A stretch of 64,000 nt of DNA, taken from NCBI GenBank assembly GCA_034003725.1, contig JAVEYB010000012.1, positions 1-64,000 on the forward strand, written 5' to 3'. This DNA is from Candidatus Zixiibacteriota bacterium. GTDB lineage: Bacteria; Zixibacteria; MSB-5A5; GN15; FEB-12. This document shows positions 1-64,000 of this stretch, one piece after another; the stretch's first letter is position 1, and each line of letters opens with the position of its first letter. A model generated the notes under the pieces. It worked only from the letters and a program-made list of their open reading frames with translations, was not told the origin of the DNA and did not search any database. The position numbers and the translations under genes were made by a program.

Positions 1-264
1 CGTCGAGTGCCGGGCTTGTAGGTCAGCTCCGGTCGCGATTGACGCACCGGTCAAACTGCACTGGACTGCCGAGCGACCGGTGCTGACATTGTCGCCGCCT
101 ATCCGATGTCAGCACCGTGTGCGTGTATACTCGGCATTGAATCGTTTCTGTTTCTGCATCTGCACACGGAGCTGACCTACAAGACTGACACATCTTCGAT
201 GTGTCCTCCGGCGTCACATGTCGTCCTCCCGCCGCGACGGGCAATCTGGCACCCGACGGACGCC
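1..264. other. Leading stretch with no gene seen
   Basis: No open frame here has a ribosome binding site or a recognisable protein family. The short frames present are low-complexity or out-of-frame readings. The stretch lies beyond the terminator of the minus-strand operon, so it may hold the upstream region of a gene outside the window. Confidence 0.5.
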
Positions 265-302
265 AAAACAAAAAGCCCCGGGCGAGTGGCCGCGCCGGGG
301 CT
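265..302 (-). terminator. Rho-independent terminator after icd
   Basis: On the minus strand an 8-bp stem (AGCCCCGG at 295-302 pairing with CCGGGGCT at 274-281) closes a GC-rich loop and is followed by TTTTTGTTTT. It starts 23 bases after the icd stop codon, so it should end the long central-carbon operon. Confidence 0.9.
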
Positions 303-325
303 TGCAGCAGTCAATGGATCGACGA

Positions 326-1573
326 TCACTGCATGTTTTTGATGATCTGCGTGGCATACTCCGAGGTGCTCACTTTCGTCGCACCCTTCATCTGCCGCTC
401 CAGATCGTACGTAACCGTCTTCTTGCGGATGGTGGTCTCGATTGCCTTCTCGATCATCACGGCCGCTTCGCTCCAGCCGAGATAGTCGAGCATCATCACG
501 GCGGAGAGAATCAGGGAGCCGGGATTGACCATGTCCTTGTCGGTGTACTTCGGCGCAGTGCCGTGTGTCGCCTCGAACAGACCGACATAGTCGCCGATAT
601 TGGCGCCGGGCGCCATGCCCAGACCGCCGACCTGTGCGGCGCAGGCGTCGGACAGGTAGTCACCGTTGAGGTTCGGCGTCGCGAGGACGCTGTACTCATC
701 AGGCCGGGTCAGGATCTGCTGGAACATCGAGTCGGCGATACGATCCTTGATGACGATCTTGCCGGCCGGCGCCTTACCGTTGTGCTTGCTCCAGAGTTCG
801 TCCTCGGTGACGATCTGGGCGCGGAACTCCTTGGTCGCAACCTGATAGCCGATATCGCGGAAGAACCCTTCGGTGTATTTCATGATGTTGCCCTTGTGAA
901 CCAGGGTCACCGACGGGAGCTTCTTGGTTATCGCGTGCAGGATGGCCTTGCGCACGAGCCGCTTGGTGCCGGTCGCCGAAATCGGCTTCACGCCGATGCC
1001 GGAGTCGGTGCGGATGCCGGTCTTCATCGTCTTGTTCAACCAGGCGATCACCTTCTTCGCGTCCGCACTGCCTTTCTTCCACTCGATGCCGGCGTAGACG
1101 TCTTCGGTGTTCTCGCGGTAGATGATGACATTGAGTTTGTCGGGAGCCACGACCGGCGACCCGACGCCTTCGAAATAGCGCACCGGACGAACGCACGCGT
1201 ACAGGTTGAGCACCTGTCGCAGCGTCACGTTAAGCGAACGGAAGCCGCCGCCGATCGGAGTCGTCAACGGACCCTTCAGGGCGACGATGTACTTCTTGAT
1301 CGCGTCGAACGTCTCCTGGGGCAGCCACTCCTTGTACAGTCGGTTGGCGTTCTCGCCCGCGTAGACGTCCATCCACGCGATTTTCTTCTTGCCCTTGTAG
1401 GCCTTCTCGACCGCGGCGTCGACCACCCGGCGTGTCGCCTTCATGATGTCGCGACCGATACCGTCGCCTTCGATCACCGGGATGATCGGGTTGTCCGGAA
1501 CAACGATCTTCTTATTCTGGACCTTGATCGGAGCGCCGTCCGCCGGAATAACGATATGCTTGTAACGAGCCAT
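326..1573 (-). CDS. icd: Isocitrate dehydrogenase (NADP-dependent)
   Basis: Cytoplasmic enzyme that oxidatively decarboxylates isocitrate to 2-oxoglutarate. The 415-residue length matches the homodimeric bacterial Icd family. Visible signatures are [17 protein letters not shown] (substrate loop holding the serine that IDH kinase targets in E. coli), [28 protein letters not shown] and [11 protein letters not shown]. The KY after HGTAP is the pair that contacts the NADP 2'-phosphate in E. coli Icd, so NADP rather than NAD is likely. It is the last gene of the operon, 19 bases after mdh, and is followed by a terminator. Its product is the substrate of the KorABCD complex encoded upstream. Confidence 0.97.
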
Positions 1574-1592
1574 GATTCTCCTCTGCGTGCTC

Positions 1593-2519
1593 TTAGTAGC
1601 CCATGATCTTGAGGTGCTCTTTGTAGGTGGCCGCCGACTTCTGCAGCGACGCCAGCTCGGCCTTGCTCAGCTTCAGCTCGAGGATCTTCTCGACACCGCC
1701 GGCGCCGAGTACGACGGGGACGCCGATGTAGATGTCCTTGATGCCGTACTGGCCGGTGAGATAAGCCGATGCCGGCAGGACCTTCTTCTCGTCGCAGAAG
1801 ATCGAGCGGCACATATCGACCGAAGCCGCCGCCGGTGCGTAATAAGCTGAGCCGGTCTTGAGCAGCTTGACGATCTCGCCGCCGCCTTCCGCGGTGCGCT
1901 GGGAAATAGCCTTGATCCGGTCCTTGTCGATCAGTTCGCCGATCGGAATGCCGGCCACCGTGGTGTACCGCGGCAGCGGCACCATCGTGTCTCCGTGACC
2001 GCCGAGTACCATCGCCTGGACATCGGTCATGGCGACCTTTAGCTCCATGGCGACAAATGCGCGCAAGCGCGTCGAGTCGAGCACACCGGCCTGACCGAGG
2101 ACGCGGCTGCTCTCAAAGCCGGTCTCCTTCTGCATGTGATAGGTCATCAGGTCGAGCGGATTAGACACCACGATCACGTACGCCCTGGGAGCGTGCTTCT
2201 TGATCTCGCGGGCGACCGAGCCGACGATGTCGGCGTTTTTGGTCAGGAGATCTTCGCGGGTCATGCCGGGTTTACGCGGCAGACCGGCGGTCATTATAAC
2301 GACGTCGGCACCCTTGATGTCCTTCATGTTGTTGCTGCCGGTCAGCATGCAGTTGTAGCCGCGCACCGGCCCGGCCTGAGTGAGATCCAGCGCCTTCCCC
2401 TGCGGAATGCCCTCCAGAATGTCGATCAATACGATGTCGGCAAGATTGGCCTCGGCCAAGTACATAGCGCATGTTGCACCGACGTTTCCAGCCCCGATTA
2501 CGGCAATTTTCTTGTTCAT
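1593..2519 (-). CDS. mdh: Malate dehydrogenase (LDH-like, type 3)
   Basis: NAD-dependent interconversion of malate and oxaloacetate in the cytoplasm. The 308-residue protein opens with the Rossmann motif GAGNVG (9-14) and an Asp at 33 that binds the NAD ribose. GLPRKPGM has Arg82 in the substrate-loop position, which marks malate rather than lactate specificity. [10 protein letters not shown] carries the catalytic His. Length and motifs fit the LDH-like MDH group common outside Gammaproteobacteria. It lies between the LarA-like gene and icd in one transcription unit. Confidence 0.96.
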
Positions 2520-2552
2520 TGCCTCCTCCCGGATGTTATGGCATTAGTGGGT

Positions 2553-3785
2553 TCAGTTGTCCTTCACGGTCAATACCGTATGGCCGGCGTCATACACTAC
2601 CGCCAGCCTATCCAGATCATACGAGGCTCTCCTCTCCGTCAGATAAGTGTTCAGGTCGTCTATAGGCTCGTAAAAAACTTGTCGAACATCCTGCTGAGGA
2701 AGCTGCGAGAGAAGGCGAATATCGATCCTTTGCGACATCGCGATTACCCTCGAAAGCTTGTGCGATCCGAAACGAAGCACTCCATCGTGCGGGCAATTGC
2801 GAATGCGGTCCCATGTGAGCGCCTGCCGGAAGAAGTGCTCGGATCCGACACCCTCAGCGCAAACCGACGCCAGGATGGCTGCGCCGCCGGACCGCACCGC
2901 AGCCTGACAGTTTTCCAGTCCCTTCTGCACCTGGTACAAATTGCTGTCGAGGGGCGGGCGCATCTCGCACAGGACGGCGTCGTACGGCGCGCCAACCTCG
3001 CAGGCGTATACCGCGCGAGCGGCCGCGACAGCTCGTGCGAAAGCGTCGCGAATCTCGCCGCACGAGACGTCATGAATCACGCGATCGGCGTCCGCCACTA
3101 CCTGAACCGCATAGATGGTGCGGTCGGCGAGCATACTCACCAATTCGTCAAAATGCTCGGCAACCGGATTTCCGCTCAGGCGGAGGGGACGTGCTTCGAG
3201 CGAATTGGCGAGGTTGTGATTACGTTCGATGGTGTCCAAATCACAGAGTCCCGGGAACAGCGACTTACGTCCGCCGGTAAAACCCGCGAAGTAGTGTGGT
3301 TCGACCGATCCGATCACAAGCACGTCGTCATGCTCCAGTACGGTTCTGTTCAAGAGCACGTCGCACCCGAATCGATCGCGGCCCACCGGCATCATCGAGT
3401 TCCGATCTCGACAATCGTGCACCGTCACTCGTCCGAGCAGGCGTCCATAGAGCTTGCCAAAGATGCTGCGGAAGTGGTCGTCTGTCGGAGCACCGTGTGC
3501 GCCGGTGGCGACGAGGTACGAAGCGCGGTCCAGGAGACCGGGGAAGTCGCTATCGAGCCATGTGAGAATCAGGGCGGTCGGCGTATGGCGGTAGCCGTCA
3601 TTGACGATGATCAACGGCGATGACGAACGCATGACGCGATCGGCGCCGGACTGCCGGAACCGATGCAAAAAGACGTCGCGTGTCAAGCTCCCGCCGCTGC
3701 GGCGGGAACCGAAGGTATCCACATGTACGCCGTCGGGTACCGTCACAGTCAGCGTTGCCTTCCCATATGCAAGCGTAATGTCCAT
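2553..3785 (-). CDS. LarA-family nickel-pincer racemase/epimerase homologue
   Basis: Homologue of lactate racemase LarA (DUF2088 plus C-terminal domain). It is 410 residues from the ATG at 3785, which I prefer because the 31 residues encoded upstream are Arg/Cys-rich and unlike the family. His164, Lys174 and His190 (in EPHYFAGFTGGRKS and ERNHN) have the same 10- and 16-residue spacing as His174, Lys184 and His200 of Lactobacillus LarA. Those residues hold the nickel-pincer nucleotide. GAHG near 97 matches the fourth position. The enzyme should therefore be cofactor-dependent, but the substrate could be lactate, malate or another 2-hydroxyacid. No larB, larC or larE maturation gene is in the window. 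It sits between ndk and mdh. Confidence 0.82.
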   Translation of the reverse strand: MDITLAYGKATLTVTVPDGVHVDTFGSRRSGGSLTRDVFLHRFRQSGADRVMRSSSPLIIVNDGYRHTPTALILTWLDSDFPGLLDRASYLVATGAHGAPTDDHFRSIFGKLYGRLLGRVTVHDCRDRNSMMPVGRDRFGCDVLLNRTVLEHDDVLVIGSVEPHYFAGFTGGRKSLFPGLCDLDTIERNHNLANSLEARPLRLSGNPVAEHFDELVSMLADRTIYAVQVVADADRVIHDVSCGEIRDAFARAVAAARAVYACEVGAPYDAVLCEMRPPLDSNLYQVQKGLENCQAAVRSGGAAILASVCAEGVGSEHFFRQALTWDRIRNCPHDGVLRFGSHKLSRVIAMSQRIDIRLLSQLPQQDVRQVFYEPIDDLNTYLTERRASYDLDRLAVVYDAGHTVLTVKDN

Positions 3786-3869
3786 GCACCGGGAGCCATT
3801 TCTCCCGCACCCTCCTGGAGCGCCGCAGGTTCGTCCCCGTACCGGCGGCTCGAAGCGCTCGGTCAGACG

Positions 3870-3885
3870 CCGGCGCAAACGCCGG
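3870..3885 (-). other. Intercistronic hairpin between ndk and the larA-like gene
   Basis: CCGGCG and CGCCGG pair across a four-base loop just after the ndk stop codon. No U-run follows, so it may stabilise or process the transcript rather than end it. Confidence 0.4.
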
Positions 3886-3900
3886 TAATGACGTCAGATA

Positions 3901-4311
3901 TCAAATGGCGTTCGGGCCGAAGAAGAACGCGATTTCTTTGGCCGCGTTGTCATCGGAATCGGACGCATGTACGGAGTTCTTCTCTATATCGCGCCCAATC
4001 TCGTCGCGAATGGTCCCGCAGGCGGCTTTTGCAGGATCCGTCGCACCGATCAGTTCGCGAAGGTCATCAACCGCATTGTCCTTCTCCAGGAGCATCGGCA
4101 CCACCCGGCCCGACGTCATAAACGCCACGAGGGAATTCAGGAAAGGCTTCCCTTCGTGCACCGCGTAGAACCGGCGGGCCTGTTGTTCAGTCAGATGTAC
4201 CATGCGGATATCGGCGACGGTGAACCGGGCTTTTTCGAGTCGGTTGATGACGTGGCCGATGAGATTGCGTTCGGTCGCATCGGGCTTGATAATCAGTAGT
4301 GTCTTGCTCAT
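3901..4311 (-). CDS. ndk: Nucleoside diphosphate kinase
   Basis: Transfers the terminal phosphate of ATP to other NDPs. From MSKTLLIIKPDA (ATG at 4311) the protein is 136 residues, the usual Ndk size. A start seven codons upstream is open but adds non-family residues. NSVHASDS holds the phosphorylated His115. The usual proline before GTIR is Cys98 here (AACGTIRDEIG), a mild oddity. It lies directly after korC, and clustering with succinyl-CoA synthetase fits nucleotide exchange with that enzyme. Confidence 0.96.
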   Translation of the reverse strand: MSKTLLIIKPDATERNLIGHVINRLEKARFTVADIRMVHLTEQQARRFYAVHEGKPFLNSLVAFMTSGRVVPMLLEKDNAVDDLRELIGATDPAKAACGTIRDEIGRDIEKNSVHASDSDDNAAKEIAFFFGPNAI

Positions 4312-4331
4312 GAACGACAACATCCTTTTCA

Positions 4332-4907
4332 TCAGGTCTTTTTGAGTTTGGCTGCCTCGCGGAAGCCGATCTCCACCGCCTTGCGGTTTTTGTCCTCGGT
4401 GCCTCGCGGAGCGCGTGCCAGTACGGCCTTAAGGAGCTTCTCTTTGTCAACAACGCCGGTGAGTTCGGCGATTGCGCCGAGCGCGATGACATTTGCCACC
4501 ATCACGTGTCCGGCTTCCTCGCGAGCGAGGCGTGTGAACGGCAGACCGTAGTAGTGGTCGGTTGGCACGTCGGTCACCAGAACGTTGTCGATAACCAGCG
4601 TCCCGCCCTCTTTCAAGTCCTTGTAATACGAATCCATCGACTCCTGCGTCATGGCAAGCAGGAGATCGAGCTTCATCGCCTTGGGGTAGAAGATCTGGTT
4701 CTTAGAAACGACGACGTCGGACTTCGACGCACCGCCACGGGCCTCGGGGCCATAGGACTGCGTCTGAGAAACATTCTTGGTACCGTCGGCGCCGATGGCT
4801 TCAGAGAGAATCACCGCACCGAGGATCATTCCCTGGCCGCCCGAACCGGACAAGCGGATCTCGAAGCGATCCTGAGGTACGGAGATTTTTTCAAGCAGAG
4901 AGCCCAT
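4332..4907 (-). CDS. korC: 2-oxoglutarate:ferredoxin oxidoreductase, gamma subunit
   Basis: A 191-residue gamma subunit of a four-subunit 2-oxoacid:ferredoxin oxidoreductase. SGSGGQGMILGAVILSEAI is the hallmark start of this domain, followed by SYGPEARGGASKSDVV. The complex makes succinyl-CoA, CO2 and reduced ferredoxin from 2-oxoglutarate, or runs in reverse to fix CO2. The gene starts two bases after korB ends. The 2-oxoglutarate assignment rests mainly on the adjacent sucCD and icd, since the fold alone does not fix the 2-oxoacid. Confidence 0.92.
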   Translation of the reverse strand: MGSLLEKISVPQDRFEIRLSGSGGQGMILGAVILSEAIGADGTKNVSQTQSYGPEARGGASKSDVVVSKNQIFYPKAMKLDLLLAMTQESMDSYYKDLKEGGTLVIDNVLVTDVPTDHYYGLPFTRLAREEAGHVMVANVIALGAIAELTGVVDKEKLLKAVLARAPRGTEDKNRKAVEIGFREAAKLKKT

Positions 4908-4909
4908 TT

Positions 4910-5758
4910 TTATCTCCTTCCCTGTTGCACGCGGTTGACCAGCTTCTCGTACTCGTCGCAGTATTCGGTCCGTTCCCGGTCTTCATAGAGCGTTCCGATT
5001 ATCCATTTGTCCTTGAGTTCTTCCGGCGACATTTCGCTCGCCTTCTGTGTCGTTACCGAGCGGTCCTTGAACATGTTCAACATGGCCACGGCATCGCCCT
5101 GCTTATTGAGGCGTCCGAAGTACGTGTGGCAATTGGCGATCGCTTCGACGAGCGAGAAACCGCGGTGCTCCAGGGCCTGAGAAATCTGTTTCTCCAGCTG
5201 GGGTGCGTGATACACCGTGGAGCGCCCCACGTAGGTCGCACCGGCGGCCGTGGCCAGTTCACAGACGTCGAAGTGCTTCTCGACGTTGCCGTAGGGCGTC
5301 GTGGTCGAAAATGCCGCATCGGGGGTTGTCGGCGAGCCCTGACCGCCGGTCATACCGTATATGTTGTTGTTTATCAATACCGCGGTGAGGTCAATATTGC
5401 GGCGGCAGGCATGGATGAAGTGGTTGCCGCCGATAGCCAGGGCGTCACCGTCGCCTGTCACCACGATCACCTTCATGTGGGGCTGGGCAAATTTTACGCC
5501 GGTGGCGAATGCCAGCGCGCGCCCGTGCGTGGTGTGGAGAGCCATGAAGTCGAGATAGATGGGCATGCGGCTCGAGCAGCCGATACCGGAAACCATTACA
5601 ACTTCATCCCTGTTGTAGCCAAGCTTATCAACGGCGCGAATGATCGCGCTCATGACGGTGCCGTTTCCGCAGCCCGGACACCAGACCGACGGAAACTTCT
5701 TTCCCGGCCGGAGGTACTGCAGCACAACGTCGGATTTCTGTTTCGCAGCGGTAGCCAT
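4910..5758 (-). CDS. korB: 2-oxoglutarate:ferredoxin oxidoreductase, beta (TPP) subunit
   Basis: The 282-residue thiamine-diphosphate subunit. WCPGCGNG (Cys27, Cys30) and GIGCSS (Cys61) bind the proximal 4Fe-4S cluster with one further Cys. GDGDALAIGG begins the TPP/Mg motif, completed by NNNIYGMTGGQ. The ATG at 5758 overlaps the korA stop as TGATG, typical of translational coupling. A GTG one codon upstream is possible but less likely. It works with KorA (2-oxoacid pocket), KorC and the ferredoxin-like KorD. Confidence 0.95.
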   Translation of the reverse strand: MATAAKQKSDVVLQYLRPGKKFPSVWCPGCGNGTVMSAIIRAVDKLGYNRDEVVMVSGIGCSSRMPIYLDFMALHTTHGRALAFATGVKFAQPHMKVIVVTGDGDALAIGGNHFIHACRRNIDLTAVLINNNIYGMTGGQGSPTTPDAAFSTTTPYGNVEKHFDVCELATAAGATYVGRSTVYHAPQLEKQISQALEHRGFSLVEAIANCHTYFGRLNKQGDAVAMLNMFKDRSVTTQKASEMSPEELKDKWIIGTLYEDRERTEYCDEYEKLVNRVQQGRR

Positions 5759-6897
5759 CACATCACCTCGTCCACTTTCTCCAGCACCTGAAGCGGCGTC
5801 AGGATTTCTCCATCGTATCGCTGCACGGCGTGAACTTCGATCTCATCGGGGAGGGCTCGACGCACTTCGTGCACGATCTGCCCCATGTTCAGTTCAGCGA
5901 CGACGACTTTCTTCGCGTGACCGCACAGATCCCTGAGGGGTCGGTCGGGGAACGGCCAGATCGTGTACAACTGGACGACTCCGATTTTGGCGCCCGCTTC
6001 ACGGGCAATCTGTGCCGCCTGAAGCGAGGCGCGTGCGGCGGATCCGTAGGCAATCAGGATGATTTCGGCATCTGCGGTCCAGTGCGCTTCCTGCTTGTAG
6101 ATCTCTTCCTCGAAGTTGGTTATCTTGTAGCGAAGCTTGTCGAGCTTGATTTTCGTCTCGTCGGCGCGATTGGTCGTAAAGCCGTGGGTGTCGTGTGTCA
6201 GGCCGGTAATGATGAATCGATAGCCCTGGCCGTACGACGCCATGGGTGAAACCATATTCTCGGTCAACGCGAACGGTTCGAATGTCTTGCCGGGCGGTTC
6301 GGTCGGTCGGACACGCTCGTAGATCTCGTAATCGCCCTCCTGAGGGATTTCCACCATCGAGCGCGAGTGCGCGATTACCTCGTCAAGCAGAACGGTCACG
6401 GGAGTGCGGAACCTTTCTGCAAGATTGAAAGCGCGGATAGTCTCGGTTACCGTATCGGCCACCGTGGACGGCGCTACCGCAATCGCGACATAGTCGCCGT
6501 GCGTCCCCCAGCGAGCCTGCATCGTATCCGACTGGCTGACCTTGGTCGGCAGTCCTGTCGACGGTCCGCCGCGCTGAACATTCACGATGACGACCGGCGT
6601 CTCGGTCATGAACGCATAGCCAATATTTTCAACCATGAGCGAATAGCCCGGACCGGAGGTCGCTGTCATCGCTTTGAGACCGGAGACCGACGCTCCAATA
6701 ATCGCAGCCATCGAAGCGATTTCGTCTTCCATCTGAATGAACCGCCCGCCAATCCTGGGCAGTTCGCGTGCACAACCCTCGGCCACCTCGGTCGACGGCG
6801 TAATCGGATATCCGGCATAGAATCGCATGCCGGCATAGATCGCGCCAACCAGACAGGCCTGGTTGCCCTGCAGCAGTTTACGTTCTCTTTCTGACAT
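5758..6897 (-). CDS. korA: 2-oxoglutarate:ferredoxin oxidoreductase, alpha subunit
   Basis: The 379-residue alpha subunit. GNQACLVGAIYAGMRFYAGYPITPSTE is the conserved opening (residues 11-37), and YPITPSTE contacts substrate and TPP. GPGYSLMVENIGYA and QRGGPSTGLPT follow, and a transketolase-C-like domain fills the last third. It is fused neither to the gamma subunit nor to the ferredoxin, as in archaeal and deep-branching bacterial KorABCD. It lies 13 bases after korD and overlaps korB by one base. Confidence 0.95.
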   Translation of the reverse strand: MSERERKLLQGNQACLVGAIYAGMRFYAGYPITPSTEVAEGCARELPRIGGRFIQMEDEIASMAAIIGASVSGLKAMTATSGPGYSLMVENIGYAFMTETPVVIVNVQRGGPSTGLPTKVSQSDTMQARWGTHGDYVAIAVAPSTVADTVTETIRAFNLAERFRTPVTVLLDEVIAHSRSMVEIPQEGDYEIYERVRPTEPPGKTFEPFALTENMVSPMASYGQGYRFIITGLTHDTHGFTTNRADETKIKLDKLRYKITNFEEEIYKQEAHWTADAEIILIAYGSAARASLQAAQIAREAGAKIGVVQLYTIWPFPDRPLRDLCGHAKKVVVAELNMGQIVHEVRRALPDEIEVHAVQRYDGEILTPLQVLEKVDEVM

Positions 6898-6910
6898 TGC
6901 CCGCGTGTTC

Positions 6911-7171
6911 CTACTTGTAGTTCGAGGTTATGGCCAGGTCCGGGCAGTGTATCCAGCACAGGGTGCACTGCGTGCAGTATTCGGGGCGAGCAAGCACCGG
7001 CTTGCCGTCTCGATCCGGTTCGAATACCTGGGTCGGGCACAGGGCGATGCAGATATTGCATGCCTTGCACCAGGACAAATTGATCGTTACCGGCGGCGGC
7101 CCGACGGAGTAGTCATATTTCGTCTGCGGCGGTTTCCGGCGGGCCTGCTCGGTGCTGTTTGTGTCGCTCAT
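6911..7171 (-). CDS. korD: 2-oxoglutarate:ferredoxin oxidoreductase, delta subunit (2x 4Fe-4S)
   Basis: An 86-residue polyferredoxin-like subunit with CKACNICIALCP and CTQCTLCWIHCP, the ligands of two 4Fe-4S clusters that carry electrons from KorB to free ferredoxin. GGGAG lies six bases before the ATG. It is the first of the four kor genes, which are read in the order D-A-B-C. Confidence 0.94.
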   Translation of the reverse strand: MSDTNSTEQARRKPPQTKYDYSVGPPPVTINLSWCKACNICIALCPTQVFEPDRDGKPVLARPEYCTQCTLCWIHCPDLAITSNYK

Positions 7172-7241
7172 GATAGCTCCCTGCGAAGCTTCTCCCAGCT
7201 TCTGCTATACTCTCGCGGTCTTCTCCACACCTGTACGTAAC

Positions 7242-8306
7242 CTATCTGCTCTTCTTCGTTGCTTTTTTCTTCGAGGTCATCTTCTTCGTTTTTGACGCCG
7301 TCTTCTTCGCGACCTTTCCGGCGGTCTTTTTCGACGGTTTGGCCTTACTCTTTTTTACGCCGCCGGCTGCCGGTTTCTTGGTTGACTTTTTCGCTGGTTG
7401 CTTCGGTGCAGGTTTCCCAGCCGGCTTTGCTTTTTGTTTCGCCATGTGTTCCTTAAGCATCGCCGGAAGTTCGGTCGGGGATCCCGCGACGGGGATACCC
7501 GCCTTGTTGAGAGCAGCGATCTTATCAGCGGCGGTCCCACTGCCACCGGATATGATAGCACCGGCATGTCCCATCCGTTTTCCGGGGGGAGCAGTCTGAC
7601 CGGCGATAAACGCCACGACGGGTTTGGTCATGTGTTTCTTGATGAACTCAGCGGCCTTTTCCTCGTCACTGCCACCGATTTCGCCGATCATCACGACGGC
7701 TTTTGTCGCCGGGTCTTTTTCGAACGCGTCAAGGACATCGATAAAACTCGTACCGATGACCTGATCTCCTCCGATACCGATGCAGGTGGTTTGTCCCATA
7801 CCGGCGAGGGTCAGCGCCCAGATCGCCTCATACGTCAGCGTGCCGGAGCGCGAGATCACACCCACGTTGCCCTTCTTCACGATGGTGCCGGGCAGAATCC
7901 CGACTTTGGCCTGATCGGGGGAAATTAGCCCGGGGCAATTCGGACCGATCAACCGAGCGCCGCGTGATTTCACAAACGGCACGGCTTTCATCATATCGTT
8001 CGCCGGAACACCCTCGGTGATGCAAACAATCACCTTGATCCCTGCATCGGCAGCCTCGTAAATGGCATCCGCCGCGAATGCCGGCGGGACGTATATAACC
8101 GACGTGTTGGCATTGGTAGCTTCTACGGCTTCGGATACGGTGTTAAACACGGGGATGCCGGCGATCGTGGTGCCGCCCTTACCCGGGGTCACCCCTCCCA
8201 CAACGTTGGTGCCGTATTTCTTCATTTGCGCGGCATGGAACGAACCGTCGCGTCCGGTGATCCCCTGCACCAACAGTCTTGTTTTCTTGTCTATGAAAAT
8301 CGACAT
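7242..8306 (-). CDS. sucD: Succinyl-CoA synthetase alpha subunit with Lys-rich C-terminal tail
   Basis: Interconverts succinyl-CoA and succinate with NTP synthesis. Residues 1-288 are a normal SucD: CoA-binding [11 protein letters not shown] near 16 and MGHAGAI with the phosphohistidine at 247. E. coli SucD ends at about 289 residues. Here the frame continues with 66 more residues (289-354) holding about 26 Lys plus Ala, Pro, Thr and Ser and no acidic residue, much like histone H1 or bacterial Hc1 tails. The ATG at 8306 has AAGGAAAAG upstream, and the longer open frame is shadow. The tail is in frame, without break, in a normal operon position. Its role is unknown; nucleic-acid, polyphosphate or membrane contact are possibilities. 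Confidence 0.95.
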
Positions 8307-8331
8307 GCGTCTTTTCCTTTTCGCGCTCCGG

Positions 8332-9471
8332 TTAGGCAGTGGCCTCGGCCAGCTTGATGGCCTTTTTAACGACATTGTCCAGTGTGTCTGCGGTCGGAAG
8401 ATTCATCGAGGCCAGAATTCTTTCGGCTTCCTTTTCGTTGGTCCCGGTGAGCCGCACGACGACAGGCACCGAGGGGCTCAGCTCTTTGTATGCTTCCACG
8501 ATACCGTTGGCTACGTCATCGCAGCGAGTGATGCCGCCGAATATGTTGATGAGGATAGCCTTGACGTTGGAATCGGACAGAATGATCGACATAGCGGCGA
8601 CGACTTTCTGCGGGTTGGAACTTCCGCCGATATCAAGGAAGTTGGCAGGTTCGCCTCCGTATCGCTTGACCAGGTCCATGGTCGTCATGGCCAGTCCGGC
8701 GCCGTTGACGATGCAGCCGATATTGCCGTCGAGCTTGACGAATGACAGGTCAGCTTCCCGGGCCTTCACTTCCGACGGCTGCTCCGCATCGAGATCGCGC
8801 ATTGCGGCAATTGCGGGCTGGCGGTACAGCGCATTGTCATCGATATTCACTTTCGCGTCAAGAGCTATGACGGCGCCGCCGGGAACGGTAACCAGCGGAT
8901 TGATCTCGACGAGCGATGCGTCGTTCTGCCAATACACGTTGTACAGTTTCATGATGATGTCGGCGGCCTGTCGGACTTGATTTATGTCGCGGTAGAGTCT
9001 GTATGCGAGTTCTCGCGCCTGGAAAGGCTTGAGTCCGACCACCGGATCGACCGCGAGCTTGAAAATCTTCTCAGGCGTTTTGGCGGCGACTTCCTCGATA
9101 TCAATGCCACCCGCGGGCGAAACCATGATAACCGGCCGCTGACTTGCGCGGTCGAGGACAATGCCGACGTAGGCTTCCGAGAGAATCTCCTCCGCCACCG
9201 TAACGAGCACTTTTTTGACTTCGAAGCCCTTGATATCCATTCCGATGATCTTGGTTGCCAACACGCGCGCAGCCTCGGCGTTTTCCGCATACTTCACGCC
9301 GCCGGCCTTGCCGCGACCGCCGACATGTACCTGCGCCTTGACCATCACCGGCTTGTTGTACTGCTCGGCGAGTGCGAAGGCTTCGGAGGGCGTTGTCGCG
9401 ACATCACCCGGAGGGACCGGTATTCCGGCCTGTGCAAACAGCTGCTTCGCCTGATACTCGTGCACGTTCAT
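8332..9471 (-). CDS. sucC: Succinyl-CoA synthetase beta subunit
   Basis: A 379-residue ATP-grasp subunit that binds nucleotide and partners with SucD. The start [16 protein letters not shown] and the motifs [21 protein letters not shown] and [13 protein letters not shown] are those of SucC. Its ATG at 9471 overlaps the stop of the CCA-enzyme gene as TGATG, so it is probably coupled to that gene. sucD follows 25 bases later. ADP versus GDP preference cannot be told from the sequence alone. Confidence 0.96.
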
Positions 9472-10859
9472 CAGTTCGTTCCTTCGTTTTTATCGCTATC
9501 GTTGATGTCAGATCCGCTCTCGTGATAGTCGCGGGCAAGTTCGATGAGGCGTTGCCGCGTGTTGTCTTCCGGATTGTCGAGGACTTTTTCCAGCAAGTAA
9601 TTCAGCACGTCGCCCACCTGCCTGGACGGCTTCAATGCGAGGATGGTCATGACATCAATACCGTTGATGGCCAGGTCGTTCAAACCGAACGGGGGTTTTC
9701 GTTCCAGCTCCTCGCGGATGTTTCGTTCGAATTCGTCCACATCTTCGGTGGTTCCTCCCATCCCCTGTCCGACAACATCCGCGCGGCGGAGATCAAGCAG
9801 GTCGAAGATGAGCTCCTGCCCCACCCTGCGAACGAGCCGGCGCATACCTTTGTCCGTGACCGCCGTCGTGAACATGTGTCTTTCGACGAGGACGGCAACG
9901 TCGTGCGCAAAGTCCCTGGGATAGCGAAGCCGCTTCAGCACCGCCAGCGCAGTGTGCGCACCGGAGGTCTCGTGGCCGTAGAAGGTCGCGCCGGTATCGG
10001 TCAGACGTCGATGCTGCGGTTTGTTGATATCGTGGAACAACGCCGCCATGCGCAGCCTGAGATTCATCGGGCAGGCATCGAGCACGTGGAGTGTATGTTC
10101 AAAGACGTCGTAGCGGTGATAACCGCCCGGCTGTTCCACGCCGACACACGCATCCAGTTCAGGAAGGATTGCGGCAAGCAATCCGGTTTTCTGCATCAGG
10201 CGAAATCCGTGCGACGGGTTTTCGGCTTTTTCAAGCAACTTGTTCAGCTCTTCTGCGATGCGCTCCGCCGAAACCGAGTGAATCAGGGCATGGTGTTGCG
10301 TCATAGCCGCCAGAGTGGACGGCTCGATTTCGAAGCCGAAACGTGCAGAGAACTGGACCGCTCGCAGCATGCGCAGCGGATCTTCGGGGAATGACGTCGG
10401 CGAAGTCATGCGCAGGCATCGATTCTTCAGATCGACCATACCTTCCAGCGGGTCGATCAACTCCCCTCCGGGCAGCGCAATCGCCATGGCGTTGATGGTG
10501 AAATCGCGACGGACGAGGTCGGCCTCGACGGGAAGATTCGGATCGAATTCGACGTCGAAATCCCTGTGGCCGGTGCCGGTGGAGTACTCCCGCCGCGGCA
10601 GAGATATGTCAAACGTGCGGGGTGTAGAATCGTGATACTGGGTGAACTTGATCACACCGAACGAACGCCCCACCAGATCCACGCGGCCAAAGCGGCGCAA
10701 AATACCGGTGAGTGCGTCGTACGGGATACCGGTCACGAGGTAGTCGCGATCCTTAATCGGGCGATGACCGAGGAAACGGTCGCGTACGGCACCGCCGACT
10801 TCGTATATCCGACCCTTCGCCAGTATTTGTTCAACCACTTCCTTCGACAATTGACACAT
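9471..10859 (-). CDS. cca: CCA tRNA nucleotidyltransferase with HD domain
   Basis: Adds or repairs the 3' CCA of tRNA. It is a class II poly(A)-polymerase-like enzyme of 462 residues. EVGGAVRDRFLG is the nucleotide-binding helix-turn and KDRDYLVTG carries the catalytic acidic residues. RRDFTINAMA and DPLRMLRAVQFSARFG are the family B and D motifs. Residues around 225-270 form an HD phosphohydrolase domain (VFEHTLHVL, LFHDINKP). The HD domain suggests a repair phosphatase or phosphodiesterase activity like E. coli Cca. Enzymes of this layout may be split A-adding or CC-adding types, which I cannot separate here. It lies between arcC and sucC. Confidence 0.92.
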   Translation of the reverse strand: MCQLSKEVVEQILAKGRIYEVGGAVRDRFLGHRPIKDRDYLVTGIPYDALTGILRRFGRVDLVGRSFGVIKFTQYHDSTPRTFDISLPRREYSTGTGHRDFDVEFDPNLPVEADLVRRDFTINAMAIALPGGELIDPLEGMVDLKNRCLRMTSPTSFPEDPLRMLRAVQFSARFGFEIEPSTLAAMTQHHALIHSVSAERIAEELNKLLEKAENPSHGFRLMQKTGLLAAILPELDACVGVEQPGGYHRYDVFEHTLHVLDACPMNLRLRMAALFHDINKPQHRRLTDTGATFYGHETSGAHTALAVLKRLRYPRDFAHDVAVLVERHMFTTAVTDKGMRRLVRRVGQELIFDLLDLRRADVVGQGMGGTTEDVDEFERNIREELERKPPFGLNDLAINGIDVMTILALKPSRQVGDVLNYLLEKVLDNPEDNTRQRLIELARDYHESGSDINDSDKNEGTN

Positions 10860-10861
10860 AC

Positions 10862-11836
10862 CTATCCCGGAATAATCCTTGTCCCGGCCTTTCCGAACAC
10901 GGCCTGCGCCGCGTTCGCAAATGACGTGATGGTCACCAGGTCGCCTCCGTTCTCGATAAAGGCAATTGCTGCCTGGATTTTGGGACCCATCGATCCGGGC
11001 GGAAACTGCCCGGCCCTAAGATATTCTTTCAGTTCCGACACTGTCAGTTCGTCGAGATCGACCTGATCGGGCCGGCCGAAGTTGAGACTAACCTTGTCTA
11101 CTGAAGTCAGGATTGACAGGATTCCGGCTCCGATTTCGTTGCCAAGGACCGCGGAGGCGAGATCCTTGTCGATCACGGCATCGATCCCTTCGTAATTGCC
11201 TTTGTCGTCGACATAGACGGGAATGCCACCGCCGCCACCTGCGATGACAATCGTTCCGTCGGCTACCAGCCGTTTGATGGTGTCGCCCTCGACTGCCTTA
11301 TAGGGGACCGGTGAAGGCACGACTCGCCGCCATCCCCGGTTGGCATCCTGCTTCATCTGCCAGCCCCGAGTCTCCGAAAAGACGGTCGCTTCGACTTCAT
11401 TGTAGAACTGGCCGACGTACTTTGTCGGGTTGAGGATCGCCGGGTCATCGCGGTTAACGAGCATCTGCGTGATAATCGTCACGACCGGTCGATCGATACC
11501 TTCGACGCGCAGGCGATTTTGCAGGGACTGCTCGATCATGTACCCCATACCGCCCTCCGTGTCAGCGACCAGCACACCGAGCGGGAGTTCGGGAGCGCGT
11601 CCGCGCGCGAGTTCCACTCGCAGCAGCGCGTTGCCGACTTGCGGACCGTTGCCGTGCGTCACCACCAGCTTATAGCCGTTGCGGGCAAGCTCGATTATCC
11701 CGCCCAGCGAATTGCGCGTATTGGCAAACTGATTGGTGATGTTGTCTTCCTGGCCGGGGAGTGTGATTGCATTCCCGCCGAGGGCCACCACCGCCGTCTT
11801 TTTTTTGTCCGCGCCTGTCATCCTGAGTACGTTCAT
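10862..11836 (-). CDS. arcC: Carbamate kinase
   Basis: Interconverts carbamoyl phosphate plus ADP with carbamate plus ATP. The family body begins at KKTAVVALGGNAI and includes VVTHGNGPQVGNAL, DTEGGMGYMIEQ, GGGGGIPV and DKDLASAVLG. From the ATG at 11836 it is 324 residues, and another in-frame ATG lies five codons later; neither has a clear Shine-Dalgarno. A 12-bp hairpin sits ten bases upstream. No ornithine carbamoyltransferase or arginine deiminase gene is nearby. The upstream neighbour is a COG2403 GTPase, so the ATP made or used may serve a different route here. Confidence 0.93.
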   Translation of the reverse strand: MNVLRMTGADKKKTAVVALGGNAITLPGQEDNITNQFANTRNSLGGIIELARNGYKLVVTHGNGPQVGNALLRVELARGRAPELPLGVLVADTEGGMGYMIEQSLQNRLRVEGIDRPVVTIITQMLVNRDDPAILNPTKYVGQFYNEVEATVFSETRGWQMKQDANRGWRRVVPSPVPYKAVEGDTIKRLVADGTIVIAGGGGGIPVYVDDKGNYEGIDAVIDKDLASAVLGNEIGAGILSILTSVDKVSLNFGRPDQVDLDELTVSELKEYLRAGQFPPGSMGPKIQAAIAFIENGGDLVTITSFANAAQAVFGKAGTRIIPG

Positions 11837-11845
11837 TTGTGGTTC

Positions 11846-11871
11846 GGGGCGAGCGCCGCGGCGCTCACCCC
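11846..11871 (-). other. 12-bp intercistronic hairpin before arcC
   Basis: GGGGTGAGCGCC pairs with GGCGCTCGCCCC (one G-U pair, two-base loop) on the minus-strand transcript, between the GTPase stop and the arcC start. No U-run follows, so it is more likely a processing, stability or initiation-control structure than a terminator. Confidence 0.6.
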
Positions 11872-11882
11872 GTGTACCGGTC

Positions 11883-13232
11883 CTATTTCTGCTTTTTCGT
11901 TGCCACCTTTTTTGTCGAGAACCTGGCCTCAAGTATGGAAGCCAGCGTCGGTGTACCGATCTCCTGCAGGCTGTAATGCACCCGTACCGTCGGTTTGTTG
12001 ATCTTGATGATCCGGGTGAGGTCGATCGGCGTGGCAATCACCACCGCGTCGCAGTCGGTCTTGTTGATGGTCGTCTCGAGGTCCTTGACCTGTTTGTCAC
12101 CGTACCCCATGGCCGGCAACAGCGTCCCGATTCCGGGGTATTTCCGGAAAGTCTCGGTAATCGACTTGACGGTGTATGGTCGCGGATCGACGAGGTCGGA
12201 AGCACCATACTTGACAGCGGCCACGACACCGGCACCGTATTCCATCTCGCCGTGTGTCAGGGTGGGGCCGTCCTCAACAACCAGCACCCGCTTGCCGCGG
12301 ATCAACTCGTGGTGATCCACATCGAGCGGAGAGGCTGCGTCGACCACGATCGCCCCGGGATTATATTCGGCGATGTTCGCGCGGACCTCGGCGACGTCAT
12401 CCGGATCGGCCGAGTCGATTTTATTGATCACGATCACGTCGGCCAACAACAGGTTATTCTGCCCCGGATAGTAGCTCAGTTCGTGGCCCGGCCGGTGCGG
12501 ATCGACGACGGTGATTTGCAGGTCCGGTTTGTAGAAGGACATATCGTTGTTGCCGCCGTCCCACAAAATGACATCGGCCTCTTTCTCCGCCTCGCGGACA
12601 ATCGCCTCGTAGTCGACTCCGGCGAAGACTGTCACGCCGTGCATGATGTGCGGCTCGTACTCCTCGCGCTCTTCGATCGTACATTTGTGTTTGTCGAGAT
12701 CGCTGAGCTTGGCAAAGCGCTGGACACGCTGTTTTTCCAGGTCACCGTAGGGCATGGGATGGCGAATGGCGACAACCGTCTTGCCCATAGCCTGCAGCGC
12801 TTCGGCGACGCGACGGGTCGTCTGCGACTTGCCGCAGCCTGTCCGAATGGCGCAAACGGCCACCACCGGCTTGGTGGACTTGATCATGGTCGGCAAACCG
12901 CCCTCAACGGCAAAGCGCGCGCCGGCCGCCATGACGTGGGCCGCCTTCTCCATCACGTACTGGTAGGGAACATCGGAATAGGAGAAGACGACTTCATCGA
13001 CGCCATGTTTTTTGATCAGATCGAGCAGTTCGGACTCGGCGTGTATGGGAATGCCTTTCGGATACAGCTTTCCGGCCAGCGATGCCGGGTACTTGCGTCC
13101 TTCGATATCGGGAATCTGCGTAGCCGTAAAGGCCACGACGTCGACATCGGCGTTGTCACGATAGAGCACGTTGAAGTTGTGGAAATCGCGTCCGGCGGCT
13201 CCCATGATGATGATTTTTTTCCTGGCTGCCAT
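11883..13232 (-). CDS. COG2403-type P-loop GTPase (cyclic 2,3-diphosphoglycerate synthetase-like)
   Basis: A 449-residue protein. The first 110 residues look like a Rossmann domain (KIIIMGAAGRDFHNFN). A P-loop NTPase follows with RTGCGKSQTT (Lys135, Ser136), WDGGNNDMSFYKPDL and VINKIDSADPDDV, and a C-terminal domain contains ITETFRKYPGIGTLLPAMGY. It matches the family often labelled predicted GTPase or cyclic 2,3-diphosphoglycerate synthetase. The true reaction in bacteria is not established. AAAGGA lies nine bases before the ATG. The end is Lys-rich (TKKVATKKQK). It is followed by arcC, which suggests acyl-phosphate or carbamoyl-phosphate chemistry, as inference only. Confidence 0.8.
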   Translation of the reverse strand: MAARKKIIIMGAAGRDFHNFNVLYRDNADVDVVAFTATQIPDIEGRKYPASLAGKLYPKGIPIHAESELLDLIKKHGVDEVVFSYSDVPYQYVMEKAAHVMAAGARFAVEGGLPTMIKSTKPVVAVCAIRTGCGKSQTTRRVAEALQAMGKTVVAIRHPMPYGDLEKQRVQRFAKLSDLDKHKCTIEEREEYEPHIMHGVTVFAGVDYEAIVREAEKEADVILWDGGNNDMSFYKPDLQITVVDPHRPGHELSYYPGQNNLLLADVIVINKIDSADPDDVAEVRANIAEYNPGAIVVDAASPLDVDHHELIRGKRVLVVEDGPTLTHGEMEYGAGVVAAVKYGASDLVDPRPYTVKSITETFRKYPGIGTLLPAMGYGDKQVKDLETTINKTDCDAVVIATPIDLTRIIKINKPTVRVHYSLQEIGTPTLASILEARFSTKKVATKKQK

Positions 13233-13457
13233 CTATCTGATCCTTTCTCGTTTGTTCTGCGTGTTCGTTCACCCGACTTTCGGTGCATCGAAGGGATGCA
13301 TCCACCAGATCCTTATATCGATGATGCCATCCACATGAACGAAACCAGATAGACCAGGCGACAGGCGCGATGCGGATCGCCAGACTCGCCCGTCCGTCCC
13401 ACTATGAACTTACACTGCGCCATACCGCTGACCCACTCTCCCATCGGCGTATCCGGA

Positions 13458-14951
13458 CTATTGGTTGTCGATCTGGGCACGTTGAATGCGTCCCGAGAAA
13501 TCGACATAGACTGACTTCCATTCGCTGTACACTTCGAGCGTCGCCGCGGCCGCCTCACGATGGCCGTTGCCGGTATTCTTCGTGCCGCCGAACGGCAGGT
13601 GAGTTTCGGCGCCGATAGTCGGCGCATTCACGTAGAAGATACCGGTGTAGACATCACGCATGGCGACGTAGGCCTTATTAATATCCTGGGTATAGATGGA
13701 GGCTGACAGGCCATACTCCGTATCGTTTGCCATTTCGATCGCCTGATCGAACGTATCGAACACGGCGATTGACAGCACCGGGCCGAATATTTCTTCCTTC
13801 CACAGCCTCATCTTCTGCGTGACGTCCGCGAAGATGGTCGGCCGCACGAAGAATCCCTTGTCGAAGTCCCCGCCCGCGAGACGTTCCCCGCCTGCAACGA
13901 GACGGGCACCTTCCTTTTTGCCGATTTCTATGTAGCTGAGGACGGTATCGAGCTGCGCCTGGTTGACGCATGGCCCCATTTGGACAGACGAGTCCAGGCC
14001 GTTGCCTACCTTGAGCGCATTGGCCCGCTTGACTATCATGTCAACCGTCTTGCTGTAAACGTCCTTGTGGACGATGAGGCGGCTGGTCGCCGTGCACCGC
14101 TGTCCGGTCGTACCGAACGCACCCCACAGCGCGCCCTCTACGGCCAGTTCGAGATTGGCATCGTCCATCACGATCTGAGGGTTCTTGCCGCCCATCTCGA
14201 GGCAGGAGTGCTTGAACTTCGGAGCGCACGCCTCCGACACCTTTCGACCGACCTCGGTCGAACCGGTAAACGACACCACGCGCACGCGATGATCGTGGAT
14301 CAGGGGCTGTCCGACCTTGCTGCCCGCGCCGGTTACCATGTTTACCACGCCTGCGGGGATACCCTCTTCGTGACACACCTGGACCAGGTTGACGACCGAG
14401 AGGGGCGTATCGGTGGCGGGCTTAATCACAACGGTGTTGCCGCAGATAAGCGCCGGCATCATCTTCCATGACGGGATGGCCATGGGGAAATTCCAGGGTG
14501 TGATGAATCCGCAGACACCGAGCGGCTGGCGTACCGCCATATTGAATTTGTTCATCATCTCCGACGGTGTCGTGAATCCGAACTGACGGCGTCCTTCACC
14601 GGCCATGTAAAACGTCATGTCGATCGCTTCCTGCGTATCGCCACGGGTCTCGGCCAGGATTTTGCCCATTTCGCGGGTCATGTCCCTGGAAAGTCTCTCC
14701 TTTTCGGCGAGCAGACGGGCGGCAACCCGATAAAGGATTTCGCCACGCTTGGGCGCCGGAACGAGACGCCACTTGCGGTAAGCGTCGGCCGCAGCGGTGA
14801 TCGCATCGTTGACATCTTCAGCCGTCGATTTCTGAAAGAGACCGACTACTTCGTCGGTGTTGGCAGGGTTGCGGTTCTCAAATGTCTCGCCAGATCGAGA
14901 CGCTACCCACTCGCCATTTATGAAGTTCTTGTAGACAGTCGGGGTCGCCAT
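13458..14951 (-). CDS. NAD(P)-dependent aldehyde dehydrogenase
   Basis: A 497-residue ALDH-superfamily enzyme oxidising an aldehyde to a carboxylate. TPWNF (Asn154), LEMGGKN (Glu252) and GQRCTATS (catalytic Cys286) are in place. GQRCTATSR and the general layout resemble 2-oxoglutarate-semialdehyde and related semialdehyde dehydrogenases, but the substrate cannot be fixed. The ATG at 14951 is preferred over one four codons upstream because GGAG sits at the right distance. A consensus promoter lies about 96 bases upstream, so it is probably transcribed on its own. The 225 bases after its stop hold no supported gene. Confidence 0.92.
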
Positions 14952-15046
14952 AATTGACTCCATCGCAAAGAGATATTTATCGCCTCACCTGTATATTGCC
15001 GACGCGGCTATAATAGAGGAACCCGCATCGGGCACAATAAGCGGTT

Positions 15047-15074
15047 AATATAGATTTTCCAGTTGGTTTGTCAA
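15047..15074 (-). promoter_or_regulatory. Sigma70-type promoter of the aldehyde dehydrogenase gene
   Basis: TTGACA (15069-15074, 6/6) and TATATT (15047-15052, 5/6) are separated by 16 bases on the minus strand. The predicted start near 15040 gives a leader of about 90 bases. This is the only clear element in the 338-base divergent gap 14952-15289. Confidence 0.75.
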
Positions 15075-15289
15075 CCGGTTTCCCCACCGTTTCGGGGCAT
15101 TTTCGGTATACCGGACAACAATTTACGGCGTGACAGCAATGAATTGATGCGATTGTGGTTTGTTACAAAATTCACGTCCGTCAGCTGCCGACCAGGACTA
15201 TTGATGTAAATCTGCTCTCGTCCGTCGTTTATTTTTTCCCCGCTTGACCGGGATAATCGTTTATATTCCAAATCCTTATAGGAGAGTTT

Positions 15290-15904
15290 ATGTACGGATT
15301 GCTGCTCGCAGGGTGGCTTAGCTTGCCCATCGCCCCTTTGAACCCCGTTGTCCAAGATACCCTTGACAATATGGCTCTCCATATCACGGCGGGCGCAAAT
15401 ACATCCAACGGCATAGTCGGAACGGGCCCGGATATCACCGCCAAATTCGAAATGCTCGCCCACCACCCCGTGGTATTCAGGGGCGGAATTGACGGGCGGT
15501 TCGGAGAGATTCGGTCAATTGTGTACCCGGATGGTGAGTTTTACCAGGGGATCCTGATCCTCGAAGCTATCTATTACAGGGGCACAAACCGGCTCACCGG
15601 CTATCTCGGCCTCGGGATGGCATGGGGGTTTGGGCACTTTGTGCCGACGTCGGGCGAACTTGATGCGTTGTACCGGCAAGACTACACGACCGACATCGAC
15701 GTCAATACCGACCTCGGCTACCGCATCACGCTGGGGCTGCGATTTCGGGAGAAATTGTCCCTTGAAGTGGCCATTACCGAGCTGAAACCGGGATTTGTTT
15801 ATCACCGATCGCTGCCCAACGGCCGCGATGAGGTGTTCACAGACACGTTTCGGAACAACTCGTTCCGATTATCACTCGGCTACGTGTTTACGTTGCTGAA
15901 GTAG
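15290..15904 (+). CDS. Small secreted protein, probable outer-membrane beta-barrel
   Basis: A 204-residue protein of unknown family. The start is supported by AGGAG five bases upstream. A short hydrophobic N-terminus (MYGLLLAGWLSLPIAP) could be a signal peptide. The rest alternates polar and hydrophobic residues in strand-like blocks (LTGYLGLGMAWGFG, YRITLGLRFREKLSLEVAI) and ends in a short amphipathic strand, FRLSLGYVFTLLK, as small barrels do. It is one of the few plus-strand genes and its 3' end overlaps that of tgt by 25 bases. Function unknown. Confidence 0.75.
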   Translation: MYGLLLAGWLSLPIAPLNPVVQDTLDNMALHITAGANTSNGIVGTGPDITAKFEMLAHHPVVFRGGIDGRFGEIRSIVYPDGEFYQGILILEAIYYRGTNRLTGYLGLGMAWGFGHFVPTSGELDALYRQDYTTDIDVNTDLGYRITLGLRFREKLSLEVAITELKPGFVYHRSLPNGRDEVFTDTFRNNSFRLSLGYVFTLLK

Positions 15905-17022
15905 CGTGCGAGAAACTCGCGGCGGAACCGATCGAATTCGCCGCTTTCAATAGCTTCCCTGATCCCTCTCATCAACCGTTGATAGAAGTAGACGGAATGG
16001 TACGTCGCCAACACCAGCCCCGTGATCTCGGACTGGTTGTACAGGTGGCGGAGGTAGGACCGACTATAGCGGCGGCACACCCGGCAGTCGCAGTGGATGT
16101 CAAGCGGACGGTCGTCACGGGCGAACTCGGCATTGCGGTAAACCAGAGGACCGGTTGAGGTAAATACCTGACCGGTTCGAGCATTGCGAGTTGGCAAAAC
16201 ACAGTCGAACATGTCGACGCCATACGACACGGCCATGAGGATGTCTTCGGGATACCCGACACCCATAAGATATCGCGGGCGATCGCCGGGAAGCAGGGTG
16301 ACGGTGTGGGCGAGGGTTTCTTCCATTTCTTCCTTCGACTCACCGACCGACAGACCGCCGATTGCATTGCCGGGAAAGTCGAGCGAGACGATCTGCTCTG
16401 CGGAAATCGTGCGGAGGCCGTTAAACGTGGAGCCCTGTACGATGCCAAACAGCAAACGGCGATAGTCAGTCTCATCAGCGCACAATTCGAGGTGCCGATC
16501 GAGTGACCGTTTTGCCCAGTCATAGGTGCGGCGTACTGCGTCGGCGGCGACTCCTTCGACGGCCGGATACGCGACACAGTGATCGAAGGCCATGATAATG
16601 TCCGCGCCGAGCGCGTGCTGTATTTCCATCACTCGTTCCGGCGTGAACAGGTGCCGGGAACCGTCGATGTGCGAGGCGAAATCCACGCCGTCGTCCGACA
16701 GTCGCGCCCGTTCACGAAGCGAAAACACCTGATAGCCGCCGGAATCGGTTAACGTGGGACGATTCCATCCGTTAAACTTCGCGAGCCCGCCCATAGCCGC
16801 GACCGTTTCGTGACCGGGACGGAGATACAGATGGTACGTGTTGGCGAGCATGATCTCCGTACCCGAAGATTCCACATCTTCGGCGGTCATCGCTTTCACC
16901 GACCCGGCTGTGCCCACGGGCATGAAAGCCGGGGTCTGGAACGTGCCGTGCCCGGTGCTCACTTCGCCACGGCGGGCAGCGCCGTCGGTGGTCTTGAGGG
17001 TGTAGATAGGTTTGTCAGCCAA
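15880..17022 (-). CDS. tgt: Queuine tRNA-ribosyltransferase
   Basis: Swaps guanine for preQ1 (bacteria) at the wobble position of GUN-anticodon tRNAs. ADIIMAFDHCVAYP, GIVQGSTFNGLR, GGLSVGES, YLMGVGYPEDIL and DCVLPTRNARTG are the family motifs. CDCRVCRRY with a downstream His binds zinc. I place the start at TTG 17022 (LADKPIYTL), which gives 380 residues against about 375 for E. coli Tgt. The ATG further upstream lies inside radA and adds foreign residues. The start overlaps the radA end by eight bases, and the stop overlaps the convergent plus-strand gene. Confidence 0.94.
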   Translation of the reverse strand: MADKPIYTLKTTDGAARRGEVSTGHGTFQTPAFMPVGTAGSVKAMTAEDVESSGTEIMLANTYHLYLRPGHETVAAMGGLAKFNGWNRPTLTDSGGYQVFSLRERARLSDDGVDFASHIDGSRHLFTPERVMEIQHALGADIIMAFDHCVAYPAVEGVAADAVRRTYDWAKRSLDRHLELCADETDYRRLLFGIVQGSTFNGLRTISAEQIVSLDFPGNAIGGLSVGESKEEMEETLAHTVTLLPGDRPRYLMGVGYPEDILMAVSYGVDMFDCVLPTRNARTGQVFTSTGPLVYRNAEFARDDRPLDIHCDCRVCRRYSRSYLRHLYNQSEITGLVLATYHSVYFYQRLMRGIREAIESGEFDRFRREFLARYFSNVNT

Positions 17023-18379
17023 TGACTTTTTCCAATGCACCCTGCAGATCGGAGACACCGATGATTTCAATGGTGGTCTCCCCTACCTGCGACATGTTGC
17101 CTTTTGGTATGACGGCTGTGGTGTACCCGAGTTTTGTGGCCTCGGCGATTCGTCGATCAACCATCGTGATTCCCCGCACCTCCCCCGACAGCCCGACTTC
17201 ACCAACTACAAGGGTTCCCGATGCGATGGATCGATTCTGCAGCGACGAGACAATGGCTGCCATCACGGCGAGATCGATCGACGGTTCCGTGAGCTTCAGG
17301 CCTCCCGCGACAGAGACGAAAACATCGTGCGTACCCATAGGGTAGCCGCACCGTTTTTCGAGGATCGCGAGCAGCAACGAGAGACGCTTGCCGTCGATTC
17401 CGCCTGCAACACGCTGGGGGTTGCCATAGGCGGCCGACGACACCAGCGCCTGGACCTCGACAAGAAGCGGGCGGTTTCCCTCGCAGATGCCGGTCACGGC
17501 GGCGCCGGTGCGCGCAGGTTGGTCGTTCTCCGTGAGGAAAAACGAGGACGGGTTGGCGACATCCATCAAGCCGCGAGAGGTCATCTGGAATAGTCCGATT
17601 TCCGAGACCGAGCCGAACCGGTTTTTGGTGACCCGGAGGATTCGATAGAGGTGGGCGGAGTCGCCTTCGAAATAGACGACCGTATCAACCATGTGTTCGA
17701 GCACTTTGGGTCCGGCAATCATTCCTTCCTTGGTGATATGACCGACCAGATACAACGCGCATCCTTCCGTTTTGGCCGCACGGATCAGCTGCCCGGCACA
17801 CTCCCGGATCTGCCCGACCGTCCCCGGAGGGGAATCGAACTGCTCGGACGCCACCGTCTGAATTGAATCGATCAATACGACGGCGAATTCTCCGGCGGCA
17901 ATCATCGACAAAATCTCGGCTACCTCAGTGCAGTTTACGACGGTAACGTTTTCACCCGTCAGTTCGAGCCGCTGAGCGCGGATCTTCACTTGAGGGAGCG
18001 ATTCTTCTCCGGTGACATAGAGAACCGGCAGTCCTGCCCGCGAGTATGCGTCAGCGGCCTGCAGCAAGAGGGTCGACTTGCCGATTCCGGGCTCTCCTCC
18101 CAGCAGCACGGTCATGCCGGGCAGGATGCGGCCGCCAAGAACACGATCGAGCTCGGGGATTCCGCTCACGTAGCCCTCTCGGGACTCCGGCTGGATATCC
18201 ACGATTCTGGTGGGACGGCCGGCGGAAGGTCTTGAGGGCGCGGCTTTTCGTACGGGTGCGCGTTCCTCGATCAGGCTGTTCCATGCGCCGCACTCGCGGC
18301 ACTGGCCCTGCCATTTCGGGTGTTCGGCGCCGCACTGCGAGCAGAAGTAAGCTGTCTTGATTTTTCGGCGAGTTGACAT
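17015..18379 (-). CDS. radA: DNA repair protein RadA/Sms
   Basis: Branch-migration helicase acting with RecA in recombination. The 454-residue protein has the N-terminal zinc finger CSQCG...CRECG, a RecA-like core with GGEPGIGKSTLLLQ, the RadA-specific KNRFG, and a C-terminal Lon-like domain (GGLKLTEPSIDLAV, VVGEVGLSGEVR). Its ATG overlaps the stop of the ABC ATPase gene as TGATG. It is in the same run as tgt and the Mla-type transporter genes. Confidence 0.96.
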   Translation of the reverse strand: MSTRRKIKTAYFCSQCGAEHPKWQGQCRECGAWNSLIEERAPVRKAAPSRPSAGRPTRIVDIQPESREGYVSGIPELDRVLGGRILPGMTVLLGGEPGIGKSTLLLQAADAYSRAGLPVLYVTGEESLPQVKIRAQRLELTGENVTVVNCTEVAEILSMIAAGEFAVVLIDSIQTVASEQFDSPPGTVGQIRECAGQLIRAAKTEGCALYLVGHITKEGMIAGPKVLEHMVDTVVYFEGDSAHLYRILRVTKNRFGSVSEIGLFQMTSRGLMDVANPSSFFLTENDQPARTGAAVTGICEGNRPLLVEVQALVSSAAYGNPQRVAGGIDGKRLSLLLAILEKRCGYPMGTHDVFVSVAGGLKLTEPSIDLAVMAAIVSSLQNRSIASGTLVVGEVGLSGEVRGITMVDRRIAEATKLGYTTAVIPKGNMSQVGETTIEIIGVSDLQGALEKVIG

Positions 18380-19149
18380 CAGCGTACCTGAATCGGCCCG
18401 GCGGCACGACCGTGGATGAACTGCTGCACTACCGGATTTGCCGCCGAACGAACCTCGTCGGGAGTCCCCGTAAACTCAACCCTCCCTTGGTACAACATGA
18501 CGATGCGGTCGGCGATTTTGAATGCCGAGGTCATGTCGTGGGTGACGGCAATCGATGTTACGTGCAGCCGCTGATTTAAGGCGACGATCAAGTCGTTGAT
18601 GACATCGGCCGTTATGGGATCAAGCCCGGTCGTGGGTTCATCGTACAGCAGTATCTCAGGGTCGGCGGCGATCGCACGCGCCATTCCGACGCGTTTGCGC
18701 ATTCCCCCCGACAACTCGCTCGGATACTTGTCGGCAGCGGAGGCGAGGCCCACCATGTCCAGTTTTTCCTGTACGATTCGCTTGATGTCCCCGGGGTGAT
18801 GATGGCGCGCTTCCTTGAGACCGAGCCCCACGTTTTCCGCAACTGTCAGCGAGTCAAACAGCGCCGCGGATTGGAACAGCATGCCGAACTTCCGACGGAT
18901 CGGCACCAGTTCTTCGAAGGACAGGTCGGTGATATCCTGACCGTCAATAAGAACCTGTCCGGAATCCGGGCTGAGCAGGCGAATGATGTGTTTCAGCAGG
19001 ACGGACTTGCCGGTGCCGGATTGCCCGATAATGACCACTGACTCCCCGGCATCAATATCCAGGTCCAGATGATCCAGAACGACCTGTTCTCCGAATCGCC
19101 TGCACAGTCCGCGAATTGAAATCAAGCTATGGCCGGCCGGGGTACTCAT
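18379..19149 (-). CDS. mlaF: MlaF-type ABC transporter ATPase
   Basis: A 256-residue ABC ATPase of the phospholipid/organic-solvent (Mla, Ttg2, YrbF) family. It has Walker A GQSGTGKS, signature LSGGMRKRVGMARA and Walker B ILLYDEPTTGLDP. The long C-terminal extension and FGMLFQSAALFDSLTV fit MlaF. It is one base from the MlaE-type permease gene (TGACATG). Together they should drive lipid movement between the inner and outer membranes. The MCE-domain partner MlaD is not next to them. Confidence 0.9.
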   Translation of the reverse strand: MSTPAGHSLISIRGLCRRFGEQVVLDHLDLDIDAGESVVIIGQSGTGKSVLLKHIIRLLSPDSGQVLIDGQDITDLSFEELVPIRRKFGMLFQSAALFDSLTVAENVGLGLKEARHHHPGDIKRIVQEKLDMVGLASAADKYPSELSGGMRKRVGMARAIAADPEILLYDEPTTGLDPITADVINDLIVALNQRLHVTSIAVTHDMTSAFKIADRIVMLYQGRVEFTGTPDEVRSAANPVVQQFIHGRAAGPIQVR

Positions 19150-19150
19150 G

Positions 19151-19930
19151 TCACAACCGAAACAGAATCATTGCAAAGATGAAATTGAACACAAGAATGA
19201 GCACGGAGGAAGTCACTACCGACGTTGTGGTTGCCAGCCCCACGCCCTGGGCGCCGCCACGCGTGCGAAAACCCTCATAACAGCCTACCAAACCGATCAA
19301 CAACCCGAACACAGCGGCTTTGGTAAGCCCGCCCAGGAAGTCCGTGATTTTGAACGAATCGCGAAAGCCGAACAAGAAGGTCTCCGATGACACATTGACG
19401 CCAATCACGGAGACGACCAGACCACCCATGATCGAGATAAAATTGGCGAAGGTCACCAACAGCGGAACCATAACGACGCACGCGAGGATTCTCGGCATCA
19501 CGAGATACCTGACAGGATTGATGCCGAGGGATTCCAACGCGTCGATTTGCTCGGTCACTTTCATCGTTCCGAGTTCCGCGGTAATCCCCGCTCCCACACG
19601 TCCCGCAAACACCAGAGCCGACAACACGGGGGCGAGCTCGATGACGGTAGCTTTGCCGACCGCCTGCCCGAGAAAGCGAAGTGGTGCGCCAATGAACTTG
19701 AACTGATAAGCAGCCTGCCACGCCGAGACGGCGCCCACGAATACTGATATTATGATGATGAGCGGCAGCGAACGAACGCCCACCTGATACAACTGGTCGA
19801 CCAACAGCGGCAGTGACCGGGGCAGGCTACGCAACGTATACAGGAACTCGCCCAGCATGATTGACATGCCGCCGGCGCGGTTCACCATGTGGATGCCGCG
19901 TCGGCCAAGGGCACTTATCGGTCGCAGCAA
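19151..19930 (-). CDS. mlaE: MlaE-type ABC transporter permease
   Basis: A 259-residue inner-membrane permease of the MlaE/TTG2B family with an N-terminal amphipathic stretch and about five membrane helices. GRVGAGITAELGTMKVTEQIDALESLGINP is the conserved cytoplasmic motif (around 118-147). The start appears to be TTG at 19930. AGGAGG, which overlaps the dnaB stop codon, lies four bases upstream. It partners with the following ATPase gene. Confidence 0.9.
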   Translation of the reverse strand: MLRPISALGRRGIHMVNRAGGMSIMLGEFLYTLRSLPRSLPLLVDQLYQVGVRSLPLIIIISVFVGAVSAWQAAYQFKFIGAPLRFLGQAVGKATVIELAPVLSALVFAGRVGAGITAELGTMKVTEQIDALESLGINPVRYLVMPRILACVVMVPLLVTFANFISIMGGLVVSVIGVNVSSETFLFGFRDSFKITDFLGGLTKAAVFGLLIGLVGCYEGFRTRGGAQGVGLATTTSVVTSSVLILVFNFIFAMILFRL

Positions 19931-19938
19931 GGCACCTC

Positions 19939-21378
19939 CTAAAACGGGATGTCGCCGGGATCGGGATCGCCGCGGTCAACGGGGATGGCCCCGGGGGGCA
20001 GCTCCCGATGGCCCCGTTCGAGATTTCCGAATCGCGCCAGTTCTTTTCGGAAAGACAGTTGCGCCACGCCGGTCGGGCCATTCCGCTGTTTGGCGACGAT
20101 TATCTCGGCCTTTCCTTCAACTTCCATATACTTCGGGTCGGTCTTTTCCAGATGGGAAAGATAGAACTCAGGTCGGTAGACGAACATCACAACATCGGCA
20201 TCCTGCTCGATCGCGCCCGATTCACGAAGATCAGCGAGCTGCGGCCGTTTGTCTCCTCCCCGCTGTTCAACCATACGGGAAAGCTGGGAGATTGCGATGA
20301 CAGGTACATTCAGTTCTTTTGCCAGTGATTTCATCGAGCGGGAGATTTGCGCGATTTCCTGTTGACGATTTTCCAGTCTTCCCGAGGCGTGCATCATCTG
20401 GATATAGTCGACAATAATGAGTCCGACATCGTGCTGGGACTTAAGCCTTCGGGCTTTCGCTCGCATTTCAAGTGCTGACAGCAGCGGAGAATCATCGATA
20501 AAAATGGGCGACTCCGAGAGCTTGGCGGCAGTCATCGCTAGCTTGCGCTTCTCAGGCTCGTTGATTCGCTGGGAGCGCACGCGCTGCTGATTGACACCCG
20601 CTCGTCCGCACAGCATACGAGTAACCAGCTGCTCACGCGACATTTCGATCGAGAATATGCCGACACCCTTCTTGTTTTCAATCGCCACGGACTCAACGAT
20701 ATTCAGGGCGAATGCCGTCTTGCCCATCGAGGGTCTGCCGGCAATCACGATCAGATCGCCGTTTCGAAGCCCGTCAGTGAGCCGGTCGATCTCGTGATAG
20801 CCTGTCGACAGCGCCGATCGGGCCAATTCCGGATTCTCCACTTCGCGCCACACCTGATGTACCGGACCCTCGATCGGCACGAATCCCTGGCGTAACCTGC
20901 TTTCCGAGATCGTAAAGATGTGCGCTTCCGCCTGGTCAAGCAGATCATCAACGGCCTGCGCGCCATCGTAGCACTGTTGCACGATATCGCTCGAGGTTTG
21001 AATAAGGCGTCGGAGGACCGACTTCTCGAGGACAATGGTGGCATGCGACTCGACATTGGCCACCGATACCACTCCCTCGACCAGCTCCACGAGATACACG
21101 CGGCCCCCGACCTTGTCGAGCTGCGCCTGACGGGCCAGTTCATTCGAGACCGTGGTGATGTCGCAGGGTTCGTTGCGGTTGTACAGTTCAAGAACCGCCT
21201 GATAGATGATCTGATGCCTCGGAGAGTAGAAATATGACGAGTTGTCGAGCAGTTCGATAGCCCGGTTTATGGCCCCGGCGTCCTTGAGAACGGCACCCAG
21301 TACCGCTTGCTCAGCATCGAGCGACTGTGGCGGCTGCAGACGGCTGATGTCTTTTTCGGCGTGCGCGCGCGTGGCCAT
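19939..21378 (-). CDS. dnaB: Replicative DNA helicase
   Basis: Hexameric helicase that unwinds DNA ahead of the replisome. The 479-residue protein has the N-terminal primase-interacting domain (SLDAEQAVLGAVL, YFYSPRHQIIYQAV) and a RecA-like domain with Walker A GRPSMGKTAFAL, FSIEMSREQL and IIVDYIQMM. The C-terminus QRNGPTG is followed by a family-typical arginine-finger region. No intein is present. ATG 21378 is used because the residues before it do not belong to the family, and AAGGA lies nine bases upstream. Confidence 0.96.
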   Translation of the reverse strand: MATRAHAEKDISRLQPPQSLDAEQAVLGAVLKDAGAINRAIELLDNSSYFYSPRHQIIYQAVLELYNRNEPCDITTVSNELARQAQLDKVGGRVYLVELVEGVVSVANVESHATIVLEKSVLRRLIQTSSDIVQQCYDGAQAVDDLLDQAEAHIFTISESRLRQGFVPIEGPVHQVWREVENPELARSALSTGYHEIDRLTDGLRNGDLIVIAGRPSMGKTAFALNIVESVAIENKKGVGIFSIEMSREQLVTRMLCGRAGVNQQRVRSQRINEPEKRKLAMTAAKLSESPIFIDDSPLLSALEMRAKARRLKSQHDVGLIIVDYIQMMHASGRLENRQQEIAQISRSMKSLAKELNVPVIAISQLSRMVEQRGGDKRPQLADLRESGAIEQDADVVMFVYRPEFYLSHLEKTDPKYMEVEGKAEIIVAKQRNGPTGVAQLSFRKELARFGNLERGHRELPPGAIPVDRGDPDPGDIPF

Positions 21379-21392
21379 AGGTACTATCCTTT

Positions 21393-22181
21393 TCAGACGG
21401 CCTTGTTCAAACGGGCCAGGATCAACTGCATATCCGCCCATGTGTCTTTCTTGTACTGAGGAAACCGAAGCAACGCGGCAGGATGATATGTCACCAGCAG
21501 GGGTATCGACTCGAACTGGTGCCAGGAGCCGCGGAGCTTGCCCAATGGAGTGGAGGTGTTAAGCAGGGCTTGCGCGGCGATACGGCCCAGCGCACAAATC
21601 ATCTTCGGACGAATCAGACGGATCTGCTCTCTCAGGTACGGCAGGCACTGACTCATTTCTTCGGGAAGAGGGTCACGATTGTCGGGCGGTCGACATTTGA
21701 CGACGTTGGCGATATACACCTTGGTTCGGTCAAGTTGCATCGCGGCCAGGATCTTGTCCAGCAGCTGGCCGGCACGGCCCACGAACGGCTCGCCCCTGCG
21801 GTCCTCCTCGGCCCCCGGCCCCTCTCCGATGAACATTACATCCGCCTTGGGGTTGCCCACTCCGTAAACGAATTTGTCACGGGTTTTGCCGAGCGGGCAC
21901 AACTGGCATGTGCATATGGCCGCTTCATGCGCTGCAAGTGAGTCATACGTTGGCTGAGACATAATGCCCAATGACGCCTGTTCAACGTGGTTTTGTTTCT
22001 GTCCGGCTGCCAGCGCTTCGGCGACCGACACTTGTCGGACGGCGACCGCTTCGGCCAGTTTATCAGGCGACATGCCTGCGGCCGAGTTGGAACCGATGAC
22101 CAGTTCACTGATCCCCAGGTCCATCTGGGCGGCCAGCGCCTGCCGAAGCAGCACGTACAGACTGTTGCGATATTCGCTCAT
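21393..22181 (-). CDS. Family 4 uracil-DNA glycosylase (4Fe-4S)
   Basis: Excises uracil from DNA. The 262-residue protein has a roughly 85-residue variable N-terminus, then [14 protein letters not shown] (first pair of cluster cysteines). [22 protein letters not shown] is the family-4 catalytic motif and TYHPAALLR is the C-terminal one. Two more Cys (VVKCRPP, MSQCLPY) complete a 4Fe-4S site. The start at 22181 is fixed by GAGGGG a few bases upstream. The N-terminal part resembles the SPO1 DNA polymerase-related subgroup. It follows coaB and precedes dnaB. Confidence 0.93.
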
Positions 22182-22210
22182 GATCCCCTCGTGACATGAC
22201 AACCGGTAGC

Positions 22211-22843
22211 TTACAACATGCGGGCAATTGCATCAAGCAGAACTATTGCCAATTCCGATTTGGGCATAAGGTCGAGGCTGCGCGGCTTTGCTCCGGGAAC
22301 GATAATGGTCACCTGGTTGGTGTCGTGATCAAATGCCGAATGCGGATCGGATGGGCTGTTCAGGACGACCATGTCGAGGTTCTTGGCCCTGAGTTTCTCA
22401 CGGGCGTTCACGAGGCCGTGGTCGGTTTCCAGTGCAAAACCGACCAGAACCTGCCCCGGGCGCTTTCGCAGTCCCATTTCGCGCAGAATGTCGACGGTCG
22501 GCACAAGCTCGAGCGCCAGGGCGTCAGCGCGCTTCTTGAGTTTGGTATCCGAAGGCCGCGCCGGTCTATAGTCTGCCGGCGCCGCCGCCATGATCAGGCA
22601 GTCGCAGGATTCGAATTCGCGCGAGACCGCCTCGTACATCTGCTGAGTAGTTTCCACCGTGTGGAAGGTGAGACCGCTTGGAGCCGGCAGGCTGGTTGGG
22701 CCGGAAATCAGAACGACTTCCGCGCCGGACTCCACGGCGGACCGTGCCAAAGCATAGCCCATTTTACCGGACGAGCGATTTGAGATGAACCGGACGGGGT
22801 CAATTGTCTCGCGGCAGGGACCGGCGGTAACGATTACTTTTTT
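22211..22843 (-). CDS. coaB: Phosphopantothenate-cysteine ligase domain (CoaB), in -1 frame to coaC
   Basis: The ligase half of the coenzyme A enzyme CoaBC, joining cysteine to 4'-phosphopantothenate. The reading begins at about GKKVIVTAGPCRETIDPVRF and runs through SNRSSGKMGYALA, AAAPADYRP, KLKK and VGFALETD, all normal CoaB motifs. No start codon or ribosome site precedes the conserved N-terminus. The first ATG in frame (22762) would cut off the nucleotide-binding strand and the SNRSSGKMG motif. It is therefore probably made only as a fusion with the preceding CoaC through a -1 shift (see 22837-22874), or else the sequence has lost one base. Confidence 0.85.
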   Translation of the reverse strand, partial: KKVIVTAGPCRETIDPVRFISNRSSGKMGYALARSAVESGAEVVLISGPTSLPAPSGLTFHTVETTQQMYEAVSREFESCDCLIMAAAPADYRPARPSDTKLKKRADALALELVPTVDILREMGLRKRPGQVLVGFALETDHGLVNAREKLRAKNLDMVVLNSPSDPHSAFDHDTNQVTIIVPGAKPRSLDLMPKSELAIVLLDAIARML

Positions 22844-23427
22844 GCCCGCGAGCGGGCGATGGGCTTTTTTTTTTCAGATCCGGAAGAGAAGAACTGCTTC
22901 ACCAGTTCATAAATCTCCTGCGGTTCGGCCATTCTCCCGACACCGACGTGATCACATGCCATCTCCCCCTCCTCCGGGTCTATCAAGCGATAGCCCAGTT
23001 CCTTCAGCAGGGCGATATTTCTTTGTGTCACCGGGTTTCCCCACATCTGGGGGTTCATGGCAGGAGCCAGCATAACCGGTCGCGGTGTCGCGCAGATGAC
23101 TGTCGTGAGCAGGTCATCGGAGATGCCGGAGGCAATTTTGCCCACAACATTCGCGGTCGCCGGGGCAACAACAACAAGATCCGGCCATTCGGCCAGATCG
23201 ATATGTCGGGTGGCCACGTATTGACCTTCGGGAAACAGCTCGACCGCAACGGGGCGATTTGCCACCGATTCGAGCGTGAGGGGCGTAATGAACCTGGTCG
23301 CGGCGGCGGTCATCACTACTTGCACCTCAGCGGAATCCTTACGGAGAAAGCGGACGAGATAGGGGATCTTGTAGCAGGCAATGCCGCCGGTCAAGCCGAC
23401 CAGCACTTTCTTACCGGCCAACGACAT
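22834..23427 (-). CDS. coaC: Phosphopantothenoylcysteine decarboxylase domain (CoaC)
   Basis: The FMN-dependent decarboxylase half of CoaBC, 197 residues up to TAA at 22834. KKVLVGLTGGIACYK binds FMN. TRHIDLAEW has the catalytic His, VVAPATANVVGK and LAPAMNPQMW are the decarboxylase motifs, and GEMACDHVGVGRM carries the essential Cys on the flap. In most bacteria the frame continues directly into CoaB. Here it stops just after an A-rich linker and CoaB continues in the -1 frame. It starts two bases after smg ends. Confidence 0.92.
   Translation of the reverse strand: MSLAGKKVLVGLTGGIACYKIPYLVRFLRKDSAEVQVVMTAAATRFITPLTLESVANRPVAVELFPEGQYVATRHIDLAEWPDLVVVAPATANVVGKIASGISDDLLTTVICATPRPVMLAPAMNPQMWGNPVTQRNIALLKELGYRLIDPEEGEMACDHVGVGRMAEPQEIYELVKQFFSSGSEKKKPIARSRAKK
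22837..22874 (-). other. Putative -1 frameshift or transcript-slippage zone in coaBC
   Basis: The two frames are both open only between a TGA in the CoaB frame (22875-22877) and the TAA ending CoaC. This zone holds an A10 run (22865-22874) and, in the CoaC frame, A AAA AAG directly before TAA (22837-22843). That is the heptamer used in E. coli dnaX. A 5-bp hairpin (GCCCG/CGGGC) lies between them. An extra A in the first run gives the linker RPLAGKKVIV, which fits the family well. Confidence 0.6.
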
Positions 23428-23428
23428 A

Positions 23429-23923
23429 TCAGTGGACCTGGAGTGGAGACTCGTCCGTATCGATCCACGTCAGATTGTCCACATCCGCGGAATCGCCGAA
23501 CACAAACGATGTCGCTACCAATTTGACCTGGTCGAGCGTAACCGGTTTGGGGCCGATCATAGCGCCTCGGTCAAGTATCATCTCAAGCTGCTCGTCGTCG
23601 ATAAGCCCGAGGTTAAGAAGTTTCAACATAAACCCGTGGGCCTCGGTAGAGAACTGAAAGCGCTCGGCATGAGTCAGAATCCGCGACGAATAATGTTCGT
23701 CGGGGAAATCGGAGTAATAGACCGAATCGCCACTGCCGTAACGATCCATTACCCAACAATATGCAGACGAGATTTCGTTGTCGGTATAGCCCATACTCCG
23801 AAGATCCGAGGACACATCGTCCATGTTGGACAAACGTCCCTGGTTCTCCCGGATATGGTCTATCAAATAGACCACGATCTCGAGAATCTTGCTTTCCACG
23901 TATCGTGCCTCGCGCTCTTCCAT
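23429..23923 (-). CDS. smg: Smg/DUF494 family protein
   Basis: A 164-residue acidic protein of the Smg (DUF494) family, often found near topA or dprA and of unknown molecular function. EILEIVVYLIDHI-like text opens the protein, YTDNEISSAYCWV follows, and the C-terminal part (AHGFMLKLLNLGLIDDEQLEMILDR) is the family's helical domain. I use ATG 23923. No Shine-Dalgarno precedes it, but a -10 box ends seven bases upstream, so the message may be leaderless. The CoaC gene follows immediately. Confidence 0.85.
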   Translation of the reverse strand: MEEREARYVESKILEIVVYLIDHIRENQGRLSNMDDVSSDLRSMGYTDNEISSAYCWVMDRYGSGDSVYYSDFPDEHYSSRILTHAERFQFSTEAHGFMLKLLNLGLIDDEQLEMILDRGAMIGPKPVTLDQVKLVATSFVFGDSADVDNLTWIDTDESPLQVH

Positions 23924-23930
23924 ATGGCTT

Positions 23931-23959
23931 ATAATACCCTTGGTTGAATCGCGATGCAA
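23931..23959 (-). promoter_or_regulatory. Candidate promoter giving a leaderless smg message
   Basis: TTGCAT (23954-23959), a 17-base spacer and TATTAT (23931-23936, 5/6). Seven bases separate the -10 box from the smg ATG, so transcription would begin at or next to the start codon. The -35 box matches consensus in only 3 of 6 positions. Confidence 0.45.
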
Positions 23960-23985
23960 GGATGAAACGAAAAGATTCACGCATA

Positions 23986-24642
23986 TCAATCCGTCTCAGG
24001 CCACTCGGGCAAATCGAAGCTTGCGGGCTCGCGATTCGTTTGAGCATGAAACACTACTTCGACCTCGATCGTTTCCGCCAGCTTCAGAAATAACGCTTTG
24101 GGTCGCTTAATCTTATAGTCGTCGAGGCGGATTGTGAAACGGACCGTGGCATCAATAGTGGATTCATCGGACGCGTGGCAACGATAGGTGAACTCGACGT
24201 CTGCCTCGAGCTGACGTTTGACTCCATGTATAAAGAACCATCCATTCGCCCGTCCGGCGACAGCCCGGCCCGATTCGACGGGCCCGTCAAGACCGTCCAG
24301 GCTGACAAACTGGAAAAATGCATTTGGATATGTCTCGGTTTCCAGGTGGCGGTCCCGCATGTGCTCGTCGCGAAGATCAATGCCGGTTTTCAGGGTACGC
24401 AAATCGACGCGTAACAGACCGGCAGCACCGGCTGTCGGCTGTTCCGGATCAAAGTCGAACCATCCTTCAATGGCAGCAGTTTTCCCTTCGATGAACTCGA
24501 GACTCGCTGTCGAGCGAAAGAAGACGGAATCGGCGTGTTCCGACAGATCGATACTGAACCTGGCCGCGCCCGAAGGCGCGGCCAGCCCGACCGCCAGCAC
24601 GCAAGCAGTCAGGAGGGGGGCTGCAAGGGGAAAACGCTGCAT
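23986..24642 (-). CDS. YceI-family periplasmic protein
   Basis: A 218-residue secreted lipocalin-like protein. From ATG 24642 there is a signal peptide (LLTACVLAVGLAAPSGAA). The body has the YceI pattern: SVFFRSTASLEFIEG, an RVDLRTLKTGIDLRDEHMRD strand-turn, TYPNAFFQF and HGVKRQLEADVEF. Family members bind isoprenoid-like lipids in the periplasm. The gene begins immediately after the cytochrome lipoprotein ends, so the two are probably one unit with the upstream heme barrel. Confidence 0.88.
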   Translation of the reverse strand: MQRFPLAAPLLTACVLAVGLAAPSGAARFSIDLSEHADSVFFRSTASLEFIEGKTAAIEGWFDFDPEQPTAGAAGLLRVDLRTLKTGIDLRDEHMRDRHLETETYPNAFFQFVSLDGLDGPVESGRAVAGRANGWFFIHGVKRQLEADVEFTYRCHASDESTIDATVRFTIRLDDYKIKRPKALFLKLAETIEVEVVFHAQTNREPASFDLPEWPETD

Positions 24643-24643
24643 C

Positions 24644-25387
24644 TCAGTTATCCTGTGCTCCCTGGTTGATCCAATCGCGGATCTGGTTCTGCTGAGCAGC
24701 TGACAGGTACGGTCCGCCATTCGGCATGCGGTTTCCGAACGGCGGAGTGTCGGTCGTTTTCAAGTAAATGTTGCTGGATAACGCCTGCCCGATTCGCACG
24801 ATTGGACCATTGCTGCCGGCGGCTGATCGAACGCTCGCGGCGGTTGGTCCCGCGCCCATGTTCATGCCACCGTTGGTCGTGCTGATATGACATGCGCCAC
24901 ACCAGGTTGACAGCAGCGGTCCGACCGTGGCCGAGAAGCTGACGTCGGCGCCCCCGTCACTCGGCGTAATGCGGCCGATCGCATCGCCGTCGACGATCGT
25001 AGCACCCGAGGGACTGCTGAGTGAGAGTCGAAACACCTCTGAAGATTCAGAATTCCCGTCATCGACGATAGTCACATCGACAGTCGTAGTAGTATTCCCG
25101 GCCGGGATCGTGCCGAGAGCTGAACCTAACGTATAGTCAACGGCGCCGGCGCTCAATGCGGTAAGCGTAACGGAGAAGGTGATGTCGGTGGCGGATTGGG
25201 CGCTGGCAGTGACGGTAAATGACATCGTGGCACCTTCATCGGCGTCCGCGTCGGCTACCGTCAACGAAGGCAGAGACCCTCCACCCCCGCCTCCGGAGCC
25301 TGTCGGATTGTCGTCGCCGCTGTCGGAACATCCAACCGCCAGGATCAGAAGAAGGGTGCAAAAAGGCAACCACATTGCTGTTTTCAT
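24644..25387 (-). CDS. Lipoprotein with Calx-beta domain and c-type heme site
   Basis: A 247-residue exported protein. LILAVGC is a lipobox (lipidated Cys20), followed by a Gly-rich linker. A Calx-beta domain spans about 41-140 (DADADEGATMSFTV, VDVTIVDDGNSESSEVF). Residues 150-247 form a cytochrome-c-like domain with CGACH (163-167) and a likely axial Met221 in NRMPNGGPYLS, of the type used by many planctomycete- and FCB-type cytochromes. It is predicted to be membrane-anchored and to pass electrons or bind a partner. It lies between the YceI gene and the heme barrel gene. Confidence 0.85.
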   Translation of the reverse strand: MKTAMWLPFCTLLLILAVGCSDSGDDNPTGSGGGGGGSLPSLTVADADADEGATMSFTVTASAQSATDITFSVTLTALSAGAVDYTLGSALGTIPAGNTTTTVDVTIVDDGNSESSEVFRLSLSSPSGATIVDGDAIGRITPSDGGADVSFSATVGPLLSTWCGACHISTTNGGMNMGAGPTAASVRSAAGSNGPIVRIGQALSSNIYLKTTDTPPFGNRMPNGGPYLSAAQQNQIRDWINQGAQDN

Positions 25388-25435
25388 GGAAGAAACCTCA
25401 CGTGCTGGTTGTTTGAAATTGCCTGAGTTACGTCG

Positions 25436-26461
25436 TCAATAGCCGACGTGAAAAAGAACAAACAGGTCATCTTCATCCCTGAGTGGCCCTTCTGTGTAAC
25501 GGGTGTAGGTGGGTCGTACCTGCACGAACGGGACTGGATATAATTCTACCGAAACGCGGACGAACTCCTCCACACCCGAGGTCAGCTCTTTGTCGCCATC
25601 AAAGAAATTGTATTCGCCGATTAGATAGACACCGTACATCAGGCGGGTAGTCAGGTTTGCGTAGGTCACGATCGTATCATTTCCCTTGCCGACCACATCG
25701 GCCTCGCCCATGAGGGTAAATCGGCTCCAGGAAATCCCTCCAAAAAGCGCTTTGGCGTGCGGCAGGGCATCGCCCATGGCGGGAAGGTCCTCGGTTATGC
25801 GGATGGAAGCGCCAATCATGATACTGAAGGACGGGAGCGCGAGAGGGCTGAAGAGGTGCACGCCGTAGACTCCCTGCCCTGAACGGTCATGGGCTTCAAG
25901 CGATGCGTGTACCGGATGTATCGCCGCGCCGACCGAGATTCCATCCAGGTAAAGCAGCGGAGGATTCCCGGTGCGTTGTCGGACGAAGGCCGTGTGGTCC
26001 TCCGGGTGGAGGCCAAACGCGGGAGAAAATCGACCGGCCTTCACATAATATTCGAGATCGCCGAAACTCAACAGCGCGAAATTCTCGGAAATACCGCTCT
26101 CGCCCACACGAAATTGGTACACGAGGTTTTGGATCGGCTCAACAGCAGCAAAAGCGTCGGTCTGCATCCGGAATACGGATCCGTCGTCGAACACGAGATG
26201 TCGAGTATCGAACCCAATAGTAACGGCCTCGGCAATGCGCGGCGGCCGGTACCGGTCGGCCAGGAGGGATTTGGTCGCCTGGAGCGTCAGTTCCTGAAAC
26301 GCGACCGAGTGATTGCCGAATTCCGTCCGCATTCCGCCGCCGGATGGATTGACGTGGCAACTCGTGCACGATGTCGCGTATTCCACTGCCAGCCGCGGCA
26401 AGGAGGCGGCTGTGGCGGCCAGCGCCACGATGGGAAGGACGGTTGCAAGAACTCTGCGCAT
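25436..26461 (-). CDS. Outer-membrane barrel with N-terminal single-heme motif
   Basis: A 341-residue exported protein with a signal peptide (VLPIVALAATAAS). The mature start holds one c-type heme site, SCTSCHVNPSGGG (Cys32, Cys35, His36). The remaining 270 residues look like a beta-barrel: alternating strands such as FALLSFGDLEYYVKAGRFSPAFGL and a terminal FVLFHVGY with an aromatic last residue. GAGGAG nine bases before ATG 26461 fixes the start. I do not recognise a named family. Its form, heme motif plus barrel in one chain, suggests a role in electron passage across or along the outer membrane, as inference. Confidence 0.78.
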   Translation of the reverse strand: MRRVLATVLPIVALAATAASLPRLAVEYATSCTSCHVNPSGGGMRTEFGNHSVAFQELTLQATKSLLADRYRPPRIAEAVTIGFDTRHLVFDDGSVFRMQTDAFAAVEPIQNLVYQFRVGESGISENFALLSFGDLEYYVKAGRFSPAFGLHPEDHTAFVRQRTGNPPLLYLDGISVGAAIHPVHASLEAHDRSGQGVYGVHLFSPLALPSFSIMIGASIRITEDLPAMGDALPHAKALFGGISWSRFTLMGEADVVGKGNDTIVTYANLTTRLMYGVYLIGEYNFFDGDKELTSGVEEFVRVSVELYPVPFVQVRPTYTRYTEGPLRDEDDLFVLFHVGY

Positions 26462-26520
26462 ACCAGCGATCTCCTCGAACATTCCGTGTTGCAACACGAG
26501 CTTGTCCTGAAACGTCGGAG

Positions 26521-26543
26521 GGACCAGCCGCCGGGGCTGATCC
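26521..26543 (-). other. Hairpin between purH and the heme barrel gene
   Basis: GGATCAGCC pairs with GGCTGGTCC (one G-U) around CCGGC on the minus strand. There is no U-run, so it is at best a weak or Rho-dependent terminator for purH. It separates the purine and heme-protein groups. Confidence 0.45.
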
Positions 26544-26599
26544 GTCCGGTATATTTATGGAGATCGCGAGTCCGCGTTCCGTGCAGGGAAAAGTGAAGA

Positions 26600-28177
26600 T
26601 TAGTGTTTAAAATGCCTGATACCGGTGAACACCATGGCAGCCCCGGCCTTATCGGCGGCGGCGACGGCATCATCGTCGCCCTTGGAACCACCGGGTTGGA
26701 TGATTGCAGTCACCCCGGCGTCGGTCCCGACTTCCACTCCATCGGGCATCGGGTAAAAGGCGTCGGAAGCCATGACGGACCCTTTAGCGCGTTCACCGGC
26801 GCGTTTGACCGCGAGGAATCCGGCGTCAACGCGCGACGTCTGTCCCATGCCGATGCCGACCGTGGCGCCGTTTTTGGCCAGCACGATCGCATTGGATTTG
26901 GTATGCTTGACGACTTTCCAGGCAAACAACATATCGTTGATCTCGCGCTGTGTCGGAGCGCGCTTTGTGACGACTTTGAGGTCGTTGACGGAAATCTCGG
27001 CGTCGTCGGCCGACTGAACGAGCAGACCGCCGAGAATGTGCTTGAAGGCGGTGTCTCCTTTCAGACGGCCGCGCGCGATAGCGGGCAAACGGAGCAGTCG
27101 CCGCGTCTTTTTCTTCTGAAGCAGCTTAAGAGCATCGGGAGCGAAATCAGGGGCGATAATACACTCCACGAAATGCGTTTCATGGAGATGGTTGGCGCAA
27201 TCCAAATCGACGGTCTTGTTCACACCAATAATGGAACCGAAAGCCGAAAGCGGATCCGACTCGTATGCGGCCTTGTATGCCTCGGCGATGTTCTTTGAGA
27301 CGGCCGCGCCACACGGGTTGGCGTGTTTGAGCACGCAGGCAAACGGTTCCGTAAACTCGAGAAGCAAATCCAGACACGCGTTGAGGTCGTTGTAGTTGTT
27401 AAACGACAACTCCTTACCGCTCAGGATCTCCGCATCAAGCAAGGTTGGACCGGTGTACCCGGCCTGGACAAACACGGCTGCGTCCTGATGGGGGTTCTCG
27501 CCATAGCGAAGACTTGATCGAAACTGCCAGGTCTGAGCGAGTACAGCCGGAAATCGGCTCCCAGTTGCGGAGGTTTCCGTTCCGGAGGAATTGAAGTAGG
27601 TCGAGATGGCGGTGTCGTATCTGGCGGTAAGACTGAACGCCTTGGTCGCACAACGGCGCCGGAACTCCAGAGAGGTCATCCCGTCGTGTTCTTCGATTTC
27701 CTGCAAGAGGGTATCGTAATCCGCCGGGTCGACGACGACGGTCACATGATTGAAGTTCTTGGCGGCCGAGCGAAGCATTGAAGGCCCGCCGATGTCAATA
27801 TTCTCAATAGCGTCGCTCTCCGTGACATCGGGCCGCGCGACGGTCTTCTCAAAAGGATAGAGATTGACGACGACGAGGTCGATGCCCTTACTTTCTAATT
27901 GAGCCAGCTGTTCACAGTCCTCTTCGTTGTCTCTTCGGAAGAGAATGCCGGCGTGGATCTTGGGGTGCAGGGTTTTAACCCGGCCGTCCATGACTTCCGG
28001 CGAGCCGGTAAAACTCCTGACCGATACGGCCGGGATGCCGGCTTCCTTCATTTTTTCAAGAGTGCCGCCGGTCGAGATAATTTCGATCCCACGCTCATGC
28101 AGCGCTTTAGCCAAAGCTGTAACGCCGGACTTGTCGGAGACCGACACCAGCGCCCGCTTGATTTTCGCTTCGTTCAT
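26600..28177 (-). CDS. purH: Bifunctional AICAR transformylase/IMP cyclohydrolase
   Basis: Catalyses the last two steps of IMP synthesis. The 525-residue protein has the N-terminal cyclohydrolase domain ([41 protein letters not shown]) and the C-terminal transformylase with [21 protein letters not shown] and [12 protein letters not shown]. The ending TGIRHFKH is typical. It lies eight bases after purC, and with purN upstream it forms a purine cluster read purN-purC-purH. Confidence 0.97.
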
Positions 28178-28185
28178 CGCAGTAG

Positions 28186-29082
28186 TTACTTGCCTGTTAA
28201 ACGTTTCTGGGCTTCACGGTAGCGGCGCGCTGTCGCTTCGACCACGTCGTCGGGCAGTACCGGCGCCGGCGGTTTCTTGTCCCAGCTGAGACTATCCAAC
28301 CAGTCGCGAAGCGGCTGTTTGTCGAACGATGGCTGTCCGCGACCCGGCTCGTAAGAATCGACCGGCCAAAACCGGCTGGAGTCGGGAGAGAGCACTTCAT
28401 CGATCAAGATGAACCGCCCGTCCTTGAATCCGAATTCAAACTTCGTATCGGCAATGATGATGCCCCTGGTTCGCGCGTAATCGGATGCCTTTAGATAAAT
28501 GGCGAGAGACGCTTCGCGGCATTTCTCGGCGGTGTCTTTGCCAACGAGATCGATCATCTGTTGAAAGCTGATGTTTTCATCGTGGCCGTCGTCGTTCTTC
28601 GAAGACGGCGTAAACAGCGGATGCGGCAGCTTGTCGGATTCACGAAGGTCGGACGGAAACTCAAAACCGTGAACGGTGTTTGAACCAGTTGCCCGGGCCG
28701 ATTTCAGTTCCTTCCACATAGAACCAGAGATGTACCCACGGACGATACATTCTGCGTCGATTCGTTCCGCTTTCGTGACAATCATGGAGCGACCGTCGAG
28801 TTGGTCGCGGTAGGCACGCAGCGCCTTCGGGTACTGGTCGACATCGGCGGTGACGAGATGGTTCTCCACAACATCTTTCAAGAAATCGAACCAGAACAGC
28901 GAAGTCTGCGTCAGTACCTTGCCCTTGCCGGGAATGGCGTTCGGCATGACCACGTCGAAAGCGGAGATGCGATCGGACGCGACGAACAAAAGGCTGTCAC
29001 CCAGATCGTAGATGTCACGAACCTTGCCGCGACGGACGAGCGGGAACTCGCTGATATCGGTTTGGTAGACGACATTATCCAT
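28186..29082 (-). CDS. purC: SAICAR synthetase
   Basis: Joins aspartate to CAIR in purine synthesis. From ATG 29082 it is 298 residues. RGKVRDIYDLGDSLLFVASDRISAFD is the family start (17-42), and VRGYISGSMWKE, IADTKFEFG and DEVLSPDSSRFWP are later motifs. The length matches the longer yeast-like and Bacteroidota-type group. The gene overlaps purN by eight bases. A start 25 codons upstream is open but lies within purN and is not family sequence. Confidence 0.96.
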   Translation of the reverse strand: MDNVVYQTDISEFPLVRRGKVRDIYDLGDSLLFVASDRISAFDVVMPNAIPGKGKVLTQTSLFWFDFLKDVVENHLVTADVDQYPKALRAYRDQLDGRSMIVTKAERIDAECIVRGYISGSMWKELKSARATGSNTVHGFEFPSDLRESDKLPHPLFTPSSKNDDGHDENISFQQMIDLVGKDTAEKCREASLAIYLKASDYARTRGIIIADTKFEFGFKDGRFILIDEVLSPDSSRFWPVDSYEPGRGQPSFDKQPLRDWLDSLSWDKKPPAPVLPDDVVEATARRYREAQKRLTGK

Positions 29083-29701
29083 GGGTCTGAGTGTATTCTC
29101 CTTTGATGAGCTTGTCCAGCACTTTCGGATACAACAGATGTTCCGCATCGAGTACACGCGCCGCCAATGTTTCAGGCGTGTCGCCTTCGAGAACCGGCAC
29201 TTTCAATTGCTCGAGTATCGTACCATTGTCGTAAATCTCATCGACCAGATGGACAGTGGGACCTGACTCACGGTCGCCTGACGCCAACACCGCCTCATGC
29301 ACGTGGCGTCCGTACATCCCCCGACCGCCGTACCTGGGAAGCAGAGCCGGGTGTATGTTTACCATGCGCCCTCGATACTCCCGAACGACCACCGGCGGCA
29401 TCAACTTGAGGTAGCCGGCCAGCGCAATGTAACTGATATCCCTCTCCCTCAGTCGCATCAGCAAGTCTTCCCCAGCCGAGTGTTCGCTTTCATAGTTGGA
29501 CGTGCGAAAGACCCACGTCTCAATACCAGCATCGGCGGCCCGCACCAAGCCGTAGGCTTTTCGAGTCGACGCCACCACCCAGGCGATGTGACCTGCCAAT
29601 CGTCCGCCGCGTTCGGCGTCGATAAGTGACTGCAGATCGGTACCCGAACCCGAAATGAATACCGCGACGCGTGCTTTACCGGTATCCATGTCACTACCCA
29701 T
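29075..29701 (-). CDS. purN: Phosphoribosylglycinamide formyltransferase
   Basis: Uses 10-formyl-THF to formylate GAR. The family body starts at RVAVFISGSGTDLQSLID. MVNIHPALLPRYGGRGMYGRHVHEAVLASG holds the catalytic Asn-His region (about 113-140), and the matching Asp lies in HLVDEIYDNG. The full frame is 208 residues. An ATG four codons in (29689) is equally possible because neither has a clear ribosome site. It overlaps the end of gatB by eight bases and the start of purC by eight. Confidence 0.93.
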   Translation of the reverse strand: MGSDMDTGKARVAVFISGSGTDLQSLIDAERGGRLAGHIAWVVASTRKAYGLVRAADAGIETWVFRTSNYESEHSAGEDLLMRLRERDISYIALAGYLKLMPPVVVREYRGRMVNIHPALLPRYGGRGMYGRHVHEAVLASGDRESGPTVHLVDEIYDNGTILEQLKVPVLEGDTPETLAARVLDAEHLLYPKVLDKLIKGEYTQTHG

Positions 29702-31139
29702 CGAGTTTCTTTTTCAGCAAATCGTTCACGATTTGCGGATTCGCCTGTCCGCGAGTCTGTTTCATCACTTGTCCGACAAAAAAACCAAACACGTTTGTCT
29801 TGCCCGACCGGTACTTTTCGACGTTTGCGGGGTTCGATTCCAACAGCGAGTCGACTATAGGCTCAAGAACGGACGGGTCGCTTATCTGTTCCAGCCCCTT
29901 TTTGCGGATGATCTGGCCCGGCGGCTCTCCGGTTGCAACCATGTCGGCAAAGACCTCTTTGGCCATCTTGCCGGAGATCGACTCGGAGCTGATTCGGCGG
30001 AGCAACTCTGCGATGTTGTTCGGCCGGATATGGTAGTCCGCGATATCGCAGTCCGCCTCTTTGACCGCCGCGAGCAGCTCTGTCCCGATCCAATTCGCGG
30101 CCATCTGACCATCGTCAAATTCGGTCATGACGGCTTCGAAATAGTCGGCCAGCGACCGGGAGTCGGTGAGGACAGCTGCGTCGTACACTCGGACACCATA
30201 TTGAGCCACAAACCGCCTTGCACGCTCATCGGCCAGCTCCGGAAGCGATGCACGGACCCGATCAATCCAGTCGTTGTCGATCTGCAGCGTCACCAGATCG
30301 GGCTCCGGGAAATAGCGGTAGTCATGTGATTCCTCTTTGGAACGCATCGGCTCAGCGGTCTGGGAGCGCTCGTTCCACAGCAGGGTCGTCTGCTCTACCT
30401 TTCCGCCTTTCATTATCAACTCCACCTGACGCCCAATCTCGAACTCAAGCGCCTTCTCGACATGCTTGAACGAATTGAGATTCTTCAGTTCGGTGCGCGT
30501 ACCGAAGCCGGCAGAACCCTCGGGACGCACCGACACGTTTGCATCGCACCGAAGATGCCCTTTTTCCATGTCTCCGGTGCACACCTGCAAGTATTGAAGT
30601 ATTTGTTTAAGCTTGACCAGATAAGCATAAGCCTCTGCAGGGGATCGAATATCAGGGCAGGAGACTATCTCGATCAGCGGCGTCCCGCAGCGGTTGAGGT
30701 CAACCTGCGAGTACGGTTCCCCGGATTCCGGGTGAAGCGATTTGCCTGCGTCCTCTTCGAGGTGGATCCGCAACAGGCCGACCGTCTTTGCTTCATTGTC
30801 TACTTCGAAGGCGATCTGCCCTCCCTCCCCTATGGGTTTGTCAAATTGAGAAATCTGGTAGCCTTTGGGGAGGTCCGGATAGAAGTAATTCTTCCGCGCA
30901 AAGACCGAGCGGTTGCAGACTGTGCCGCCGACCGCAAGGATCGCACGCATCGCATATTCGACGGCCTGTCGGTTGAGAACGGGGAGTGCGCCGGGTAGTC
31001 CCAGACAGACGGGACACGTCAAGCTGTTGGGCTCTGCGCCGTACTGCACTCGACACCCGCAGAAGATCTTGCTGTCGGTCTGAAGCTGGGCATGTACTTC
31101 GAGTCCGATTACGGGCTCGAAGCCGCGATACGTTGACAC
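29694..31139 (-). CDS. gatB: Asp/Glu-tRNA amidotransferase subunit B
   Basis: The kinase and tRNA-binding subunit of the GatCAB complex, which converts Glu-tRNA(Gln) or Asp-tRNA(Asn) to the amidated forms. The 481-residue protein starts at GTG 31139. It has GLEVHAQLQTDSKIFCGC, CLGLPGALPVLN, KNYFYPDLPKGYQISQ and DVNRCG-like text, then the YqeY-like tail ending in GQANPQIVNDLLKKKL. gatA lies 1.5 kb upstream with two other genes between, and no gatC is visible in the window. Confidence 0.96.
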   Translation of the reverse strand: MSTYRGFEPVIGLEVHAQLQTDSKIFCGCRVQYGAEPNSLTCPVCLGLPGALPVLNRQAVEYAMRAILAVGGTVCNRSVFARKNYFYPDLPKGYQISQFDKPIGEGGQIAFEVDNEAKTVGLLRIHLEEDAGKSLHPESGEPYSQVDLNRCGTPLIEIVSCPDIRSPAEAYAYLVKLKQILQYLQVCTGDMEKGHLRCDANVSVRPEGSAGFGTRTELKNLNSFKHVEKALEFEIGRQVELIMKGGKVEQTTLLWNERSQTAEPMRSKEESHDYRYFPEPDLVTLQIDNDWIDRVRASLPELADERARRFVAQYGVRVYDAAVLTDSRSLADYFEAVMTEFDDGQMAANWIGTELLAAVKEADCDIADYHIRPNNIAELLRRISSESISGKMAKEVFADMVATGEPPGQIIRKKGLEQISDPSVLEPIVDSLLESNPANVEKYRSGKTNVFGFFVGQVMKQTRGQANPQIVNDLLKKKLDG

Positions 31140-31187
31140 TGCAGGCTCTCTGCCTCCGCAGAACTGGTTTTCGGGTCAAACAAGTAA

Positions 31188-31227
31188 CGGCGTGCGGGTG
31201 TTTGTCGAAACAGCAGAATGCACGCCG
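31188..31227 (-). other. Two-tier hairpin upstream of gatB
   Basis: An 8-bp outer stem (CGGCGTGC with GCACGCCG) encloses a 5-bp inner stem (TGTTT with AAACA). On the minus strand it is followed by TTACTTGTTTGA, moderately U-rich. It could terminate the upstream membrane-protein gene or act in the gatB leader. Confidence 0.5.
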
Positions 31228-31265
31228 ATCGCATCGTACGTCAGTCTATGTGCGGGAAATAACGG

Positions 31266-31841
31266 CTACAGGGCGAGAATGTCAAACCTTATCAGGCTGA
31301 GCAGCCCGGACAACTTGAACACGGCAAAGAAAAAAGCCAGTTGAACCAGGAGCCGGAACAGTCGTGCCGTACTTCGCCGCTCGGCCTGATCCGTGTCGTA
31401 TCCGGCAGCACGAAAGATCAGAAACGGCAGGTCCGCCAGAAAGACGCCGATTTGATACAGCCAGAACAGCGGGTTGAAAAGATTGACTTGCTGGCGCCAG
31501 AGCCTGGTCTGGTATTTGACAATACCACGGTCGAGTAACGCGCGCACATCGTCGTCGCGAAGGTCGAAACTCCGAACAATATGGTCGCGGAAGATGGCCT
31601 TGATCAGGTTGATTCGGACTTTTTTGCCTCCGCGCGTTTGCGCGTCGCGCGTAATCAGCGAACCCAGTCCGACCCTCCGCAAAGAGTCGACTGTCAGGGC
31701 TGCGAGCGGTTCCATCTTCGCGAGCACGGCTTGCGCGGGCACATTGGTCTCGCGATTCGTGAAAGCCGCGTATTCGCGATACAGGGTTCGGAACTGCTCC
31801 AGATTGCCCAAGCGCCGTCGAACTTCAAAATACGTCATCAT
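31266..31841 (-). CDS. Small membrane protein of unknown function
   Basis: A 191-residue protein. The first 120 residues are polar, charged and mostly helical. Two hydrophobic segments follow, around 121-146 (FNPLFWLYQIGVFLADLPFL) and 166-185 (LLVQLAFFFAVFKLSGLLSL). The start overlaps the preceding hydrolase gene by four bases (ATGA), so the two are probably co-translated. I do not recognise the family. Confidence 0.7.
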   Translation of the reverse strand: MMTYFEVRRRLGNLEQFRTLYREYAAFTNRETNVPAQAVLAKMEPLAALTVDSLRRVGLGSLITRDAQTRGGKKVRINLIKAIFRDHIVRSFDLRDDDVRALLDRGIVKYQTRLWRQQVNLFNPLFWLYQIGVFLADLPFLIFRAAGYDTDQAERRSTARLFRLLVQLAFFFAVFKLSGLLSLIRFDILAL

Positions 31842-32629
31842 GAGACGGCCCTCGCTGCGAGGAATGCACTCAGGTCGCGGTTGAAGCGATCCGGCTGTTC
31901 GAGGTTGATCATATGTCCGGTCTGTTCGTAGACGGAGAGCTGACTACCCGCAATCTTCGCGTGCAGCAAGCGTGCCAGCGGAAGAAAGATCCGATCGAGC
32001 GCACCGGCAAGTATGAATGTTGGGGTATCGATCGTATGGACGCGCTCGAGATCCTGCTCTTTGTCGTACTTGCCACGCATCTTGTCCTTCCATACCGCCC
32101 CGGAGTATCCTCGCATCATCTCTTCAATCAGCGGTCGAATGTGTGCCCGCGCGCTCTCCCTATACCACGCGAGCGACCACTGCATCCATTGCTCTTTGGC
32201 GGCCTCAGCTCCTTCAGCACGACCTACTTCGTCGAGCCGAGTGAATCTTCGGCCCGCGCTGTACCCGGCCGCGCCCGTGCTGACCAGGGTCAAGGACCGA
32301 AGGCGATGCTGGTGAGCGAGCGCGAATCCGAGGGCGGTGGACCCGCCCATAGACAAACCCACCAGATGAAACCGCTCTATTTCTAAGATATCGGCAAGCT
32401 GGAGCAGGTCATTCACCCGGTCGGCGCGGCTGTAAGCCGTTGGAGGAGCGTCGGATTCGCCATGTCCCTTGGCGTCAGGAAGTATTACGCGATAGCTGGT
32501 CTTGAAGTAAGGGATCTGAGGGGTCCACATACGGCGATCCAGAGAGAAACCATGCAGGAAGATGAGTGGCTCCCCGACTCCGTGTTCCTCATAATAGAGC
32601 TTGAAATCACCAAGATCGGCGTACGGCAT
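31838..32629 (-). CDS. Alpha/beta-fold hydrolase
   Basis: A 263-residue hydrolase with the usual layout: oxyanion LHGFSLDRRMW near 24-34, nucleophile elbow GLSMGGS near 93, an acid in AGALDRIFLP and catalytic His in TGHMINLEQPD. It resembles the BioH, 3-oxoadipate enol-lactonase and esterase group, and no substrate can be assigned. It starts three bases after gatA ends and overlaps the membrane-protein gene that follows. Confidence 0.88.
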   Translation of the reverse strand: MPYADLGDFKLYYEEHGVGEPLIFLHGFSLDRRMWTPQIPYFKTSYRVILPDAKGHGESDAPPTAYSRADRVNDLLQLADILEIERFHLVGLSMGGSTALGFALAHQHRLRSLTLVSTGAAGYSAGRRFTRLDEVGRAEGAEAAKEQWMQWSLAWYRESARAHIRPLIEEMMRGYSGAVWKDKMRGKYDKEQDLERVHTIDTPTFILAGALDRIFLPLARLLHAKIAGSQLSVYEQTGHMINLEQPDRFNRDLSAFLAARAVS

Positions 32630-32632
32630 GTG

Positions 32633-34066
32633 CTACTGAGCTCGGAGGATTGTCCCCGCAACCTGGAATAGAGTCTGTTCGTCGAAGTGCGGCGCGATAA
32701 ATTGGATACCGATAGGCAAGCCATCGCGCGATTTTGCGAACGGAACAGAGAGGGCTGGATTGCCGGTGAGTGACGCCGGCGCGGTGTATACATCGGACAG
32801 ATACATGGCGAGTGGGTCGGTAATCTTCTCCCCCAGCCGAAACGCGGGAGTCGGAGCGGTCGGCGAGAGAATCAGGTTGACCGACTTAAAGCTTTCGTCG
32901 AATTCACGACGCATAAGTTCTCGCACCTGAGCCGCTTTGGTATAGTAAGCGTCATAGTAGCCGGCTGACAGCGCGTACGTCCCAAGCATGATTCTACGTT
33001 TTACCTCGGCCCCGAATCCCTTCGCCCTCGTGTCGGAATACATCTGTTCAAGAGCGCGGTCACCGCTTTCCCGCAAGCCGTAGCGAACCCCATCGAAGCG
33101 GGCCAGATTGGCCGAGGCCTCGGCTGACGCGATTACGTAATATGTCGGAATGGCCTTGTCGGTCATGGGCAACGAGATGTCGACGCAGCGGTGACCCAGT
33201 TTTTCCAACGTATCGCGGGCATTACCGATCGCGCGTTCCACGTCCGGGTCGAGTCCTTGTCCCATGTATTCTTTCGGCAGACCAATGACCAGCGAACGAT
33301 CGAGCGCGAGGCGGGAACGGTAGTCGGGATGTCGGAAGGCGACTGAGGTCGAGTCGTTCTCGTCGCGGCCGGCCACAATGGAGAAGATCAACGCCAGGTC
33401 TTCGACCGTGCGGGCGAACGGCGAGATCTGGTCCGTCGATGACGCGAAAGCCGTCAAGCCGTAGCGAGAAATTGCACCGTAGGTTGGCTTTAGACCGAGA
33501 AGTCCGCAAAACGACGCCGGCTGCCGGACTGAACCACCCGTCTCCGAGCCAAAGGCCAGCGGAACGATGCCTGAGGCGACGGCCGCCGCCGAACCGCCCG
33601 AGGATCCTCCCGGGGCGCGGGTGTGGTCGACCGGGTTCTTGACCGGGCCGTAGTAGGAGTTTTCGTTTGAGGACCCCATGGCGAACTCATCGAGGTTGGT
33701 CTTTCCTATTATCACGGCGCCTGCGTCAATCAGGCGCGAGACAACGGTTGCGTCGTACGGGGGAACGTAGCCCTGCAGAATACGCGATCCGCAGGTCATA
33801 GGATAGCCGGTGTAGCTGATGTTATCTTTGATGGCGACCGGCACACCGGCAAGCGGCAACCGAGACTTCCTGTCGGCCTTCATGCGATCAACGGCCCCTG
33901 CCTGCGCAAGTGCCTTCTCCTCGCAGAGAGTTATGAACGCATTGAGGTCTTTGCCGATCGTGTTCGCGCGTCGAAGCGCTTCAGTGGTGACACCGACAGC
34001 CGAGAGCGCATCAGTCCGCACGCTCTCGGCGATTTCGTTGGCCGACATGGCCGTATAGTCAATCAT
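32633..34066 (-). CDS. gatA: Asp/Glu-tRNA amidotransferase subunit A
   Basis: The amidase subunit of GatCAB, releasing ammonia from glutamine. From ATG 34066 it is 477 residues. The Ser-cisSer-Lys triad region is visible: PVAIKDN (Lys), GGSSGGSAAAVASG and GSETGGSVRQPASF. RRIMLGTYALSAGYYDAYY is a GatA mark. No Shine-Dalgarno is present. A -10 box ends seven bases upstream, so this may be a leaderless message. A second ATG lies six codons further in. Confidence 0.95.
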   Translation of the reverse strand: MIDYTAMSANEIAESVRTDALSAVGVTTEALRRANTIGKDLNAFITLCEEKALAQAGAVDRMKADRKSRLPLAGVPVAIKDNISYTGYPMTCGSRILQGYVPPYDATVVSRLIDAGAVIIGKTNLDEFAMGSSNENSYYGPVKNPVDHTRAPGGSSGGSAAAVASGIVPLAFGSETGGSVRQPASFCGLLGLKPTYGAISRYGLTAFASSTDQISPFARTVEDLALIFSIVAGRDENDSTSVAFRHPDYRSRLALDRSLVIGLPKEYMGQGLDPDVERAIGNARDTLEKLGHRCVDISLPMTDKAIPTYYVIASAEASANLARFDGVRYGLRESGDRALEQMYSDTRAKGFGAEVKRRIMLGTYALSAGYYDAYYTKAAQVRELMRREFDESFKSVNLILSPTAPTPAFRLGEKITDPLAMYLSDVYTAPASLTGNPALSVPFAKSRDGLPIGIQFIAPHFDEQTLFQVAGTILRAQ

Positions 34067-34073
34067 GGCAGCC

Positions 34074-34102
34074 AATATAGGGAAAGCGTCGTATCGCGCC
34101 AA
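34074..34102 (-). promoter_or_regulatory. Candidate promoter giving a leaderless gatA message
   Basis: TTGGCG (34097-34102, 4/6), a 17-base spacer and TATATT (34074-34079, 5/6), with seven bases to the gatA ATG. It lies between the glnA terminator and gatA, where a new unit must begin. Confidence 0.5.
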
Positions 34103-34129
34103 GTAATCAGTTTGCGCGGGGCGGTACTC

Positions 34130-34165
34130 AACAGAAAAGACAAAGCGCCGGAGTTCCGGCGCCTT
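34130..34165 (-). terminator. Rho-independent terminator after glnA
   Basis: GCGCCGGA and TCCGGCGC (34145-34162) form an 8-bp stem with a tiny loop, followed on the minus strand by TTTGTCTTTT. It sits about 30 bases past the glnA stop codon. Confidence 0.88.
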
Positions 34166-34193
34166 GCAGCAGTCAGCAGCCCAAATTCAGCGT

Positions 34194-35513
34194 CTACAAC
34201 ATCGAGAGGTACTTCTGGATCTCGAACTCAGACACATGGGTGCGGTACTGGTCCCACTCGATTTTCTTGTTCGCAATCAGCTTGTCGAAAACGTGTTCGC
34301 CAAGTGTTTCGCGCAGCAGCTCCGATTGCTCGGCCTCGCGTGTGGCGTCGTCGAGCGAGCCGGGCAATGTCACGAACTTCATGCGCTCATCCTCGGTCAT
34401 GCCAAAAATGTTGCGTTCGGTCGGCTTTTCCAATTCGTATTTCTCCTCAACCCCCTTTAATCCTGCTGCCAGGATGCAGGCAAACGCGAGGTAAGGGTTG
34501 GCGGAGGGGTCGGGAGAGCGCAGTTCGATGCGTGTGGCGCGCTCTTTGCCTACCCGGTACATGGGCACCCGCACGAGCGACGACCGGTTGCGCCGACCCC
34601 AGCTGACATAGACGGGCGCTTCGTAGCCCGGCACCAGCCGCTTGTACGAATTGATCCACTGGTTGTTTACAAGCGTGATCTCACGGATGTGCCTCAGCAC
34701 TCCGGCCACGAAGTGGCGTGCCATGGCGGAGAGATTGTACTCTCCTTTGGCGTCGAAGAACAGGTTTTTGTCGCCTTCGAAAATCGACATATGCACATGC
34801 ATTCCCGAGCCGTTTTCGCCGTACAGCGGCTTGGGCATGAAGGTGGCGTACATGTCGTTTTCGCTCGCGATTTCCTTCACTACAAACTTGTAGACCTGCA
34901 CGAAATCGGCCATGACGAGCGCTTCCTGATACTTGAGGTCTATTTCGTGCTGGCTTGGGGCAACCTCATGGTGTGCGCATTCGACGGGAATGTCGAGCAA
35001 CTCGAGGGCATTGACCGTCTTTTTTCGAAGCTGGGTGCCGATATCGACCGAGCCGTAGTCGAAATACCCCGTCTGGTCGAGGATATTCGGTTCCTGTCCG
35101 TTTTCAAAGTAGAAGTACTCGCACTCCGGACCGACGTAGAAGGTCCATTTCTTCTTCTCCAAGCGGGAGAGAGTGCGGCGCAGCACCCAGCGCGGGTCGC
35201 CGTCGTACGGCGAACCGTCGGGATTGGTGATATCGCAGAACAACTGCGCGACGCGTTCCCCCGCGATTTCCCACGGGATAATGCGAAACGTGACGGGATC
35301 CGGCATCGCCATGAGGTCGGATTCATCGATACGCGCGAAGCCTTCGATTGATGAGCCGTCAAAGCCCTGGCCCTCTTCGAGCACCTGCTCGATTTCCGCC
35401 CGGGTAATGGTCATCCCTTTGATACGTCCGAGAATGTCGGTGAAACAAAGGCGAATGTAGCGGACCTCCGCCTCATCAATTAATCTGAGGACGTCCTCGC
35501 GTGTTCTGGTCAC
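34194..35513 (-). CDS. glnA: Glutamine synthetase, type I
   Basis: ATP-dependent synthesis of glutamine from glutamate and ammonia as a dodecamer. The 439-residue protein starts at GTG 35513, with AGGAG eight bases upstream. The longer frame begins at TTG and is less likely. FTDILGRIKG, GFDGSSIEGF, GPECEYFYF, ENGSGMHVHMS, NRSSLVRVP and RSPDPSANPY are family motifs. The size matches the shorter GSI-alpha (Bacillus/Thermotoga) form. I do not see the tyrosine loop adenylylated in enteric GSI-beta, so feedback or protein-binding control is more likely. It is its own unit with a terminator. Confidence 0.95.
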   Translation of the reverse strand: MTRTREDVLRLIDEAEVRYIRLCFTDILGRIKGMTITRAEIEQVLEEGQGFDGSSIEGFARIDESDLMAMPDPVTFRIIPWEIAGERVAQLFCDITNPDGSPYDGDPRWVLRRTLSRLEKKKWTFYVGPECEYFYFENGQEPNILDQTGYFDYGSVDIGTQLRKKTVNALELLDIPVECAHHEVAPSQHEIDLKYQEALVMADFVQVYKFVVKEIASENDMYATFMPKPLYGENGSGMHVHMSIFEGDKNLFFDAKGEYNLSAMARHFVAGVLRHIREITLVNNQWINSYKRLVPGYEAPVYVSWGRRNRSSLVRVPMYRVGKERATRIELRSPDPSANPYLAFACILAAGLKGVEEKYELEKPTERNIFGMTEDERMKFVTLPGSLDDATREAEQSELLRETLGEHVFDKLIANKKIEWDQYRTHVSEFEIQKYLSML

Positions 35514-35703
35514 GGCTGGCACTCCTGCGAAAGTTTGGGGTGTTTGTTGGTTTGAAAGCCCTAAATAGCGTTGCCTGAGTTCCTCGTGCAACGAAAAAAC
35601 TCACAAAATCGATCCAGGAAAGCTAGTGTAACGGGCCGGGGACGGTTTTGTTCGCTCCGAACCGGTAGAAAGGAGAAAAATGGTGTGGCAAAGTCCAATT
35701 TGT

Positions 35704-35722
35704 GACGCCGGCCGCCGGCGTC
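35704..35722 (-). other. GC-rich hairpin after the dCMP deaminase gene
   Basis: GACGCCGG and CCGGCGTC pair around CCG. There is no U-run on either side, so termination activity is uncertain. Confidence 0.4.
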
Positions 35723-35788
35723 GCGAGCTCTCCCGACAGCCAGCGTGGCCGCCCGGCCCCTGAGCGGGCACCCGGCGGCTCCAATCAG

Positions 35789-36298
35789 TCAGGCACTTTC
35801 GTCGTTTGCTTCAAGCGTCAGTTCAATTCGATGGGTTTGCGGCTGGAGTCGGCGGCAGACGACACCGGCCGCCTCCAGGATCCGTCGTGAGGCCTTAAAG
35901 ACGTCCTGTTCCCGATACTTGTCCGACAAGTAGACTACTTCTTTGATGCCTACCTGTACGATCAGCTTGGCGCATTCATTGCAGGGGAACAGCGACACGT
36001 AAATAGCGGCGCCTTCCAGATCAGCTTTGTTGGAGGAGTTGGTAATGGCGTTCATCTCGGCATGGCAAACATACGGGTACTTGGTGTCGAGGAAGTCGCC
36101 TTCCCGCGACCACGGCGCGACATCATCGGAGAGGCCCCTTGGAAAGCCGTTATAACCGATGCCGATTATACGGCGTTTGACATTGACAATACAGGCGCCA
36201 ACCTGGGTACTCGGGTCCTTGGACCGCTGGGCTGATAGTTCGGCGACCGCCATGAAGTAGTCATCCCAGCTCAAGTAATGCATGCGTTTCTGGGACAT
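35789..36298 (-). CDS. Deoxycytidylate deaminase
   Basis: A 169-residue zinc-dependent enzyme that deaminates dCMP to dUMP for thymidylate synthesis. HAEMNAI (His/Glu) and PCNECAK (two Cys) give the zinc and proton-shuttle residues. GIGYNGFPRG and RSKDPSTQVGACIVN are typical of the dCMP deaminase and ComEB group. The gene appears to stand alone between the slipin operon terminator and glnA. Confidence 0.93.
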   Translation of the reverse strand: MSQKRMHYLSWDDYFMAVAELSAQRSKDPSTQVGACIVNVKRRIIGIGYNGFPRGLSDDVAPWSREGDFLDTKYPYVCHAEMNAITNSSNKADLEGAAIYVSLFPCNECAKLIVQVGIKEVVYLSDKYREQDVFKASRRILEAAGVVCRRLQPQTHRIELTLEANDESA

Positions 36299-36385
36299 GG
36301 GCGGAGTATATGAAGTCAGCGAATTGCGGTAAAGAGCTTTCTTGTTCGATCCCTCAGAATAAGGTCCTGTGGACCGGCGGACCTC

Positions 36386-36416
36386 ACGAAAAAGGGCCGC
36401 ACGATGCGGCCCTTTG
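36386..36416 (-). terminator. Rho-independent terminator after the slipin gene
   Basis: AGGGCCGCA and TGCGGCCCT form a stem with a short loop, followed by TTTTTCG on the minus strand. It ends the nfeD-slipin unit. Confidence 0.88.
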
Positions 36417-36440
36417 CCTGGCTAGCGATATCGAGAGCGA

Positions 36441-37223
36441 TTATGACCTGGCGGCTTCGCCGGTTTTTGCCTTCATATAGTCGCCCAGCAGGTTGAGCAG
36501 GTCGATCGGAACCGGGAAAATAGTGGTGGAGTTTTTCTCGGCTGAGACCTCAACCAGCGTTTGCAGGAAGCGAAGCTGCATGGCATTGGGAGCCCGGCCG
36601 ATGACCCGGGCCGCCTCGGCCAGTTTTTCTGAGGCCTGCAGTTCTCCTTCGGCATGAATAACCTTGGCGCGGCGCTCACGTTCGGCTTCGGCCTGTCGGG
36701 CAATCGCGCGCTGCATTTCGGGTGGCAGGTCCACGTTTTTGACCTCGACCACCGAGACTTTGACGCCCCACGGTTCGGTCTGGTCGTCAATGATCCGCTG
36801 CAACTCGGCATTTATTGTCTCCCGGTCGGCCAAGAGGTTGTCCAGTTCCTGCTGTCCCAGGACCGAACGGAGGGTCGTCTGGGCGATCTGCGAGGTTGCC
36901 TCGAAGAAGTTGGCTACCGAGACAATCGCCTTGTTTGCATCGGTGATCTGGAAATAGACTACCGCATTCACTTTGACAGAAACGTTGTCGCGGGTGATGA
37001 CATCCTGCGCCGGGATATCGTAGGTGATGACACGCAGGTCGACTCGAACCATCTTATCGACGATCGGGATAAGGATTATCAGCCCGGGTCCCTTGGCGCC
37101 GATGAGGCGTCCGAGCCGGAAGATCACGCCGCGTTCATATTCCTTGAGCACCTTGATCATGTTGAACAGAAGCAGCAGCCCGAAGATTATGATGACGGCT
37201 AACACGGTCGGGAATGGTGACAT
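36441..37223 (-). CDS. Slipin, SPFH/band 7 membrane protein
   Basis: A 260-residue stomatin-like protein. An N-terminal membrane helix ([19 protein letters not shown]) is followed by the SPFH domain: [52 protein letters not shown] and [28 protein letters not shown]. It is expected to form oligomeric rings at membrane microdomains and to be a substrate or partner of the NfeD protease. nfeD lies 22 bases upstream, the standard pairing. Confidence 0.94.
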
Positions 37224-37245
37224 ACGTTATTCCTTTATCAGGTGT

Positions 37246-38592
37246 CTAAGAGTCAACTTTTTTCACTCTCAAGGTGAGGCCGTCGACAGCCGTAATCTCG
37301 ACCTTGTCGCCGGTATCAAACCCGTCGGCGGGAGCGATACGCCACAACGCGCCCTCAATGTATACAAAACCGGGTTTTCGCACCGTTGCGGTCCGGCCCA
37401 CCAGCGCCGAATCACCGGTAAAGGGCCTGCTCCGCTGCGCTCGTACCACCAGGCGTGTGATGATGGCGAACGACAGGCCTACGAGCACGACGATAGTGAT
37501 CAGTGCGGTGCGCGAAACCTGCATGGCAGGGTCTACGGAGTCCACGAGTAACAACCCTCCGAAAAAGAGTGCGATGATGCCGCCGATAGTGAGCAACCCG
37601 GCGCTGGCTATTTTGAATTCGGCCACAAACATGATAATGGCAAGAAAGATCAGCAGGACACCGGCGTAGTTGATGGGCAACAAGTTCAGCGAGTAGGCCC
37701 CCAGTAAGAGGCTGATGCCGCCGACCACACCGGGCAGGATCGCGCCCGGGTTGTACAGTTCCAGTATTACGCCGAGGCCGCCGATCGACAGGAGTGCGAA
37801 CGCCACGGTTGGTGACGACAAGATACTGAGTAGCTGGTCTTTGAAGCTCATCTCAATCGTGCGCACGACGTAGTCGTCAAGGCGCATGACTTTCTCCGAA
37901 TCATCAGCCATCTTAGTGGTCCGGCCGTTCAGCTGATTCAGCAAATCGTTGAGCGACTTGGCCCGTACGTCGATCACGTTCATTTCGAGCGCTTCACGAT
38001 CCGTAATGGAGACGGATTCGCGTACGGCCTTTTCGGCCCACTCGACATTTCTTCCGCGACGCTCGGCCGCAGCGCGAATCTGTGCAACCGCGTCATTGGT
38101 CACCTTTTCATTCATGACGGAGTCTATCTGCTGCCCCTGTCCGCCAACCGGGTGGGCGGCGCCGATGTTGGTTGACGGCGCCATTGCGGCAAAGTGGGAA
38201 GCGTAGGCGATGTAGACTCCCGCTGAACCGGCGCGTGAACCCGACGGGGCTACATAGGTACAGACCGGCACCTCGCTGTTCAGCAGCATCTTTGTGATTC
38301 CCTGGGTCGCGTCCATGAAGCCACCCGGCGTGTCCATCTCTATCACGATGAGCTCGGCGCCGCTCTCGGTGGCCATCGCAATGGCTTCCTCAATCCGCTC
38401 CTCGGTTACAATACCAATCGCCCCGTCCACCTGCATGACGTAGACGATGGCCGGAGCCTTGTCAGCCTTCTGGCTGGTGAGCGGGACGGAATCGGCGGTC
38501 ACGCTGTCATCGGCAACGAGGCGAAGCGTGTAAGTGAATCCGGGTGAGAGCAGCAGAAAGCCGATAAGGAAAAGAAGAATCTTGTGTTTCAT
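37246..38592 (-). CDS. nfeD: NfeD protein with ClpP-like serine protease domain (long form)
   Basis: A 448-residue membrane protease of the NfeD1b (PH1510) type. A signal sequence or first helix (ILLFLIGFLLLSPGFTYTL) precedes a ClpP-fold domain: VIEMDTPGGF, YVAPSGSRAGSAGVYIAYA with the nucleophile Ser, and a catalytic Lys in EKVTND. A block of four to five membrane helices follows, and the C-terminal 60 residues form an OB-fold (GDSALVGRTATVRKPGFVYIEG). It forms a unit with the slipin gene from its own promoter. Confidence 0.94.
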   Translation of the reverse strand: MKHKILLFLIGFLLLSPGFTYTLRLVADDSVTADSVPLTSQKADKAPAIVYVMQVDGAIGIVTEERIEEAIAMATESGAELIVIEMDTPGGFMDATQGITKMLLNSEVPVCTYVAPSGSRAGSAGVYIAYASHFAAMAPSTNIGAAHPVGGQGQQIDSVMNEKVTNDAVAQIRAAAERRGRNVEWAEKAVRESVSITDREALEMNVIDVRAKSLNDLLNQLNGRTTKMADDSEKVMRLDDYVVRTIEMSFKDQLLSILSSPTVAFALLSIGGLGVILELYNPGAILPGVVGGISLLLGAYSLNLLPINYAGVLLIFLAIIMFVAEFKIASAGLLTIGGIIALFFGGLLLVDSVDPAMQVSRTALITIVVLVGLSFAIITRLVVRAQRSRPFTGDSALVGRTATVRKPGFVYIEGALWRIAPADGFDTGDKVEITAVDGLTLRVKKVDS

Positions 38593-38619
38593 AGTGACTA
38601 CACCCCTTGCTCCGCTTGT

Positions 38620-38648
38620 AATATGTCCGACGATCGACGGGCTGTCAA
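38620..38648 (-). promoter_or_regulatory. Sigma70-type promoter of the nfeD-slipin unit
   Basis: TTGACA (38643-38648, 6/6), a 17-base spacer and CATATT (38620-38625, 4/6) lie on the minus strand. The predicted start is about 20 bases before the nfeD ATG. Confidence 0.65.
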
Positions 38649-38730
38649 TGTATTAGCATAACAGCATTCGCTATGAATTCGGTTCACATTATCGACATAC
38701 AGGATGCCGATAGGTCAGACTACTTACCAC

Positions 38731-40317
38731 TTAAAACGAAAAAGATTCGTCGGCGAAAACGACCTTTCCGTCGATTACGGTGGCGAGCACGCGGGTGGCG
38801 TCAATCCGCGACGCGGCAACCTTCGTAATATCCTGGCTCAGCACCACGAAGTCCGCCGGATACCCGGGGAGCAGATAGCCGCGACAGTGTTCCAGGCCGG
38901 CAGCTCGAGCCGGTCCGACGGTGAAGTTGTGCACCGCCTCGGCGGCCGTAACTCGCTGTTCGGGGTAGAACACGTCACGTTTTCCGGGCCCAGCCCGCCT
39001 GACCGCGGCGGCAATGCCGGCGATCGGGTCCAGTGGCTCGATCGGGCAGTCCGAACCAAATGCAAGCGGGATACCGCGGTCGATCAGGGTGCGGAATACA
39101 AACGCATTGGCGCCACGTGATCCCCAATACCGGTGTATCATATCGATGTCTGAGGGACAGTGCGACGGCTGCATCGACGCCGTTATTCCGAGCCGTTTGA
39201 CCCGGACGATATCGGAGCGTCTTGTGAGCTGGAGGTGTTCGATACGGTGACGCGCTCCGAAGTCGAGAGGCGGAGCTGTCTTAAACGCATCGAGCACGTT
39301 GGACACCGCCCTGTCACCGATAGCGTGGATTGCGACCGGCAAGTTGAGCTTTGCCGCCTGCTTTATGATGCGGCGCATATCCGCGACCGTCCGAACTTCG
39401 ATACCGTAATTGGATTTCGATCCCCGATACCGCCTGAAACACAGGGCAGTCTGGGAACCGAGCGAACCATCGGCGAATACCTTTACCCCCGCGATTCGGA
39501 AAAACTCGGTTCCGGTCCCGAAATAGATCTTTTCTTTCAGCAGATGCGGCAACAGGTCGGCTGATGGGTAGTACACAACACGAAGTCCGACTCGATTACG
39601 CTCGGCAAGATCCATGAAGTACCGCATAGCTTCCGGACCATCGAAGGAATGCACGCCGGTGACACCCATCCGATAGGCGTGCTGAAGGGCACGCGCGTAC
39701 CGTCGATCCATTTCCTTGCCGAGGGGCATGGGTACGCGTTCAAACACCAGTTTTGTGGCGGGTCCTTCGCGGAGAAGTCCCGTAGGGTTCCCTTCGCTGT
39801 CACGCTCGATTCGTCCTCCGCCGGGATCAGCCGTCCGAGCGGTGATACCGGCCATTTCCAACGCGCGTGAATTCACCCAGCAGGAGTGCTGGTCCTTGGA
39901 GTACAAGAAAGCCGGACGACCGCCCGTGACTTGATCCAGCATCGCTGCAGTTGGTTCAACTCGCCTGGTCCATCGATCCGGCGCATATCCCTCACCGACG
40001 ACCCATTCATTCTTCGCCAGCTTCGCGGCGAAGGTTTTGACCGTGGATAGACAGGCTTCAATGCTGTCAAGACCATGGAGGTTCACCTGACCGAGCGTAA
40101 CCGCGAAATAGGCGAAGTGCGTGTGTGCGTCCACGAATCCGGGAACGACGGTCTTTCCACCGAGATCGACCACAGGGTAGCCTCTGAGATCCGGGTCGTG
40201 GCGCAGATTTCGTCCTACGGCTACAATACGATTGCCGCGGACAGCCATTGAATCGGCGACCAACCTGTCGGCCTGTGTGTAGATACGGGCGTTACAAATC
40301 AGCATGCGCGTTTTCAA
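38731..40317 (-). CDS. Amidohydrolase family protein (YtcJ/COG1574-like)
   Basis: A 528-residue metal-dependent hydrolase of the amidohydrolase-3 group. PGFVDAHTHF binds metal, GVKVFADGSLGSQTA has the conserved region after the barrel core, AIHAIGDRA and HRIEHLQL hold metal His residues, and FGSDCPIEP carries the catalytic Asp. The start may be TTG 40317 (GGGAG six bases upstream) or ATG 40305. It overlaps the selB end by 26 bases. Substrates of this family range from formamides to N-substituted amino acids, and none can be chosen here. Translational overlap with selB implies co-expression, not shared function. Confidence 0.88.
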   Translation of the reverse strand: MKTRMLICNARIYTQADRLVADSMAVRGNRIVAVGRNLRHDPDLRGYPVVDLGGKTVVPGFVDAHTHFAYFAVTLGQVNLHGLDSIEACLSTVKTFAAKLAKNEWVVGEGYAPDRWTRRVEPTAAMLDQVTGGRPAFLYSKDQHSCWVNSRALEMAGITARTADPGGGRIERDSEGNPTGLLREGPATKLVFERVPMPLGKEMDRRYARALQHAYRMGVTGVHSFDGPEAMRYFMDLAERNRVGLRVVYYPSADLLPHLLKEKIYFGTGTEFFRIAGVKVFADGSLGSQTALCFRRYRGSKSNYGIEVRTVADMRRIIKQAAKLNLPVAIHAIGDRAVSNVLDAFKTAPPLDFGARHRIEHLQLTRRSDIVRVKRLGITASMQPSHCPSDIDMIHRYWGSRGANAFVFRTLIDRGIPLAFGSDCPIEPLDPIAGIAAAVRRAGPGKRDVFYPEQRVTAAEAVHNFTVGPARAAGLEHCRGYLLPGYPADFVVLSQDITKVAASRIDATRVLATVIDGKVVFADESFSF

Positions 40318-42196
40318 ATCGGTCTCCCTTTACGCGGTTGTCGCCTGCTCGTTTTGTAATACCGAGGCGATCCGTTTCTTCCAGGATTGGAATGACGTAT
40401 TTGCGGGTGAAGCCAAACCGGTCACGCAGGGTGGTGACTGGCAGTTGACCCTCAGTCTGGAGGCTTTCCACGATATAGCCCACGATTTCGTCCCAGATTC
40501 GCCGCAGGAATAGAAACTCGGCCCCGCATTTGTGAGCCTCGCGAGAGTCCAGCATGAACTTTATAGCCTGCTGATAGATCTTCCCCCTGGCGGTGAAAGT
40601 GGCAAGTGTCGGGGGAGCATACGGATCCGTCTCCAGGGCAGTCAGGATCTCGTCGTGAGCCTGTTTAATGACACCTTTGAGAGTCGCGGTTCGACCCGCC
40701 ACGTTGAAGTACTCGCCGTCGCGGCCCAGGATTTTCTGGTCGACCATGTACTCAATCAGGATCGTCGCCGTAGACCGTTCGATTGGCAGTAGAGCCAGCA
40801 GTTCCTCAGCAAGCAACCCCTTTACATGAGAATGGCGATGCAGATGTTCTTCCAGCCGGCTTCGGCACTGATGGGCCGTTCGTTGCAGAACCTCGTTGAG
40901 ATACACGCGGGCCGCAAAAACACCCGCGGCACCACTGCGTACCAGACTGTCCACCGCCTCTGAAATCTCCGACGCCGCAAAGTCCGAGTTCACGAGGAAG
41001 GAGTCTACCGGAGCAAGTATGAGTTTTTCGAGTTCCGACACAACCAGGGACCGAAGGTCTCCGGATGTTCGCTTCTGCAGATACGCGAGCTGAGCGAGGT
41101 CTTTGCGCCGCGGGAACCGCGCCAGGTGATCGATCAGGCGGCCGCCACCAAGCGTCACCATCGGTGTCGGCAGCCGCAATATGCATGTATCACCAACCAG
41201 ACCATAAATGGGGTCCTGCGGTTTAATGAAGGCCAGTCCCGAGCTGCCGGGACGCAGGGAGTCCACATCGAATATCCGCACGTCCCCCTCAGTCTCAGAC
41301 GTACCCAGCAAGAGCACCACACGACGTCCGTCTTCCAGCGGCACGGGCGCTTCGGCCAGCATTTCAGCGGCAATAACCAGCACCGGGTGGTCGGCGAAAA
41401 AGGACAGATCGGCACGATCCGTAATGCAACCTCCCCGGACCAGATTGTCTTTTTCGATCCCGGTGAACGACACGGCAGTTCGCTGACCCGGCCGGACCTC
41501 CTGCCAGTCACGGTTCTGGGATTGGAGCGTTCGGATGCGACCGACCTGGCGCGACGGCCAGACGGCGACGGTCTGCCCAACGGAGAGCGTACCACCGCGA
41601 AGCGTACCGGTCACGACCCCGCCGATTCCGGGACGGATAAAGGATCGATCGATATACAGGCGTGCTTTGCCGATTGATTTGCGAGCCGCGATCCGTGCAG
41701 CCATCGACTCCAGTTCCGACAACAATCGATCGAGCCCATCCCCCGTGACGGCCGAGACGCGAACGATCGGCGCACCGTCAAGAAAGGAGCCGGCAACCCG
41801 CTCGGCGATGTCGGCTTCGAGTAGATCGATCCAGTCGGGCTGCGCGAGGTCCGCCTTGTTTACCACTATCAGGCCGTGGCGCACACCAAGCAACCGCACA
41901 ATCTGGAAGTGTTCCTGGGTTTGCGGCATCCACCCGTCGTCGGCCGCAACAACCAGCACAACCGCATCGATACCGCCGGCTCCTGCGATCATGTTCTTGA
42001 CAAATCGCTCATGACCCGGGACATCGACAAACGCAATCGTGTCGCCGGCCGAGGTCGTGTGGAAAGCGAATCCCAGATCGATCGTCATCCCCCGTTCTTT
42101 CTCCTCCGGGAGGCGGTCGGGATCGGAGCCTGTCAACCGACGCACGAGAGACGACTTTCCGTGATCGATATGTCCGGCAGTTCCAACGACAATCAT
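40292..42196 (-). CDS. selB: Selenocysteine-specific elongation factor SelB
   Basis: GTPase that delivers Sec-tRNA(Sec) to UGA codons marked by a SECIS. The 634-residue protein has the G domain start [39 protein letters not shown] and VNKAD, then EF-Tu-like domains 2 and 3. A C-terminal run of winged helices (around 440-630) binds the mRNA hairpin. The size is that of full-length E. coli-type SelB. It lies 14 bases after selA. Confidence 0.96.
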
Positions 42197-42210
42197 ACGG
42201 CGCGATTCTG

Positions 42211-43587
42211 TCAGGTGATTAAAGCTCGAATGGCGGCGACGAGTACCGGAAGGTCGCTCTCTTCGACCGCCTTGAGGTCAAGAATGAACCGATCGTCTTC
42301 TATGCGGCCAATGATCGGGGGCGTACACTCCCGAAATAGGCGAAGCAGTCGGTTGGGTTTATAGTCGCCTGAGAACACGATGCCGACCGACGGGATGTCG
42401 GACTGTGGAAGAGCCCCGCCGCCGATGTAAACGCGGGTAGCTTCTATGACCAGCCCGGCAGGATTGCCGAGCGCGGCGAGGATCGATTTGCCACGCTGAT
42501 ACAGGACTGATTCCGGTACCGATAACAATCGCCAGAGCGCAATCTCGGTGTGATGCGTGTTGTTCATGTAGCACGTGAGCATCTTTTCGACAATCGAGAA
42601 CGTGATCTTGTCTACCCGGACAGTTCGGAAGATCGGGTTCTTTTTCAGTCTGTCGATCAGCTCCGCACGACCGACAATCAGTCCGGCTTGTGAGCCACCC
42701 AGCATTTTGTCGCCGGAGAAACTGGTCAGGTCGGCCCCTGCGGCAACCGACTGCTGAACGGTTGGTTCTGCATACCCAAGCAGATCCCGCGTGTTGATGA
42801 ACACTCCACTGCCCAGATCATTGAATACCGGAATACCGCAGCGTCTACCCAGCTCCACAAGGTCTTTCAGCGGGACTTCCTCGGTGAACCCTGATTGTGT
42901 GAAGTTGCTCTTGTGCACCTTGAGAATCATACCGGTATTGCTGTCGATGGCCTGTTCGTAGTCGGCAAGCGCAGTGATGTTCGTACTCCCGACCTCGCGC
43001 AGTCTGGCTCCCGAGCGACGAAGGATATCGGGAATACGGAAGCCGCCGCCGATCTGCACCAGCTCTCCCCTCGAGATTACCACACCTTTGCGAAGCGCGA
43101 ACGTATTCAGAGTCAGAAACAGCGCGGCGGCGCAGTTATTGACCACGGTGCCTGCTTCGGCGTTGGCGAGCTGGGCCAGGTAGCGTTCGCATGCCGCACC
43201 GCGCCGACCGCGGGAGCCGCCGGCAAGGTCGAATTCGATATTACCGTAGCCCGTTACGGTTTGCTTGATTGCTTCAAAAATCGAATCAGAAAGTGGCGCT
43301 CGCCCGAGGTTAGTGTGGACCACGATCCCGGTCGCGTTGATCACCTTGCTGATCTCGAGACGCATCGCGGCGTGCAACGCGCGGCGGATGGCCGACTCCA
43401 GTGATGCCCTCGATTGCGGCTTGCCATCTGAGACGAATCTGGCCTTGCTGTCGGAGATTACCTCACGAATGGTTTGCACGGCCACCGGCCGGGGCACGAG
43501 TGCAATCACATCGGCCAGCCCCTCCGACTGGACCAGTTCCTCGACCGACGGGAAGTCCCTCAGAGCTGTGATGGATTCTTCGGCCAT
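42211..43587 (-). CDS. selA: L-seryl-tRNA(Sec) selenium transferase
   Basis: PLP enzyme converting Ser-tRNA(Sec) to Sec-tRNA(Sec) with selenophosphate. The 458-residue protein carries INATGIVVHTNLGRAPLS, NNCAAALFL and SFSGDKMLGGSQAG with the PLP Lys294 (Lys295 in E. coli). The start has AGGGA five bases upstream and overlaps the preceding cyclase gene by 28 bases. With selB next door and tRNA-Sec 11 kb away, the genome clearly encodes selenocysteine. selD is not in this window. Confidence 0.96.
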   Translation of the reverse strand: MAEESITALRDFPSVEELVQSEGLADVIALVPRPVAVQTIREVISDSKARFVSDGKPQSRASLESAIRRALHAAMRLEISKVINATGIVVHTNLGRAPLSDSIFEAIKQTVTGYGNIEFDLAGGSRGRRGAACERYLAQLANAEAGTVVNNCAAALFLTLNTFALRKGVVISRGELVQIGGGFRIPDILRRSGARLREVGSTNITALADYEQAIDSNTGMILKVHKSNFTQSGFTEEVPLKDLVELGRRCGIPVFNDLGSGVFINTRDLLGYAEPTVQQSVAAGADLTSFSGDKMLGGSQAGLIVGRAELIDRLKKNPIFRTVRVDKITFSIVEKMLTCYMNNTHHTEIALWRLLSVPESVLYQRGKSILAALGNPAGLVIEATRVYIGGGALPQSDIPSVGIVFSGDYKPNRLLRLFRECTPPIIGRIEDDRFILDLKAVEESDLPVLVAAIRALIT

Positions 43588-44495
43588 AATTCCCTGTTAT
43601 AGATCACGTGGGCGAGCAACCGACCGACATTCGCCAGAGACTCCGGGGAGCACTTGTCGGGCGTGTCATGTGCAGTGTGCCACGCGGGGTAGTCGAAGTC
43701 TATAAGCAGCACTGTCGGCACGCCACCGGTCGAGAGTGGCAAATGGTCGTCCATTACGCTATATTTCACGCTGTCACGAAAAGTAGCAAGGCCGAGCGCT
43801 GCGGCCTCTCGCCAGAGCATATCGTTAAGAGGTCTGTAAAACTGCTCCGAGTGTGCTTCCCGGTATATCTGTTGATCGCGGTCGCCGATGAGGTCGATAA
43901 CGATTCCGAAACGGTACCGGCCGCGTATCTTCTGTCTGGCAAAGTGTTTCGAACCCAGCATATAATAATCCAGATCGCCGGCCTCTCCCCAGTCTTCGCC
44001 GTCAAACAACACCAGGTCGATGTTGATACCCGGTGAACGCTGCGCCAGGATATTCGCCAATTCCATGAGCACCGCCACGCCAGACGCACCGTCGTTGGCC
44101 CCCTGGATCGGTTCTCCTGTTCGGCTGGTATCGGAGTGAAAGTCGGTCCGCGGCCGCGTGTCCCAGTGAGCGCCGATAAGCAGGGCAGGTTCGTTCTCCG
44201 AACCGCCTCGGAATCGAGCGATCACATTGACCAGGGGAACGTCGGCGTGTGAGTACGGATCATAGAAGGCAAAGGCCTGAGAATCTACCTCGAGCCCAAG
44301 TGACGCAAAGTGCGCGTAGTAATATGAGCGGCACTGGCGCCACGCGTCGGTGCCGGGAACGCGGGGTCCGAAATCCACCTGTGCGGTCAGATAGCCGTAG
44401 GCTCTCGCGCCGTCAAACACCGGGGGGATCACAGGGGCGGAGGAGCAGCCCGATACTGCGAGAGACAGAGCAAATACGAACAGACGATTCCTCAT
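43560..44495 (-). CDS. M28-fold glutaminyl-peptide cyclotransferase, lipoprotein
   Basis: A 311-residue zinc enzyme of the M28/glutaminyl cyclase family. AVSGC (Cys17) is a lipobox, so it is probably lipid-anchored in the periplasm. GAHWDTRP, GANDGASG (Asp135), LFDGEDWG (Glu167), DDHLP and the cyclase signature AWHTAHDTPDK (His273) follow the order seen in Porphyromonas gingivalis QC, where Asp, Glu and His bind one zinc. QC rather than aminopeptidase activity is supported by the WHT motif and single-zinc ligand set. It lies 44 bases after sprA, which is suggestive because the SprA mature N-terminus is predicted to be Gln. Confidence 0.85.
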   Translation of the reverse strand: MRNRLFVFALSLAVSGCSSAPVIPPVFDGARAYGYLTAQVDFGPRVPGTDAWRQCRSYYYAHFASLGLEVDSQAFAFYDPYSHADVPLVNVIARFRGGSENEPALLIGAHWDTRPRTDFHSDTSRTGEPIQGANDGASGVAVLMELANILAQRSPGINIDLVLFDGEDWGEAGDLDYYMLGSKHFARQKIRGRYRFGIVIDLIGDRDQQIYREAHSEQFYRPLNDMLWREAAALGLATFRDSVKYSVMDDHLPLSTGGVPTVLLIDFDYPAWHTAHDTPDKCSPESLANVGRLLAHVIYNRELWPKNPSQL

Positions 44496-44539
44496 ACTGA
44501 TAATGTTGAGCCACCCATGAGGCAAGTCAACTCAAAAGA

Positions 44540-47500
44540 TCAGAATCGAATCTCTGCCCAGATCTGCAACTCGCGGACGTGGCTCTTGCGGTTGATCTTG
44601 GAGTCGTTCGTATCCTGCCAGCGGGCCGACAGGCCGCCTTTGATCTGCTGCGAAAAAGTGTAGGAGATGACCGGCGCAACGGTCAGATCTGACTTGTCCG
44701 CGGTCACGACAAAGGGCCGTCCGTCCTGCGAGTTCTCCGTCAACTCAGAGTTATAGCGGATGTTCAAGTCAATCGAGACAGTTGAATTGAATTTCACCTT
44801 GCCGAAAAGGGGAATTCCTATACCGCCGGGAGCGGTGAAGGAGTAGCGCGACGAGAACGCGATCCCGCTCCGGGTGGACTGTGTTTCATTTTCCAGCCGA
44901 CCGTCCTGCCGGTTATACCGCTCGGTGATCACTTCCGTCACCGTGTACGAACCCGAGAGCGAGAGTGACCGGAAGACGCGGAAATTGACCGACAGCAACG
45001 GGTTGAAGGCGGTAGTGATTGACTTATCCAGCATGAAGTCGCCGTCGAGGTCCCAGGTCTCCTTGCTGTCGCGGGTAAACCCCGTACGGGGCTGAAATAC
45101 GGAGATGAACTTGTTGATCAGCCCCTTGATAAGCGGAAACGTCGAAAACTGGGAGATGCGAATCTGCAGGTCCGGCCACTTAATGGACTTGTTTTCGTAC
45201 CGGGTGCCGGTTTTGACCAGATCCCGAGTGCCGCTGACCGAGTACCGTACGTCGGTATCAAGTCCACCGAACAACTTGAAGCCGGAGGAAAGATCGTAGC
45301 TCTCCCCTTCGTTCGAGAACGGCGTTCGGCTCTCGGTGATCGTCTCCACATCGGTGGTTTCGTCGATGCCGAAGCGGAAGCGTAGCGATGGTCGTTCAAC
45401 CAGCCCGGGCAGCGAGTTGTTGTAGCTCTGACCGTACTTGTACGAGATTGGTTCGATCCACCCGGTGAGGAAGCGGAGAACGGCGAACGGCGGATCGTAG
45501 AACGGACGTTCAACCGTACGGCCACGGCCGGCACTCCCCTTAGAACCAAAACTGAGCAACTCGACGTGCTTAAACTGACCGCTCACGCTCCAGCTGCGTG
45601 AGAGATCGGCCTTGCGTGATTCATTCGATCGCTCCCATGAATCGCGGTAGCTGGCGCTGTAATTCCACTTGTTGCTCAGGAAACCAACCAGCTTGGGATC
45701 GTAATCGGCGGTGAAACTCTGATTGAAGGACGTCTCCAGCCCCAGGCGGAACTTCTTCACATTCGACGTGATGTTGACCAGGTCTGGGTCGGTGAGGTCG
45801 CGTTTAGTGTTGAATCGGAAAGTCGTCCGTAGATTTTCGAAAACCTGATAGGTCAAGTCCATGGTCGCATCGAAGTCCTTTCGCAGCGACGTGACGCGGC
45901 GAAAGTCGGAGTCATCGGAGATAGAGAGTCCTCGTGTCAAGGATCCGGAAAACCGCCACGTAGTCGGGTATATGCCGAGGCGACTCTTAGACGTCTTCCT
46001 CAGGATTGGTAAGTATTTAGACCAGAAGAAGATAGGAATTGTCGGCGCTTTCGGGATACCGGCATCATATGACCCCTGGACGGTGTAGTTCTCACCCAGG
46101 TAGTACGGACGGTTGACCGATGTTTGTCGCGATCGCTGATACGAGAAACTGAATGACTGGCGATTCAGCAAGACCGTAAACAGCGGATTCCGGCCCCTCC
46201 TGCTGAACGACTCTGAAATTCGGAAGGAGCGCGAGTCTGAAGTCGACCTCTCCTGTTCGCGGATTTCATCCGGAAGCACGATATCGGAGTTGTTGCGCAA
46301 CAACGGCAGTTGGGTCGTGCGATTGTAGCCAAAACTGACCGGCATGCGGGCGCCCCACGATCGAGGCAGGAACTTGTCCAGATTCAAGGAGCTGTTCCAC
46401 ACGAAGTTCTTTTCCGTCTGGCCACTGCCGAGGTTATTCGAGGAGCCGCCCCGGGTGGCTGAGGAGATTCCGCGGAAATACGGGTCCTTGCTTTGATAGG
46501 AGAAGCTGTATGTGAGCAGATCGGCGGCGTTACCGGCGACGGATACGCGAGCGGCCGTGCCAACGTCACGACGGACCGATGTCACGCGAAGCTCGTCCAC
46601 CCACACCTCGCCGGAAACCTCCGAGAGCGAATCGCTCGACGAATTGGTTATGCCGAAGGCGAAGAATTTCACCTGATTGATATTGGGCAATCCCTTGACG
46701 CGATACTGGCCGCGCGTGATGTCGACCTTCTCCCCCGTCTCGAGGTTGCGGATCGCCTCGTCCTTCAAGCCCGTGATTTCGGCAAAATCGATCAGCACGT
46801 AGTTCCGCTCATCCCACCGCGGGTATACCGGCTGGGTCGAGTGGAACTCATAGAAATTGGCGGAGTCGGTGCCGAGCCGCATGAAAAAGGTCACGGAGTC
46901 CGTCAGGATGTTGGTCAATGAGTCGCCCCAGACGTACATTTCGAGCGTCTTATAACCCGAGTAGGCTTCAGACTGAATCAGCACGCGGCTGGCAATCGCG
47001 GTGTCGCCCGGCCTGAGATTCTCGTAATTCAGCGCCAATCCGCGTTGCGCTTCCTCGATATTCTGGGTCGGATCCCTGTAAGCCTCGACATTCGGAGGGG
47101 GAATGAACGTGCCATCGTCCGTGGAAACCGAGGCGACGACAAACCGGATGTCGTCGCCGGCTCCCGGTTTCAGGATCAGCGTGTCCTGCCAGTTGGACTG
47201 GACGAAATACCAGTCGACGATCTCCAGCGTATCCTCGCCGGCATCCAGCTCATTGGATTCGAACCAGACGCGAATGTGCTGGATCTGATCCCACGCCGGG
47301 GGGGTCGAACCGATGATGGTATCGACCGCGAGACTGTCCCGGATCGGTATCCGGTAGGTTACCCATCCGTTGCGTTCCGAACCTTCGACCTTGAATGAGT
47401 CGGGGTACTGGTCAAGGTCGATCACAAACGAGAAATACGAGTCGATGTCGGAAAAGGATCCAGTGAGTTTCTCTTCGTCCGGCAAGCCCTGGGTGGTGGC

Positions 47501-50500
47501 ATCGCGTCGATTACCCTCGGTGCCGTTCAAGAACTCGTAATACAGCGGGTCATCGGGATCCTCCATCCGATCCTGGAATGTGCGACTATTGCAGACGTTT
47601 GACGGGAACGGACACTTGCCCTTGTTGCGGAAGAACCAGTTGTCACCGTTGGGATCGACCAGCGTGTCGGCGCTATACCCGGGCTCGAGGATGTCGGGAA
47701 GGGCATCAAGCCCCACGTCTTCCTCCTCGCTCACGGTGCCGGATTGATCGCCAAACGGACGGTCGTCTTCGCCAAAGGCCGCGCCGTCACCGTTGACGTC
47801 CTCGGAGACCCGTCCAAAATCGAAGTGGATGCGACCGCCGGTACCGCGCACGCGCATCTCAAACAACTGCGCGCGTTCGGCATCTACACGGCCGTCGAAT
47901 GCACGCATAACGCCGGCCCACGAGCGCACGAACGATGTATCGGCCCCGATAAAGGTTGTATCGACAACCACCTGAGTATCGACAAGTGAGGTGTCAAACT
48001 GATACTGCGGGGTGATATCAAGGTTGTCGGGTCGGTAGATCAGGCGTAACGTTCGGACTTCCCCCTGTCCTTGTGGTACGTCGCCCACATATACATCTTC
48101 ACGAAGCGGCAGCACTTCCGGCGTATGCCAGAGCATTTTACCCCGCTGCCAGTTGCCCAATAAGGGGTCGGGACGGGAAGACTTTGTCCACTGTGTGCGG
48201 CTCAGGCCCAGGTCCAATTGATCCAGCGCGGCTTCGAAGTCATCAATATACGCCTGGTCATCGACGTTGGGGTTGGGAAAGGACTGGGCAACTTCGGCTG
48301 AGACCGAAATGATCGATGGTTGCTCGGTCTGCACAATGGGGAGCGCATCGACGGCTCTGGTCAGGAAGTTTGGGTAGATCTTGAAATCCATATCGAAGTC
48401 TACCACCATCATTTTGGCTGTTTCCTGCCCTACCCGGGGTTTGCGGTCCTGTGCCTTGTCGGACTTGTACAGGAGAGTCGAACCGAAGCGGAGGTCTTTG
48501 TTCCACTCGTACTCGGCGCGCATTCCCAGCAGTGTCTTCTTCTGAATGGACAAGAACGGAGCATATTCGTAGTCGATAGTCACCTGCGCGTTGGGGTCGA
48601 TGGCTTCCTCATCGAGCAGGGTAATTGACCCGAATGAATAGTCTATGTTGTATCCGACGCCACGCTGCAGTTGGCGACCGTTCACCTTCACAACATCGGA
48701 GCCTTCGATGATATTTACGCGGTTGAGTCGGATGATCGAACTGCGCGACTTTGAGACATACTGAATGTAGTACCTGCTCGCCTTGGCCTGCTGGGTCGTT
48801 GAAGTATAATAATACAGCAGCGAGTCCGTTTCGCGCAGTGGCGCGGTCGTCCCCAATTCATTGGTGAAGGTCGTATCTGAGAAAAAGGGCGTGCGCGAAG
48901 GGAAAATGAGAAGCCCCCAATCCGGTCGGAAGACGGCCTGTCGCTCATCAAGCAAGTTATCGGGGCGGTTGGCATCGGTCCGGTTATACTGGTCGAGTCC
49001 CAGTATTTCCAGGTAGTACCCTTCCGACTGCCCGGCGTCATCGAGCTGATAGTCAAGACTGGTATTTCTCCCTTCCTGGCCGGGCAGCCCCTTAAATACT
49101 TTGACGTCGATATCGTCGACCGTAACACCGCGAGGTATCTGATAGAGATTTCGCCACATGAGATCCCAGGCGGGGTGGGCCGGACCGTACACGCCGTCGC
49201 GTCCGCCGTGGATCAGCTTCAGCACCAGCGTATCGCCGGTGATGCTGCCGATCGTACTGATCGAATCCGGCGTTGCCTGGTTGACCGATGAAAAGCGCTG
49301 AACCTGCAGGTAAATGCCGCGGGCTCGGCCGTCGTTTCGGCGATTGTTGAACACCACATAGTGGAGATTGCGATCGCGATCGTCATACCACCGGTACTCG
49401 TCTTCCGGCACCTGGCGCATCCGGGGCGTCTCGATCAATGTGGGATAGGCACCCGGGTCGGCGGGGTCGATCAGCAGGCGGCCGTAACGGAAATCCGCCT
49501 CCGTTTGATTGGTCTCCTCTTCGTAGACGTACAGCTGTGAGACGCGGTCGTACGGGCCAAAGTCTCCGGGATAACCCAGGTCATAGACCCGGTTAGTCTC
49601 GTACTGGTAGTCGCGCCGCCACTCGGCGCTGGCCTCACCTGCGGCGTCAACCGACGCTTTTTCCGATGAACCCTTCTCCTGCGACGCGATCGCTGTCAGG
49701 GTCAGATTTCCCACCTGGGCTTCGGCTTTGATCCCGAACAGCCCCTGAATACGCGAAGAATAGCCGACAAACTGAGTGTTGGGGAGGCTGAGATTGGTAT
49801 TGCCGGCTTCGATGCTCTTCAGGATATCGTCCTCGTCGCCTTTGTACCGAATCTGCAGACGGTTCGACAGCGGAATGTCGGTCTGGTTGTCCTGCGAGAC
49901 GGAGACCGTAATTTTGGAGCCGATTGTCCCGGTTATGTCGAATCGGGATATCTGTTCCATATTGAGCGACGGGAATTTGCTCTGGCGAAAGAGATCGGAT
50001 TCAGCACCGTCCTGCCACTGAGACCGGCCGGAAAAAGTAATTCGGCGGTAACCGGTTATTTTGAGATTGGCGCCCCCTTCACCGAAGATTTTGTCGAAGC
50101 GCCGTGGCAGTTGGTCGAATCCGATATTGAGCCCTTCGCGCCGTTCCCCCTGTTTCGCTCTCTGGAGCGACGACTGGACGTTCCGGTTGAATTGCTCCCG
50201 TTCGGTTTTCCGGGCCCGGTATTCATAGTACTCGAGCGCCCCCACGGTAACCGGGATCAACTCCAGTTCGTTGGTGATCTGCGTCGAAAACGTAAGAGTC
50301 GTGTCTTCGAAGCTTTGCCGGATCACCCGGGGGTCAAACTTGAGGCGGGGAACAATCGGAAGATAGCTTTTCGGTTGCATGGCAACCGAAAAGGCATAGT
50401 TGGGCTGGTCGTACCAGGAGACGACGCGAGAGGAGTCGGCCAGCTCGGCCTGAAATCCGATCTGGGCAAGCGTCGACGAGCCCGCCACCACCCCGGTGAG

Positions 50501-50539
50501 TGCCGCGATCGAAAGAACTGCAACAATGAAACGGCGCAA
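44540..50539 (-). CDS. sprA: SprA/Sov-family outer-membrane translocon protein
   Basis: A giant 1999-residue exported protein of the SprA family, the outer-membrane channel of the type IX secretion system in Bacteroidota (about 2400-2500 residues there). The start seems to be TTG 50539. The signal peptide is RRFIVAVLSIAALTGVVAG, then STLA, with cleavage expected after Ala25 so that Gln26 is first. Long segments of RGNPLF-like amphipathic strands rich in Arg, Ser, Tyr and Phe run to the last residue (ELQIWAEIRF), as in a 36-strand barrel. An acidic insert around 900-1030 (NGDGAAFGEDDR, DEEKLTGSFSDIDSYFSF) resembles the periplasmic part of SprA. No other T9SS gene is in the window. Confidence 0.88.
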   Translation of the reverse strand: MRRFIVAVLSIAALTGVVAGSSTLAQIGFQAELADSSRVVSWYDQPNYAFSVAMQPKSYLPIVPRLKFDPRVIRQSFEDTTLTFSTQITNELELIPVTVGALEYYEYRARKTEREQFNRNVQSSLQRAKQGERREGLNIGFDQLPRRFDKIFGEGGANLKITGYRRITFSGRSQWQDGAESDLFRQSKFPSLNMEQISRFDITGTIGSKITVSVSQDNQTDIPLSNRLQIRYKGDEDDILKSIEAGNTNLSLPNTQFVGYSSRIQGLFGIKAEAQVGNLTLTAIASQEKGSSEKASVDAAGEASAEWRRDYQYETNRVYDLGYPGDFGPYDRVSQLYVYEEETNQTEADFRYGRLLIDPADPGAYPTLIETPRMRQVPEDEYRWYDDRDRNLHYVVFNNRRNDGRARGIYLQVQRFSSVNQATPDSISTIGSITGDTLVLKLIHGGRDGVYGPAHPAWDLMWRNLYQIPRGVTVDDIDVKVFKGLPGQEGRNTSLDYQLDDAGQSEGYYLEILGLDQYNRTDANRPDNLLDERQAVFRPDWGLLIFPSRTPFFSDTTFTNELGTTAPLRETDSLLYYYTSTTQQAKASRYYIQYVSKSRSSIIRLNRVNIIEGSDVVKVNGRQLQRGVGYNIDYSFGSITLLDEEAIDPNAQVTIDYEYAPFLSIQKKTLLGMRAEYEWNKDLRFGSTLLYKSDKAQDRKPRVGQETAKMMVVDFDMDFKIYPNFLTRAVDALPIVQTEQPSIISVSAEVAQSFPNPNVDDQAYIDDFEAALDQLDLGLSRTQWTKSSRPDPLLGNWQRGKMLWHTPEVLPLREDVYVGDVPQGQGEVRTLRLIYRPDNLDITPQYQFDTSLVDTQVVVDTTFIGADTSFVRSWAGVMRAFDGRVDAERAQLFEMRVRGTGGRIHFDFGRVSEDVNGDGAAFGEDDRPFGDQSGTVSEEEDVGLDALPDILEPGYSADTLVDPNGDNWFFRNKGKCPFPSNVCNSRTFQDRMEDPDDPLYYEFLNGTEGNRRDATTQGLPDEEKLTGSFSDIDSYFSFVIDLDQYPDSFKVEGSERNGWVTYRIPIRDSLAVDTIIGSTPPAWDQIQHIRVWFESNELDAGEDTLEIVDWYFVQSNWQDTLILKPGAGDDIRFVVASVSTDDGTFIPPPNVEAYRDPTQNIEEAQRGLALNYENLRPGDTAIASRVLIQSEAYSGYKTLEMYVWGDSLTNILTDSVTFFMRLGTDSANFYEFHSTQPVYPRWDERNYVLIDFAEITGLKDEAIRNLETGEKVDITRGQYRVKGLPNINQVKFFAFGITNSSSDSLSEVSGEVWVDELRVTSVRRDVGTAARVSVAGNAADLLTYSFSYQSKDPYFRGISSATRGGSSNNLGSGQTEKNFVWNSSLNLDKFLPRSWGARMPVSFGYNRTTQLPLLRNNSDIVLPDEIREQERSTSDSRSFRISESFSRRGRNPLFTVLLNRQSFSFSYQRSRQTSVNRPYYLGENYTVQGSYDAGIPKAPTIPIFFWSKYLPILRKTSKSRLGIYPTTWRFSGSLTRGLSISDDSDFRRVTSLRKDFDATMDLTYQVFENLRTTFRFNTKRDLTDPDLVNITSNVKKFRLGLETSFNQSFTADYDPKLVGFLSNKWNYSASYRDSWERSNESRKADLSRSWSVSGQFKHVELLSFGSKGSAGRGRTVERPFYDPPFAVLRFLTGWIEPISYKYGQSYNNSLPGLVERPSLRFRFGIDETTDVETITESRTPFSNEGESYDLSSGFKLFGGLDTDVRYSVSGTRDLVKTGTRYENKSIKWPDLQIRISQFSTFPLIKGLINKFISVFQPRTGFTRDSKETWDLDGDFMLDKSITTAFNPLLSVNFRVFRSLSLSGSYTVTEVITERYNRQDGRLENETQSTRSGIAFSSRYSFTAPGGIGIPLFGKVKFNSTVSIDLNIRYNSELTENSQDGRPFVVTADKSDLTVAPVISYTFSQQIKGGLSARWQDTNDSKINRKSHVRELQIWAEIRF

Positions 50540-50616
50540 AACGAATCGTACTCAGCAGTGACAAGTGAACGCGTTACATCGATAGCTAATGTTCGATAGC
50601 ACTCCTCGGGTACCGG

Positions 50617-51564
50617 TTAAATGGAACCGACTTGTATGACTTCTTCTTCAAGTTCGATGTGAAACTTATCGCGCACGCGCTGCTTCATCAGATCGGCCAG
50701 TTCGCGAATCTCGCGCGAGGTTGCACCGCCGGTATTGACGATTATGTTGGCGTGTTTTTCAAATACTTTCGCCTTGCCGACGTGCAGCTGTTTGGCTCCT
50801 GCTTCTTCGAGCAGTCTGCCGGCGGGAAGTTTCCCGAACGGCTGTGACGGGTCGGGTATATTCTTGAAGAAACAGCCTGCCGACATTCCGGTGTTGGGAT
50901 GTTTGCCGTCGCGCAATTGCAGTATCTCGTTCACCCTGGCTCGTATAGCGGCCTGGTCACCCGACTGCAGGGAGAATCTGGCTCGCGCCACGACCTCGCG
51001 CGTCTTTTTCAGGAGTGAGTCGCGGTAGGCAAATCGGCAGTATTCGGGCCCGACGACCTTCACTTTCCCCGCAACATCAACCAGCGTCAACTCTCTGACG
51101 ATAGAGCCGATCTCTCCACCAAATGCTCCCGCGTTTCCGTACAGCGCCCCCCCGACGGATCCCCAGATACCGGCTGCAAACTCCAGGCCGGTTAGTGCAT
51201 GGTCGGCAGCAAACTTGACCAGCGCCATCAGCTCCTCACCGGCGCCGCAATCGATCTCGTCGCGTCCAATGAGGTGGATCCCCAGAACATCTACCTTGAT
51301 GATGAGACCGTCGAACCCACTATCGGAGACCAAAAGGTTTGACCCGCCCCCGATCAGGAAGTAGGGGATGCCCAACCGTCGGGCCGCGTCCACAGCATGG
51401 ACAATATCATCTGCAGAACCGGCCGAAATGAAATACCTGGCGGGGCCGCCCGTCTTGTAACTGGTCAGCGGCGCCAGTGGGTAATCAAACCGAAGACCGG
51501 GGCCAAATGCGGCGCGTAGGTCCTCGGTTCGGACTGCCGGCTTAACTGTGGGATTATCAACCAT
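50617..51564 (-). CDS. murB: UDP-N-acetylenolpyruvoylglucosamine reductase
   Basis: FAD enzyme making UDP-MurNAc for peptidoglycan. From ATG 51564 it is 315 residues. It is a type II MurB with PLAPLTSYKTGGPARYF, LIGGGSNLLVSDSGFDG, FAAGIWGSVGGALYGNAGA, AYRDSLL and NTGMSAGCFFKNI holding the catalytic Ser/Cys region. A GTG three codons upstream is possible. A -10 box ends nine bases before the ATG. The gene lies 77 bases ahead of sprA. Confidence 0.94.
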   Translation of the reverse strand: MVDNPTVKPAVRTEDLRAAFGPGLRFDYPLAPLTSYKTGGPARYFISAGSADDIVHAVDAARRLGIPYFLIGGGSNLLVSDSGFDGLIIKVDVLGIHLIGRDEIDCGAGEELMALVKFAADHALTGLEFAAGIWGSVGGALYGNAGAFGGEIGSIVRELTLVDVAGKVKVVGPEYCRFAYRDSLLKKTREVVARARFSLQSGDQAAIRARVNEILQLRDGKHPNTGMSAGCFFKNIPDPSQPFGKLPAGRLLEEAGAKQLHVGKAKVFEKHANIIVNTGGATSREIRELADLMKQRVRDKFHIELEEEVIQVGSI

Positions 51565-51573
51565 TTCCAGCAC

Positions 51574-51601
51574 AATATAGAGATATGCCCGTCAAAATCA
51601 A
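51574..51601 (-). promoter_or_regulatory. Candidate promoter just before murB
   Basis: TTGATT (51596-51601, 4/6), a 16-base spacer and TATATT (51574-51579, 5/6), with nine bases to the murB ATG. This gives at most a few leader bases. Confidence 0.45.
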
Positions 51602-51701
51602 CATTATTCACCCGGCGGTGAGGCGGACAGGACACCCTGACCCATCCACTGATTATACCCTCGAGACGACCGGGAAGAACCGGCGCAGTCCGAAATATCG
51701 C

Positions 51702-52067
51702 TCACGGCTGTTCATCGTCGTTCGTTCCAGCGGCCTGCTTACGGTCGGGTGGTTCGGACTCCGAGGCCCCCTCGGGGCCGTCCTCCGGGCCGGGCGAGCC
51801 TCCCTTTTTCGATTCATCGACAAAATTCAGCCGAAGTTCATAGAGGACATGGTCGAGCAGTTTTTGTTCGTCGGCGGTCAGATTTCGGTCCGTCTTCCGT
51901 TTCAGCATATCCAGCATGTCGATCGTATGGCGGGCGGCGTTCAGGTCGCGCTCGACTTTGCCGGTGAACGGTGATGCAACCTTGCCCATATGCTGCATCG
52001 CCCCCGCGTGCAGCGATAGAATCAACTGGTACAAATGCGGATCCAGCTTGTTGTCGGTATCACTCAT
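51702..52067 (-). CDS. DUF1844 family protein
   Basis: A 121-residue protein. The first 80 residues match DUF1844 (LYQLILSLHAGAMQHMGKV, ARHTIDMLDMLKRKTDRNLT, LLDHVLYELRLNFV), a helical domain of unknown function common in delta-proteobacteria and FCB genomes. The rest is acidic and disordered (GPEDGPEGASESEPP). It starts six bases after recG ends. No function can be given. Confidence 0.85.
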   Translation of the reverse strand: MSDTDNKLDPHLYQLILSLHAGAMQHMGKVASPFTGKVERDLNAARHTIDMLDMLKRKTDRNLTADEQKLLDHVLYELRLNFVDESKKGGSPGPEDGPEGASESEPPDRKQAAGTNDDEQP

Positions 52068-52073
52068 TGGACA

Positions 52074-54161
52074 TCAACCTCCACCCAGGTTCACCTCTCG
52101 GCGACCGGCTGCTTTTTCCAGAAACGAATACAGCGCACGGTGGTCGCTGTCAAGATCATTGTAGTGCTCAAACAGACGCATCACGAGACGTCTGGCGGCT
52201 TCGAGCAGATCACGGTCTTTGGAGAGGTCGGCCACACGAAGCTCCGGCATGCCGGACTGGCGTGTTCCGAACAGCTCGCCGGGGCCCCGCAGCTCCAGAT
52301 CCGCTTCGGCAATCTCGAAACCGTCAGCGTGGCCGGCGAAGTATTCGAGGCGCCGACGGGCCATGTCGCCGAGTGCATCGCCAGCGAGCGCCACGACCGT
52401 GGCCGGATCTGCGCCCCGTCCGACCCGTCCTCTCAGCTGGTGCAGTTGGGCAAGTCCGAACCGTTCGGCCTGCTCGATCACCAGGAGGGTAGCCCGAGGG
52501 TTGTCCAAGCCTACTTCGATGACCGTCGTGGCCATCAAGATTCGAACATCGCCGTCACGAAAGGCGGCGAGTATTTCGTCCCGTTCCCGGGGCTTCACCC
52601 TGCCGTGAACCAGCCCGACTTCAATGCCGGCGAAGACTGTGCCGCGCAATTCCTCAAAGGCCTCCTCCGCGTTCCGCAATTCGAGCTGGTCGGATTTCTC
52701 AATCAGCGGATACACGACATACGCCTGACCGCCCTTGAGGACTTCGTCGCGTACCCATTGCATGACTTTCAGACGAGCGCTTTCGGTCCTCCAGGCCGTT
52801 CTTACGGGTTTTCGCCCGGGGGGCAAATCACGGATTGTCGAGATATCCAGGTCGCCGTACAGCGTCAGGGCCAGTGTTCGGGGAATCGGTGTCGCGGTCA
52901 TCACCAACAGGTCGGGATTGTTGCCTTTCGCATAGAGCAGTCCCCGCTGGCGGACGCCAAAACGATGCTGCTCATCGATGACCACGAGCCCGAGACGCTC
53001 AAAGGCGACGTAGTCATAAATGAGGGCGTGGGTTCCGAGCAGAATATCGGTCTCACCGCTGGCGGCGCGCTGCGCTCGCTTCTTCCGCTCGGCTGAAGAC
53101 AAAGCTGACGTAATCAGGTCGACAGTGATCCCGAGTCGAGCGAGTGGTTGAGCCCAATTGCGGAAGTGCTGCTCCGCGAGGATTTCGGTAGGCGCCATAA
53201 AGGCCGTCTGCAACTTGTTTTCCGCCGCATAAACCGACGCCGCAACCGCCACGGCCGTTTTCCCGCAGCCGACATCGCCCTGGAGCAGCCGCGACATCGG
53301 CTGGGCCTTCTGCAAGTCAGCGAATATCTCCTTCACCGCCGACTTCTGTCCATCGGTCAAAGAAAAAGGTAGAGACTCCTTGAAGCTACCCAGCACGGCG
53401 CCCGGCGGCGCAAACCGGTGCGGCTTGGTGACGGAGGTTTTCAATCCTCTGTTGCGGTAGACAAAGAACTGAAGCGCCAGCAGTTCATCGAAGGCGAGGC
53501 GACGACGTGCGGTCTCCACGACTTCCCGATCGGACGGGTAGTGCGTCATGGCGACAGCCTCGTGAAGCGGCATCAGAGACATTCCCTGCCGCAGATCAGG
53601 CGGAAGAGCGTCCGGCAGCCGTTCACGCATTTTGCCAAAAACCGCCGTAGTGAGGCTGCGGATTCCTTTCGATGACAACCCCACCTTCGACAACTCGCTT
53701 GTCTGGGGGTATACAGGGATGATCCGCCCGGCGTGAACCATCTGATCGGAATCACTATCGAGACGCTCGAGATCGGGGTGAATCATCTGAAGTCCCTGAA
53801 AAAACGTCACTCGCCCTGTCGCAGCGTATACCTGGCCCTTCTTGAACAGCTTCTGCCAGTAACGGACCCCCTGAAAAAACGTGAGGCTGACTGCCGCTGT
53901 GTCGTCCTGGAGAATGACCTCGTAGCGCGTTTTGCGGCCCCGAAGGATGCCATGGGCCTTCACTTCGCCAATTATGGTGGTTGTCTGGTTCACCTGGAGG
54001 CGATTGATGGGTGATACGTTGGTACGATCAAGATATCGCCGCGGGAAATAGAACAAGAGGTCGCGTACTGTCTCCATGCCGTGCGTCTGAAGCACGGCCG
54101 CCTTGCGGGGGCCAACGCCTTTGAGAAATTGCAGAGACGATGACAGCGAGATTTCTGACAT
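52074..54161 (-). CDS. recG: ATP-dependent DNA helicase RecG
   Basis: Monomeric helicase that regresses stalled forks and migrates Holliday junctions. From ATG 54161 it is 695 residues, the normal RecG length. The wedge OB domain is at the N-terminus (LKGVGPRKAAVLQTHGMETVRDLLFYFPRRY). Walker A GDVGCGKTAVA, VIDEQHRFGVRQR and the motif V/VI region (LMATTVIEVGLDNP, QLHQLRGRVGRG) follow, and the ending carries the RecG-specific ADLELRGPGELFGTRQSG. A TTG 12 codons upstream is open. No clear Shine-Dalgarno is seen for either. Confidence 0.96.
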   Translation of the reverse strand: MSEISLSSSLQFLKGVGPRKAAVLQTHGMETVRDLLFYFPRRYLDRTNVSPINRLQVNQTTTIIGEVKAHGILRGRKTRYEVILQDDTAAVSLTFFQGVRYWQKLFKKGQVYAATGRVTFFQGLQMIHPDLERLDSDSDQMVHAGRIIPVYPQTSELSKVGLSSKGIRSLTTAVFGKMRERLPDALPPDLRQGMSLMPLHEAVAMTHYPSDREVVETARRRLAFDELLALQFFVYRNRGLKTSVTKPHRFAPPGAVLGSFKESLPFSLTDGQKSAVKEIFADLQKAQPMSRLLQGDVGCGKTAVAVAASVYAAENKLQTAFMAPTEILAEQHFRNWAQPLARLGITVDLITSALSSAERKKRAQRAASGETDILLGTHALIYDYVAFERLGLVVIDEQHRFGVRQRGLLYAKGNNPDLLVMTATPIPRTLALTLYGDLDISTIRDLPPGRKPVRTAWRTESARLKVMQWVRDEVLKGGQAYVVYPLIEKSDQLELRNAEEAFEELRGTVFAGIEVGLVHGRVKPRERDEILAAFRDGDVRILMATTVIEVGLDNPRATLLVIEQAERFGLAQLHQLRGRVGRGADPATVVALAGDALGDMARRRLEYFAGHADGFEIAEADLELRGPGELFGTRQSGMPELRVADLSKDRDLLEAARRLVMRLFEHYNDLDSDHRALYSFLEKAAGRREVNLGGG

Positions 54162-54257
54162 GCTGTTAAGAAACGGGGAGGGGAATTCGTTCGTCAATTA
54201 CTAATCACATTTTGGGGCGCTCTTTACAAGCGTACTCAGATGACGTATCATGAGATC

Positions 54258-54354
54258 GGAAGAGGATGCCGTCTGGTGGCGGTCCCGGCCTTCAAAGCCG
54301 TGTGGGGGGCGGAAGTCCCGTCCTCGGTGGGTTCGATTCCCACCCCTTCCGCCA
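54258..54354 (+). tRNA. selC: tRNA-Sec (anticodon TCA)
   Basis: A 97-base selenocysteine tRNA with encoded GCCA end. The 5' strand is GGAAGAGG and the 3' strand CCCCTTCC. The D arm has a 6-bp stem with a four-base loop (GCCGTC TGGT GGCGGT) and the anticodon loop is CTTCAAA. A long variable arm has an 8-bp stem (GGGGGCGG with CCGTCCTC), and the T loop is TTCGATT. The long D stem, extended variable arm and UCA anticodon are diagnostic. Bases 6 and 67-like in the acceptor stem are A opposite C, a single mismatch. Confidence 0.95.
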
Positions 54355-54612
54355 TAAATGGGGGCCCGTTGTAATCCGTCGACTGCCTGCTGTCTGAATC
54401 CCCTTGACATAACTGCCGTTTCGGCTTGATTACAAGTAGAAGCACATCTTCGAGCATCCCCCCTCACTCAACAAGACTGACACCCCGACTGTTCGAGTTC
54501 TTTCGCCGCGGCAGGAGCCGAGTTGGCCAAACCAGAAGATACCGCGCATGCGGGTTTGACTGGAAGAACTGTTTGACGAGTTCAGACCGACCCACAACAC
54601 AAGGAGGTCATT

Positions 54613-55086
54613 ATGCCGGTGCGGCTACTGAAGGAGTATCTTGACCGCCACGGCATCAAGTATGTGACGATAAGCCATCCGCCGGCTTATACGGCGCAGA
54701 AGGTGGCGGCATCGGCCCATATACCGGGCCGCGAACTGGCAAAAACGGTGATGGTGAAAGTCGACGGCAAGATGGCCATGGCGGTTCTTCCGGCCTCGAC
54801 CAAGGTGGAGTTTGAAAAGCTTCGTGCGGCCATCGGCGCCGAGTCGGTGCGCCTGGCCTCCGAACGAGAGTTTCGGGCGTTGTTTCCCGAATGCGATGTG
54901 GGGGCCATGCCGCCTTTCGGCAATTTGTACGGCATGGACGTCTTTGTCGCCGAGCGCCTGACGGAGGACGAAGAGATCGCGTTCAGCGCCGGTACGCATC
55001 GGGAACTGCTCAAGATATCGTATGTCGACTTTGAGCGGCTGGTACGACCCCGTGTGCTTCGCTTTTCCCGATTACTCGCGCTTTAG
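54613..55086 (+). CDS. YbaK/ProX-type aminoacyl-tRNA deacylase
   Basis: A 157-residue protein of the YbaK/EbsC fold that hydrolyses mischarged aminoacyl-tRNAs. HPPAYTAQKVAASAHIPGRELAKTVMVKVDGK holds the conserved Lys in the KTVMVK strand (around 45), and GAMPPFGNLYGMDVFV is the GxxxPFG pocket motif. It has an excellent AAGGAGG upstream. Which mischarged tRNA it edits cannot be told, as YbaK-like proteins act on Cys-tRNA(Pro) and others on Ala. It follows tRNA-Sec by about 260 bases, a gap with no other gene. Confidence 0.9.
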   Translation: MPVRLLKEYLDRHGIKYVTISHPPAYTAQKVAASAHIPGRELAKTVMVKVDGKMAMAVLPASTKVEFEKLRAAIGAESVRLASEREFRALFPECDVGAMPPFGNLYGMDVFVAERLTEDEEIAFSAGTHRELLKISYVDFERLVRPRVLRFSRLLAL

Positions 55087-55214
55087 AAGCAGGCGCGAGA
55101 TCTCAGTGTGTATCCCTGTTGCACGACGGGGTTTCGCCCGAAGTGGGGGCGACGCCGGTCCGGCCGCTTCGGCGGCCGGCCGGGCGAAATATCTTTGCCG
55201 GAAGGCGGACGCGT

Positions 55215-55994
55215 ATGTCGGTTCTGACAATTCGGGATATGACATCGACTGACGAGGCGTTTGTCGGCACCTGCTCGCACATCGGCGATGAAGGAGAGCT
55301 GACCGCTTGCTCTCGTCGCCGTCTGAGATGGCTGGCGGACAAAACGTCGCAGGGATTGCGGGTCAAAGTGTCACTCCTGAACGGACAGCGGGCCGGCCTT
55401 TTGTACGTCATGCCCATCGAGATCTGTCCGTGGGGGCCGCTCGGGCGCGACCTGTTGACGATTCCTTGCCTGTTCATCAAGCCCGACGCGCAGTCGCACG
55501 GTGTCGGACGCGCGCTCGTAAACGAAGCAGAACTCGAGGTCGAGCGACAGGGAAAAAAAGGCCTCGTGACAGTCGCGTACTACGAGAATTCCTGGTTCAT
55601 GCCGGCCCCGTTTTTTGAGCGACTAGGATTTACGTCGATCAACCGCCGCGGGAGGGCGGGAATGCTGTGGAAAGCGCGTGATTTGACCGCCGAGCCTCCG
55701 CAATTCCTCCAGCCGGCTTATGAGCATAAGCCCCTGCTCGGCAGGGTCATCGTCGATTTGTTCTGGCATACCTTTTGCGGGACATCCAATATCGAAGCGC
55801 AGCGCGTTCGCGAGGTCGCCGCAGACTTCGGAGAGCGAGTTGTCGTACGCGAGTATTGCGCTGATGACCGGGCGGTGTTCAACGACCATCAAAGGCCGCG
55901 CGGAGTGTTTGTAAACGGTGAGGAGATCGGATGGGGATACGCGGCTCCACGGAACAAGATACGCGAAGCCATCCAGCGGGCCCTGAGTACATAG
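55215..55994 (+). CDS. GNAT acetyltransferase fused to thioredoxin-like domain
   Basis: A 259-residue protein from ATG 55215. Residues 1-155 are a GNAT domain with the acetyl-CoA loop SHGVGRAL near 94-101 and a FFERLGF ending typical of the fold. Residues 176-259 look like a small thioredoxin/YoaP-like domain: VIVDLFWHTFCGTSN (CGTS at 188-191) and PRGVFVNGEEIGWG, a strand-turn-strand ending. CxxS resembles monothiol redox sites. The acyl acceptor is unknown. A 32-codon open stretch upstream is Arg-rich and is not included. Confidence 0.82.
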   Translation: MSVLTIRDMTSTDEAFVGTCSHIGDEGELTACSRRRLRWLADKTSQGLRVKVSLLNGQRAGLLYVMPIEICPWGPLGRDLLTIPCLFIKPDAQSHGVGRALVNEAELEVERQGKKGLVTVAYYENSWFMPAPFFERLGFTSINRRGRAGMLWKARDLTAEPPQFLQPAYEHKPLLGRVIVDLFWHTFCGTSNIEAQRVREVAADFGERVVVREYCADDRAVFNDHQRPRGVFVNGEEIGWGYAAPRNKIREAIQRALST

Positions 55995-56051
55995 GAGGCA
56001 AAGCGGGCTCGCGAAGGATGGTTGTCTTTCCTTTCCACTAATCCATTGAAC

Positions 56052-56082
56052 AGGCCCGGTCGGGAATACTCCCGCCGGGCCT
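56052..56082. terminator. Bidirectional hairpin between convergent genes
   Basis: AGGCCCGG with CCGGGCCT, then CGGGA with TCCCG, form a 13-bp stem with one bulged T and a four-base loop. It lies between the plus-strand GNAT gene and the minus-strand ATPase gene, where both transcripts end. U-runs are poor on both sides. Confidence 0.6.
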
Positions 56083-56108
56083 CATCAAGTGCGCCGGGTG
56101 CTTACCTG

Positions 56109-57347
56109 TCACTCGGCGTATTTGGTCTCTTCCACCGAGCGCATGAAGATATCCACAAAACGTCTGAGGCGATGAGTGAACGTGAATTCATTGGGTTCAC
56201 GGTACTGCATCAGGTTTTTCACCAGGAAATTGAAACACTGGCCGGTCCGTGACGCACCGTACCTGCTGCTGTACAGGAAGTGCTCCAATTCCGACTCGCG
56301 GATGCGATCCGGATCGCGCGTGATGACGCCGAGAAAGTGCACATTCATGTTGAATTCCTTGTCGCCCCTGATGTTGGCCTTGGCAACGGTATTCACCTTG
56401 TCAAACAACTCCTTGGCGGCGTCGAAGTCAGGCACCTGATTCAGCACGATGAACGGCCTCAGCGTGGTCTGCATCTTGTAGTGCGGATCGCGTTCTTTCA
56501 TTCCTCGTTCCAGTTGCTGGAATCGATAGAACATGGCTTTCAGACAGGAGTAACCGGCCACGATGTCCTGAGGCGTCGTGACGACTACCTGGAAGTCCTG
56601 TGCCAGTGCGAAGTCAATTGTCGTCTGCTGGATGCCGGCGCTCAAGTCGTACAGGACGTAGTCGTAATCACTGCCGATGTCTTTGAGCGCGCGAATGAAG
56701 CGCTTGCGCTGGGCGGCGTTGAGGTTGGCCAGACGGTAGTTGCCGCTTTCGCCGCCAATGAGGTCAAAGCCCAGCGGCGTGCTGTAGACCAACTGATTGA
56801 GTTCATGCCGTCCGTTGAGCAGATCCATGATCGTGTTGTCGCAGTAAAATCCGAGCTTGTTGGTTACATCGGAGTTCCCGAGATCGAGATCTATCAGCAG
56901 GGCCTGCTTCCCGGAACGTGCCAGGTAAAACGACATGTTTGTCGAAATGTGCGTCTTGCCTACGCCGCCTTTGTTGGATAGGAAGGCGATCGATCTCACT
57001 TCGTGTCGGCGCTTCAATTCGAGCCGGATCGTTCGTCCGATCAGCGAACTCATTTCGTGTGATCGGGACGAGGGGATGCCGCGTTGCTGGTCGCCGGCGC
57101 GAGCCGCCGGTTCACTGCCATTGCCGCGGCGACCCTCCAGCAGTGGTCGGGTCATGTCGGGCGCCGCCGTGACATGTTCATCGTCGTACATAACGCCATC
57201 CTTGGTCAGCCGATGGGGCCGATTCTCTGTGGTGGATTTCGGGCGGCTCACCTCGGCATGTTCACGCGTGCCGGACGCGGTGTTTGCGGCCCGCTCGATA
57301 ACCGGTGTGTCACTCACATCGGTTCTGGTGGTCGTCTGCTCCGTCAT
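56109..57347 (-). CDS. MinD/FlhG-like ParA-family ATPase
   Basis: A 412-residue protein. The first 115 residues are polar and low in predicted order (TEQTTTRTDVSDTP, RGNGSEPAARAGDQQRG). A MinD/ParA ATPase follows: deviant Walker A SNKGGVGKTHIS, DLDLGNSDVTNKLG, YDLSAGIQQTTIDFA and TTPQDIVAGYSCLKAM. It fits the FlhG or MinD-like partner family that positions cell-surface or polar structures. The final RRFVDIFMRSVEETKYAE region may be a membrane-facing helix. No flagellar or MinC/MinE gene is nearby. It has GGGGAAG before the ATG. Confidence 0.88.
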   Translation of the reverse strand: MTEQTTTRTDVSDTPVIERAANTASGTREHAEVSRPKSTTENRPHRLTKDGVMYDDEHVTAAPDMTRPLLEGRRGNGSEPAARAGDQQRGIPSSRSHEMSSLIGRTIRLELKRRHEVRSIAFLSNKGGVGKTHISTNMSFYLARSGKQALLIDLDLGNSDVTNKLGFYCDNTIMDLLNGRHELNQLVYSTPLGFDLIGGESGNYRLANLNAAQRKRFIRALKDIGSDYDYVLYDLSAGIQQTTIDFALAQDFQVVVTTPQDIVAGYSCLKAMFYRFQQLERGMKERDPHYKMQTTLRPFIVLNQVPDFDAAKELFDKVNTVAKANIRGDKEFNMNVHFLGVITRDPDRIRESELEHFLYSSRYGASRTGQCFNFLVKNLMQYREPNEFTFTHRLRRFVDIFMRSVEETKYAE

Positions 57348-57472
57348 CAGACTTCCCCTTCCCTGGTTAAAAACAATACACTCCTACTCAGGGGTATCGG
57401 CAGGCGCAGAAAAAAGTTTACCGGGCGGCATAGCCCGTGCGTCGGGAGGGATCGAATCTGTGGGGAGCAAGG

Positions 57473-58252
57473 TCAGATAGACCGAACGGAAAGTGTCAGT
57501 GGATCATCGATGAGGAGCTGCTCCTTGACCGTGTACGCCTCCGCAAAGCGTACACCGACCATCTGGCCGAGCGCTCGAGAGCGGGTCAACATGAGGTCGT
57601 AAATGACAACGCCGGGGTGGAAGATGTCCGCCCGGGTTCTGTCGGAGCGTTCGTAGAGCTCGTCGGCACCCAAAGCAAGCATGTCGGCGACCGACAGCGA
57701 GGTCCCAAACTGGGAGGTGTATGCTGCCACAGCTTCCAGTTTCTTTTTCATCACGTCGCTTATATCGACTAGAAATGAGTAATCGGAATTGCGGAAATAC
57801 GAGACGTAAAGTATCTTCTTTGGCCGATGAGGCTCACCGGCCAGTGGCGCCTTGAGAAGACCGGCCAGAAAGCAGGCATCGTAAGCCAGTCGACTGCAGG
57901 CGAGGTGGTCGGGGTGGCGTTGAATCCAGTGAGGCAGGATGACGAGATCGGGGCGCATATCACGCACGACCTGTGCAATCTTCAACTTGTTGTCCTGCGT
58001 GTATTCGACGGCCGAATCCGGCATCTCCAGATTCCCGCGAAAGGACAACCCCATAATCTCGGCTGCGCGTGCAAGCTCACGCGTACGGTCATCAGCGTTG
58101 CCCCGGGTACCCATTTCTCCCCTGGTCAGGTCGAGTACTCCTGTCTTGTAGCCTCTTGACGCGGACTTGATCAGTAAGCCGCCGCAGGTGATTTCGGCGT
58201 CGTCGGGGTGCGCGGCAACGGCCAGAATATCGAGCTTGGCCGTTTCAGGCAT
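57473..58252 (-). CDS. bshB1: Bacillithiol biosynthesis deacetylase BshB1
   Basis: A 259-residue zinc deacetylase of the PIG-L/LmbE family that removes the acetyl group from GlcNAc-malate. AAHPDDAEITCGG (His, Asp, Asp) and a later HPDH give the metal site. DLTRGEMGTRG and YFRNSDYSFLVDISDVMKKK are BshB1-type motifs. The ATG at 58252 overlaps the bshA end by eight bases. Context with bshA and bshC supports this over other PIG-L deacetylases. Confidence 0.92.
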   Translation of the reverse strand: MPETAKLDILAVAAHPDDAEITCGGLLIKSASRGYKTGVLDLTRGEMGTRGNADDRTRELARAAEIMGLSFRGNLEMPDSAVEYTQDNKLKIAQVVRDMRPDLVILPHWIQRHPDHLACSRLAYDACFLAGLLKAPLAGEPHRPKKILYVSYFRNSDYSFLVDISDVMKKKLEAVAAYTSQFGTSLSVADMLALGADELYERSDRTRADIFHPGVVIYDLMLTRSRALGQMVGVRFAEAYTVKEQLLIDDPLTLSVRSI

Positions 58253-59375
58253 TTGCGATCTCCCGGTAGTAGTGCTCATACTCGCCAACAATCTTGTCCT
58301 GTGAGAAGCGCTTTCGCGCCAGGTCTGCGGCAGCCGACTTGAACGTGCCCAGTTTTCGGCGATCGGTGAGCAATTCGATTGCGGCGCGCGCCATGCCGGC
58401 AGTGTCCCCGACCGGGCACAGGAACCCGTTGATACCATGATCGATCACTTCGACGAGCCCGGTCCCAAGTGTACCGATTACGGGTACTCCGCAGGCGAGC
58501 GCTTCGAGCGCCGCCAGGCCGAATGACTCTTCCTGTGACGGCAGAAGGAACAGATCGGCGCACGGCAATACGGCTTCAACCCGGCTCTGATTCCCGAGGA
58601 AAATCACCTTGTCGGTCAGCCCACGCTTTTTGATCATACGGCGTGCCAGCACCGTGTCGGGACCCTCGCCGATCAGAATCAGTTTGGCCGGCAGAGCGGC
58701 CGCCACTTTCTCGAAGACCTCAACGACATCGAGCGTGCGTTTGACCGGACGAAAATTGGAGACGTGGGCCAACAGCATTTCGTCATCTGACGCGAATTCA
58801 CAACGACTGCACTCCCCGATATCTGGGGTAAATCGTGTATCGTCGAAGAAGTTGTGAATCACACGTATTTCCCGTTGGACGTTGAACACTTCTGCCGTTT
58901 CCTCGGCAAGATGTCTCGAAACAGCAGTGAGACCGTCGGACGAGTTTATTGAAAACCGGGTAATATCGAAGTATGACGGGTCGGAACCCACGAGAGTAAT
59001 GTCCGTGCCGTGAAGTGTGGTAATCACTTTGGGCAGTGGATCCCCGGAGGCCGCGAGCATCTGCTTGGCGAGATACGCACAGGTTGCATGGGGCACCGCA
59101 TAATGCATATGCGTGATATCCAACCGATAGTTGCGGCTGACATCCGCTAACTTCGACGCGAGGGCCAGGGTATACGGCGGGTACTTGAACAGCGGATAAG
59201 CCGTCGTTTCAACACCGTGAAACAGAAGGTTGGTTCTATATTTATCCAGACGAAACGGGAGGGCGTACGAGATGAAGTGCACCTCGTGGCCACGTCCGGC
59301 CAGTTCCTGCCCGAGTTCGGTTGCAATAATCCCCGAACCGCCGACCACCGGATAGCACGTTATGCCGATTCTCAT
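58245..59375 (-). CDS. bshA: N-acetyl-alpha-D-glucosaminyl L-malate synthase BshA
   Basis: A 376-residue GT4 glycosyltransferase using UDP-GlcNAc and L-malate, the first step to bacillithiol. It begins MRIGITCYPVVGGSGIIATELG, has THMHYAVPHATCAYLAK and FRPVKRTLDVVEVF, and the nucleotide-binding ExxxxGLxxLE motif as EESFGLAALEALACG. The start is directly after the bshC stop (TAAATG). Confidence 0.94.
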   Translation of the reverse strand: MRIGITCYPVVGGSGIIATELGQELAGRGHEVHFISYALPFRLDKYRTNLLFHGVETTAYPLFKYPPYTLALASKLADVSRNYRLDITHMHYAVPHATCAYLAKQMLAASGDPLPKVITTLHGTDITLVGSDPSYFDITRFSINSSDGLTAVSRHLAEETAEVFNVQREIRVIHNFFDDTRFTPDIGECSRCEFASDDEMLLAHVSNFRPVKRTLDVVEVFEKVAAALPAKLILIGEGPDTVLARRMIKKRGLTDKVIFLGNQSRVEAVLPCADLFLLPSQEESFGLAALEALACGVPVIGTLGTGLVEVIDHGINGFLCPVGDTAGMARAAIELLTDRRKLGTFKSAAADLARKRFSQDKIVGEYEHYYREIANA

Positions 59376-61001
59376 TTACAGTTCCGCCTCAGAAAGGTAC
59401 ATAAGCTGATGCGCCGTCTCCTCGCTGTCCATGTGGTCATGCAGCACCCGGATAAAATGGAAGCCGTACCGCGCCAGGAAATACGTGACATTGAGGGTCC
59501 GTTCCTGAAAGCCGCGATTCGGATAGAGCGCATGCCACAGCCGATAGATGCGATCGCGCGTCTCCTTCGACTTTTTCTTGTGTGACGAGAACACTTTCTC
59601 CTCAAACGATTTCAGCGTGTAATCGATTTTCCCGTGCGCCTGCTCACCCACCTGCTGCAGGTTCGGATCGAACTCCAGTGATTCCTGCAGGAATTCTCGA
59701 AAACGCCGGCTGACATCGTTGCGAAGGTATTCGAAGCTATGCTCGAGGTCCTGAGGAAATGACCTCTGAAGAACCCGGTTCACGACCAGCTCGATATCAC
59801 CGGTGACGTCTTCGAACGTAACATCATAGTCCTTCATGAGTTTTTCAAATCGACTTTCGATCACGGTGACCGTCGCACGAGCCCTCTGTACCGGAACCGG
59901 GAGGTCGAAAACTGAGAAGATGGGGTTGATCTGGGCCAGATAGGCGATCTCTGCGGGGCCGCCTTTCTGGCTTATTGTCGGAAACAGGTAAGATTGCAGA
60001 ACCGGTCGTGTGATGACGTCGGGAGAGAAGCGTTCCGGGTGACTGTCGATGGCCCCGAGCAGCTCGGTACGCGAGAACCGATGCTCGCCAACCACGAATC
60101 CGTCCCCGTCCCGCAGCACCGGACGACGACCATCGAGATTATAGAACAGATGGGCGGAATTGTCTTTCTTCTCGACCTGTATATGATAACCCGACTCAAC
60201 GATCTCGTGGTTAGTGCGAACCAGAAGATCATGGATATGATCCTGCAACATGACAATCTGCTTGAAGAACGGCACCGCCAGCTGCTTAACCGCGGCGTCA
60301 CCCGGGCAGAACAGCACGAGCCCCATGTCTTTCGTAAGCGAGGCCATCAACTTGCCGAAAGCGCTGCAAAAGGTATCTCTGTCGGTGTAGGCATGTTCAA
60401 GGAGCGCGTACATCTCAGGGGTGAAGTCGGTGTCGCCAAGAGCCTTGCGAAGATCCGCGTGGCAGCGTTCGAGTTCCATCGAATCGCTGAACCTGATGTC
60501 CGCGGTGGACACTTCCTCTGGTGGATTCGCGGAGTATGAGATAGTGGCCGGTTCCCCGGCCCGGTCCAGCACCGTGAAGTGGTTGACTTCGGCAAAATCG
60601 TGGTCGTCGCCGGCGATCCAGAACACCGGGATCACAGGACGACCCAGTTGCCGCTCATAAAGCCTGGCAGCCTTTACGATCGCAATAGCCTTGATGATGG
60701 TGTACATGGGCCCGCCGAAAAGCCCGGCCTGCTGACCCGCAAAAACGCAGACTGAATCGGGGCGCTCCAGACGGTCGATCGCCGCGAACGCGGCTTCGGA
60801 CGATTGATACGCGGTGTTTTGAGCGCGGAGAATCGCAGAGAGGCGAAGGCGTTCATACCCTTTGCGATCAAGTTGGGCAGCTGTTTCACTCAGGCTGGTG
60901 GAGAGATAAAAGTGAGCGGACGGTTCTCGTCCGCTCACGAAGTCCAGGTAGATGTCGCTGTAACCAAGCGCCTTACTTGGCGGGACCAGGTTGTTGGTCA
61001 A
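59376..61001 (-). CDS. bshC: Bacillithiol synthase BshC (cysteine-adding enzyme)
   Basis: A 541-residue protein of the BshC family that joins cysteine to GlcN-malate. AGQQAGLFGGPMYTIIKAIA near 90 and VIPVFWIAGDDHDFAEVNH are highly conserved Rossmann-core features. A long coiled coil around 385-470 fits the BshC dimer, and the C-terminus has the usual helical end. The start is TTG 61001 with GAGG upstream, and it overlaps the RND gene by 29 bases. It is the first of bshC-bshA-bshB1. Confidence 0.93.
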   Translation of the reverse strand: MTNNLVPPSKALGYSDIYLDFVSGREPSAHFYLSTSLSETAAQLDRKGYERLRLSAILRAQNTAYQSSEAAFAAIDRLERPDSVCVFAGQQAGLFGGPMYTIIKAIAIVKAARLYERQLGRPVIPVFWIAGDDHDFAEVNHFTVLDRAGEPATISYSANPPEEVSTADIRFSDSMELERCHADLRKALGDTDFTPEMYALLEHAYTDRDTFCSAFGKLMASLTKDMGLVLFCPGDAAVKQLAVPFFKQIVMLQDHIHDLLVRTNHEIVESGYHIQVEKKDNSAHLFYNLDGRRPVLRDGDGFVVGEHRFSRTELLGAIDSHPERFSPDVITRPVLQSYLFPTISQKGGPAEIAYLAQINPIFSVFDLPVPVQRARATVTVIESRFEKLMKDYDVTFEDVTGDIELVVNRVLQRSFPQDLEHSFEYLRNDVSRRFREFLQESLEFDPNLQQVGEQAHGKIDYTLKSFEEKVFSSHKKKSKETRDRIYRLWHALYPNRGFQERTLNVTYFLARYGFHFIRVLHDHMDSEETAHQLMYLSEAEL

Positions 61002-64000
61002 AGGCGATATCCTCGTGTGTCTCTTGTTTCTTCAGGCCTAGTAGTCTGCCGAGCCAAACTACGATGTCGTCAATGATCGTGTACACGACCGGTACGACAA
61101 CAAGCGTGAGCAAGGTCGACGAGATCATGCCGCCTATCACGGCCCGGGCCATCGGCGCCCGCATCTCGGCCCCAGGGCCGAGTTCAAGTGCCAGCGGGAG
61201 CATACCAAAAACGGTTGCGAATGTAGTCATGAGAATAGGTCGCAACCGGATCGGCCCGGCGGCCAGAATCGCTTCAGTCCTATCAACACCTTCCCGTCGT
61301 CGTTGTTTCACGAAATCAATCAACAGGATGGCGTTTTTTGTCACCAGACCCATCAGCATAACGATGCCGATCTGCGACATAATATTGAGGGTAGAGCCGA
61401 AAACCAGCAAGCCCAAAACCGCACCTACCAGCGACAGTGGCAGCGAAAGCATGATCGACAGGGGGTCGAAAAACGACTCGTATTGCGACGCCAGCACCAG
61501 ATAGATGAAGATGACCGATAAGATGAGTGCCCGGAGGATGTTGGTCGACGATTCTCCACGTATTTCTTCCTGTCCAACCGCACTCATCGAGTAGCCCGGT
61601 GACAGCTGCACCGCCGTATCGGCCACCGCCTGAAGAGTCTGGGCGATGGTGCCGGAGGCCGCCCACCCGGCCGCATTGGCGTTTATCCTGACTTCGGGGA
61701 GACGGTCAAACCGGCGCAACTCGCCGATCGCAGTGGACTTTTCGATATCAGCCACTTGCTTGAGGGGAACGAGGAATGCGTCGCGGTCCTCAACATCCTT
61801 GGAACTGGCGACGAGGATGCGGCCCACGTCACCGGCCGAGGAGCGGAACTGTTCCTGCAGCCGCAGTCGGACCTCGTACTCGACGTCGCCCTCCTTGAAC
61901 CGTGTGATGTCATCGCCTTCGACCAGCGTGCGGATCGTGCGGGAAATTGACGCCACGTTGAGCCCGAGGTCATTGGCAAGCTTGCGGTTGACCGTGACCT
62001 GCAACTCCGGCTTGCCTTCCTGCAAGGTATTATCTACGTCGACCGCTCCCGGTACACTCTCCAGAAGTGCCTGCACCTTGTGCACCAGCCGTGTGAGTTC
62101 CTGCCGGTCGTCGCCTCGGATCGAGAGCTCAATCGGCTTGGCTGAGCCCCCCTCCGCCGGTTCGGTGGCGAGCGAGGCCTTGATGCCGGGCACGCTTCGG
62201 ATGAGCTGCCGCACCGAGTCCACAAGCTCGATCGCGGACAGTTCGCGGGTATCGGCCGGGGTGAGCAGCGTGAGTAACTGGGCCTCGGTCACCTCCGTAT
62301 TGCCCGAGCCGATCGTAACGTACGTCCCGGCGACTTCGGGAAGCGCCGTCACTATCTGTTCCACGCGTCTGACGCGTTCGTAGGTGGACTGGAGGTCGGT
62401 TCCGGGTGGGGTCTCAATCGATATGTACATTTTGCCCTGGTCGGTGACAGTCATCCACTCGGCCGGGAGGAACATGGCGCCAACTATTGCCGCGACAAAG
62501 GCTGCGGTGGCGATAAGAGCGACGAGCCATCTTGTACGCAGCGAAAAGGCAAGCAGGTTTCTATAGCGCGGCCGAAGCCGTTCGAAGTAGTCACTGAACA
62601 CGCTGAGCGGGCGACGAATGCGAAGCCAGAGGCGCCACCATCCGGTAGCCTTGTTCGGATCAAGCGAGTCGGGGTCCTCCCGGGGAGCCTGAGTTCGCGA
62701 CACCAGCATCGGGACCAGCGTGAAGGCGACAAACAGTGATATAAGGACGGCGATGGCGACCGTCATGCCGAACTGATAGAACACCCGACCGACGATGCCG
62801 GACATAAACGCTACCGGCAGGAAGACTACCATTATTGTGAAAGTCGTCGCTGCGACCGCCAATCCAATTTCGTCCGTGCCGGAAAAGGCCGCCCGCCAGG
62901 GCGATTCCCCTTCCTGCACTCTTCGGTAGACATTTTCCACGACCACAATGGAGTCGTCGATCAGGATGCCGACGGCGAGCGAAAGCGCAGTCAGCGTCAT
63001 CATGTTGATGGTGAAGCCGAGGATTTTCATCGCCGTGAACGTTGCGATGATTGAGATAGGTATGGACAGCCCGGTGATAATCGTGGGTCGCAAGTCCAGG
63101 AGAAACAGGAAAATCACCAGCACTGCCAGCAGCGTGCCAAACTGGATGTTGAACAGGATCTCGTGAATGGAATCGGTAATGAACACAGAGTTGTCGTTGA
63201 CGACAGTGACGACAATGTCCGGGGGCAGTTCGTTGGCGAGCAGTTTGATTTCCCGGCGGACACTTTCGGCGAGGTCTACGATATTCGCGCCCGACTGCTT
63301 TACGATATCAAGCGCTACTGCCGGTTCGCCGTTGTAGGTTGACAGCGACCGTTGCTCTGCGATAGTATCCTTGACCAGCGCAACATCGGATAACAGAAGG
63401 GGCGTGCCGTTTTCGTTCTTCACGACAAGCGACCGGAAGTCGTTCACCGACTGCAGCCTGCCCTTCACCCGAACAAGATATTCACGGCTCGACTCATTGA
63501 CCCGACCGCCCGGAATCTCCAGGTTCGCGGAGAGCACAGCATTGCTGATGTCGTCGATCGTGATCTGCTTGGCTTCCATCTGTTCGGGATTCAGCAGAAT
63601 CTGGATCTCCCGCTCGTGTCCCCCGATCAGGCGAACGGATCCGACTCCGCTGATGGATTCGAGGCGCGGCTTTATCTTGTCCTTTACCAGTTGCGTGACC
63701 TCGCGAGGCGGGCGACGTCCGGCGATTGTGATGGACATGATCGCCTGGGCATCCATATCCCATTGCGAGATGATCGGTTCCTCGATGTCTTCGGGCAAAT
63801 CGGCTCGAATAGTCGCAATCTTCTCACGTACGTCCTGAGTGGCGATCGCGCCTTCGACCTCCAACTCAAACTCAACGACAACCAGTGAGTAGCCCTCGCG
63901 CGACTCGGATTGTATGTGCCGGACGCCCGATATTTCGTTGACGACATCCTCGATTTTCTTCGTGACGTCAATCTCAATCGACTCAGCCGAGGATCCCGGA
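60973..64000 (-). CDS. RND-family efflux transporter inner-membrane subunit (5' end cut off)
   Basis: A partial gene whose 1008 codons are visible. The N-terminus and perhaps 30-40 residues lie beyond the window edge. The AcrB/HAE1 layout is clear: periplasmic SREGYSLVVVEFELEVEG, transmembrane GILIDDSIVVVENVYRR with two acidic residues of the proton relay, a second half that mirrors the first (MSQIGIVMLMGLVTKNAILLIDFVKQRRREG), and the ending GGMISSTLLTLVVVPVVYTII. It probably works with a membrane-fusion protein encoded to the right. The substrate is unknown. It is translationally overlapped with bshC, so pump and bacillithiol genes share a transcript. Confidence 0.93.
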   Translation of the reverse strand, partial: PGSSAESIEIDVTKKIEDVVNEISGVRHIQSESREGYSLVVVEFELEVEGAIATQDVREKIATIRADLPEDIEEPIISQWDMDAQAIMSITIAGRRPPREVTQLVKDKIKPRLESISGVGSVRLIGGHEREIQILLNPEQMEAKQITIDDISNAVLSANLEIPGGRVNESSREYLVRVKGRLQSVNDFRSLVVKNENGTPLLLSDVALVKDTIAEQRSLSTYNGEPAVALDIVKQSGANIVDLAESVRREIKLLANELPPDIVVTVVNDNSVFITDSIHEILFNIQFGTLLAVLVIFLFLLDLRPTIITGLSIPISIIATFTAMKILGFTINMMTLTALSLAVGILIDDSIVVVENVYRRVQEGESPWRAAFSGTDEIGLAVAATTFTIMVVFLPVAFMSGIVGRVFYQFGMTVAIAVLISLFVAFTLVPMLVSRTQAPREDPDSLDPNKATGWWRLWLRIRRPLSVFSDYFERLRPRYRNLLAFSLRTRWLVALIATAAFVAAIVGAMFLPAEWMTVTDQGKMYISIETPPGTDLQSTYERVRRVEQIVTALPEVAGTYVTIGSGNTEVTEAQLLTLLTPADTRELSAIELVDSVRQLIRSVPGIKASLATEPAEGGSAKPIELSIRGDDRQELTRLVHKVQALLESVPGAVDVDNTLQEGKPELQVTVNRKLANDLGLNVASISRTIRTLVEGDDITRFKEGDVEYEVRLRLQEQFRSSAGDVGRILVASSKDVEDRDAFLVPLKQVADIEKSTAIGELRRFDRLPEVRINANAAGWAASGTIAQTLQAVADTAVQLSPGYSMSAVGQEEIRGESSTNILRALILSVIFIYLVLASQYESFFDPLSIMLSLPLSLVGAVLGLLVFGSTLNIMSQIGIVMLMGLVTKNAILLIDFVKQRRREGVDRTEAILAAGPIRLRPILMTTFATVFGMLPLALELGPGAEMRAPMARAVIGGMISSTLLTLVVVPVVYTIIDDIVVWLGRLLGLKKQETHEDIAFDQQPGPAK

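Follow-up and report, generated by a model that had tools for sequence, protein, structure and literature searches.

The closest described parallel to the locus considered here is the dnaX gene of Thermus thermophilus, in which a long run of nine A residues is conserved inside a cellular gene, stops follow soon after the run in both other frames, and transcriptional slippage yields a long and a short product from one gene, with two tRNA-Lys species and without RNA stimulators (PMC1088944, PMC5009743). A criterion for programmed transcriptional slippage is an A or T run of about nine or more whose length is conserved among homologs (PMC1088944), and a review has proposed that having two tRNA-Lys species bears on the reliance of Thermus on polymerase slippage (PMC5009743). 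On A runs, bacterial RNA polymerase mainly adds A's, giving 10 to 15 of them from the A11 of tssM1 (PMC4256274), and no deletions were seen with the E. coli enzyme on the A runs examined (PMC6260861). In the secretion genes tssM1 of Citrobacter rodentium, with its 11 A's upstream of a stop, and tssM3 of Yersinia, one species obtains its long form through slippage, the other its short form (PMC4256274). The E. coli dnaX gene, by contrast, relies on -1 ribosomal frameshifting at a zero-frame A AAA AAG heptamer, where AAG is read only by tRNA-Lys(UUU). Ordinary bacterial CoaBC, finally, is one fixed fusion of two domains with a short linker; in mycobacteria the enzyme is dodecameric, its core being built from CoaC and its edges carrying CoaB dimers (PMC7794376).

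The coaC-coaB junction of the source genome

The window, i.e. the whole 64-kb stretch of DNA that was analyzed, belongs to a draft genome (G000) of 35 contigs and 3.73 Mb that is 99.5% complete. It contains the same two domains in the same order as ordinary CoaBC, but in two reading frames, with the following features:

22834 to 23427, minus strand: coaC reading frame (phosphopantothenoylcysteine decarboxylase), 197 aa, 21.4 kDa; would be the default product without slippage
22834 to 22836, minus strand: coaC stop codon TAA, 31 nt past the A10 run, ending the CoaC-only product
22211 to 22873, minus strand: coaB reading frame of 220 aa (phosphopantothenate-cysteine ligase domain), shifted by -1 from that of coaC
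22865 to 22874, minus strand: A10 run (T10 on the forward strand) in the coaC/coaB overlap; candidate slippage site
22837 to 22843, minus strand: A AAA AAG heptamer directly before the coaC stop, encoding GKK in the CoaB frame; present only here and in one relative (G001)
22844 to 22857, no strand assigned: GC palindrome GCCCGCGAGCGGGC, with a 5-bp stem and a 4-nt loop; not conserved

Both products score above the Pfam cut-offs, CoaC as Flavoprotein (PF02441, E 2e-35) and CoaB as a complete DFP domain (PF04127, positions 1-186 of 186, E 7e-71). The coaB frame offers no ATG, GTG or TTG ahead of codon 37, which already lies inside the DFP domain; the reading frames and domain matches thus bear out the initial annotation, which had coaC end at the TAA and CoaB begin in the -1 frame without a start codon. 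Since the DFP match is the only one in this near-complete genome, which holds no second coaB, this frame encodes its sole CoaB. Within the window no other A or T run reaches nine, and the 3.73 Mb contain just three A10 runs, this one included; the split coaC/coaB pair with A10 in its overlap is therefore real and beyond chance.

Adding one A would join ...SSGSEKKK to AHRPLAGKKVIVTAGP... and create a predicted fusion of 405 aa with a computed mass of 43.9 kDa, somewhat below the 45 kDa first proposed:

CoaC-CoaB joint of the predicted fusion: SEKKKAHRPLAGKK
Linker of the predicted fusion with one added A: SGSEKKKAHRPLAGKKVIV

This linker has the same form as those of relatives in which the two domains are fused, such as SKKKALTGKRILVTAGP in G015, whereas a slip at the downstream A6G heptamer would give a linker devoid of the LxGK element that relatives show. 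The earlier preference for A10 over the heptamer, based on the linker, is thereby upheld. The same cannot be said of the suggestion that the dnaX-like heptamer and the GC hairpin belong to the signal. Neither occurs outside the source genome and its nearest relative, the hairpin folds no better than shuffled sequences, no downstream structure is conserved, and the genome carries a tRNA-Lys(CUU); we judge the two elements to be incidental.

Conservation of the run and changes of frame

The joint was compared base by base in 60 relatives, with further genomes added later; 59 readable coaBC genes came from the family of the source genome (f1) and a second family of its order (f4). At the CoaC-CoaB joint, an A run of at least nine is found in 40 of 46 f1 genes and 12 of 13 f4 genes (52/59 together), and in 47 of the 59 it is exactly A10; conservation of length of the kind described for Thermus dnaX is thus evident. 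No run of at least nine occurs at the joint in 10 genes from the two further families of the order (f2 and f3), nor was a joint run seen in 52 genomes from other families of the class. A10 runs are otherwise scarce, at 2-5 per genome in ten genomes, coaBC always holding one of them. One f2 genome (G053) shows 28 forward A10 matches compared with 0-3 in its f2 neighbors, possibly one long run counted repeatedly. The A10 is kept although lysine could be encoded by AAG (AAA makes up 55% of the Lys codons in these coaBC genes), and among relatives it is found in each of the three phases with respect to the CoaB frame, which together indicate that the nucleotide run is conserved and not the protein linker alone.

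What changes around this constant run is the frame. CoaB lies in the -1 frame after A10 in 16 species, namely the source genome, both of its genus-mates and 13 more, and in the opposite direction in a single species with A11, so that splits at the run number 16 to 1 in favor of those mended by a single added A; in the other species carrying the run, coaBC is a single open frame across it. The fused or split arrangement changes 9 times on a tree built from 62 CoaC+CoaB proteins, 6 of these changes being forced by well-supported branches, while A10 is kept. In one genus (g30), G066 reads A10-GCCCTGACC and G067 reads A10-GCCTGACC, i.e. the frame differs through an indel beside the run and not within it. 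Such shifts are to be expected if slippage can reach the needed frame either way, and are hard to account for by sequencing error. The frame relation may thus evolve freely because the run could reach any frame. The initial annotation had supposed that relatives with an uninterrupted coaBC and no conserved A-rich motif would speak against slippage; most uninterrupted relatives carry the same A10.

The run is lost or shortened in 7 of the 59 species, which implies that slippage would not be indispensable in the clade. In three of the genomes that lost it (G022, G071 and G032; loci L022, L263 and L006), coaB starts with an ATG inside or just after the end of coaC, making the two truly separate genes, and separate CoaC and CoaB must therefore be tolerated; G012 has an ATG at the coaC stop. 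Two others (G018 and G063) lost the run and have a fused coaBC.

Were slippage in use, one would expect stops soon after the run in the frames to which it leads. Expected counts were obtained by keeping the protein and redrawing its codons by codon usage, with a closure window of 15 nt for coaBC and 24 nt for dnaX. Both non-CoaB frames are closed within 15 nt past the run at 28 of 51 sites, against 5.7 expected (20 against 4.2 with one species per genus). In the same genomes dnaX, the positive control, is closed in 11 of 16 cases against 1.8 expected, whereas genomes without the run show 1 closure in 12 against 0.6; the z values are optimistic owing to the relatedness of the species, but the contrast with the controls holds. 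Nearby stops of the type described for Thermus dnaX are hence found across the clade. The source genome itself is a loose case, its alternative frames ending 31 nt and 65 nt past the A10, and the distant stop in the second of them speaks against slippage.

Probable polymerase slippage and its alternatives

Taken together, these patterns suggest, with a probability of about 0.7, that slippage at the A10 is programmed and, most likely through RNA polymerase, gives CoaC and CoaBC. Ten A's are about the length of the RNA-DNA hybrid, and a polymerase traversing them would add one or more A's in part of the transcripts. Unslipped mRNA would yield the free 197-aa CoaC, and a transcript longer by one A the 405-aa fusion, so that in the source genome the fusion, and all CoaB activity with it, would depend on slippage; in relatives with A10 in a single frame, slippage would yield a shorter CoaC instead. 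Why should CoaC exceed CoaB in a dodecameric enzyme? Conceivably, where CoaC and CoaBC are mixed, cores bearing fewer CoaB domains could assemble. That slippage occurs, how efficient it is, that it involves the polymerase and not the ribosome, and that it serves mixed CoaC/CoaBC assemblies is what we infer from the genomic DNA.

The strongest competitor is a programmed -1 ribosomal frameshift on the A10, with a zero-frame A AAA AAG or A AAA AAA and no RNA stimulators, that would make the same fusion. Ten A's provide a slippery heptamer in any phase, and in the source genome the run ends gaA AAA AAG, a zero-frame heptamer of the X XXY YYZ type like that of E. coli dnaX. The near-exclusive -1 type of the splits (16 to 1 in coaBC; 21 to 2 in a STAS-domain gene described below) would follow as well, an excess that fits both mechanisms. 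Moreover, MnmE modifies the wobble base of tRNAs reading AAA and AAG, and mnmE is itself among the A10 genes, an arrangement that would permit autoregulation. On the other hand, no downstream RNA structure is conserved (mean fold z -0.09, n=52 sites), upstream SD-like motifs number 4 against 3.2 by chance, and thus neither the SD nor the stem-loop of E. coli dnaX has a conserved counterpart at coaBC. The source genome has tRNA-Lys(CUU) adjoining tRNA-Lys(UUU), so that AAG is not left to tRNA-Lys(UUU) alone, as it is in E. coli. A -1 slip needs only about seven bases, though ten are conserved. Nor does a ribosomal slip predict the closure of the second alternative frame in split genomes (12/19 against 4.0 expected) or of the B+1 frame in fused genomes (23/32 against 15.2). 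We therefore regard ribosomal frameshifting as the unlikely, if most serious, alternative. The absence of conserved structure or SD and the presence of both tRNA-Lys species, next to an extra-A direction of the splits that a ribosomal -1 slip would share, lead us to favor the polymerase over the ribosome by roughly three to one, bearing in mind that counts across related species are not fully independent statistically. Transcriptional slippage in Thermus dnaX accordingly appears to be a better parallel than ribosomal frameshifting in E. coli dnaX.

Considerably less probable is that CoaB is a decayed pseudogene or a plainly split gene with its own cryptic start. A true two-gene state does exist in the three runless genomes with a CoaB ATG, and the ATG at the coaC stop of G012 points the same way, but the CoaB frame of the source genome lacks any start before codon 37 and holds the only DFP domain of the genome. 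That domain is intact, and a dN/dS of 0.20-0.25, far below 1, in a trio of comparable split genomes shows that CoaB in split relatives is under purifying selection. As for an 11th A lost through sequencing or assembly error, which would restore one open frame, homopolymers are a classic source of error and the genome is a draft, but A10 with the -1 arrangement recurs in both genus-mates and 13 more species, in separate assemblies of 1 to several hundred contigs, A11 is called where present (G056, G062) and the frame can change by indels outside the run, making this the most improbable reading of all. The initial annotation had posed slippage against a missing A; with 15 other species sharing A10 and the -1 frame the latter is very unlikely, while slippage at A10 giving CoaC plus CoaBC is well supported.

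Programmed polymerase slippage in coaBC would differ from the known cases in several ways. Unlike in Thermus dnaX, the gene is coaBC and the run A10, the slippage is predicted from sequence, and in the source genome and 15 other species the genomic frame specifies the short product, the long one requiring slippage. Compared with tssM1 and tssM3, where long and short forms alternate between two species much as split and fused coaBC do here, it concerns an essential coenzyme A gene, spans two families and has similar sites in other genes. Where ordinary CoaBC is one fixed fusion, there would probably be CoaC and CoaBC side by side. A literature search that covered a minor part of the subscription papers found nothing linking coaBC with frameshifting or slippage. 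As far as that search goes, coaBC would be a newcomer among the few cellular genes with programmed slippage. Although the mechanism is of a known kind, we are not aware of an earlier description of it in coaBC, of its becoming fixed across two families while the frame changes freely, or of a shared set of A10 genes. In annotation, genes of this type are usually called frameshifted or taken for pseudogenes; the one here, essential and broken in appearance, would be kept intact by slippage.

A runs in other genes and lineages

The 160 A10 runs listed for 49 f1 and f4 genomes include 33 in coaBC and 26 in dnaX; among the other loci retrieved, 41 belong to a single STAS-domain gene and 16 stand right at the beginning of mnmE. 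The run of the source genome in dnaX is as follows:

G000:C9:164099-164108 (L232): dnaX run

In many f1 genomes, dnaX carries A9-A10 past the clamp-loader part (A10 in 26 of the 49 listed), mostly in one frame, and stops follow in both other frames; it is a probable tau/gamma slippage site. In the STAS-domain gene, the A10 separates the STAS domain from a C-terminal region that matches no Pfam family. The two parts share a frame in 18 of 41 cases and are offset in the other 23, 21 of these offsets, against 2, being such that a single added A would restore one frame. These loci are L233, L234, L238, L241, L243, L245, L247, L250, L254 and 32 more.

In mnmE, the ATG just before the A10 is out of frame with the MnmE body in 15 of 16 cases, always in the same direction, and the source genome has A9 in the same place with no in-frame start (L412). 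MnmE would thus need slippage from its first codons. An A run a few codons past the ATG is seen at L240, L249, L325, L327, L328, L359, L371, L373, L375, L391, L392 and L398. In f4, several mnmE genes without an A run (L395, L399, L400, L407, L409) show an SD-like AAGGAG or a similar motif ahead of ATT or ATA in place of ATG, perhaps as non-AUG starts, and mnmE initiation looks unusual across the order.

The few A10 runs that are kept thus seem to gather in genes where slippage would matter, and those in dnaX, mnmE and the STAS-domain gene suggest a clade-wide set of slippage genes. Could A10 be a recoding signal shared throughout the two families and acting in at least four genes with no relation to one another (coaBC, dnaX, mnmE and the STAS-domain gene), so that rates of slippage together govern coenzyme A synthesis, the composition of the clamp loader and the wobble modification of tRNA? 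We consider this tentative, at somewhat less than even odds. If true, the full products of split coaBC and of mnmE would arise only through slippage, and MnmE could regulate itself should part of that slippage be ribosomal; this would be a lineage in which one homopolymer length appears to serve as a reusable recoding signal.

Among the matches listed in a GTDB-wide pattern scan, A9-A13 at the coaBC joint turns up here and there in Bacteroidota and in a few further lineages, and outside the clade both frames are closed in 26 of the 80 listed, against 8.9 expected. Given many Bacteroidota among the matches listed, a general feature of that group was considered and rejected, with only 3 of 247 genomes in an even sample (one of them the anchor) having it; its occurrence there is sporadic. 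Among the matches listed, Bacteroidota groups with A9-A11 at the joint, some with a -1 split, include Alistipes and relatives (L106, L112, L120, L147, L154, L157), Parabacteroides and Tannerellaceae (L092, L110, L126, L138) and other Bacteroidales (L089, L102, L111).
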